The notes beneath the pieces were generated by a model. The model did not search any database and had not been told where the DNA came from. It worked only from the letters and a program-made list of their open reading frames with translations. Shown piece after piece: positions 1 to 34,034 of a stretch of DNA of 34,034 nucleotides (position 1 is the stretch's first letter; the number at the start of each line of letters is the position of its first letter). The stretch covers positions 1 through 34,034 of the forward strand of contig JAFGOX010000002.1 in the NCBI GenBank assembly GCA_016926295.1. Reading direction: 5' to 3'. Source of the stretch: Candidatus Iainarchaeum sp. (GTDB taxonomy: Archaea > Iainarchaeota > Iainarchaeia > JAFGOX01). Both the position numbers and the translations under genes were made by a program.

Positions 1-763
1 CACCAGAGTAAATCATTTCTTCTGTTTTGTAAGTCTTCCAGTATGTTGCCCTTGCAAATCCTCTGTCAACTGCCCCTTTGTTCAATACAATTGCATCTTG
101 TGTGTTGTAACCATAGTAGGGAATTAGCGCGATTATTGCATTTTGTGCATCAGGGTGAGTGTCTAATTGCAAAGCCTTTGTTGTCCTTGTTGGGACAAGC
201 CTTCTCTGCAGATAATTCAATAAATATGCTTGTGTGTCGGGCCTCATATTGTAGTTTGCGGCATACAGGCCAAGTGTTTGCTTCATTTGCTTTGATGCCT
301 GTAAGTTTCTGTTTGACAGATTGTGGTTAATGAACGGAATGAATGATGCTGCGTTTCCAACAAGCCCTATCGGGTCAAGTTCTAAGTGCGTGTGTTCTGA
401 AGTTACCTCATCATCATCAACTGCGATGAGACAGTTGTTTTCTTCTTCTGCATCCAAGTACTCAATAATTCCCTCTTTTATCAGGTCTTGCCATTTCATT
501 TCTTTGTTTTTTAATTTTTCAACGTGTTCTTCTAATAACTTTGGTTTTCCATTTTCGATTATAATCAAAGGCCTGACAATTCTTCCGCCGTCAGTGTTAA
601 TGAAAATCTCTGCTCTATTTTCATAATATGTTATAGATGTATGTGGTGATAATTCACCATGTCTTCTTTTTTCTCGCAAAGCTTCTGCTAACTTTTCTCC
701 ATTTTGGGTTGTTCCGATTGGAGTACCGTTCAAATATACTGTGATAATATTTTGTGAAACCAT
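1..763 (-). CDS. rpoB1: DNA-directed RNA polymerase subunit B' (B1), N-terminal part, runs off the window edge
   Basis: Reverse-strand reading from ATG at 763 gives MVSQNIITVYLNGTPIGTTQNGEKLAEALREKRRHGELSPHTSITYYENRAEIFINTDGGRIVRPLIII...GYNTQDAIVLNKGAVDRGFARATYWKTYRTEE, typical of RpoB'. Follows rpoB'' directly; no stop before position 1. Confidence 0.93.
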   Translation of the reverse strand, partial: MVSQNIITVYLNGTPIGTTQNGEKLAEALREKRRHGELSPHTSITYYENRAEIFINTDGGRIVRPLIIIENGKPKLLEEHVEKLKNKEMKWQDLIKEGIIEYLDAEEENNCLIAVDDDEVTSEHTHLELDPIGLVGNAASFIPFINHNLSNRNLQASKQMKQTLGLYAANYNMRPDTQAYLLNYLQRRLVPTRTTKALQLDTHPDAQNAIIALIPYYGYNTQDAIVLNKGAVDRGFARATYWKTYKTEEMIYSG

Positions 764-771
764 TTACACAC

Positions 772-2223
772 CTATATCTTTAGTAGTTTATTTTTCTCTA
801 ATACGTCTTTTACGTATTCTTCTGATTCGTCGATTGTAATAATTCCAAGTGTTGACAAGTTCTTTGTCAATCCGACATTCTCATCGTCCGGAGTTTGAAT
901 GCAGCACACTTTGCCCCAATGTGTTCCGTGTAATTGTCTTGCTTCCATTGATGCACGCATTGTGCTAAGTGATGAGTTGATTCTCTTGAAATCGATTAGA
1001 GGGCTAACGAAATTTGTTCTTGTTAATGCCCTTGTAACGCCCTTTGTCTGGGGGTTCCAGACGCCTGTGTTGATTGCTACTATAATTGATTGTGTCAGCA
1101 TTTCCGGTTGTACTAATGTTTTCAGCCTTAGCTTTCTTCTTCTTGTAACCGTTCTTTCTGCATTTTTTCTGATATCGTTAATAAATCGTTTGAATGCCTG
1201 TCTGAATAATTGTTCCATCATTGGTCCGGTTGTGATAATTCTCTTGTTTGCGTAGTTGTCTAGGTCGTCAATAGGCCTCAATCCGTATGAGCAGTCAATA
1301 ACTTTTTCTGCCATTCTGATTAGTGCTTTTGCTTTTGCCATTCTTGCGTCAGGGTCTGTTCCAAGGTTTGGCAGTAAGAACTGGTCTAGAACTTCCTGTG
1401 ACCTTCTAAGTTTGTATTCAATCGGCTGGTTCGGGGCAACGAAATGTCCAAGATATTTCAATGCCTCTTCTTCATTTGTTACTTCGCTTTCTTCAAAATT
1501 AATCAGTAAGTCGTTCTGAACTTCATCGCTGTTCTTGAATGCAACCCTTATCTTGTCATGGCTGTCCATTCCCAACGCCATTAAAACATTGATTAGTTTT
1601 GCTTTCACTACATTTGGGAAACCAACACGTAATGCGCCGCTTTTCTCTCTTGTAATGTTTACTTTTGCCTTGAATGAACCGGTATGTGTCTGGTAGCTCC
1701 CTTTGAATCCGTTCAGTATTTCCTTGACAAGTAATTTTGATGTTGCGGTTTCTTCACGGTTTCCAATGAAGCGCTCTGTGCCGTTTGTAATGAAATACCC
1801 TCCTGGGTCTGCAGGGTCTTCGCCAACAGAAATTAGTTCTTCAGGAGTCAGGTTTTCCAAGTGGCATAATTTTGATTTTACTAAAACTGGAATCTGACCT
1901 ACATACAGTTTCTCTGTGTTTCCTTCTATTCCTCTGTGCAAAGGGGTCATTTCAAGATGGATTGGTGCCAAATAACTTCTTCCCCTAAGTCTTGCTTCCC
2001 ACGGAAGTATGGGTTTTTTCAAACCATCTGCTTCGATTGTGTGTGGGGTGCCGACTTCGATTTTTCCAAGCTTTATTGTGAAGTCGCTGACTTTTGGGTC
2101 GATATATTTGTTTTCATCAATTATATTTTGTATAGTGTCTAAGAATAAGTTATATGATCGGATTTGCTCTTCGACGAGCGCTCTAGAATTAAAATATGCT
2201 TTAAGGATGACGTTTCTATCCAT
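772..2223 (-). CDS. rpoB2: DNA-directed RNA polymerase subunit B'' (B2)
   Basis: 483 aa ORF with RpoB N-terminal half signatures (PWEARLRGRSYLAPIHLEMT, GYFITNGTERFIGNREE, RQLHGTHWGKVCCIQTPDDENVGLTKNLS). Confidence 0.96.
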   Translation of the reverse strand: MDRNVILKAYFNSRALVEEQIRSYNLFLDTIQNIIDENKYIDPKVSDFTIKLGKIEVGTPHTIEADGLKKPILPWEARLRGRSYLAPIHLEMTPLHRGIEGNTEKLYVGQIPVLVKSKLCHLENLTPEELISVGEDPADPGGYFITNGTERFIGNREETATSKLLVKEILNGFKGSYQTHTGSFKAKVNITREKSGALRVGFPNVVKAKLINVLMALGMDSHDKIRVAFKNSDEVQNDLLINFEESEVTNEEEALKYLGHFVAPNQPIEYKLRRSQEVLDQFLLPNLGTDPDARMAKAKALIRMAEKVIDCSYGLRPIDDLDNYANKRIITTGPMMEQLFRQAFKRFINDIRKNAERTVTRRRKLRLKTLVQPEMLTQSIIVAINTGVWNPQTKGVTRALTRTNFVSPLIDFKRINSSLSTMRASMEARQLHGTHWGKVCCIQTPDDENVGLTKNLSTLGIITIDESEEYVKDVLEKNKLLKI

Positions 2224-2237
2224 TTATTCACCAGGGT

Positions 2238-2483
2238 TTAAGCGACTACCCTATAGTATATGCTACCGTTTGCGCGTGTGATTTTTATTACTGTGCCTTC
2301 TTTTAGTTTCTGTGCCTTTATTACAGGGTCGTTGGAGTCTATTTTTGGAAGGTTTTCTAAATTGCAGGTTAGTTTTGACAGTAATTCGGCCTTTTCTTCC
2401 TCAGAGATAGATTCATGGCTGGGCACCCACTGGTGCTTTTGGACTAGTTCCTCAAACTCCTTCTTTTTCAAGAGGCTCACCAA
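2238..2483 (-). CDS. rpoH: DNA-directed RNA polymerase subunit H (Rpb5-like)
   Basis: Small ORF with RpoH motifs (HQWVPSHESISEEEKAELL...LPKIDSNDPVIKAQKLKEGTVIKITRANGSIYYRVV), upstream of rpoB''. GTG start at 2483 chosen over the TTG at 2486; no ATG is available. Confidence 0.88.
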   Translation of the reverse strand: MVSLLKKKEFEELVQKHQWVPSHESISEEEKAELLSKLTCNLENLPKIDSNDPVIKAQKLKEGTVIKITRANGSIYYRVVA

Positions 2484-2580
2484 CAAAACGATAGATAGAA
2501 TACACTATAGAATTCAATCTTTAGTATTAGAAGAAGGTAGTAACGTTTGTTTTAAAAATATATCGACAATTTGCAGAATT

Positions 2581-3027
2581 TTAGACTTTTCTGGTTAATT
2601 TTGCGACTTTTCCGTATTCCAGTGCCAAACCTGCCCTTTCAAGGGCCTTTCTGGTTGTATATATCTTTCCAAATTCCTTTAGGGCATCAGCCATGGCTTT
2701 TTCGGTTTTAACAATAGTATTGAGACCTAATTTTCCTATTGATTCGTTAATTATTTTGCTTATTTTTGGTGATTTAAGGCCTTTTAGGACTGCTGCGAAC
2801 TCCTCTTCGCTTTTAAGAGGTCCTGGAACCAGCTTTTCTATTTCCTTGTCCAGTTCAGTAAAGTCAAGAGCCCCCCTTAGAAAATCCTCTGTTTTCCTCT
2901 CAAGTGTTTCTGAGAGGCTTGCTAAGAATAAGGCTACCTCTGTGGGTTTGCTTTCAGGAGTAATCTCCATTTTTTTAATTGCTATCCATTCTCTGTATTT
3001 TCCTACGAATTGTATCTGATCATCCAT
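2581..3027 (-). CDS. Hypothetical protein (helical, charged)
   Basis: Long ORF; ATG at 3027 (MDDQIQFVGKYREWIAIKKME...) preferred over the track start at 3096, which would overlap proS. No family recognised. Confidence 0.7.
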   Translation of the reverse strand: MDDQIQFVGKYREWIAIKKMEITPESKPTEVALFLASLSETLERKTEDFLRGALDFTELDKEIEKLVPGPLKSEEEFAAVLKGLKSPKISKIINESIGKLGLNTIVKTEKAMADALKEFGKIYTTRKALERAGLALEYGKVAKLTRKV

Positions 3028-3087
3028 TTTATCACTCAATAAAGATTGCCCCAATAGTTTATTAACTTTTAGGCTGTGATTACGGAT

Positions 3088-4530
3088 ATGGCGCAAGAGT
3101 TATTTAATATAGATAAGGAAAAGGACTTCTCAGAATGGTACACTGAAATCCTGAAAAGAGCAGATATAGCAGATGTAAGGTACCCTGTGAAAGGCTTCAT
3201 TGCCTATCATCCCTATGGTAACAGTGCGATGAAGAAGATAATGCGCTATCTGGAAGACGGTCTTGAGAGGACAGGACATCTTGAAGGAAGGTTTCCAATT
3301 TTCATACCAAAGTCTGTTTTCGGAAAAGAGGCAAAACACCTTGCAGGTTTTGAAGAGGAAGTCTACTGGGTCAACAAGGCCGGGCTAAATAATCTGGAAG
3401 AGCCATTAGTTGTAAGGCCGACTTCTGAAACCGCCATGTATCCTATGTTCAGTTTGTGGATAAGGAGCTACAGCGACCTCCCTATGAGAATATTTCAAAC
3501 CCTTCCAGTTTACAGATATGAAACCCGCGCAACGCGTCCATTGATTAGGTCAAGGGAAATTGCATGGTTTAATGAGGCCCACACCGCTCACGCAACAGCA
3601 GAAGACGCAAGCAAGCAGATGGATGTTGGCAGAGAGCTGTACAATGAACTGCATCATTTCCTCGGCGTTCCTTATATTGAAGTGAAAAGCCCGAAATGGG
3701 AATTATTCCCCGGTGCAGCAGAAGCCTATGAATACTTTGTCAGGTTCCCTGACGGGAGATTTTTGGAATCCGGCAGTGTGAACAATCTTGCACAGTCATT
3801 CTCAAAAGTTTATGATGTTGGTTTTGAAGGAGAAGATGGAGAAAGGCATTATGCATATCAGACATGTTACGGAGTTTCTGAAAGATTACTTGCTTGCACA
3901 ATGTCTTATCATGGAGATAACAAAGGTCTGATTTTCCTTCCTGAGATTGCGACAATCCAAGTGATAATTGTTCCAATACTTTTTGAGGGTGCAAAAGATG
4001 ATATTACAAAAGCCGCAAATAAAATCCAGAAGGAGCTTTGGGATAACGGAATAAGAGCGCAGGTTGACAACTCTGATAAACGCCCCGGAGAGAAATTCTA
4101 CTACTGGGAAATGAAAGGCGTTCCAGTAAGGATAGAGCTTGGCCCGAAAGATTTAGAGAAAAAATCTGTGATGACTGTAAGGCGTGATACTGGCGAGAAG
4201 AAGTCAGTCAAGATAAGCGGTATAAAGAAAGAGCTTCCGAAGATTTTTGAGAAAATGTCAAAGGATATGCGAGTTGGCGCCAACGACTTCATGAAGAAAC
4301 ACATAACTTATGCAAGAACAATGCATGAAATTGAACAGGGAATCAAGGACAAGAATGCTGTTTACTTTGGATGGTGCGGTTTAGAGAAATGTGCAGAAGA
4401 CATTGAGAAAGGATTTGCGGTTACAATAATTGGCGAACCACAATTCCCGAAACCAGAGAAAAAATTAGATTCCTGTGCTTCTTGCGGAAATAAAGCGAAA
4501 GTAGTAGGCGTGGCAGTTAAGGATTACTGA
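3088..4530 (+). CDS. proS: Proline--tRNA ligase, archaeal/eukaryotic type
   Basis: ProRS motifs: VRPTSETAMYPMFSLWIRSYSDLPMRIFQ, RSREIAWFNEAHTAHATAEDA, C-terminal zinc-binding-like CXXC region. Track start 3076 is a GTG; ATG at 3088 (MAQELFNIDKEKDFSEWY) is more likely. Confidence 0.96.
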   Translation: MAQELFNIDKEKDFSEWYTEILKRADIADVRYPVKGFIAYHPYGNSAMKKIMRYLEDGLERTGHLEGRFPIFIPKSVFGKEAKHLAGFEEEVYWVNKAGLNNLEEPLVVRPTSETAMYPMFSLWIRSYSDLPMRIFQTLPVYRYETRATRPLIRSREIAWFNEAHTAHATAEDASKQMDVGRELYNELHHFLGVPYIEVKSPKWELFPGAAEAYEYFVRFPDGRFLESGSVNNLAQSFSKVYDVGFEGEDGERHYAYQTCYGVSERLLACTMSYHGDNKGLIFLPEIATIQVIIVPILFEGAKDDITKAANKIQKELWDNGIRAQVDNSDKRPGEKFYYWEMKGVPVRIELGPKDLEKKSVMTVRRDTGEKKSVKISGIKKELPKIFEKMSKDMRVGANDFMKKHITYARTMHEIEQGIKDKNAVYFGWCGLEKCAEDIEKGFAVTIIGEPQFPKPEKKLDSCASCGNKAKVVGVAVKDY

Positions 4531-5147
4531 CAGCTTATTATCGGATTGTACTCGTAAGCAACTATTTTTCCGTCGTAATCTAGTTTTGCCTTTTCACTGA
4601 AATAGTTTAATCCGTCTCTGTAAACCCTTTCTATATTGTAATAGCTTCCGAATTCGTCATAGGTTGGAAGCTCTGCGAATTGCAGTTCCTTGTAAATCTG
4701 GCAGCCCCTTTCCTGCTCTGCAACGGTTATATCCGTTCGGTAAAGATTGTCCGGCAGGTTTGCGCTATTGCTTACTTCAACTACACTGGGGTTTTGGATA
4801 ACAACTTTCAATTGTTCAGGATGTTTCATTATAATGAATGCGATGTAGGCCTGTTTTGCATTTGTCAGCCTTCCCATTGTTGCAGTCCAGTTCTGCTCAG
4901 TTATTATTCCGAAATTTGAATTAGTTACCTTGCTTGTGTTTCCACATGTGAAAAGATATACTGTTCCAAGGTCGGTTGTTAATGATTCGTAGTTTCCGTC
5001 TAATGCGCCGCAGATGGATATTATTCTTGAAGTGTCATTTTGCGCTTCATTGCCATTTGTACTTGGAATTGATATGAATGCAAGAAATAAAATTGCTACC
5101 ATTATGATTGAAACTGATGCAATCATAAGGAGATTTCGTGGACCCAT
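4524..5147 (-). CDS. Hypothetical membrane-anchored protein
   Basis: MGPRNLLMIASVSIIMVAILFLAFIS signal-anchor followed by an extracytoplasmic-looking region. Overlaps proS tail-to-tail by 7 bp. Upstream part of the track ORF overlaps aspS. Confidence 0.65.
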   Translation of the reverse strand: MGPRNLLMIASVSIIMVAILFLAFISIPSTNGNEAQNDTSRIISICGALDGNYESLTTDLGTVYLFTCGNTSKVTNSNFGIITEQNWTATMGRLTNAKQAYIAFIIMKHPEQLKVVIQNPSVVEVSNSANLPDNLYRTDITVAEQERGCQIYKELQFAELPTYDEFGSYYNIERVYRDGLNYFSEKAKLDYDGKIVAYEYNPIISCQ

Positions 5148-5190
5148 GGTAAAAATAGAGAATAAGGTCTTTAAATAATTAACTAAGACC

Positions 5191-6513
5191 TTACGGAAGC
5201 AAGCGTTCAGGGTCTCTTGGGAATAATATTGCTTCCCTGATATTTTCAAGGTCCAGTATTTTCATTACTATCCTGTCTAAGCCAGCTCCAAATCCGCCTT
5301 CTGGCGGGAATCCGTATTTGAACATGTTTAGATAGGGGTCTAATGATGGCTGGTATGCATTTTTTTCCTTTGCCTGTTTCATTAATATATCATACCTGTG
5401 CTCCCTTATTCCGCCGGTAACCATTTCATCGCCTTTCCATTCAAGGTCGCCGCTTAATGTCCATTGCGGTTCGCTTTCTTTTCTCATTGTGTAGAACGGC
5501 CTTTTGTCCCAGGGGAACTCAGTAAGGAAAAAGAAATCTGTTTTGTGTTTTTCTTTTACAATTTCTGCTAATATCTTTTCCTCTTCTCTGTTCAAATCCT
5601 GTCCTATTTCGCATTTGTGCCCATTTTCATTTAGCAATTCGTATGCTTCTCTTATTGTAATTCTCGGGAATTTGTTTTTTGGTATTTCGATTTTTGCATT
5701 AAACAGTTTCAATTCATCCTTGCAGGTGTTTTTTACATGCACTAATATGCTTCTGAACATATCTTCTAGTAAGGCATATACGTCTTCATCGCTTTCTATG
5801 AAACTTATTTCTCCGTCTATTCCAGTAAATTCCGTAACATGCCTGTTTGTATTGCTATTCTCTGCCCTGAAAACTGGGGCAATTTCATAGACCTTTTCAA
5901 AGCCTGCGCCCTGCATCATCTGCTTGTAGATTTGCGGGCTCTGTGCAAGGAATGCATCCTCATCAAAATAATTTACATGGAACAGTTCTGCTCCGCTTTC
6001 TGCGCCTATTTTGGTTATTTTTGGGGTTTGCACTGATATGAATCCCTGTTCGTCCAGGTATTTCGCAGCGGCCTTTGCGACTTCTGCCTTTACTTTAAAT
6101 ATCGCCCTTATTTCTTCTTTTCTTAAATCCAGGAAGCGGTTGTCGAATCTTGTGTCCAGTCCTGTTTCCGGATTTCTCATATCAAAAGGCAGGGGTGCAT
6201 GAGCAAGTGAGAGTATATCTATATCAAGAGGGATTATTTCTACTCCGTTTGGTGCCTGTGCGCTTTCCTGCACTATTCCTTTTACCTTCACCACACTTTC
6301 TGGAGTTATCGTATCTATTTTTGCGAATACGTCTTCAGAGACCTTTTTCTTTGGCGCGGTTATCTGCACGGTTCCGCTCCTATCTCTTACAACAAGGAAT
6401 TTCAGTCCTCCAAGCGGTCTGATTTCATGTGCCCATCCTGCAATTATCACTTCTTTTGCATTTAACTCTGGTTTGATTTCGCTTGCAATGTGGGTCCTTT
6501 TCTCACTTACCAT
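5191..6513 (-). CDS. aspS: Aspartate--tRNA ligase (archaeal; probably non-discriminating Asp/Asn type)
   Basis: Class IIb aaRS motifs: FRAENSNTNRHVTEFTGIDGE, GFGAGLDRIVMKILDLENIREAILFPRDPERL; N-terminal OB fold. Confidence 0.96.
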   Translation of the reverse strand: MVSEKRTHIASEIKPELNAKEVIIAGWAHEIRPLGGLKFLVVRDRSGTVQITAPKKKVSEDVFAKIDTITPESVVKVKGIVQESAQAPNGVEIIPLDIDILSLAHAPLPFDMRNPETGLDTRFDNRFLDLRKEEIRAIFKVKAEVAKAAAKYLDEQGFISVQTPKITKIGAESGAELFHVNYFDEDAFLAQSPQIYKQMMQGAGFEKVYEIAPVFRAENSNTNRHVTEFTGIDGEISFIESDEDVYALLEDMFRSILVHVKNTCKDELKLFNAKIEIPKNKFPRITIREAYELLNENGHKCEIGQDLNREEEKILAEIVKEKHKTDFFFLTEFPWDKRPFYTMRKESEPQWTLSGDLEWKGDEMVTGGIREHRYDILMKQAKEKNAYQPSLDPYLNMFKYGFPPEGGFGAGLDRIVMKILDLENIREAILFPRDPERLLP

Positions 6514-6574
6514 TGTATCCCTCCGATAATGTGAGAATAATTAGGGCTAAAGGTATTTATTATTACCTATAGAA

Positions 6575-7009
6575 TTAGTTTTGGTTCAATTGTTTGTAGC
6601 TATTCATTATCATTTCTTTTTGTTTATTTTCTTCAACAGCAATTTCAAATAGGGGTAAAATCCTTTTTTCAGCAAGTTCTTCCATGATTTTTTTGATATA
6701 TTCATCTTTGCTTTTGATTATATCTTCAATTCTTTTTTCTGTGAGTTTCTTTTCTCTAAATTTGTGTTGCATATTAATTTCATAATTTTTTACAAGTTTT
6801 TTCAATTGTTCAATATCATTAATTTTTTCACTTACAATTTCGGGATTTATGTTAGGCAAGTCTTTTGCCTTTCCCCAAATAAGAATCCTTGTTGATTCCA
6901 AATCGTGGAAAAGTTCCCTTACTTCAGAAACATTTTCATTTGCAATACTGACAATTTGCGTAAAGTCAACTTCGCTGTTAGGGTCTAGATAGTTTATTAT
7001 TTCTACCAT
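6575..7009 (-). CDS. Hypothetical coiled-coil protein
   Basis: 144 aa ORF, start ATG at 7009 placed 9 nt downstream of the preceding gene's stop; charged, helical. Confidence 0.6.
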   Translation of the reverse strand: MVEIINYLDPNSEVDFTQIVSIANENVSEVRELFHDLESTRILIWGKAKDLPNINPEIVSEKINDIEQLKKLVKNYEINMQHKFREKKLTEKRIEDIIKSKDEYIKKIMEELAEKRILPLFEIAVEENKQKEMIMNSYKQLNQN

Positions 7010-7018
7010 TTTTATCCC

Positions 7019-7393
7019 TTAATACGTCCATTTTTCAGAGTTTATTATTTTTCTTTCTCTTTCTTCACCCAGGTTAATTCCTGCATCCTTCAGTTCTTGC
7101 TCTTTTGTGCTTCTAAAATCTCTTTGGTCTCTAAGCAGTTGGCTTATTTCTTCAGGAGTAACGTCTTTGACTTTTCTGTCTTCAAATATTGCATCTCTTA
7201 ATGTCCCTATCTGTTCTTTGTCCTCTAAAATAAGTCTGTCTACTATTTGGATTTGTTCATCGCTTAAGCTGTGTCTTACACCTTCTAACTGTTTTATATT
7301 TTTCTGCAGTTCAGAAATGCAGTCCCCGACCGCATTGAAATGCCCGTTCATGTAACGTCCGTCATCTTCCAGTCCAGTTCTAGCTATACTCAT
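7019..7393 (-). CDS. Hypothetical helical protein
   Basis: MSIARTGLEDDGRYMNGHFNAVGDCISELQ...; ATG at 7393 preceded by AAAGGGGAG (SD-like). Track start at 7420 is less likely. Confidence 0.6.
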   Translation of the reverse strand: MSIARTGLEDDGRYMNGHFNAVGDCISELQKNIKQLEGVRHSLSDEQIQIVDRLILEDKEQIGTLRDAIFEDRKVKDVTPEEISQLLRDQRDFRSTKEQELKDAGINLGEERERKIINSEKWTY

Positions 7394-7478
7394 ATAATCT
7401 CCCCTTTGTAGTAGTAACAATATAATAAAAAGATAGGAAAGGCCTTAAAAAGCCTATCAGTTAGACATTTGACGTAAT

Positions 7479-7760
7479 TTATTCCAAGGAATTGATGTCA
7501 ATTATACCAGATACAAAATCCTGAATTTCCTTGGTTTTTTCTTGTAGTTCATTAATAGAACACTCTATTGGGTTCAAGGGAACAGTACTCCTTGTTTTCC
7601 TAAATGTTGTTAATTTTTCTTGAAACTCTATTCTTAGTTCCCTTTCTGTTTCTTTGTCTAATTCGTTCTCAAGTTTTAAGGTTGTTACTGCTTGTTCAAA
7701 TGCATCTTTAAAGTTTCTTACTTTTCTAGTTTCTCTATCTATATCTCCTATTGTTAACAT
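7479..7760 (-). CDS. Hypothetical small helical protein
   Basis: 93 aa ORF with charged helical composition, collinear with the two downstream orphan genes. Confidence 0.55.
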   Translation of the reverse strand: MLTIGDIDRETRKVRNFKDAFEQAVTTLKLENELDKETERELRIEFQEKLTTFRKTRSTVPLNPIECSINELQEKTKEIQDFVSGIIDINSLE

Positions 7761-7798
7761 ATGCGACTACCTCTCTAAACTATTTTGTATAAATATGT

Positions 7799-8563
7799 TT
7801 AAAATCCCATTAGGAAAATTAAAATTAAAAATATTCCAAATCCAATGCAGAATTTCCAGAAGCTTGCCTTTTTTGCGAATTCTATTAGCTTCTCAAGGGT
7901 TATATATCCGACAACTAATGCAATCAGCATTGCCAGGAATGCAAAAGGGTCTAATGCAAAACCCTCATCCAAACCAAAAATTATTTCTGCGGCCAGGACT
8001 GCCGGAATGCTCATTAAAAATGAAAGAACAAATGATTTTTCTGCTGAAAATCCCTGAAATAATAATGCTGCTACTGTTGTTCCGCTCCTGCTGATTCCGG
8101 GAAGAACCGAAAGCCCCTGTGCCAATCCTGTTATAATTGCATTTTGTGAATTTGTTTCTTTTTTGTGCGCAGATTCCTTTACTTTTTTCTGCAGGATTCC
8201 TGTAACAATTAATAAAATACCAATTAATAGCAAAACAAAACTAGCTTGTGCTACTGAAACAGTATGCTTTAGAAAAAGATAAAGTGGTGCGGCCGTAATC
8301 CCTGTAGATAGTGTTGCAATAATTAACCATTTTAATAATTTTTTGTCTTTTAATTGTAGTAATTCAATTATTGTTTTCCTAAAGTAAATAGTTGCTGCAA
8401 TTAAAGTTCCTACATGTAACCAAACTGCATACTTCAATGCCTCTGTTGCAGGTGTGTTGAACAAGGCCATGGAAAAAGCCATTACCTGTCCTTGTGAACT
8501 AATTGGCAGCCATTCTGCAATTCCCTGTAGAACGCCTAAAACAATTGCAACAATCCAATCCAT
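7799..8563 (-). CDS. uppP: Undecaprenyl-diphosphatase family protein (UppP/BacA)
   Basis: GVLQGIAEWLPISSQGQ and GLAQGLSVLPGISRSGTTVAALL motifs; multiple TM segments. Confidence 0.93.
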   Translation of the reverse strand: MDWIVAIVLGVLQGIAEWLPISSQGQVMAFSMALFNTPATEALKYAVWLHVGTLIAATIYFRKTIIELLQLKDKKLLKWLIIATLSTGITAAPLYLFLKHTVSVAQASFVLLLIGILLIVTGILQKKVKESAHKKETNSQNAIITGLAQGLSVLPGISRSGTTVAALLFQGFSAEKSFVLSFLMSIPAVLAAEIIFGLDEGFALDPFAFLAMLIALVVGYITLEKLIEFAKKASFWKFCIGFGIFLILIFLMGF

Positions 8564-8647
8564 CTGCGTTACGTCTCCTTTACACTTTATTACAATTATA
8601 CTTATTTTAAGGTTTGCATTTTGAATGAGGATTTAGTGTATACTATT

Positions 8648-9655
8648 TCAGGATACTTTTGTGAGTTTCCAATTTTTAAAAGAATAGTAGCGAGTCATCC
8701 ACACACTGGTTTCTGCTGTGGGTGTACCTAACCATAAGGGGCCTTTTAGGGTTTTTGCATTCCAAGATGTGCTGGCATTTGCTACTTCCGGATTATTTGA
8801 TAATGTCTTGCCGTCGGGACTTACTTTAATAGTGCCTTCTTTTACTTCTATTTGGGCGCCATTTGGAAACATTAATATTAAACTAGAATATTTAGCATCC
8901 TGTTGTGCAGGATTAACTGGTAAGGATGCACTTTCAGAACTGCCAAAGTTACCGGTTGGGTCAACACCTTCCTCTGTGCCAAAGTTCGTGTCGCTGCAAA
9001 CCCCATTTGTAACATCAAGGTAAACATACGGGTCCTGGTCACTAGACGAGTCCTTTCTTATTGTTTTAAAAGTCAAGGCAACGTCAAAAGATTCTGCTTT
9101 CCATGGAGTATACTTTAGCTCATTAGGTGAATCCGATGTGTAATAACCATCTCTGTATTCATAGTTGAATTTGCCAGAGTAGGTACCCTCATAGATTGAT
9201 GTCAAAGCGTCAGAAGCAGGATTTACCTTCAATGAAACCCTTTTGCAATCCTGATTTCCTCCCAAATCCTTTACGCATACTTCAAAGTTTTTTGTTCCTT
9301 CTGCTGAAGGTGTGCCGCTTAGCAAGCCATGGGGGTCCATAACAAGGCCCATTGGTGGGAATCCAACGCCCGAACCAAGATAAAAAGTATAAGGCGGGCT
9401 GCCCCCCGAAGGATTCATTCCTTCGTCAAAAGAATAATGGTAAGGAACTCCAACAATTGCATCGTCAAGCTTAGGGGCAAGGGTGGTTATAATTTTGTTT
9501 GGATTAGTATAGGTGTTTTGGCTGCCATTTTGCTCTTGGCTACTATTTTGTGGTATGATACCACTTGCAAAAAGAACGCCAATTGCCACCACAGCTGTGA
9601 ACGAAACAAGTATTAAAATTTTCTGTGTGGAGTTCATTTTCATGCTATTATTATG
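8648..9655 (-). CDS. Secreted protein with putative Ig (He_PIG-like) domain
   Basis: N-terminal hydrophobic segment ILILVSFTAVVAIGVLFASGI; LDDAIVGVPYHYSF...GLVMDPHGLLSGTPSAEGTKNFEVCVKD matches the He_PIG pattern. Exact start among several Met codons uncertain. Confidence 0.65.
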   Translation of the reverse strand, partial: HNNSMKMNSTQKILILVSFTAVVAIGVLFASGIIPQNSSQEQNGSQNTYTNPNKIITTLAPKLDDAIVGVPYHYSFDEGMNPSGGSPPYTFYLGSGVGFPPMGLVMDPHGLLSGTPSAEGTKNFEVCVKDLGGNQDCKRVSLKVNPASDALTSIYEGTYSGKFNYEYRDGYYTSDSPNELKYTPWKAESFDVALTFKTIRKDSSSDQDPYVYLDVTNGVCSDTNFGTEEGVDPTGNFGSSESASLPVNPAQQDAKYSSLILMFPNGAQIEVKEGTIKVSPDGKTLSNNPEVANASTSWNAKTLKGPLWLGTPTAETSVWMTRYYSFKNWKLTKVS

Positions 9656-9745
9656 CATTATTCCAATATAAATGGCTTTGCATTCCCATGTAACAAGCAA
9701 TGCTGTTTAAGATATTCAAACCCGCTAAATATCAATATTGTTAAG

Positions 9746-10309
9746 CTAATAATATTTTTCTATGCCGCCAAATCCTATTTTTTTGTTTTCTCTAGTTTTG
9801 TTGGTAAAGTTGTTTAGCCGTTTTCTGAACTCCTCAGGACGCTCTCGCGCACTATCAATATAAGCGATACGAATTCTCTTGTATGTATCAGAAAAAGCAG
9901 AGAAATTTTTCCATACTGTGTTATCTTTTTTTAGGGCATCAAGAATATCCTTTGGAAAAACAAACTTTTCTGAGGCAATTTGCCTTGCCGTTTCCAATAT
10001 TGAAGGATGAATCATGTTTTGCTCTAAAGTCCATTTTATCCTTTCTTTGTTTAGTTGAGAATAACTGCTTTTCGGATTTCGCGGAGAAAAACGCTGGATG
10101 CTATGATCTTCGTCAAAAGATTTAACTGTACTATCAATCCACCCAAAACATAAGGCTTCTTCCACTGCATCGTTGTATATAATTCGTTTTTTACCTGACG
10201 ATTTTTTTGGATAAATCAGCCAGATATCGCGTTCTTTATCAAAATTTTTCTCCAACCACTTACGCCATTCTTTCCTGTTTGTTACGTAAAGTGTTTTAAT
10301 GCGGCTCAT
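9746..10309 (-). CDS. YdeI/OmpD-associated family protein
   Basis: LYVTNRKEWRKWLEKNF...WLIYPKKSSGKKRIIYNDAVEEALCFGWIDSTVKSFDEDHSIQRFSPRNPKSSYSQLNKERI is characteristic of the YdeI/OmdA family. Confidence 0.8.
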   Translation of the reverse strand: MSRIKTLYVTNRKEWRKWLEKNFDKERDIWLIYPKKSSGKKRIIYNDAVEEALCFGWIDSTVKSFDEDHSIQRFSPRNPKSSYSQLNKERIKWTLEQNMIHPSILETARQIASEKFVFPKDILDALKKDNTVWKNFSAFSDTYKRIRIAYIDSARERPEEFRKRLNNFTNKTRENKKIGFGGIEKYY

Positions 10310-10323
10310 ATTATTACCTTACA

Positions 10324-10460
10324 TGCCGAGGGGGGGACTTGAACCCCCGACCTCTAGATATCTCAGAGACGCTATAATAAATTTCATCTGACTTTCGTCA
10401 TCATAACTCATAGGTCAACACTTATGAGTCTAGCGCTCTAACCAGCTGAGCTACCTCGGC
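10324..10460 (-). tRNA. tRNA-Met(CAT), probably elongator, with an intron of about 63 nt (approx. 10360-10422)
   Basis: Reverse complement GCCGAGG TA GCTCAGCTGGTTAGAGC G CTAGA CTCATAA [intron] A TCTAG AGGTC GGGGG TTCAAGT CCCCC CCTCGGC A. Acceptor, D, anticodon and T stems all pair. The anticodon stem lacks the GGG/CCC pairs expected of an initiator. tRNA-Ile2 is not excluded. Confidence 0.85.
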
Positions 10461-10506
10461 TTAATAAGTAATTAAATTTTAGCAAAATAATATAAAAGGA
10501 GTAGGG

Positions 10507-11205
10507 TCAAACTACAGTTTTCAATATTGGGATATTTCCCTTTGTTTCTTTAGTTTTGAACTCTTGTGTTTTCGCTTCTTCTCCAACCCATATTACCTTG
10601 TCTGCAAGATTCATGAAGACTCCGGATTCCAAAACACCCGGAATTTTCTTGCATGTATATTCAACATCATCCAAGTCATATTCTTTTCCAAGCTCTACAT
10701 CAATTATCATATTCGCGCCCTCGGTAACAAATGGTTTGTCTCTTTCCATTCTTATGTGCGCCGGCCCGAAAACAGACAGGGCTTTCAAAGTGTTGGTCAC
10801 TCCAAATGCGCTTACTTCAAATGGGACAATCCTTTTGCTTTCATTCATTTTTTTTTCTGCAATTACATAGACTTTTTTTGCGCAGAGCGCCAGCATTTTG
10901 TCCCTTATCAATGAGTGGGTGTTTCTTTTGATGTAATTAAGGTTGTGGTCAACTTCCTCTGCAAATTCAACTACCATGTCAAGGTCCTTGTCATTCAGTT
11001 TTGTTAACGGGACATTGTGCTGAGTTGCTATTGACGCGGCCCATAATGATGCCGGGACAACTTTTATTTTTAGTTTTTCCCTTAGGATTCTTTGCCTTAT
11101 AAGTTTCAATATTTCTTCTATTTTTTCGCTTGTTCCCAAGCCGATAGTGTAACCATTTTTTATGGAATCAACAACTTCTTTTGCTGCTTTCTGAAAACCG
11201 TCCAT
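10507..11205 (-). CDS. rpiA: Ribose-5-phosphate isomerase A
   Basis: NGYTIGLGTSEKIEEILKLI, DGADEVDxx-like region (VEFAEEVDHNLNYIKR), GVLESGVFMNLADKVIVG-like C-terminus. Confidence 0.85.
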   Translation of the reverse strand: MDGFQKAAKEVVDSIKNGYTIGLGTSEKIEEILKLIRQRILREKLKIKVVPASLWAASIATQHNVPLTKLNDKDLDMVVEFAEEVDHNLNYIKRNTHSLIRDKMLALCAKKVYVIAEKKMNESKRIVPFEVSAFGVTNTLKALSVFGPAHIRMERDKPFVTEGANMIIDVELGKEYDLDDVEYTCKKIPGVLESGVFMNLADKVIWVGEEAKTQEFKTKETKGNIPILKTVV

Positions 11206-11645
11206 TAATCATCACGAATTTTTGCTTTCAAGAATTTTCCATAAGCTTCGTCAGCCCTTTCTTGGGCCTGATAGCCTGCTTCTTTCATATGTTCCATTCT
11301 TTTAGCGTCCCCATTTTGCCTTGCTTCCATTTCCTGTTCAAAATAACTGTAAACTTCTTCCAGGGCGCTTTTGTACTGCCTATAGTATTTCTCTGCGATA
11401 ACATTTTTTACTTCTTTTCTCTTTTCTGTTTTGATTACTGCCGCCTGCGAAACTATTGGAAATTTTTTTGGTAATTTTATTTTTTTCTTTGTTATCTTCT
11501 TCGCTGCCTTTTTTGGTTTTTTCAGTGTTTTTCTTTTTGGTTTTGCAGTCTTCTTTGTAACTTTTTTCTTGGGCTTTGCTTTTACTGCTTTCTTAGCCGG
11601 TTTTCTTGATGTTTTTCTACCTGCTTTTTTAGATTTAACTACCAT
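11205..11645 (-). CDS. Lysine-rich protein with basic N-terminal tail and helical C-terminus
   Basis: MVVKSKKAGRKTSRKPAKKAVKAKPKKKVTKKTAKPKRKTLKKPKKAAKKITKKK... followed by a charged helix. Confidence 0.65.
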   Translation of the reverse strand: MVVKSKKAGRKTSRKPAKKAVKAKPKKKVTKKTAKPKRKTLKKPKKAAKKITKKKIKLPKKFPIVSQAAVIKTEKRKEVKNVIAEKYYRQYKSALEEVYSYFEQEMEARQNGDAKRMEHMKEAGYQAQERADEAYGKFLKAKIRDD

Positions 11646-11654
11646 CCAATCAAC

Positions 11655-12581
11655 CTATAGCATAAGACTTAATATGGCTTTCTGTACATGCAGCCGGTTT
11701 TCAGCTTGGTCGAATATTATTGAATTCGGGCCGTCAATAACATCTGTAGTTACTTCCTCGCCCCTGTGTGCGGGAAGGCAGTGCATGAAAAGATAATCTT
11801 TCTTTGCGTGTTTTACCAGCTCTTTGTTTACTTGATAGGGTTCCAGAGCTTTTTTCTTTGCAGGAGAGAGTGTTGATCCCATGCTTGCCCACGTGTCTGT
11901 ATAAACTACATCTGCATCGCTGGCTGCTTCTTTTGGGTCTGTTGTGATTTCGGTTGCGGCAAGGCTTAATTTGTCTGCCTCTATTATAACGCCTTTGTTC
12001 GGCCTATAAAGATTTGGCACAGCTATCCACATGTCAACATCAAGCTTTCCGCAGGCATACATCAGGGAATGGCAGACATTGGTTGCATCTCCTACCCACG
12101 CGAGTTTCAGGCCCTTGAACTTTTTCTTTTTCTCCCATATTGTAAACATGTCTGAAAGTGCCTGAACCGGATGGTTGAAATCGCTCAATCCGTTTATTAC
12201 CGGAACTTCGGAATTTATCACAAAATCCAAAATAGTGCTGTGGTCATTGACTCTTGCCATTATGCCATCAACATATTTTGACAGAACCCTTGCCGTGTCT
12301 GCAATGGTTTCGCCCCTTCCTGACTGGGTTGTTGTAGCGTCAATATACTGCGCATGACCCCCGAGCTGTGTCATTGCCGCTTCGAATGAGACTCGTGTTC
12401 TTGTGCTTGGTTTTTCAAATATCATCGCCAGGGTTTTGTTTTCCAGTATTTTTGTTTTCTTCCCTGATTCGTAATCCTTTTTTAGTGCTGCTGCTTTTTT
12501 AAAAATTTTGTTAAAATCCTCTGTGCTTAAATCATAAAGTGATACAATGTGACTGACACTTAATCTATCATTCATATTCAT
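11655..12581 (-). CDS. argF: Ornithine carbamoyltransferase
   Basis: FEKPSTRTRVSFE, HPVQALSDM, HCLPAHRGEEVTTDVIDGPNSIIFDQAENRLHVQKA signatures. ATGA overlap with the arcC stop. Confidence 0.96.
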   Translation of the reverse strand: MNMNDRLSVSHIVSLYDLSTEDFNKIFKKAAALKKDYESGKKTKILENKTLAMIFEKPSTRTRVSFEAAMTQLGGHAQYIDATTTQSGRGETIADTARVLSKYVDGIMARVNDHSTILDFVINSEVPVINGLSDFNHPVQALSDMFTIWEKKKKFKGLKLAWVGDATNVCHSLMYACGKLDVDMWIAVPNLYRPNKGVIIEADKLSLAATEITTDPKEAASDADVVYTDTWASMGSTLSPAKKKALEPYQVNKELVKHAKKDYLFMHCLPAHRGEEVTTDVIDGPNSIIFDQAENRLHVQKAILSLML

Positions 12582-13477
12582 CCCTTCACTATTGTTGTTC
12601 CTGCTTTTCCTTCCATTGCCATTTCCGCATCTTTCAGGTTTGCTATCATTACTTTTTTCCCTCCATTTTCAAGGAACCTTATGGCAGACAATATCTTAGG
12701 TCCCATACTTCCGTCAGGGAACTGGCCTTGCTTTAGATAATATTTTGCTTCTTTTAAAGTTATCTTTCTGAGTCCTTTCTGGCTCTTTTTCCTGTAGTTT
12801 ATGCACACCTGGCTAATATCAGTTAATATTAGCAGAATGTCGGCTTTTACAAGTGCGGCAATTCTTTCGGCAGTCAGGTCTTTGTCAATTACGGCCTCGA
12901 CGCCAACCAGTTCCTTTCCCCTTTTTATTACCGGGATTCCCCCGCCACCGCCGCATATGACAATTTCATTTGACTTCATTAACTGAGTTATTACTTTGTC
13001 CTCAATTATTTCTTTTGGGTCTGGCGATGGAACGACGCGCCTCCAGCCCTTACCTTTTTGCTCAACCATTTTCCATTCTTTTCTTTTGCTTTTGTAAAAA
13101 GGTCCTACAGGCTTTGTAGGATTCTTGAATGCTCTGTCTTTTGCGTCTACTCTCACCCTTGTAATCAGTGTTACTGGCTCTTGCTTTATTTTTTTTGTTA
13201 TTGCCTGTTGAATAAGATAACCGATTAGCCCCTGACTTTCAGCCCCGCAAACATCCAGCGGCATTGAAGGAACTTTTTTCTTTGCGCATTCATTTTGCAG
13301 TAAGATGTCCCCAACCTGCGGGCCATTGCCGTGCGTGATAATTAGCTTGTGCCCTTTTTTGATAAGTTTGGAAATAGAGTTGCAGGCAATTTCAAGATTT
13401 TTTCCCTGCTCTTTAGCTGTTCCCTTTTGATTGGATTTAATTAGCGCGTTGCCACCTAATGCAACAACTATTTTCAT
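12578..13477 (-). CDS. arcC: Carbamate kinase
   Basis: MKIVVALGGNALIKSNQKGT, THGNGPQVGDILLQNE, CGGGGGIPVI, VIDKDLTAERIAALVKADILLILTD, FPDGSMGPKILSAIRFLENGGKKVMIA. Start at 13477; the longer track ORF is an out-of-frame read of the neighbouring Lys-rich tail. Confidence 0.96.
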   Translation of the reverse strand: MKIVVALGGNALIKSNQKGTAKEQGKNLEIACNSISKLIKKGHKLIITHGNGPQVGDILLQNECAKKKVPSMPLDVCGAESQGLIGYLIQQAITKKIKQEPVTLITRVRVDAKDRAFKNPTKPVGPFYKSKRKEWKMVEQKGKGWRRVVPSPDPKEIIEDKVITQLMKSNEIVICGGGGGIPVIKRGKELVGVEAVIDKDLTAERIAALVKADILLILTDISQVCINYRKKSQKGLRKITLKEAKYYLKQGQFPDGSMGPKILSAIRFLENGGKKVMIANLKDAEMAMEGKAGTTIVKG

Positions 13478-13481
13478 GCTA

Positions 13482-14111
13482 TCACTTCTTTTTCTTTTTA
13501 GAAGTGGTTTTTTTCTTAGTTGTTTTCTTAGCTTTTGCAGGTTTTTTCTTGGCAACTTTCTTGGTAATTTTCTTTTTTGCAGCCGTTTCTGCCTTTTTTG
13601 CTGCGACAATTTTTTCTTTTTCTTTTGCTAATACTTCCTTCTCTTCTTTCTTTTTCTCTTTTTCCCTCTTTTTCTTCTCTTTTTCCCTTTCCTGCTCCAG
13701 GAAGTACATATTCTTGTATACTATGCTGTCTATACTGTATTTTCTAGCAAAGTTTTCTCCATTTTCCTTGCCAAGGTATCTCTTAAATCGGTCTTCAACG
13801 TCTTTCTTTGAATTAGTGAATCTCCAGTCGTATTTTCGTCTGATTGCAGTTGGAACGAAATCCTCATTATACTCTAATGTTTTGCCAGTGTATGCTTTTT
13901 CTAAGAGAATGGCCTCGAATCTCTTTTCATTCTCTATTTTTCTTTCTACCCTATTTTTCAAATCCCTAAGCACGGCTATTCCTACTTTATTCTTATCTTT
14001 TCTTGCCTGCGCCAAGGCGTTTTTAACTAAAAGAAGTTCTTCTTCGAGTGCAGAAACCCGCTTTTTGTATTTTGCGTCTTGGCTTTCTTCACTTTCTTGT
14101 CTTGCGCTCAT
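13482..14111 (-). CDS. Coiled-coil protein with Lys/Ala-rich basic C-terminal tail
   Basis: 209 aa; ...AAKKKITKKVAKKKPAKAKKTTKKKTTSKKKKK C-terminus. Confidence 0.65.
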   Translation of the reverse strand: MSARQESEESQDAKYKKRVSALEEELLLVKNALAQARKDKNKVGIAVLRDLKNRVERKIENEKRFEAILLEKAYTGKTLEYNEDFVPTAIRRKYDWRFTNSKKDVEDRFKRYLGKENGENFARKYSIDSIVYKNMYFLEQEREKEKKKREKEKKKEEKEVLAKEKEKIVAAKKAETAAKKKITKKVAKKKPAKAKKTTKKKTTSKKKKK

Positions 14112-14201
14112 TAGAATCCCAAAATCAGATTGTTAATTGTTTTCCTTATATAAAAATCTTATGGCTGTTTTGTTGTCGTTACTAATATAAGCATGAAAGT
14201 C

Positions 14202-15338
14202 TTAATAAACTGAAGGGATTGCCCCCCCTGCAAATGGGTCTTTCAGTCCGTGGCCGGTAATTATGCATACTACTTGGCCTGATAAGCCTAGTTTTTCAGC
14301 CCCCGCATAGGCTACAGCACCAGCTGGTTCTGCCCATACACCCTGTTTTCCCAGTTCTTTTCTGGCCTGCAGTATTTCTCCGTCAGTCACGGTTTCGGCA
14401 AGGCCCTTTGTCTGCTTAAGTGCATACAGCACCTCAGCTCCGAAATTAGGCTTGCCGCAGGCTATGGCCCCCGCAATTGTATCCGGGTTTTTCCTTGTTT
14501 TCGGCAAAGGATCATTATTTTTCCAGGAACTAACTACTGTATCGCAGCCGCTTGCCTGGATTGCAACCAGTTTTGGGAATTTATCTATTAAACCTACCAT
14601 TTTTGCCTCTTTCAAGCCTTGGTGGATGCCCCAGAAGTGGTTTCCCATGCCTACCGGTATTACAATATAATCAGGAATTTGCCAGTTAAGCTGGTCTATT
14701 ATCTCCAGTCCTGTGCTTTTTTCCCCTTCGCCCCTGTACCCGTAATCTCCTGATATGTATGCGCCAGTATCCTCTGACAGCTCATAAACCGAGTTTAAGG
14801 CATTAGTGTAAGTTCCTCTCATATTCACAACTCTTGCACCGTATGATTTTATTTGCTGGACTTTTACTGGTGGCGCACCCGAAGGCACGTAAACAGTAAC
14901 GCGTATCCCTGCCCTTGTTCCATATGCGGCAATGCTTGCGCCCATGTTTCCTGTTGACGGGCAGTAAATATTATGCACTTTATTCTCTACTGCCTTTGTT
15001 ATCTCAACTGCCGAGCCCCTGTCCTTGAATGACCCTGTAGGATTCAAACCTTCGTTTTTCAGGAGCCGCCCCTTGTGAAATTTGTCATTTATTAAGGGGG
15101 TTCCGCCCTCACCAAGGGTTATCATATTTTTGAGGTTTTTAATCGGGTAGAACATCCAGTATTTCCAGTGAGAAACAGGCGCTTTTGTGAAAGTTGGCTT
15201 GTTAATCAGATTTTTGATTTCTTTGAAATCATAATTTATATCAATTGACCCGCCACATTTTTCGCATCGGAATACGACTTTCTCGGGTTTGTATTTTTTC
15301 CCGCACATGAAACAGACTTGATTCTTTATCTTGACCAT
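14202..15338 (-). CDS. thrC: Threonine synthase-family PLP enzyme with N-terminal zinc ribbon
   Basis: CFMCGKKYKPEKVVFRCEKCGG zinc ribbon; NEGLNPTGSFKDRGSAV PLP lysine motif; STGNMGASIAAYGTRAG; VIPVGMGNHF. Confidence 0.85.
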   Translation of the reverse strand: MVKIKNQVCFMCGKKYKPEKVVFRCEKCGGSIDINYDFKEIKNLINKPTFTKAPVSHWKYWMFYPIKNLKNMITLGEGGTPLINDKFHKGRLLKNEGLNPTGSFKDRGSAVEITKAVENKVHNIYCPSTGNMGASIAAYGTRAGIRVTVYVPSGAPPVKVQQIKSYGARVVNMRGTYTNALNSVYELSEDTGAYISGDYGYRGEGEKSTGLEIIDQLNWQIPDYIVIPVGMGNHFWGIHQGLKEAKMVGLIDKFPKLVAIQASGCDTVVSSWKNNDPLPKTRKNPDTIAGAIACGKPNFGAEVLYALKQTKGLAETVTDGEILQARKELGKQGVWAEPAGAVAYAGAEKLGLSGQVVCIITGHGLKDPFAGGAIPSVY

Positions 15339-15363
15339 TGGATGAATAAGCCTTAGGTTGTAT

Positions 15364-15816
15364 TTATTTGTTTAGGTGAACTAGTTCAATTCCCGCTTGC
15401 TCCATCATCTTTACTGCTTCATCGTTTGGATATTCTTCGGCGAACACAACACGCTTCATCTTTGCGTTTATAATCATTTTCGCACAAAGTATGCAGGGCG
15501 CGTGTGTGCAATACAAAGTTGCGCCTTTTGGGCTATTTCCGTGCAGCGCGGCTTGAATAATTGCATTTTGTTCGGCGTGAACGGCACGGCATATCTCGGT
15601 TTGTGTTCCTGACGGAATATCCCTTTCATTTCTAATGCATCCAATATCTAAACAGTGTGGTAAATTTGCAGGTGCGCCATTATATCCTGTTGCAATTATG
15701 TGCTTGTCCTTTACAATGACTGCGCCTACATCATGCCTTAAACAAGTAGACCTTGTTGCCACTACTTTGGCGACATTCATGAAATATTCATCTAAACTCG
15801 GTCTTTCCTTTTTCAT
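15364..15816 (-). CDS. Deoxycytidylate (dCMP) deaminase family
   Basis: RAVHAEQNAIIQAA (HAE) and LYCTHAPCILCAKMIINAK (PCxxC) zinc motifs; GYNGAPANLPHC. Confidence 0.93.
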   Translation of the reverse strand: MKKERPSLDEYFMNVAKVVATRSTCLRHDVGAVIVKDKHIIATGYNGAPANLPHCLDIGCIRNERDIPSGTQTEICRAVHAEQNAIIQAALHGNSPKGATLYCTHAPCILCAKMIINAKMKRVVFAEEYPNDEAVKMMEQAGIELVHLNK

Positions 15817-15865
15817 AATTCTGCCCCTGTATTGAATTAGTGATTGTTTATTTAAGGAATTCGAA

Positions 15866-15938
15866 AGCTCCCGGCGGGAGTTGAACCCGCGACCTCATGC
15901 TTACCAAGCATGCGCTCTACCACCTGAGCTACGGAAGC
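15866..15938 (-). tRNA. tRNA-Thr(GGT)
   Basis: Reverse complement GCTTCCG TA GCTC AGGTGGTA GAGC G CATGC TTGGTAA GCATG AGGTC GCGGG TTCAACT CCCGC CGGGAGC T; complete cloverleaf, discriminator U73 as expected for archaeal tRNA-Thr. Confidence 0.95.
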
Positions 15939-16005
15939 AAAATAAGTATTACAAGTAAATAACGAAAGCTTAATAAAAGAAAGCGCGTTAGTAGCTTGTG
16001 GTATT

Positions 16006-16203
16006 ATGAAATCAAATATTATGATGTTTCCATTGTCTTTAGTTGTTGCATTAATATTTGCTTTTGCACTGCTAATTTATTTCAAACCCCCTGAATTGAA
16101 CCTTAATACACAAAATCTGGTGTTGGCGAACTTTGTAATGAATGCAATAATCCTTACAATGGTTTCAGTTATCGGAACAATGCTTATGTTAAAATCGAGG
16201 TAA
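16006..16203 (+). CDS. Small two-TM membrane protein
   Basis: 65 aa with two hydrophobic segments; TATA-like TTAATAAAAG upstream; overlaps hisS tail-to-tail by 20 bp. Confidence 0.6.
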   Translation: MKSNIMMFPLSLVVALIFAFALLIYFKPPELNLNTQNLVLANFVMNAIILTMVSVIGTMLMLKSR

Positions 16204-17476
16204 GGTCATCGACCTTTACTTCCTTTTGCTCATTCTTTTCCATATTTTTCAATGTTACAGTCCCTTTTGCTTTTTCATTTTCTCCGACTATTGCAACATA
16301 TTTTATTCCTTTGGAATTAGCATAATCCAATTGCTTTTTCATATTTCTTTTGAGCAGGTTTGTTTCTGCGTTTATTCCCTGCCTTCTTAATTTCTGGGAA
16401 ACTTCTATTGCGTAATCAAGCGTTTCCTCAGTCACATTCACAATGATTAATTCTGTACTGTTTGCCCTTTTAGGAACCTTTCCCTGCCTCTTGTAAATTT
16501 CAAATATTCTGTCAGCACCAAGGGAGAAGCCAGTTGCAGGCGTGTCTGTTCCGCCGTATAATCCAATCAACTTATCAAATCTTCCTCCGCTTGCAATTGA
16601 ACCGAGGTCCTCGTTTCCCACGGCAATTGTTTCGAATACGGGCCCCGTGTAATAATCCAAACCCCTCGCTATCTTGATGTCAAGTTTTACTTTGTCTGCT
16701 ACTTTGTATTTTTCGAGAAGGAAAATCAGTTTTTCTAGTTTTGTAACCGCATCATTTTTCGGAAGCTCTTTTTTCAGCTTTGCAAGGATTTTATCATTTG
16801 TTCCACTTATGTTTGTTTCATTCAAAAATTTCTTGGCTTTTTTCAAATCAAACCCTTTTTCCTTTAGTTCCTGCATTACCCCTTCTTCGCCTATTTTTTC
16901 CAATTTATCTACTGATCTGAAAATTTCAATTATTCTTTCTTCTGGTAAGCCCTGTTTAACTGCAAGTGCGTCCAAGATTCTCCTGTCATTCACTTTAATA
17001 TAGAACTCGCCTATTTTCAGTTCTTGAAGTGCCGTTATTCCCGCTGCCAGAACTTCTGCCTCTGCTTCTGGTTCTGAACTGCCTACAATATCAACATCTG
17101 CCTGATAGAATTCCCTGAATCTCCCGGCTTGAGGTCTGTCATACCTCCAGGCTCTGCCAATTTGGTATCTTTTGAATGGTTTCACAAGATTCGGGTTGTT
17201 GGCCACAAAGCGCGATAGTGGCGCGGTCAAATCAAATCTTAAGCCCAATTCCCTACCACTTTTGTCTTTGAAATAGTAAATCTCGTTCTTGATTTCTTCT
17301 CCCCCGCTTCCTTTTGCGCCTAAAAGCTCCCATGACTCAAATGCAGGGGTTTCCAAAGGGACAAAGCCAAATGATTCATATACTTTCCTGATTATGTCAA
17401 ACATCCGGTTCTTCAGAATCATTTCTTCTGGTGCATAGTCTCTTGTACCGCGCGGTGGGAGAATTTTTTCGCTCAT
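16184..17476 (-). CDS. hisS: Histidine--tRNA ligase
   Basis: PPRGTRDYAPEE, LRFDLTAPLSRFVA, YQIGRAWRYDRPQAGRFREFYQADVDIVG, IARGLDYYTGPVFE, ASGGRFDKLIGLYGG. Confidence 0.97.
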   Translation of the reverse strand: MSEKILPPRGTRDYAPEEMILKNRMFDIIRKVYESFGFVPLETPAFESWELLGAKGSGGEEIKNEIYYFKDKSGRELGLRFDLTAPLSRFVANNPNLVKPFKRYQIGRAWRYDRPQAGRFREFYQADVDIVGSSEPEAEAEVLAAGITALQELKIGEFYIKVNDRRILDALAVKQGLPEERIIEIFRSVDKLEKIGEEGVMQELKEKGFDLKKAKKFLNETNISGTNDKILAKLKKELPKNDAVTKLEKLIFLLEKYKVADKVKLDIKIARGLDYYTGPVFETIAVGNEDLGSIASGGRFDKLIGLYGGTDTPATGFSLGADRIFEIYKRQGKVPKRANSTELIIVNVTEETLDYAIEVSQKLRRQGINAETNLLKRNMKKQLDYANSKGIKYVAIVGENEKAKGTVTLKNMEKNEQKEVKVDDLTSILT

Positions 17477-17507
17477 ATTTCAACAATCCCCTTAAGTTTT
17501 AAAAAAG

Positions 17508-17583
17508 GGCGGGGGCCGGGATTTGAACCCGGGTCTTACGGGCCACAACCATAAATGCTAGACCAAGCTACACCACCCTCGCC
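17508..17583 (-). tRNA. tRNA-His(GTG) with encoded G-1:C73
   Basis: Reverse complement G GCGAGGG TG GTGT AGCTTGGTCTA GCAT T TATGG TTGTGGC CCGTA AGAC CCGGG TTCAAAT CCCGG CCCCCGC C; anticodon GTG. One A4-C69 mismatch in the acceptor stem. Confidence 0.92.
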
Positions 17584-17609
17584 ACAATCTGTACAGGGAT
17601 AATTAGCAC

Positions 17610-17750
17610 TTAATTTAATATAGTTTTGTTTAAAAATCGAACGACAGAGTACACTAGGAAGATAGCAATCAGTGATGAACTGAATCCCTTTCCATAGTTT
17701 CCATCATAATATAATACCTGGGAAGAATTGTTTAAAAAACAGGTGGTCAA
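17610..17750 (-). CDS. Possible small TM protein (TTG start immediately after the trkA stop)
   Basis: Manual translation: (M/L)TTCFLNNSSQVLYYDGNYGKGFSSSLIAIFLVYSVVRFLNKTILN; in frame with trkA beyond its stop. Only 46 aa, non-ATG start. Confidence 0.25.
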   Translation of the reverse strand: MTTCFLNNSSQVLYYDGNYGKGFSSSLIAIFLVYSVVRFLNKTILN

Positions 17751-18428
17751 CTATCTTTTTACTTTTGCGTTCTTCAGAACCTTGTCAACCAGTTCTTTTC
17801 TGGATATTACAAGCACCTTGTCGCCTATTTTTATCTTTGTGTCTGGCTTTGGGATTACAAGTTCTTTATCGTATGAAATTGCGATTATTCCTGTGCCTTC
17901 AATCATTTTAATCTCACTTATTTTCTTGTTTCTCCAAGGGCTGTTGGCTTTAACCTCTATTTCCAATATCTCTGCGTTTCCCCTTGACAGGAAAGCAAGG
18001 TCTGCAACTGATGGTTTGGTTATTATTTCCTCAATGAATTCTGCGGCTGTGGCTTCAGGATAGAAAACCATGTCAATTCCCATTTTTGCGAGGACATCTT
18101 CTTCATAATGGGTTCTTCCGAGCCTGACAATTGATTTCTTTAGCCCAAGGCTTTTTGCGACCAGGGCAATGATAATATTAGTTTCATCATTTCCTGTTAC
18201 TGCAACAAGCGCATCCGCCTCTACAACGCCAGCCTTTTCCAGGACTTCAGGTTCTGTTGCATCTCCTCTTATTGCCAAAACACCGGTTTTGTTTGCGATT
18301 TCCTTGCATTTGTCTCCGGACAAGTCAATGGCCACTGCGTCATGGCCTTCATTAAGCAAGGTTTTTACCAAATAAAATCCAAGTGTTCCTGCGCCGACTA
18401 CGATTATGTACATATTTATCCCTTTCAA
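17751..18428 (-). CDS. trkA: TrkA family potassium uptake protein (TrkA-N + TrkA-C)
   Basis: MYIIVVGAGTLGFYLVKTLLNEGHDAVAIDLSGDKC Rossmann start; VTGNDETNIIIALVAKSLG; C-terminal RCK_C-like region. Confidence 0.93.
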   Translation of the reverse strand: MKGINMYIIVVGAGTLGFYLVKTLLNEGHDAVAIDLSGDKCKEIANKTGVLAIRGDATEPEVLEKAGVVEADALVAVTGNDETNIIIALVAKSLGLKKSIVRLGRTHYEEDVLAKMGIDMVFYPEATAAEFIEEIITKPSVADLAFLSRGNAEILEIEVKANSPWRNKKISEIKMIEGTGIIAISYDKELVIPKPDTKIKIGDKVLVISRKELVDKVLKNAKVKR

Positions 18429-18444
18429 TAGGCACTAATAGTAA

Positions 18445-19911
18445 TTAAGCTTTTCGCCCGTAGCCCTGCCTGAAGAACAAGGCAAAGCCCACTATTGATA
18501 AGATTGGAATTATTTCCAGCCTGCCCACCCACATGTTTATTATAAGCATGATTTTCGGACCAAATGCCATTTCGTATTGTGTTATTCCGCATGAGATTCC
18601 TGCATTACCCTGTGCTGATGCAACTTCAAATAAGGAATTAATCATAGGGTATCCGTAAAGTGTCAGAACCAGCGTTCCTATTAACAGGAATAAAAGATAA
18701 AGCAGGGCAAAGAAAACAATCATGGATATGTTTTCGTCAGAAACTATGACTCCTGCGATTTTTTTCTGGAAATATGCCTCCATCGGCAAAATGCTTTCTT
18801 TTAGTTTCCAATAGAGCGATTTCAGAATTACCCAGCACCTAATTAGCTTGATTCCGCCGGCAGTTGAACCTACTGAACCCCCAATTGACATCAGCAGTAT
18901 CAAGATTAGTTTTGTGAAATCCGGCCATTGCGCCACCATTTCCCCCGATGCATTGCTAAATCCGCCATCAGTCACCCCGCTTATCGCATGGAATAGCGCA
19001 TTGTTGAATCCAATCTGGATTGACATCAGCAAAGTTGCAACAATTATTATAAACAAAAGCAGCCTGAATTCAATACTGTTCCAGTAGGCCCAGAACTCCC
19101 TTTTTCTGAAGAACTTGTCATGTACTGCAAAACTCATCGCACCCAAAATCATTATCAGGGCAAGGGCCATATGGGTCCATACAGAGTTGAATGCCACCAA
19201 TCCGTTTGCATTGGAGACATTTCCTGTTGTTGAGATTGCATTCATTCCGTAATTGATTGCGTGCCATGCCGGCATTCCTGTTGCTGTTAATAATAAAATT
19301 CCGAAAATTGTAAAGCCAACGTAAATAAACCAAATTTCTTTTAGGGTATTCATAATATTTGGTCTTAACCTTTCTTCCCTCCCTTCTGCCTCTGCCAGTT
19401 TAACTGAATGGGTGTAGGATTTCAAAACTCCAGTTAATGCAAGGACAATTATCCCGATACCGCCAACCCAAGATATGAAAGTTCTCCAGAAGACGAGGCT
19501 TAAGGGTATTGTTTCTATTATCGGAGATAAAATGCTGAGCCCGGTTGTTGTGACTGCTGACATTGTTTCGAAATAAGCATTTATGTAGGTTATGTGCCCT
19601 GCGCTCATGAAGGGTATTGCGGCGACACCAACAAACAAAGGCCAGATAACTGCTGCGCTCACCATTGCGTGCATTACGCGGGTTTGTGTTTTTGTTCTCC
19701 CCAAAAGAGTGAATGTTCCGCCTAAAAGGAAACCTATTAGCATGCTGAATAAATACGAAACATAACTTGCCGGCCCCTCGGCTAAAATGAGACTGATGAG
19801 TAAAGGAAGAGAAAGGCTTATGCTTGTGTAAATAAGCAAGCGGCCCACTTCCCTCATTATTATTTTCAAATCATCAAGACTTGTTATCGCACTTGTATAT
19901 CTCATTCTCAT
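18445..19911 (-). CDS. trkH: TrkH family potassium uptake protein
   Basis: Selectivity-filter-like repeats (SAVTTTGLS, NAISTTGNVSNA, SVGSTAGGIKLIR, AQGNAGISCG); about 10 TM segments; adjacent to trkA. Confidence 0.93.
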   Translation of the reverse strand: MRMRYTSAITSLDDLKIIMREVGRLLIYTSISLSLPLLISLILAEGPASYVSYLFSMLIGFLLGGTFTLLGRTKTQTRVMHAMVSAAVIWPLFVGVAAIPFMSAGHITYINAYFETMSAVTTTGLSILSPIIETIPLSLVFWRTFISWVGGIGIIVLALTGVLKSYTHSVKLAEAEGREERLRPNIMNTLKEIWFIYVGFTIFGILLLTATGMPAWHAINYGMNAISTTGNVSNANGLVAFNSVWTHMALALIMILGAMSFAVHDKFFRKREFWAYWNSIEFRLLLFIIIVATLLMSIQIGFNNALFHAISGVTDGGFSNASGEMVAQWPDFTKLILILLMSIGGSVGSTAGGIKLIRCWVILKSLYWKLKESILPMEAYFQKKIAGVIVSDENISMIVFFALLYLLFLLIGTLVLTLYGYPMINSLFEVASAQGNAGISCGITQYEMAFGPKIMLIINMWVGRLEIIPILSIVGFALFFRQGYGRKA

Positions 19912-19923
19912 TTTGAATCTCTC

Positions 19924-20889
19924 TTATTTAAACAAAATTTCAAACAGCCTTTTAAAGACAGAACCATACACCCCTGATAATGGCGCTATTGTTATCTTTG
20001 CTATCATCATTACCGTTCCTACGATTGTTATTGACAGCAATAATGCAAAATAATTTTTTAGCTCGCTTATTAAAGGCGAAGAATTAATTATTGCGCCATA
20101 CACCTGATTGTACTGCTCTTCCTCTGAAATAGTTTGTTCCGGAAGTGATTCTCCACCGGCATTTTTGAGCTGAAGTATTATTGCATTTTTTTGCGCGTCA
20201 GTTGCAGCAATTTGCTGTGCGATTATTTGCTCTTTTTGAGTATCATCTGCGCTTTCATAGAAATCCTGCCCCTCAAGCGCCTGAACAACTGTTTCGCGTG
20301 CTACTGGTTTTGATAGTTCACCTATTAATTGCGTTTTGTATTGCTCGCATAAGCCCATAAGGCCTTGTTGGGCCCCTGCCACCCCCTGCGCTGTTGGAAG
20401 TATATTTGTTATGGTTTTTTGCATTGCCGTATCAAAATACTGTGTTTGAATAGGGAGTATTGTTATGAACAAAATCAGGAACATTCCCGCGCAGGCGATT
20501 GTAATTCCTTTTGACGCGCCAATCCAGGACGCCCTAAGCGCATTCATACTCATTAATTCTGCAAATTTTACACTTGCCTCCTGGAAAACAAGAGGGGTTA
20601 TTGCTGCAGCAACCAATCCTGTTACAAGATAAACAAAATCCCATTGAAATACAAGTCCGCCAATTAAAACACCTAATATCATTCCAAGTGTTGAGAATAT
20701 CCATCCGTTCTCTACTTTGTTCATTGCAAGCGCGCTTACTGCCGAATAAGACAATGGCGCGAGTATAATGAAAATTATAATGCTTGGGTTAAGCACCTGT
20801 TCAAGTATGCTTCCTTCGCCCACAAGATTAAACAAGTTGTCTGCCGTTAGACTGATATTTGGAACAAAGGGGGTCCAAATCAAGGTCAA
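19924..20889 (-). CDS. Polytopic membrane protein of unknown function (N-terminus probably extends to about 21050)
   Basis: Several TM helices with a central hydrophilic coiled-coil region. In-frame coding-like sequence continues upstream of the TTG at 20889 (see finding). Confidence 0.7.
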   Translation of the reverse strand: MTLIWTPFVPNISLTADNLFNLVGEGSILEQVLNPSIIIFIILAPLSYSAVSALAMNKVENGWIFSTLGMILGVLIGGLVFQWDFVYLVTGLVAAAITPLVFQEASVKFAELMSMNALRASWIGASKGITIACAGMFLILFITILPIQTQYFDTAMQKTITNILPTAQGVAGAQQGLMGLCEQYKTQLIGELSKPVARETVVQALEGQDFYESADDTQKEQIIAQQIAATDAQKNAIILQLKNAGGESLPEQTISEEEQYNQVYGAIINSSPLISELKNYFALLLSITIVGTVMMIAKITIAPLSGVYGSVFKRLFEILFK

Positions 20890-21047
20890 TGCAAAAACAA
20901 GTCCAAAAGCGATTGCCGCATGCCTGTAGTTTATTATTTCATCTTTTTCTTTTGACAGGGGGCTTTTTCCCCTCTTTTCCGGAACCGCTGCAGTTTTTTC
21001 AATTTCTGTATGTATAACCCCTTTTGGTGTTATAATTGTTTCATCAA

Positions 21048-21932
21048 CTATACTATCACCTTCACATCTCCGTCAATTAATATCATGCTTTTTTCTGTTT
21101 GTGATATTAGCCCGTTGCTCCGTTCTTTTAAAGAGGGATATAGTTTTAATGCTTCTTTTTGTATGAGCTCCCTTAAAGCTGTGTTCAATTGTATTCCCCG
21201 AATTCCTTCAACAACCCACCTTTCTGCAAATGGCAGCCCTTTGAATTTTTCTGCGCGTTCCAGAAAGACTCTTCCTGCCTGCAATCTGGTTGATACTGGT
21301 TTTACAAGTTCCATTATTTGCGCTTCATTGGTATCAATTACATATCCGGCATCGCCGTTTGTTGCGAAGGGTTCGATTGCGATTCCACCTTCTTCAGGGA
21401 GTTTTTGCCCTTCTTTTGAATGTATGTTTGGTATGTTCAGCCCAGCATGCACTTTGTATTTTCCAAGGTTGTGCCCCCCGAGATTATGTATGGGCTTCAT
21501 TCCGTAGCTTTTGATTGTAGTTTCAATTTCCTTTCCAATCAGACTTAAGTCAATCCCTGGCTTTAATATGCTGATTGCGTTCTGCAACGCCATTTCTGTT
21601 GCTTCAATTAGTTTTCCGTTTTCTCCTGAGAAATCAACTGTGAATGCCGCATCTGCTATGTAGCCGTTGATATGCACGCCCATGTCAATTTTAACTACTG
21701 AGTTTTCGGGAATGGTTCTTTCGTCATTGAAGGCCGGCGTGTCATGCGCAGCAACTTCATTTGCCGATATGTTACAAGGGAAGGCCCATTCTCCGCCAAG
21801 CTCCTTTACTTTTGATTCTACGTATTGCGCCAGTTCCAGATGCTTCATTCCCGGCTTTGCTTTTTTCCTTGCGAGCTCTAAAACTTCCCGCAGAATTTTT
21901 CCCGCTTTTATATATTCTTTTTCGCCTTCCAT
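21048..21932 (-). CDS. map: Methionine aminopeptidase, type II
   Basis: IHNLGGHNLGKYKVHAG, VVKIDMGVHINGYIADAAFTVDF, GGIAIEPFATNGDAGYV metal-ligand motifs. ATG at 21932 preferred over 21956, which overlaps polB. Confidence 0.95.
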   Translation of the reverse strand: MEGEKEYIKAGKILREVLELARKKAKPGMKHLELAQYVESKVKELGGEWAFPCNISANEVAAHDTPAFNDERTIPENSVVKIDMGVHINGYIADAAFTVDFSGENGKLIEATEMALQNAISILKPGIDLSLIGKEIETTIKSYGMKPIHNLGGHNLGKYKVHAGLNIPNIHSKEGQKLPEEGGIAIEPFATNGDAGYVIDTNEAQIMELVKPVSTRLQAGRVFLERAEKFKGLPFAERWVVEGIRGIQLNTALRELIQKEALKLYPSLKERSNGLISQTEKSMILIDGDVKVIV

Positions 21933-21936
21933 AGTC

Positions 21937-24900
21937 TCACTTAAACCATGAATCAATTGTTTTCTGTTTTCCTTTTTGTAATAAGTCCTCTTCTTTATAA
22001 CCTAATGCATACAGTATCCTCATCGCTGCCGGAACCACCTGATTGTTGATATAGTAGTCAATATCATAATCCCCTTCTTTTACATAGGCGGCAACATCTG
22101 CTTTCTCAGAGATTGATTTTCCCCGTGATGTGATTATGTAATCTATCATGCTTCCGAGCCCGTATTTGTCTCCGCGCTCGTTTGCCTTGATTGCGGCTGA
22201 TGTATGCGGGCCAAGGACGCTGTAATTCTCCAAAGGCCTTGTTATTTTTGTGTGAATTGTCAATTCGCCGTTTGAAACTTCCTTTTTCTTCAGCTTTTCT
22301 ATAACTTCCTTAACATAGGAAATTGCTTTTTTCTCATCGCCGTCTTTCAGTATGTAAGTCAGAACTTTCATTTGCGTGTCCCTTGCAATCGCCGACCAGT
22401 CCCTCCTTACCAGTTCAAATCCTTTGATTTTGATGTGATTGTTCTTGTCAATCAGCGCATATTTTTTCTTTGCACCTTTTTCTTTGTCTCTTGTGGAGAT
22501 GAATATCCCGCGCTTGTGGCTATTTTCAAATTCAAGCTCCATTTTGTCAGGTAGCTTTTTGTTAACCTTTTCCAGGAATTCGTAAATCTTGTCTTCGCCC
22601 CACCCTTTTGGTATTTTCACATAAACGCTATCTGTGTCAGAATAAATGGGCGTAAAACCGAAATCCTCTGCATCCTTTATTGTCTTTTTTATATATTCTC
22701 TTGCCCATGCAGTTATTGATTCTGCGCAGGGTCGTGAATACCATCTTGAGCGGGGGTAGCCTAAATATCCGTAGAAAGAGTTATGTACGCCAGTAAAACC
22801 AGTTCCTGCAAAAAATCTTTCTGTTTCATTTACGGATAAATCATAGACATATTTTTCCTTATGATTCTTAATTATTTCAATTTTTTTCACTTTGTCAAGT
22901 CCGATATTTCCATTAAGTAGTTCACTAATTAGTCTGGTATAATCATTTTTTCCTTTTTTTAATTCGTATTCTTTTATTATTGTGCGTGCTTTATTGAGTG
23001 GAATGGTTTTGCGGTGATCGCTTTTTAATGTTTTAACTTTTTTCAATTCCGTAAGCAATGGCAAAATATATTCTTTCGGTATTGTGTTTACATAAGTGTA
23101 TTCGCGAGTACGATTTCTTTTCATGAAAGGAAGCCCATCCCTTACCTCTAGCCGGTACACCCCTGAATCTTTCTTTATACATAAATCATTATATCCTAGT
23201 AATAGTATTAGGAAAGAAAGGTCGTTTATTAGTTTTTTTGAAATGCTTGTCATTCTTGGCCATGGCGTGGTTTGATTTCCATCGCCAAGATAATAGCCAT
23301 GTAGGAATTCTATTTGGCATTCCTTTCTTGCATTGAAAACACATGGGGGAATTCGTTTTTCCCTTGCATTATTTCCACAACCTAACGCCTTAATTATTAA
23401 AAATATAGATTTTTGTTGGAGATAACATCCTTTTTTGTCTGTTCTTGGGGTTTTCCCAAAGCTTTCTTTTATACATTTAGCTATGTTTTTTCTTATTTTT
23501 ATATTTACATCGTCTTGGGCTATTTGAATTCTAAAACTGGTTCCGGTTGGATTTTTTCTTTTGTCTGAGTAACCTTCGGCGGTATAATACCCAAGAAATT
23601 TATAGAAGCTTTTTACTGCCTTAATTGCAGCGGGTATGCTGGCCCCTGCTCCACCCATTGTGCTGATTTGCCAGTTTTTAATTTCATCATATTGTAAATA
23701 AGGAATAATTTTCAGTAAATCCGTTAATTTAGCAAAATAAGCGAAGTTTCTATACCAAAATAATTCGGAAAAAACAGTTTCAACTTCTAGGCGATTAATT
23801 CCGGCTTTGGTAATAATGAAATATTGTGATTGGCTTGGCACTTTCTTTGGTTTTTTTAATGCCTTAATATATCCTGATTTTTCTAGCTGGTTTAAATGTT
23901 TGGCAATGTTGTGCCGGTCTTTCTTAAGGTTATTACTTATATTGATGATGCAATCAGGACCCGTGTTTTTGAGGTAGTTTAATATTTTTATTCGGCTTCT
24001 TGTTTCGGTTCTTTTTGTGAAATGTTTATTGCTTACCCTTATATAGAGCCCTTCGATTTCTTTTTTTGGTAAAGTTGAAAGGATTTCTAAGAAGTTTATG
24101 TATTTTTCATACTTTGGTTTAATTTTAGGAATTCCTTTTGGAATAACAACGGGCGTTCCTTCTTTTAGGTTTTTTGTTTTTATTGTTCTGAACCCTTTTT
24201 TATTGAATGTAAATATCCCGTGGTCTTCTGTTAGTGTAATATCCCTGCCTGATTTGAGCGTTACTTTGTATAATTTTTTTGGTGCGTTATGCCGTATTAC
24301 TGATTTTATTGGTAAAAATGCAGTTTCTTTTTCATCAAAGCTCAATGTTTCGTAATCCTCTACTTTTTGGATTTCTGTTGTCCCTACTTTTTTTGGGTTT
24401 TTTATATTTTCATCAACAAAGGCTCCAATCGTTTTTATTTCTATTTTATTATTTTTTTTAAGGATTATGGGTTCAGTTGCCATTAATGAGTTTGCAACTA
24501 TTTTCAAGCCCCATTGATAACCATACAATGATTGGTAATTCTTGTCAGTTTTTTTCATTCCCTTCATTTTCTCTTTTGTCTTTATTCTTTTTCTTAAAAC
24601 TTCTTCAACTAGTTGGGGGATAAATCCTTGCTTGTCCTTACAGAACTTAAATCCCTTTGGGGAGATGTCAAAGTCTTTGCAGTTTTCAACATTCAGAGTT
24701 TCTGGTGCAATGTTGTGCGCAATCATGATTGTTGGGTATAGCGATCTAAAATCGTATTCAGCCAGATTCTCGTGTATTCCGGGTTTTGGTTCCATTACGT
24801 ATGCGCCCTCGTAAGGGTCGAACATTCTTTTTCTCACATCTCTCTCTTTTGGCCTTCGCGGCGGGATTTCACCTTTGTTGAATGCCTCTTTTACAATGTA

Positions 24901-26070
24901 ATGCTCAACCAGCGTTCCTGTGCTGACTCTTGTTGTTGTATAAAGCAAGGTCCCTGTTAATCTGCTAAGCTCGTAACCCAGGGTTTCATATTCCCTTCCC
25001 AATTCGTAGCATGCGATTGAATCCTGAAGGCAGTACTTTGCAAGCTTTTCCGGATTTTTCTCCCATTCTTTCCAAATCTTGTGACCGACAAATTCTATTT
25101 TAGATTTTCCAAGAAGCGCCTCATAAACCCGTTCTAATTTGTATTCTGGCAGGCTGACTGCCCCGCTCCTTGATAGGAACTGTATAACCTGATAAACATC
25201 AACGTGAACCCTTCCGGTTATTTTTCCCTTTGAAGTCATTCCCCCAGTTCTCAAAAATAATTCCGAGCCGTCCTTTCCTAATGGCAATTTTACTTTCAAA
25301 TATTTTGCCCTTTTTTTAAGATAGGGGAAGTCGAACATGTCTCCGTTGTAGGTCATTATTATATCAACATCGTCTTTGTTGACCTGTTTTACGAATTCCT
25401 CAATCATTTCTTTCTCATCTTTAACTTTTACAATGAACCCCTTTGTCTTTAGTTTTTCGCTCCATGTGAATAATTTTTCTGTTCCTTTGCTGTTGACATA
25501 GGAAATCATTATTATCGGATTCTTCTCATTCTCTGCATTTGGCATTTCCCCCTTTGCGTATACTTCCAAATCAAACGCGCCGATAATCAAATTGTCAATC
25601 TCGTGCTTTTTCTCTTTGATTGATTTTATAACAAACTTGTCGTCGACTTCTGCTTCGACCCAGCCCATGGGTTTTAGCTGATTTTCAATAATATAGTACT
25701 GCTCTGTGGATATCTCAAATCCAGTGGTTTCTTCTACCTCGTCCCATTCCTTAATTAGGTCCCTTATGGCGTTTATGTGCCTCCCGTTTTCAGTCATTAT
25801 TTTCAGCACTTCGCGGTCTTTTCCATGGAACTTTCTCTTTTCAATGTCTATTTTAGGGGGGGCAAAAGGCTCATTTTTATAGGTGAAGTCCAATTTCAGG
25901 ATTTTTTCCTTCAGAGAACTAGCATTATGTGAAGTGATTACGTAAAATCGGGGTTTGAAGTTCGTTTCTTTCAAAATATAGCTTTCTTTGCCCTTTATAT
26001 ACAATTCCAAGGCTGATTTGCCCTTTTCTTCCTTTTCTTGGATATCCAATAATACGCCTTCTACTTTCAT
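21937..26070 (-). CDS. polB: DNA polymerase family B, interrupted by an intein
   Basis: Exo motifs (GAFDLEVYA, TYNGDMFDFPYL, YCLQDS), Pol motifs (YDFRSLYPTIM; KIVAN/SFYGYLGYPRSRWY; YSDTDSVY). Start MKVEGVLLDIQEK (26070) or the TTG/ATG-proximal start at 26100. Confidence 0.96.
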   Translation of the reverse strand: MKVEGVLLDIQEKEEKGKSALELYIKGKESYILKETNFKPRFYVITSHNASSLKEKILKLDFTYKNEPFAPPKIDIEKRKFHGKDREVLKIMTENGRHINAIRDLIKEWDEVEETTGFEISTEQYYIIENQLKPMGWVEAEVDDKFVIKSIKEKKHEIDNLIIGAFDLEVYAKGEMPNAENEKNPIIMISYVNSKGTEKLFTWSEKLKTKGFIVKVKDEKEMIEEFVKQVNKDDVDIIMTYNGDMFDFPYLKKRAKYLKVKLPLGKDGSELFLRTGGMTSKGKITGRVHVDVYQVIQFLSRSGAVSLPEYKLERVYEALLGKSKIEFVGHKIWKEWEKNPEKLAKYCLQDSIACYELGREYETLGYELSRLTGTLLYTTTRVSTGTLVEHYIVKEAFNKGEIPPRRPKERDVRKRMFDPYEGAYVMEPKPGIHENLAEYDFRSLYPTIMIAHNIAPETLNVENCKDFDISPKGFKFCKDKQGFIPQLVEEVLRKRIKTKEKMKGMKKTDKNYQSLYGYQWGLKIVANSLMATEPIILKKNNKIEIKTIGAFVDENIKNPKKVGTTEIQKVEDYETLSFDEKETAFLPIKSVIRHNAPKKLYKVTLKSGRDITLTEDHGIFTFNKKGFRTIKTKNLKEGTPVVIPKGIPKIKPKYEKYINFLEILSTLPKKEIEGLYIRVSNKHFTKRTETRSRIKILNYLKNTGPDCIINISNNLKKDRHNIAKHLNQLEKSGYIKALKKPKKVPSQSQYFIITKAGINRLEVETVFSELFWYRNFAYFAKLTDLLKIIPYLQYDEIKNWQISTMGGAGASIPAAIKAVKSFYKFLGYYTAEGYSDKRKNPTGTSFRIQIAQDDVNIKIRKNIAKCIKESFGKTPRTDKKGCYLQQKSIFLIIKALGCGNNAREKRIPPCVFNARKECQIEFLHGYYLGDGNQTTPWPRMTSISKKLINDLSFLILLLGYNDLCIKKDSGVYRLEVRDGLPFMKRNRTREYTYVNTIPKEYILPLLTELKKVKTLKSDHRKTIPLNKARTIIKEYELKKGKNDYTRLISELLNGNIGLDKVKKIEIIKNHKEKYVYDLSVNETERFFAGTGFTGVHNSFYGYLGYPRSRWYSRPCAESITAWAREYIKKTIKDAEDFGFTPIYSDTDSVYVKIPKGWGEDKIYEFLEKVNKKLPDKMELEFENSHKRGIFISTRDKEKGAKKKYALIDKNNHIKIKGFELVRRDWSAIARDTQMKVLTYILKDGDEKKAISYVKEVIEKLKKKEVSNGELTIHTKITRPLENYSVLGPHTSAAIKANERGDKYGLGSMIDYIITSRGKSISEKADVAAYVKEGDYDIDYYINNQVVPAAMRILYALGYKEEDLLQKGKQKTIDSWFK
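22780..24489 (-). mobile_element. Intein with LAGLIDADG-type homing endonuclease in PolB (570 codons, AN/SFYGY site)
   Basis: Starts S(LMATEPIIL) after KIVAN, block B LKSGRDITLTEDHGIFTF, LAGLIDADG motifs FLGYYTAEGY and FLHGYYLGDG, C-terminal FAGTGFTGVHN followed by +1 Ser (SFYGYLGYPRSRWY). Confidence 0.95.
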
Positions 26071-26132
26071 ATCTTTCCCTAGGTAGATATTGCCCAGCAT
26101 GTTTATATAATTATTGAGTTTCTTTATTTTGC

Positions 26133-27239
26133 ATGGCTGAATTTGAAGTAACCCCGTGGGATGTATCCGGGCATGTTGACTATGATAAGCTGGTCAAGGA
26201 GTTTGGCACAGATTATATTACAGATAAGCAGCTTAAGGAAATAGAGGCGATTACCGGAGATTTGCACATATACCTCAGGAGAAAATTATTTTACTCTCAA
26301 AGAGATTTAGATGCAGTTCTGAAAGCGCACAAATCCGGAAAGGGGTTTTTCCTTTACACTGGTCGCGGACCGTCCGGTGATATGCACATCGGTCATTTGA
26401 TGCCGTTTATTTTTACAAAGTGGCTGCAGGAAAAGTTCAAAGTCAATTTGTATATTCAGATTACTGATGACGAGAAATTTGCATTTAAGCAGAATCTTTC
26501 TCTGGAAGACACAAGAAAAATGGCAAGAGAAGACATTGCAAATATTTTGGCATTGGGCTTTAGTCCGAAAAATACATTCATAATGCAGGATTCGGTTTAC
26601 ACACAGACATATCCGAAAGCGCTTGAATGGTCAAAGTACATTAACTTCTCAACAACAAAGGCGGTTTTCGGTTTTGAGAATGCAACGAATATCGCAAGCA
26701 TTTTTTATCCTGCGGTTCAGTGTGTGCCGATTACGTTTGAAGAGAAGCAGTGTTTGATTCCTTCAGCAATTGACCAGGACCCTTATTGGAGAATTGCAAG
26801 GGATGTTTCCCATAAAATAGGAAAAGGTTATCCAAAGACTGCGGCAATACACTCGAAGTTCATTCCCCCCCTTTCCGGTCTTGAGGGAAAAATGAGTTCT
26901 TCAATTGAGGGCTCGACAATAAAACTAAATGACACCCCGAAAGAAGTCAAAAACAAAATTAACAAATATGCTCTTACTGGCGGTCAGAACACAGTTGAAG
27001 AACAGAGAAAGAAAGGTGGAAATCCGGAAGGTTGCGTTGTTTTTGAATATTTGAAGATGCTGATGGAAGAAGATGACAAGCTTTTAGAAGAAAGATACAA
27101 AAACTGCAAAGGCGGAAAAGTTCTTTGCGGAGAATGCAAGCAGTATCTTATTGAGAAATTGAATGCTTTCTTGTCTGAGCACCAGAAAGCAAGAGCAAAG
27201 ATAACTGACAAGGATATTAACAAGTTCCTTCTTAAGTAA
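26133..27239 (+). CDS. trpS: Tryptophan--tRNA ligase (archaeal/eukaryotic type)
   Basis: TGRGPSGDMHIGHLMPFIFTKWLQ (HIGH), QIDQDPYWRIARDVSHK-like, KMSSS. Confidence 0.96.
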   Translation: MAEFEVTPWDVSGHVDYDKLVKEFGTDYITDKQLKEIEAITGDLHIYLRRKLFYSQRDLDAVLKAHKSGKGFFLYTGRGPSGDMHIGHLMPFIFTKWLQEKFKVNLYIQITDDEKFAFKQNLSLEDTRKMAREDIANILALGFSPKNTFIMQDSVYTQTYPKALEWSKYINFSTTKAVFGFENATNIASIFYPAVQCVPITFEEKQCLIPSAIDQDPYWRIARDVSHKIGKGYPKTAAIHSKFIPPLSGLEGKMSSSIEGSTIKLNDTPKEVKNKINKYALTGGQNTVEEQRKKGGNPEGCVVFEYLKMLMEEDDKLLEERYKNCKGGKVLCGECKQYLIEKLNAFLSEHQKARAKITDKDINKFLLK

Positions 27240-27765
27240 GTTTCTTTACACAGACGTACCATGGAACAAACCAATCTATTTTCTTATCTTTTCTTAATTC
27301 TTTGATTTCTTTTGTGGTTTTCTTTGGAATATATTTTCCATCTATGCTAATGTCGAATCTTAAAAAATCTGGCAAATAATCCTGATTAAAAAATAAGTCC
27401 CTAAGGTCATTACATGAAACTGGAAATATAAGATATAATTTTTCTATTTTCTTATCCTTTGCCCACGCTTCTGCTTTTTTAATTAGTTTTTTTCCAAGGC
27501 CTTTTCGTCTATATTCGGGTAATATACCCATTCCTACTATACCATAATTCTTTCCATATAATTTTTCTTCTATTCCTATTTCTATGAATCCTATTATTTC
27601 TCCATTTCCATTAACTCCTAAGAAACATACTTCACTTTCTGGGCCCTTTATGTCGTTGTATATTTGATTATACCCTACTCTGCGATAACAAGATTCATCA
27701 AAACAGGCTTTTGCAAGCTTGTTGAATTGTTTATAATACTCTTTAGTATATTTAATTATTTTCAT
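27232..27765 (-). CDS. GNAT family N-acetyltransferase
   Basis: YGIVGMGILPEYRRKGLGKKLIKKAEAWAKD acetyl-CoA binding motif; overlaps the upstream gene by 14 nt. Confidence 0.85.
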   Translation of the reverse strand: MKIIKYTKEYYKQFNKLAKACFDESCYRRVGYNQIYNDIKGPESEVCFLGVNGNGEIIGFIEIGIEEKLYGKNYGIVGMGILPEYRRKGLGKKLIKKAEAWAKDKKIEKLYLIFPVSCNDLRDLFFNQDYLPDFLRFDISIDGKYIPKKTTKEIKELRKDKKIDWFVPWYVCVKKLT

Positions 27766-28090
27766 CTAATACCCTTACTTCTCCAACTTCAGCATCTACC
27801 TCTATAGTGGCCCCATCCTTAATTTTTTCCATCGCATCTTTTACATTTACTATACAGGGAATGCCAAACTCCCTTGACACAATTGCTGCATGAGAAAGAA
27901 TTCCGCCTTCTGAGGTTACTATTGCACTGGCTTTTAATATAATATGAAGCATTTCTGGATAGGTAGCTGGCGTAACTAATATCCACCCCTTTTCGAATAC
28001 AGTATTGAGGCCTGCCCCTTCATCTATTTTTTTTACTTTTCCTTTTGCGTAACCCTTTGATGCTTTTTGCCCTTTCAATATAATCATCAT
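27752..28090 (-). CDS. Stand-alone PEP-utilizing enzyme mobile (swiveling phosphohistidine) domain protein
   Basis: 112 aa: KGYAKGKVKKI...ILVTPATYPEMLHIILKASAIVTSEGGILSHAAIVSREFGIPCIVNV...DGATIEVDAEVGEVRVL, with the catalytic SHAA histidine. Confidence 0.9.
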   Translation of the reverse strand: MMIILKGQKASKGYAKGKVKKIDEGAGLNTVFEKGWILVTPATYPEMLHIILKASAIVTSEGGILSHAAIVSREFGIPCIVNVKDAMEKIKDGATIEVDAEVGEVRVLDENN

Positions 28091-28923
28091 AATCCCTCAC
28101 TTTTGATAAATTCCGCTACGTCTGCTACTCGTTTTAAACCGCTTTTTGCCATGACCCCCATTAATAACGGGTAAGTCTCTTTTTCATTTATCTGTACAAA
28201 TTCTTTTTGTGATTTTACAACCCAAGAATATAGTTTTACTAACTCTGGATTAATTTCTTCTTTTTCTTCATTTTGTTGTTTTACACTAAAATCACTTAGT
28301 AAAATTTTTAATAAAATGTCCTTTGGATTCTCTTCGATATCATAAATTTTAGTTAATTCGCATAGTGTTAACATTAATTCTTTTTCATAATTTTTATTTT
28401 TATTTATTAAATCATTAAAGTTTTCTATGTCACTCAATTTTAATTTTGGTTTTATTTTTGCAATTATTTCATACATTTGATATACTGCTGTTTTTTCCCT
28501 ACTTATTTCTGATAGTTTTTGCAGTACGTCTATAATATCCGTATTTTTCCCTGTTAGGTTTCTTATTTTTTGTTCTATGTAACTTTGAAACCACCCCGCA
28601 CCCAACATAGCTGTACATAATGAATACCAAAAACTAGGCCAAATGTGAAGTTTTGCATGAATTAATTTTATTTCTTTCTCAGTTTTTGCATTTTTAAATT
28701 CTTCCGTTAATTTTGGAATCATTTCTTTTATCATTCTTTTTTTTCCATCAACCGCCATAATTGGATTTTTATCTAGTTTATCGCGGAATTTAGTTAAATC
28801 TGCATGTATTGTTTTTGAGGCGCCTAACATGAGGTTACAATATTTAATTAGATCTGGATCGTATAGTATTAAATCATCAATTTTGGCAATATGGGCATCT
28901 ATCATCCTCTTCGACTCCCGCAT
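28087..28923 (-). CDS. Hypothetical all-helical protein
   Basis: 278 aa; ATGA overlap with the downstream phosphohistidine-domain gene; 5' end overlaps the radical SAM gene (by 47 nt if started at 28923, 29 nt at 28905). Confidence 0.75.
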   Translation of the reverse strand: MRESKRMIDAHIAKIDDLILYDPDLIKYCNLMLGASKTIHADLTKFRDKLDKNPIMAVDGKKRMIKEMIPKLTEEFKNAKTEKEIKLIHAKLHIWPSFWYSLCTAMLGAGWFQSYIEQKIRNLTGKNTDIIDVLQKLSEISREKTAVYQMYEIIAKIKPKLKLSDIENFNDLINKNKNYEKELMLTLCELTKIYDIEENPKDILLKILLSDFSVKQQNEEKEEINPELVKLYSWVVKSQKEFVQINEKETYPLLMGVMAKSGLKRVADVAEFIKSEGL

Positions 28924-29956
28924 TTATAGTATATCCTATGCACCCCGTGCATATTTTTGCATATTTACAGTTGTTAATACACTTTTTAGGTCTTACGTTA
29001 AATTCTTTTTGAATTTTTTCCCACCAATTCCCTTTTTTATTTATGTTTCCCATTTTAAATGTTGGAAAATCAAACATGAAACAACAAGGATATATATCTC
29101 CATTTGGTAATATTTCGGCCTTTGTTTTTCCTGCGCTACATCCTACAAATAATTTATCAAAATTTGAGGCCGGTAGTTTTGAATTATTATGTTTAAAATA
29201 AAAGGGGGCATTCACGGTAATTGGCACATTACCTTTTAGTTCATCCACCGTTTTAAAAAATTCGTCTAGGGTTATTATAATGTCTCGATTTCGTTTTAGA
29301 TTTCCACAAAGTGCAGCATATAACAATAGCCAAGTTTCTAAATTATGAAATTTTAATAATTCACACCTTAATTTGTATAAGTTATTTATATTTTTGCGGT
29401 TTATGATAGTTGATACTGAAAAGGGAAGCTTCTTGTCTAGAGCTTTTAGATTATTTAATACATTATCATAACTTGTTGAATGAGTTATTTTATTGTGGAT
29501 ATCTTTTGTTCCCTCTATGGAAACAGTTAACTTTACATCATATTTTTTAATCCAGTTAATGTGTTCTTGTAAATTAGCCCCGTTAGTAGTAAGATTGCAT
29601 ATTACCTCGTTTTCATAAGCAAATTGTGAAAATTCTTGACTTATTTTTGATGCAACCGGCAAAAGTGGTTCCCCGCCTAGAATAGTTATTGCAAAGATTT
29701 TCTTTTCTAGAATATAGTTTTTTATATTTTGAACTGTTTCTTTGCTCATTGCACCTTTTGTTTTATTTTGTATGTAGCAAAAATCACAATTTTGATCGCA
29801 CAGTAGAGACGGATAAATAATTAATTCTAAAGGTGCGCCAAGTAATTTCCTTGAATTAGTATTATTTGTGTTTATCTTTATATTTTTTCCATCTGCAAGG
29901 AACCATTCGCCTTTTATGCAAGTAACATTACCTATGTTTTCTTTGCGTATTATCAT
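28877..29956 (-). CDS. Radical SAM protein with SPASM-like C-terminal Cys cluster domain
   Basis: LIIYPSLLCDQNCDFCYIQ (CX3CX2C), ITILGGEPLLP, NLTTNGANL; C-terminal GCSAGKTKAEILPNGDIYPCC...CINNCKYAKICTGCIGY...CPYC. Confidence 0.92.
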   Translation of the reverse strand: MIIRKENIGNVTCIKGEWFLADGKNIKINTNNTNSRKLLGAPLELIIYPSLLCDQNCDFCYIQNKTKGAMSKETVQNIKNYILEKKIFAITILGGEPLLPVASKISQEFSQFAYENEVICNLTTNGANLQEHINWIKKYDVKLTVSIEGTKDIHNKITHSTSYDNVLNNLKALDKKLPFSVSTIINRKNINNLYKLRCELLKFHNLETWLLLYAALCGNLKRNRDIIITLDEFFKTVDELKGNVPITVNAPFYFKHNNSKLPASNFDKLFVGCSAGKTKAEILPNGDIYPCCFMFDFPTFKMGNINKKGNWWEKIQKEFNVRPKKCINNCKYAKICTGCIGYTINAGVEEDDRCPYCQN

Positions 29957-29965
29957 AGTAAAGAA

Positions 29966-30121
29966 TTAAGGCACATATTGGCCATTTCTTTTTTTTGCTG
30001 TGGCATAGTCTTCAAGTGGTATTCCTACTGGGATTAGTTTTAAATTATTGGCCATTCTTGTATTTGCTTGTTTATTAGTGTTTAAATCAATATTTTTGTT
30101 TAAGCCCATTTTTAGATTCAT
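29966..30121 (-). CDS. Small peptide gene, candidate precursor/substrate of the adjacent radical SAM enzyme
   Basis: Manual translation MNLKMGLNKNIDLNTNKQANTRMANNLKLIPVGIPLEDYATAKKRNGQYVP* (51 aa). SD-like GGGGGT 6 nt before ATG, TATA-like box upstream, stop 9 nt before the radical SAM ATG. Below the length cut-off of the supplied ORF track. Confidence 0.7.
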   Translation of the reverse strand: MNLKMGLNKNIDLNTNKQANTRMANNLKLIPVGIPLEDYATAKKRNGQYVP

Positions 30122-30127
30122 AAATTT

Positions 30128-30133
30128 ACCCCC
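30128..30133 (-). promoter_or_regulatory. Shine-Dalgarno-like sequence GGGGGT for the small peptide gene
   Basis: CCTTGGGGGTAAATTTATG on the reverse strand; 6 nt spacer to ATG at 30121. Confidence 0.6.
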
Positions 30134-30160
30134 AAGGTTTATTTAATATTTATTAACAAT

Positions 30161-30169
30161 CTTTATAAG
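30161..30169 (-). promoter_or_regulatory. TATA-box-like element for the 30121-27232 operon
   Basis: CTTATAAAG on the reverse strand, about 40 nt upstream of the ATG, consistent with an archaeal promoter and a short 5' UTR. Confidence 0.5.
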
Positions 30170-30205
30170 CTACATAGTTAGACAGATAACGTGTGGAAGT
30201 AAATC

Positions 30206-30214
30206 TTTTTATAC
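30206..30214 (+). promoter_or_regulatory. TATA-box-like element for the divergent 30235 gene (probably leaderless)
   Basis: TTTTTATAC centred about 25 nt before ATG at 30235. Confidence 0.4.
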
Positions 30215-30234
30215 TCATTTTGTATTTATAGAGC

Positions 30235-30672
30235 ATGCCAAGACCCCGACCATCCGGTGGAGCTGATTATCTAACTAATTTAGCAAGCCAAGTTAGCACT
30301 ATTTCTGCTTCTTTGTCTGTGATTGAACAGAAACTCACGCACATAGGGAGAAACGAGCAGATTCTAAACAAAAACATCATTTCTTTGAACAACAAAATGA
30401 AGGAAATAGAGAAAAAAGTACACGAGGCGGGCGGCGGAGACGGCATTTCTCCGGAAATGATGGAACAGATAAATCAGGTTATGCAGGAGCTCAGGGCGCA
30501 GCTTGACGATATGAGGGCGCAGCTTGAAGCAATATCCTCGCAGGGCGTGTCTGCCGGATTGTCAGATGATGATATCAGAAAATTGAAATATATTGTTGAA
30601 ACTATCGACCCTTTGAAGTTTGTAACAGTTGACCAAGTAGAAAGAATAATAGATGAAAAGTTGAGTCGCTAG
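30235..30672 (+). CDS. Hypothetical coiled-coil protein
   Basis: 145 aa with heptad-like region (LSVIEQKLTHIGRNEQILNKNIISLNNKMKEIEKKV; MEQINQVMQELRAQLDDMRAQLEAI). Confidence 0.7.
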   Translation: MPRPRPSGGADYLTNLASQVSTISASLSVIEQKLTHIGRNEQILNKNIISLNNKMKEIEKKVHEAGGGDGISPEMMEQINQVMQELRAQLDDMRAQLEAISSQGVSAGLSDDDIRKLKYIVETIDPLKFVTVDQVERIIDEKLSR

Positions 30673-30673
30673 T

Positions 30674-31243
30674 TTAGTCTTCTTTTCTTGCATGCATTGC
30701 TATTACTAATGCAACTACCAACACTATTGGTAACCATAAAGGCATTTCAGCAAATCCGCCTTCTACAGGTTCGTAAACCGTGACAATGCATTCTGCCTTA
30801 TCTGTTGCCATGGTCGCGTCGGTTAATGTCATTTTGATTGTATAGTTTCCTTTTTCAGTGTAAGTGTGCTGCAATGCAAGTATTGTTTTGTTGCCAGTAT
30901 TGTTTACAGTTGTCCCGTCTCCGAAATCCCAGTCCATTGTGTAGTTGTCTGGTGTGAAGACTGCAGAATAAGCGCCATGGAATGTGAAAGGCTCATCGAT
31001 CATTATCATTTCATTTGGGCAGTTTATTTTTGCAACAGGCTTTCCAGAAATTCCCGGTTGTGGCTGATTTGGTACTCCTGGTGGCAAGCCGCCCGTTCCA
31101 TTGCTGTCTGCAGTTATTGTCACTTTTGCCAAATTGTTTGAAGAAGTAATTGTAATATTTGCCTGATTGTTTGCTTCATCTGCAATTATCAGTGGCACTA
31201 AAATTAAAAGTGTCAGGATACAAATTGCAATTATTTTTTTCAT
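30674..31243 (-). CDS. Membrane-anchored surface protein with PKD-like domain
   Basis: Signal peptide MKKIIAICILTLLILVPLIIA; DNYTMDWDFGDGTTVNNTGN...LQHTYTEKGNYTIKMTLTD; C-terminal TM LWLPIVLVVALVIAMHARKED. Confidence 0.85.
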   Translation of the reverse strand: MKKIIAICILTLLILVPLIIADEANNQANITITSSNNLAKVTITADSNGTGGLPPGVPNQPQPGISGKPVAKINCPNEMIMIDEPFTFHGAYSAVFTPDNYTMDWDFGDGTTVNNTGNKTILALQHTYTEKGNYTIKMTLTDATMATDKAECIVTVYEPVEGGFAEMPLWLPIVLVVALVIAMHARKED

Positions 31244-31254
31244 TTTGTATCCCC

Positions 31255-34034
31255 CTAATTAACGGTTTCGTCAATTAAATTGTCTTTGTCCACAATCACA
31301 TATATGTCAAAGCTTCCTGCTGCAGGGATTGTCCATTGCACTGAAACAGTCTGGCTTGAACCTGCAATTCCTAAAGCAGCCAATGCGCCCAGGGTTTTTG
31401 TTCCGATTAAAGTTCCTCCGCTTGCAGGATTTCCCTGGTAGAAGTGCACTGTCGGGGATGTTCCCAATGAAACTGAGCCCAATCCAAGGTTATTCACAGT
31501 TGCACTTATTGTAACGCTTTGCCCAACGCTGTAAGGCCCGCTTGGTGTTACAGATATGTCACTAGCCGTGATTGCCAAATCAGGTTTTCCAGCAGTTCCA
31601 TTACTGACTGTTACGCTTACTGGTGTTGCTGAACCTATGCTTGCTGCGGCATCTGTTGCCCTTGCGTTGATTGTAACTGCACCGTTTGCAGAAGTTGTTG
31701 TGTTCCAACTATAACTCCAATTATTTGTTCCTACTGCTGCTGCCCAGCTTCCGTCTCCAATCTTAACTTCAACTGAGGATATTGCCGAGCTTGTAATTAG
31801 GTTTGGTGTTGCAGTTCCGGTTATTGCAATTGTTCCGCTTACTATTGCTGCCGCTAAAGGAGTTGTTATTGCAACTGTTGGCGGATTCACTGCAGGATTG
31901 ATTGTTATTTGGGTTCCGTGTGTTGCTATGTTGTTCACTTCATTCCCTTCTACAACATCATCATCAAGGTCAGCTTCACATCGCAGGTTGTAGTTTCCTA
32001 TGGCTAATCCTGTTGTGTCAATTGTGAAGTTGTTTGCAGTTCCGTTTGTTGTACTGCCTGCAGATAGTGCACCCGTTGGGTTTTCATCACTTGGCGTCCC
32101 GCCACCTAAATATACACTTGTTGTTGAGGTTGCTGCATCTCCCGGGCCATTGTTTGTTGTAGTACAGTTTACATCAAAAGAATTTCCGGATATAACTGTT
32201 GTGCTTGAAACTCCAGTGATGCTTGTAACTAAATCAGGTAATGATATTCCCTCGCCCAATCCAATTACCTCACCCGGGCTTCCGCCGGTTGTTCCAACAA
32301 ACAATATGTCGTCTGTTGCCGCGATTGATGAAATCCAGTCATAGGTGCTGCAGCTTCCGTTTGCGCCCAGTTCATTGTATATTTTTGTCCAGCTATTTCC
32401 TGCAATGTTGTATTTCCATAGTTCACCATCGTGTGTTTCGCCCAGTGCTAACATTGCCTTACTGTAACAAGTTGCAACTAAAATATCATTTCCCCCATTT
32501 ACAAGGGTTGGAGAACTAACTTTTGTTTGACTTTCACCCATTGCGGCCGGAGTTGATGTCAATCCGCTTGCGGCTGTGGCAACATTTGTTTTGTACATTT
32601 TTCCGTCATCTGTTGCTATGAATATGTTTGTTCCGCTTACTGCCGGTGTTGCGCTTATTCCTTGTACTGTTGCAAGTGAACCAATTGTGTATCCATTGTG
32701 CGCATCAACTACATAAACGTTTCCAGAACTTGTGTCTGCAACTACAATGACTTTGCTTGTTGTGACGTTGCCAAGATTTGGATGCACGTAACTAATGGCA
32801 ATATTCATAAGAACCGGTGATGCAACGAAGTTTGTTCCTCCGCCTATTCCACTTGGTGTGTTTCTCCATAGAATGTCGCCGGTCCATGTATCTATTGCAG
32901 TAACATATCCTGCAGAGTCAGCATAGAACGCAGTATCCACATTTGTCCACTTTTGCGCGGGGTCGGGAATTCCGTCTCCGTCAATGTCAAACATTTCTTC
33001 TTCCATAGTGGCTGTTCCATTGCCGCCTATACTTCCTGCAGGACCCCCGCCGATTACTGCATCGGCGTCAAAGTTTAATCCGCCAGCAACATCTCCGCTT
33101 CCCGGCATTGCCTTCCATATCCACGGCATGAATGATACTGCGGGCGTGGCTTTATTTCCTGCATTGCCGCCAAGCTGTTTCAATGTTCTTGCCCACCATA
33201 TGGCGCCATTGCTTACGTCAATTGCAGTTGCTCTTCCTGTGTCACTTCCTGTGAAAACAAGATTATGGGCCGTTCCGTCACCTAATATTATTGTGAATGG
33301 TGTTGATGATGCTACTAGAGGCATTGCACCCAATATTAATTGCCGCCATATTACTGAACCGTTACTGGCATCAATACCATATACTGAACCGTCGCTTGAA
33401 CCGACAACCACAACATCTTTTATGGTAGTTCCCAATGCTCCGGCCATTCCACTTTCTACAAATCCGTAACTCTGGTTTCCAGAAACTAATGTTCCAGATG
33501 TGCTTGTGTCTTTGACATCAATTCCCGGCAGGTAAGCGGGGGTTGACCTTATTGCCCCACCTGTAGGTGTAGACCATACAACCGGAGAGCCGGCTAAAGT
33601 ATCTGCATTTAATGCATAAAGATTTCCATCGTCTGCTCCGATGAAAATAAGAGTTTTTGTGCTTCCATCCGAAACAAAGACATTGCTTGCTATTACTGGC
33701 GAGGACAATATAGGTCCTGATATTGCAGTAAAAGCCCACCTTTCATTCACATCGCTTACATTAGTGTAACTTGTGTTAGACCTTCCGCTATTTGTTTCAT
33801 TTCCATGGAAACTTGACCATTCAGGTGTTCCAGGAGAATAACCTGCTGCTCCGCCAGTTCCTCCGCCAGTTAAGGTTATTGTTACCGCTCCAGATACTAT
33901 TGGTGGCACTACGCCGCCTGCGCCTCCACTGGTGCCGCTACCTGAAAATCCGCTGGTTCCCGTTCCGCCATCCGGCACGGTTGTACCACCTTCGGGCAGG
34001 TCTCCGCTACCCAGAATTTCAAAGTAAATTGTAC
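31255..34034 (-). CDS. Large surface protein with PQQ/beta-propeller-like repeats, two CARDB-like domains and an Ig-like domain (5' end outside the window)
   Basis: WSSFHGNETNSGRSN...IFIGADDGNLYALNADTLAGSPVVWS..., VVGSSDGSVYGIDASNGSVIWR, TAIDTWTGDILWRNTP (PQQ-like); DLVTSITGVSSTTVISGNSFDVNCTTTNNGPGDA...NYNLRCEADLDDDVVEGNEVNN (CARDB). Frame stays open to 34034 (TIYFEILGSGDLPEGGTTVPDGG...), so the track start at 33978 is not the real start. Confidence 0.85.
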   Translation of the reverse strand, partial: TIYFEILGSGDLPEGGTTVPDGGTGTSGFSGSGTSGGAGGVVPPIVSGAVTITLTGGGTGGAAGYSPGTPEWSSFHGNETNSGRSNTSYTNVSDVNERWAFTAISGPILSSPVIASNVFVSDGSTKTLIFIGADDGNLYALNADTLAGSPVVWSTPTGGAIRSTPAYLPGIDVKDTSTSGTLVSGNQSYGFVESGMAGALGTTIKDVVVVGSSDGSVYGIDASNGSVIWRQLILGAMPLVASSTPFTIILGDGTAHNLVFTGSDTGRATAIDVSNGAIWWARTLKQLGGNAGNKATPAVSFMPWIWKAMPGSGDVAGGLNFDADAVIGGGPAGSIGGNGTATMEEEMFDIDGDGIPDPAQKWTNVDTAFYADSAGYVTAIDTWTGDILWRNTPSGIGGGTNFVASPVLMNIAISYVHPNLGNVTTSKVIVVADTSSGNVYVVDAHNGYTIGSLATVQGISATPAVSGTNIFIATDDGKMYKTNVATAASGLTSTPAAMGESQTKVSSPTLVNGGNDILVATCYSKAMLALGETHDGELWKYNIAGNSWTKIYNELGANGSCSTYDWISSIAATDDILFVGTTGGSPGEVIGLGEGISLPDLVTSITGVSSTTVISGNSFDVNCTTTNNGPGDAATSTTSVYLGGGTPSDENPTGALSAGSTTNGTANNFTIDTTGLAIGNYNLRCEADLDDDVVEGNEVNNIATHGTQITINPAVNPPTVAITTPLAAAIVSGTIAITGTATPNLITSSAISSVEVKIGDGSWAAAVGTNNWSYSWNTTTSANGAVTINARATDAAASIGSATPVSVTVSNGTAGKPDLAITASDISVTPSGPYSVGQSVTISATVNNLGLGSVSLGTSPTVHFYQGNPASGGTLIGTKTLGALAALGIAGSSQTVSVQWTIPAAGSFDIYVIVDKDNLIDETVN

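Follow-up and report, generated by a model that had tools for sequence, protein, structure and literature searches.

A candidate peptide-modification island with a radical SAM/SPASM enzyme and a stand-alone phosphohistidine domain in Candidatus Iainarchaeum

An AT-rich block of five packed genes

The window, a 34,034-nt stretch of Candidatus Iainarchaeum sp. contig JAFGOX010000002.1 (assembly GCA_016926295.1), carries five minus-strand open reading frames (ORFs) between positions 27,232 and 30,121, as read from the ORFs and the sequence. In transcriptional order, they encode a 51-aa candidate precursor peptide, a radical SAM/SPASM enzyme, a predicted all-helical protein, a swivel phosphohistidine domain and a GNAT acetyltransferase. 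A 9-nt gap follows the 51-aa ORF, and the remaining junctions are overlaps of 47 nt, 4 nt and 14 nt; the first of these shortens to 29 nt if the 278-aa helical protein starts at an internal ATG. Gene positions, gap and overlaps all agree with a preliminary description of this DNA, and its domain calls (radical SAM/SPASM, phosphohistidine domain and GNAT) are each supported by Pfam matches.

The same description had noted an AT-richer block. Its GC content is 0.305, compared with 0.401 ± 0.022 for the assembly, and lies below that of all 886 sliding windows of equal size; no other 2.9-kb stretch of the 592-kb genome is as AT-rich. Codon usage in the block is foreign relative to the genome; GC3 of the 51-aa ORF matches that of the other four genes, and GC3 of the GNAT gene is likewise of the island type. 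Given this extreme composition and foreign codon usage, the block is very probably a horizontally acquired island. Direct and inverted repeats at its ends reach only 9–11 nt, which is the level expected by chance, and a search of the window against Rfam found tRNAs and nothing else.

A candidate precursor peptide upstream of a SPASM enzyme

The first gene (29,966–30,121, minus strand) encodes the 51-aa candidate precursor peptide MNLKMGLNKNIDLNTNKQANTRMANNLKLIPVGIPLEDYATAKKRNGQYVP. An archaeal-type TATA-like box, CTTATAAAG, was read from the sequence upstream of it (30,161–30,169, minus strand), and a Shine–Dalgarno-like GGGGGT (30,128–30,133, minus strand) lies 6 nt before its ATG. In the 16S rRNA of this genome, the 3′ end (...CACCTCC) is complementary to the hexamer if one G:U pair is allowed. 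An open frame of 50 codons has a probability of ~0.009 at the composition of the block, and the codon score of the ORF is higher than that of 99.9% of random open frames. On these measures, the ORF looks genuinely coding. The peptide lacks Cys, and no known RiPP motif was recognised in it.

The second gene (28,877–29,956, minus strand) encodes a 359-aa enzyme with Pfam matches to radical SAM (9e-14) and SPASM (8.7e-7) and a CX3CX2C motif formed by C53, C57 and C60. Its best NCBIfam models are peptide maturases (PapB, DynA and KxxxW); the top score, 80.5 bits for the PapB ranthipeptide maturase (NF047865), compares with a curated cut-off of 340, and no curated cut-off in NCBIfam is reached. The best PDB match is 5v1q (4.6e-17), an entry for SuiB. 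Against viperin the enzyme scores 38 bits (curated cut-off 180). A defence-system library returned only weak viperin matches, all from the radical SAM enzyme, and no match for the other four proteins. No RRE/PqqD-type domain in the block was matched in Pfam or NCBIfam, by which diverged RREs can be missed; many SPASM systems have no separate RRE. The block also lacks an exporter and a protease.

The enzyme thus resembles the known SPASM peptide maturases (PapB/ranthipeptide, KxxxW/SuiB and DynA) in its CX3CX2C motif, its SPASM cysteines, its top-scoring models and the small ORF directly upstream. It differs from them in scoring far under every curated cut-off, in an N-terminal extension with no recognised RRE, in the Cys-free peptide and in the linked swivel phosphohistidine domain.

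Related loci in a second archaeal phylum

A related block occurs in a genome of another archaeal phylum (G597, locus L187), in the order small ORF, radical SAM, stand-alone swivel domain, helical/radical SAM fusion and a PPDK_N ATP-grasp encoded as a separate protein. The first radical SAM enzyme of this locus (rSAM1) is 32% identical to the window enzyme across its full length, and the seven SPASM cysteines of the window enzyme are conserved in L187 and in a further locus, L188. The copy in G504 is syntenic with L187 and cut by a contig end. The occurrence of a related block in a second phylum shows that the pairing of the radical SAM enzyme with a stand-alone swivel domain is real, and probably also the pairing with a small peptide gene.

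Among the checks proposed in the preliminary description were conservation of the small ORF beside radical SAM homologues and co-occurrence of the genes. The first holds for placement: a small ORF lies upstream of the radical SAM gene in both loci with intact upstream DNA, directly so in L187. The likeness of the two ORFs comes from this single pair, which shows ungapped similarity and the same C-terminal length (~0.7–1% of shuffles are as good); the L187 ORF contains Cys. The second check holds for the radical SAM enzyme and the stand-alone phosphohistidine domain, which recur in the other phylum, but all five genes together were found in no other genome searched. The 93 genomes of the window's own phylum contain no close radical SAM and no relative of the helical protein, and viral contigs, phages and plasmids contain no relative with such a gene context. 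Degenerate motif rows written by hand, which served only to widen the patterns and were confirmed against the true protein, recovered distant radical SAMs only.

The relatives carry genes that the window block lacks, and the copy in a third genome (G623) is decaying. Such a pattern would also be produced if the window block were a remnant, deprived of its ATP-grasp and second radical SAM, with little or no present function. We consider this very unlikely, as none of the five window frames is broken, the overlaps are tight, the codons are consistent, and the swivel histidine motif and Cys ligands are retained.

The helical protein and a probable counterpart fused to a second radical SAM

The 278-aa protein (28,087–28,923, minus strand) has no significant Pfam match. 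An AlphaFold model of the protein alone predicts all helix at low confidence (mean pLDDT 41) and is too poor for a fold search. A scan of the genome collection with this protein found no relative. In L187 and L188, a 699-aa protein joins a helical N-terminal domain to a second radical SAM/SPASM. The 278-aa protein aligns collinearly with this helical domain (z 4.4–6.0), and its profile score does not rise above the best shuffles. The two are probably homologous, with weak statistics, and the helical part thus probably also recurs with the radical SAM and swivel proteins.

Two other assignments were rejected. A profile built from 28 archaeal proteins with a fused swivel domain aligns with rifampin phosphotransferase (RPH; 5hv2 and 5fbs) over the substrate-binding and His domains; against it, the 278-aa protein scored no better than shuffled controls as an RPH substrate-binding domain. 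An earlier profile had placed it only marginally above the best shuffles. Nor does the protein correspond to the ~360-aa partner encoded after stand-alone swivel genes of other archaea.

The fusion in L187 and L188 implies that the helical and radical SAM/SPASM parts work together. Together with the 47-nt overlap of the corresponding window genes, it would fit a radical SAM enzyme that matures a partner protein, as anaerobic sulfatase maturases do, with the helical or swivel protein as target and the 51-aa ORF encoding an accessory or regulatory protein. We regard this as quite unlikely, given the coding character of the small ORF, its precursor-like placement in both phyla and the peptide maturases among which the enzyme finds its top-scoring models.

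A swivel domain as part of a putative split dikinase

The 112-aa product of the fourth gene (27,752–28,090, minus strand) is a PEP-utilising mobile domain, or swivel phosphohistidine domain, that stands alone (PF00391, 2.7e-25) and keeps the catalytic-histidine motif EGGILSHAAIV. Among 106 distinct archaeal swivel segments compared, an ATYPE/K signature occurs in four, exactly those adjoining a homologous radical SAM; the window domain shares its ATYP only with the swivel domains of L187, L188 and L197. In these three loci a PPDK_N ATP-grasp gene adjoins the swivel gene. The window block has none, and in the rest of the genome PPDK_N is represented solely by an intein-interrupted fragment situated at the end of a contig. 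Related archaea have arrays of swivel proteins that align with the substrate-binding and His domains of RPH and adjoin stand-alone ATP-grasp genes. Read in these contexts, the window domain would best be understood as a component of a split dikinase; the ATP-grasp component is encoded beside the swivel domain in the relatives only.

Two-component RPH-like dikinases are proven enzymes, for example HpeHI (PMC12167813). HpeHI, CreHI and the phenylphosphate synthase PpsAB likewise place ATP-grasp and swivel histidine on separate polypeptides (PMC12167813). Here, by contrast, the swivel domain stands alone (112–123 aa), the third component is either helical or joined to a radical SAM, the window block lacks the ATP-grasp and the genes form a candidate peptide operon. 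Rifampin phosphotransferase and PEP synthase share the GGxxSHAAIV histidine of the swivel domain with the window; unlike the window block, they are single polypeptides with no radical SAM, and the 278-aa protein has no detected homology to the substrate-binding domain of rifampin phosphotransferase.

RPH- and HpeHI-type dikinases act on small molecules (PMC4844700, PMC12167813), and L187 rSAM1 scores 66 bits against viperin and 63 against MoaA, compared with 62 against PapB. Read with the weak viperin matches of the window enzyme, these scores would suit a small-molecule pathway, in which a viperin/MoaA-like radical SAM acts on a nucleotide or metabolite, the split dikinase phosphorylates it, the GNAT acetylates it and the peptide is incidental. 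This is unlikely in our view: the window enzyme has a SPASM match with seven conserved cysteines, its best family is the peptide maturases, and the L187 copy is adjoined by an S41 peptidase and by a LanC-like gene that is truncated. These neighbours support a RiPP reading. L187 is similar to class II–IV lanthipeptide systems (phosphorylation, then LanC-type cyclisation) in three respects: one enzyme is of the kinase type, one gene is LanC-like and the small ORF contains Cys. It differs in that the LanC-like gene is truncated and that no lyase for pSer/pThr was observed; in the window block, there is neither a LanC-like gene nor a Cys in the peptide.

The fifth gene (27,232–27,765, minus strand) overlaps the swivel gene and encodes a 177-aa GNAT acetyltransferase (PF00583, 3e-16).

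Discussion

The preliminary description had proposed that the unit makes a modified peptide or a peptide-derived cofactor. This proposal is supported in part. A peptide-modification operon with a SPASM radical SAM remains the best reading; the full gene set was found in no other genome searched, and the GNAT was not found in the related loci. In its fuller form, a mobile archaeal RiPP-like island acquired horizontally, in which the radical SAM enzyme modifies the peptide together with a split dikinase and the GNAT, we give this explanation about an even chance. The probable horizontal origin of the island, the putative split-dikinase role of the phosphohistidine domain and the fusion of the helical part to a second radical SAM elsewhere were not in the preliminary description.

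In this RiPP-like scheme, the 51-aa peptide would be the probable substrate, in which the SPASM enzyme introduces a radical-based change. A dikinase of the PEP synthase/rifampin phosphotransferase kind, split into separate proteins, would include the helical protein on its substrate side and the swivel domain as its phosphocarrier, and would pass phosphate from ATP via the swivel histidine to the peptide or a group on it; the dikinase may act on the radical SAM enzyme's own product. Because the block has no ATP-grasp, this function would need an outside source, for example the cell's own PEP synthase. The relatives encode the ATP-grasp in the same gene row, together with the second radical SAM and the helical part joined to it. 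The GNAT may add an acyl group, as late tailoring or for self-protection.

Peptide maturation by radical SAM enzymes is well known, as are swivel-histidine dikinases; in the papers searched, neither is described as sharing an operon with the other. The radical SAM and swivel genes recur, and in the relatives the ATP-grasp and a second radical SAM are linked to them. A more tentative reading, which we think less likely than not, is that these loci represent a new peptide-biosynthesis class carried on AT-rich islands between archaeal phyla: a SPASM radical SAM would serve one ribosomal peptide jointly with an ATP-dependent swivel-histidine dikinase in three parts, of which the helical one is sometimes fused to a second radical SAM, and radical chemistry would be coupled to phosphorylation or phosphate-activated ligation. 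To our knowledge, hardly any natural products or peptide cofactors of archaea with small genomes have been explored. The gene sets are compact, recur across phyla and are directly testable by co-expression, and a radical SAM enzyme and a swivel-histidine dikinase acting on one peptide would, if true, constitute an undescribed route of peptide modification.

Gene content and composition of the island

The source assembly is an archaeal draft of 592 kb in 52 contigs (completeness ~79%), and the window is its complete contig C48. All five minus-strand ORFs proposed at 27232–30121 were confirmed, exactly in place: a 51-aa ORF, a 359-aa radical SAM/SPASM protein, a 278-aa protein, a 112-aa PEP-utilising mobile (phosphohistidine; hereafter swivel) domain and a 177-aa GNAT, with Pfam assignments for the radical SAM, swivel and GNAT genes. 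The left junction of the island is seamless: the stop of the GNAT gene overlaps the end of the convergent trpS by 8 nt.

The five-gene block is very probably a foreign island. Measured against the entire assembly (592,378 bases), its GC content is 0.305 versus 0.401 (SD 0.022), below all 886 same-size sliding windows, and in GC3 each of its genes ranks near the bottom of 548 gene-length ORFs. Codon usage is likewise shifted, with CAA for Gln at 0.91 versus 0.39 in the genome and GTA for Val at 0.59 versus 0.29.

The 51-aa ORF shares the composition of the other four genes. A codon model trained on those four scores it as coding, with 0.05% of random open frames reaching its score; of random frames 50 codons long, 0.9% are open in the first place. 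It has a TATA-like box and a Shine–Dalgarno-like GGGGGT that pairs with the genome's own 16S end.

Elsewhere in the window, a family-B DNA polymerase gene (21937–26100) is split by an intein with a LAGLIDADG and a helix-turn-helix segment inside. A tRNA spanning 137 nt (10324–10460), found by Rfam and missed by ARAGORN, probably contains an intron.

Related loci in another archaeal phylum

Other genomes of the window's phylum are kin to this one at class level only, and none of 93 contains a close relative of the radical SAM protein or any relative of the 278-aa protein. Across 395 relatives, made up of these 93 and some 300 members of other archaeal phyla, the top radical SAM match is distant (32% identity, 5e-31). 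A search of 303 genomes from a further archaeal phylum yielded a match in genome G597 (2.9e-45) covering residues 3–358.

This match lies in L187, a row of five genes: a 41-aa small ORF (29 aa from a well-placed internal start) ending in KKGGHCCMG; rSAM1, of 372 aa; an overlapping stand-alone swivel domain of 123 aa; a protein of 699 aa, helical-looking and without a Pfam family over its first ~310 residues and with a second radical SAM/SPASM at residues 377–680; and a PPDK_N ATP-grasp protein of 248 aa (7.9e-50). Upstream, the opposite strand carries genes for an S41 peptidase and a LanC-like protein, the latter truncated. Three related loci were obtained, one complete (L187), one cut and one decayed. 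The cut locus, L188 (G504), keeps the L187 order from the rSAM1 C-terminus on, including a convergent 193–203-aa gene; in the decayed locus, L197 (G623), swivel and ATP-grasp genes are intact and rSAM1 and the fused radical SAM are interrupted by stops. The gene set is rare, with the 699-aa type of protein in 3 of 299 genomes.

All three blocks have a higher AT content than the DNA flanking them on one side or both. Genes for tRNA are classic integration sites, and because the L187 and L197 islands abut tRNA-Gly genes (12996–13071 and 9330–9403; anticodons TCC and GCC), insertion at tRNA genes is suggested. The window island has no adjoining tRNA. The left edge of the G597 island coincides exactly with the point where a GTPase gene (L187, 4121–4459) is cut off, at 112 aa, as though the insertion had disrupted it; the rest of the gene was not found.

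Correspondence of the parts

The window radical SAM protein aligns with L187 rSAM1 over its full length (32% identity); the SPASM cysteines are all conserved, as are two N-terminal blocks, ENIG and LxIYPSxLC. For the swivel domain, overall score fails to set linked copies apart from other archaeal swivel domains. The window domain and the three linked copies share ATYP(E/K) followed by LK, and among 106 distinct segments these 4 alone show the pattern; other archaeal swivel domains have T-x-P at this site, where x is usually Thr, Asn, Ser or Arg.

The 278-aa protein is probably, though not provenly, homologous to the helical part of the 699-aa protein. The two are collinear over about 200 residues, with z = 5.9 against L188 (0 of 2,000 shuffles as good) and z = 4.4 against L187 (2 of 2,000), and the 278-aa protein is the top scorer of the genome's 486 proteins against both. 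When scored by profile and corrected for composition, the match is not separated from the best shuffles. The 51-aa ORF and the L187 small ORF align ungapped over 32 residues at equal distance from the C-terminus; 0.7% of shuffles were as good, making their correspondence suggestive only.

Other swivel-domain loci

Tandem arrays of swivel-domain proteins of 340–520 aa occur in L048 (G019:C7), L050 (G061:C40) and L053–L055 (G045, G043), with up to 15 swivel genes in one small archaeal genome. A stand-alone PPDK_N ATP-grasp gene adjoins the arrays in L048 and L050, from archaea related to the window's. These arrays resemble enlarged repertoires of split dikinases, because the N-terminal parts of their proteins align to the substrate-binding domain of rifampin phosphotransferase. 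A second, two-gene unit, present in at least two archaeal phyla, pairs a stand-alone swivel domain with a partner of roughly 360–390 aa that comes after it, overlapping by about 35–125 nt (swivel/partner: L041, 2174–2503/1120–2214; L042, 5136–5465/4097–5170; L043, 4319–4648/3259–4443; L161, 8846–9181/7765–8880). The partner belongs to an unnamed family with HGPY and DLKxxELW motifs.

Proposed function

The usual substrates that SPASM radical SAM enzymes modify are peptides encoded by neighbouring genes. The best-scoring models for the window enzyme are the peptide maturases PapB, DynA and KxxxW, and the best structure, PDB 5v1q, is likewise a peptide maturase. A separate RiPP-like archaeal cluster (L189, 3062–8754; G552:C11) encodes a 48-aa peptide ending in GYSGPCSWCV, three radical SAM proteins (one with SPASM), an arginase-family protein and a GNAT.

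In PEP synthase and rifampin phosphotransferase, the swivel phosphohistidine carries phosphate from the ATP-grasp site to the substrate site (PMC4844700), and dikinases made of separate polypeptides include HpeHI, CreHI and PpsAB (PMC12167813). L187 and L188 offer the strongest hint of one product served by both radical chemistry and phosphotransfer, since in each of them radical SAM, swivel, helical and ATP-grasp parts are encoded in a single row and one protein combines the helical part with a radical SAM. The window block has no ATP-grasp gene. Apart from the island swivel, the assembly (~79% complete) holds one detected PPDK_N and no other swivel domain. Because this sole PPDK_N is an intein-interrupted PEP synthase start at a contig end (L115, 7761–9437; G000:C34), the phosphate donor could be that PEP synthase, an unassembled gene or none. 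For this scheme, we infer the phosphate acceptor, the modified residue and the role of the GNAT.

The RiPP-like reading in the preliminary description is supported in part. The main finding, judged from sequence, is that a SPASM radical SAM enzyme is repeatedly associated with a swivel-histidine domain encoded on its own, and in relatives also with the remaining parts of a split dikinase, and that this association has very probably spread horizontally. As each enzyme type is already known and their joint occurrence is apparently undescribed in the literature searched, the novelty lies in the combination.

Follow-up and report, generated by a model that had tools for sequence, protein, structure and literature searches.

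A 51-residue peptide gene, unannotated and lying directly upstream of a radical SAM/SPASM (rSAM) gene in Candidatus Iainarchaeum sp., is probably the precursor of a RiPP, with the adjacent enzyme as its maturase. The evidence comes mainly from two peptides, one in this genome and one upstream of an orthologous rSAM gene in another archaeal phylum. On the best reading of the region, the pair sits in an unusual archaeal cluster that combines an rSAM with pieces of a PEP dikinase. The window referred to here is the whole stretch of DNA that was analysed, the 34,034 nucleotides of contig JAFGOX010000002.1. Within it the peptide gene heads a minus-strand operon of five genes, the last four of which overlap each other:

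30160-30169, minus strand: TATA-like box CTTATAAAGA, about 44 nt before the peptide ATG (from sequence only)
30128-30133, minus strand: GGGGGT, a ribosome-binding-like site 6 nt before the peptide ATG (from sequence)
29966-30121, minus strand: 51-aa peptide gene, candidate RiPP precursor (ORF, codon usage, similarity to a Micrarchaeota 41-aa peptide)
28877-29956, minus strand: radical SAM/SPASM protein, 359 aa, presumed maturase (PF04055, 9e-14; PF13186, 8.7e-7)
28087-28923, minus strand: 278-aa protein, fold not recognised, with a 47-nt overlap with the rSAM gene
27752-28090, minus strand: stand-alone PEP-utilising 'mobile' (phosphohistidine) domain, 112 aa (PF00391, 2.7e-25)
27232-27765, minus strand: GNAT-family N-acetyltransferase, 177 aa, final gene of the overlapping run (PF00583, 3e-16)

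The ORF, MNLKMGLNKNIDLNTNKQANTRMANNLKLIPVGIPLEDYATAKKRNGQYVP, reads from an ATG at 30121 to a TAA at 29966, and the plus strand carries several stops across the same interval. A sequence-only reading had already proposed an unannotated peptide gene here, without stating that it lies on the minus strand. Its description of the GGGGGT and TATA-like box upstream, of an end 9 nt before the rSAM start, and of a peptide free of Cys and Trp with an Asn-rich N-terminal half agrees with the sequence: the rSAM ATG is at 29956, in the same frame as the peptide, and Asn makes up 8 of the first 26 residues. Codon preference gives the ORF a log-likelihood of 0.277 bits per codon, where 52-codon pieces of real genes average 0.27; of 25 out-of-frame (shadow) ATG ORFs of at least 40 codons, not one scores as high. 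When the codon model is trained only on the genes of the AT-rich operon, the ORF scores 0.16 against 0.169, and again none of the 25 shadow ORFs matches it. The ribosome-binding-like site is rare, given that GGGGG occurs at -16 to -4 of only 4 of the 1148 ATGs in the window. Transcription starting about 26 nt after CTTATAAAGA would leave a short 5' leader that includes the GGGGGT. That the ORF is a real gene linked to the rSAM is well supported.

The shared frame and the single stop between the two genes would also fit an ORF that is the broken-off N-terminus of the rSAM. This idea was rejected because the rSAM and its ortholog start at matching residues (MKVTRLENIG vs MIIRKENIG). When peptide and rSAM were modelled with AlphaFold2 as one chain through the in-frame TAA, with two orthologs aligned, the mean pLDDT was 41.6, and the model was discarded. 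A coding-like small ORF just upstream was found for 5 of 183 large genes in 22 loci, and three of the five are rSAM genes linked to PEP-dikinase pieces. Such an ORF thus precedes three of four rSAM genes with a dikinase link and 2 of the 179 other genes (Fisher p = 4e-5, a value that is indicative only, because the loci were picked after the fact, while following this finding).

The rSAM has a single full-length ortholog, in the Micrarchaeota contig JAJZJM010000004 (LSA5.bin40; locus L040, also L046), with 34% identity and an E value of 2.9e-45; other copies are truncated in JAGDYB010000001 and decayed in JAKARM010000005. The Micrarchaeota cluster consists of a 41-aa ORF, the rSAM, a mobile domain (65% identity to that of the window over 62 aa), a 699-aa protein that carries a second rSAM, and PPDK_N as a stand-alone ATP-grasp protein. 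Its small ORF is the following:

L040, 5860-5985: coding-like 41-aa ORF MGLHIKKEAKEEMDTDIILETATVDPKFYAFLKKGGHCCMG, 67 nt upstream of the orthologous rSAM

The sequence-only reading had named the lack of any homologous ORF upstream of orthologous rSAM genes as a ground for refuting it. In the sole ortholog with an intact upstream region, MGLHIKKEAKEEMDTDIILETATVDPKFYAFLKKGGHCCMG is such an ORF, so this check did not refute the proposal. When MNLKMGLNKNIDLNTNKQANTRMANNLKLIPVGIPLEDYATAKKRNGQYVP and MGLHIKKEAKEEMDTDIILETATVDPKFYAFLKKGGHCCMG are compared, the top register is gap-free and brings the two stop codons flush (score 20, p = 0.0012 with all registers allowed); the C-terminus-flush register alone has z = 4.75. 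The identities are confined to the leader, with 9 of 34 positions there (score +30) and 0 of 7 in the tail (score -10). Y-A-x-x-K-K closes the conserved stretch common to both peptides, after which the last seven residues are RNGQYVP in the window and GGHCCMG in the Micrarchaeota. In the window peptide, residues 1-44 are therefore leader-like, ending Y39-A-T-A-K43-K44, and R45-P51 form a variable tail, the candidate core. The leader/core layout, whose boundary the sequence-only reading had guessed at, thereby gains support and a sharper limit after K44. This pattern of conserved leader and variable core is supported by one pairwise comparison of two sequences, since the peptide family has only two known members. 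The occurrence of a related gene pair in a second phylum of archaea suggests that an enzyme converts the peptide into a modified product.

Further members were sought at several depths. Among 87 genomes of the window's class there is no close relative; here the window peptide gave weak matches that were taken as chance, the best of them (E 0.018) lying within a frame of 277 codons. Matches of the Micrarchaeota peptide in 301 genomes fall in other proteins and, after inspection of the frames, were likewise set aside. The rSAM alone as query gave no match in the genome contigs and viral contigs, and the rSAM alignment found three Micrarchaeota loci in the genome contigs and none in the viral contigs. 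Profile searches of three further archaeal phyla gave no further ortholog, the best match being G567, a PqqD-fused relative.

The enzyme carries the motifs expected of an rSAM RiPP maturase and stands beside a small encoded candidate precursor. Its CX3CX2C motif consists of C53, C57 and C60, and the C-terminal SPASM-type cysteines are at 273, 291, 326, 330, 336, 339 and 354, with a slightly unusual C-x3-C-x5-C-x2-C spacing. The closest PDB matches are 5v1q (SuiB) and 5wgg (CteB), and the top NCBIfam models are the PapB, DynA and KxxxW maturases. The best of these, PapB (NF047865), covers nearly the whole rSAM (E 1.3e-22) with 80.5 bits against a cut-off of 340; the KxxxW model (TIGR04080) reaches 61 bits of the 500 required and the mycofactocin model 54 of 265. 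Because these scores are far below the cut-offs, the enzyme belongs outside every named NCBIfam maturase family. An RRE domain usually grips the leader in rSAM RiPPs, where it is frequent and not universal. At the N-terminus of the window rSAM only the first strands of a PqqD/RRE-like hairpin align, with no PqqD match in Pfam.

Two of the last three genes of the operon have recognisable families. The mobile domain keeps the catalytic His motif GGILSHAAIV, and the GNAT closes the run. The 278-aa protein has no family match in Pfam or NCBIfam and no relatives among the 87 genomes of the class; it occupies the place of a helical domain in the Micrarchaeota clusters, homology to which was not established (hhalign probability 2%). 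Neither a peptidase nor an exporter was found in the five-gene operon with Pfam and NCBIfam; both are frequent in RiPP clusters and do not define them. The G+C content is 0.29-0.30 in three of the four enzyme genes and 0.37 in the mobile domain, while the majority of the remaining genes in the window are near 0.40; acquisition of the operon is therefore possible. This rSAM occurs once in the genome, an assembly of 592 kb in 52 contigs that is 79% complete.

PEP mobile domains, stand-alone or fused, are common in the window's class as well as in Micrarchaeota, and in most cases no rSAM accompanies them. Often they belong to proteins of 480-520 aa that form tandem runs beside a PPDK_N protein. 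In the window's class, L103, L108 and L109 hold tandem arrays of such proteins, each about 480-520 aa long with the PEP mobile domain at its C-terminus, next to PPDK_N, with up to 14 matches per genome. The window operon has no ATP-grasp partner. The only PPDK_N match in the genome lies in a separate PEP-synthase-like gene with an intein-like insert (L049, G000:C34; a sequence reading), so no detached partner was found in this 79% complete assembly.

Beyond these genes and motifs, we infer a modification and a site for it, roles for the last three genes, cleavage and export. A single transcript would run from the TATA promoter, ribosomes would enter at the GGGGGT of the peptide, and the rSAM would be translated by coupling across the 9-nt gap, as the anatomy of the region suggests; coupling is likely because the rSAM start has no ribosome-site-like sequence of its own. 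The conserved N-terminal part, ending in Y-A-x-x-K-K, would guide the rSAM, which would then modify the peptide by radical chemistry, most probably through a carbon-carbon or carbon-heteroatom bond in which Tyr takes part. Two sites may be considered. The link could form within the seven-residue tail, between R45 and Y49 of R45-N-G-Q-Y49-V-P, or the conserved Tyr39 could be joined to Lys43, at a spacing of i, i+4. A variable end after a conserved part is the rule for RiPP cores, and for this reason we lean to the tail as the core, short as it is at seven residues. The phosphohistidine carrier, as part of a split PEP dikinase, and the GNAT may phosphorylate or acylate the product or supply a building step; a phosphoryl transfer by the mobile domain, with the peptide as acceptor or donor, is a guess. 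In its boldest form the proposal is that of a new RiPP class of ultra-small archaea in which the rSAM crosslinks Tyr and Lys of Y-A-x-x-K-K or modifies the seven-residue core, and a split PEP dikinase phosphorylates or activates the peptide, which we regard as rather unlikely.

Other readings have to be weighed against the precursor-maturase pair. The peptide could be the starting material for a small redox cofactor or a signal, rather than for a secreted peptide, in the manner of PqqA in the making of PQQ and MftA in that of mycofactocin. Such a fate would suit the very short tail with a Tyr near the terminus (QYVP), an operon without an exporter, and the top score of the G567 rSAM against the mycofactocin maturase model. 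However, the window operon holds no other PQQ or mycofactocin genes, and the GGHCCMG tail lacks Tyr, which makes a fixed cofactor structure unlikely unless it arises from the conserved Y-A-x-x-K-K. We regard this reading as doubtful, and a cofactor made in this way would still be a RiPP, so that it overlaps the explanation preferred here.

It is unlikely that the ORF is a regulatory one, which loads ribosomes for coupled translation of the rSAM while the peptide itself is idle. The start of the rSAM 9 nt past the ORF stop, in the same frame and with no ribosome-site-like sequence, is what such a device would look like, but the peptide sequence itself is conserved in the Micrarchaeota, where a spacing of 67 nt makes coupling less likely. 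Distinctly unlikely, too, is an unmodified small protein partner, a detached leader/recognition subunit or an inhibitor, with the rSAM acting on another substrate. With only the first PqqD/RRE-like strands retained, the rSAM could need a separate helper, and most of the peptide is conserved; yet neither Pfam nor NCBIfam shows any likeness of the peptide to PqqD, and a conserved part followed by a variable tail is typical of substrates. Finally, the ORF could have arisen by chance in AT-rich DNA, and in favour of this one could cite the short length of 51 aa and the 58 ORFs of at least 40 aa that overlap the last 10 kb of the window. Such an origin is very improbable and already largely refuted by a codon score equal to that of real genes and above 25 of 25 shadow ORFs, by the rare ribosome site and by the homologous peptide at the same position in another phylum.

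The preferred precursor-maturase pair resembles several known systems in part. As in the streptide/KxxxW systems (SuiB, StrB; TIGR04080), a short precursor is encoded directly upstream of an rSAM/SPASM maturase, and SuiB is the best PDB match. The crosslink partners of streptide are spaced i, i+4, and the Tyr39-Lys43 pair resembles its Lys-x3-Trp. Unlike these systems, the window peptide has no Trp and thus no K-x3-W core, and the rSAM is archaeal, lacks a full RRE, has other partner genes and falls short of TIGR04080. With PQQ (PqqA/PqqE) and the RRR peptides, systems with Arg/Glu-Tyr carbon-carbon links, it shares a Cys-free substrate in which Tyr has Arg or Glu nearby (R45...Y49, E37...Y39) and an rSAM/SPASM enzyme; Arg-Tyr links are known in RRR peptides (PMC8326336). 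Nevertheless, neither the ExxxY of PqqA nor the C-terminal Val-Tyr of MftA is present, the tail ending in QYVP, PqqB, C, D and F are absent from the operon, and the enzyme is below the NCBIfam cut-offs for these families.

The likeness to the ranthipeptide maturase PapB, the best and near full-length NCBIfam match, stops at the substrate. Thioethers are impossible in the window peptide because it has no Cys, so the Cys-to-acceptor thioether of sactipeptides and ranthipeptides is not found here, and the enzyme scores under the PapB cut-off. The exclusion of thioethers made by the sequence-only reading therefore stands for the 51-aa peptide, but it does not extend to the enzyme family, since the related Micrarchaeota tail is GGHCCMG. 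Also close is the JAJZJM010000004 cluster, an intact copy with its orthologous rSAM, homologous upstream peptide and mobile-domain gene; it differs in that tail, in its additional 699-aa and PPDK_N proteins and in having no GNAT. Graspetides of the microviridin type combine ATP-grasp enzymes with a GNAT and sometimes a SPASM protein (PMC8939145), and here too nucleotide-dependent enzymes, a SPASM rSAM and a peptide share a cluster. In contrast, the ATP-grasp is of the pyruvate/PEP dikinase type and occurs in the Micrarchaeota relatives, not in the window operon, and the window peptide has no Thr/Asp ester-lactam core motif. In searches of open-access papers, no description was found of RiPPs combined with dikinases or PEP-utilising proteins, nor any account of rSAM peptide clusters from DPANN-type archaea or Micrarchaeota, which is not proof of absence.

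The tiny genomes of DPANN-type archaea are usually read as reduced to essentials. If two archaeal phyla share a conserved precursor-maturase pair that is accompanied by dikinase pieces, such cells would seem to run a peptide chemistry of their own, perhaps aimed at hosts or competitors. It also offers a concrete testable pair, a 51-aa substrate and a 359-aa enzyme.

A maximum-likelihood tree built from 30 archaeal rSAMs places the window and L040 enzymes as sisters (99/95) within a five-member clade (95/88) that also holds the rSAMs of G092, G567 and G253. The placement of G253 next to the window enzyme is weak (81/51). G253, a Micrarchaeota genome, has an evident RiPP cluster (L052:2062-7754) with three rSAMs, an arginase-family protein, a 118-aa protein of no known function, a GNAT and a 48-aa peptide, MASKTKVVAKPEMKLDKPELKSIRRIYFDDTWIKAFGRGYSGPCSWCV, whose leader bears the motif KPELK and which ends in YSGPCSWCV; the arginase-family protein is possibly a peptide arginase making ornithine. 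In G092, the rSAM is preceded by a 41-aa ORF that has a ribosome site of its own and is followed by a fused dikinase. The PqqD-fused rSAM of G567 adjoins a gene for an ABC-2-like membrane protein, and the 37-aa ORF between the two (L130:2577-2690; MKEYSRREIKERVKKKFEKPEIKKILSQHCIGLLIEE) looks like another RiPP precursor. G312, also of the Micrarchaeota, has two tandem paralogous Cys-rich peptides (...LLRADEHNFGCGAGC), followed by an rSAM and a 664-aa dikinase-like protein (L051:1208-4607); its rSAM falls elsewhere in the tree, outside the five-member clade.

Two other regions of the window deserve mention. Positions 30674-33978, adjoining the operon, encode surface-type proteins with PKD, CARDB, Big and PQQ-propeller domains. 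At 21937-26100, a family B DNA polymerase-like gene appears, from a reading of its sequence, to be interrupted by an intein.
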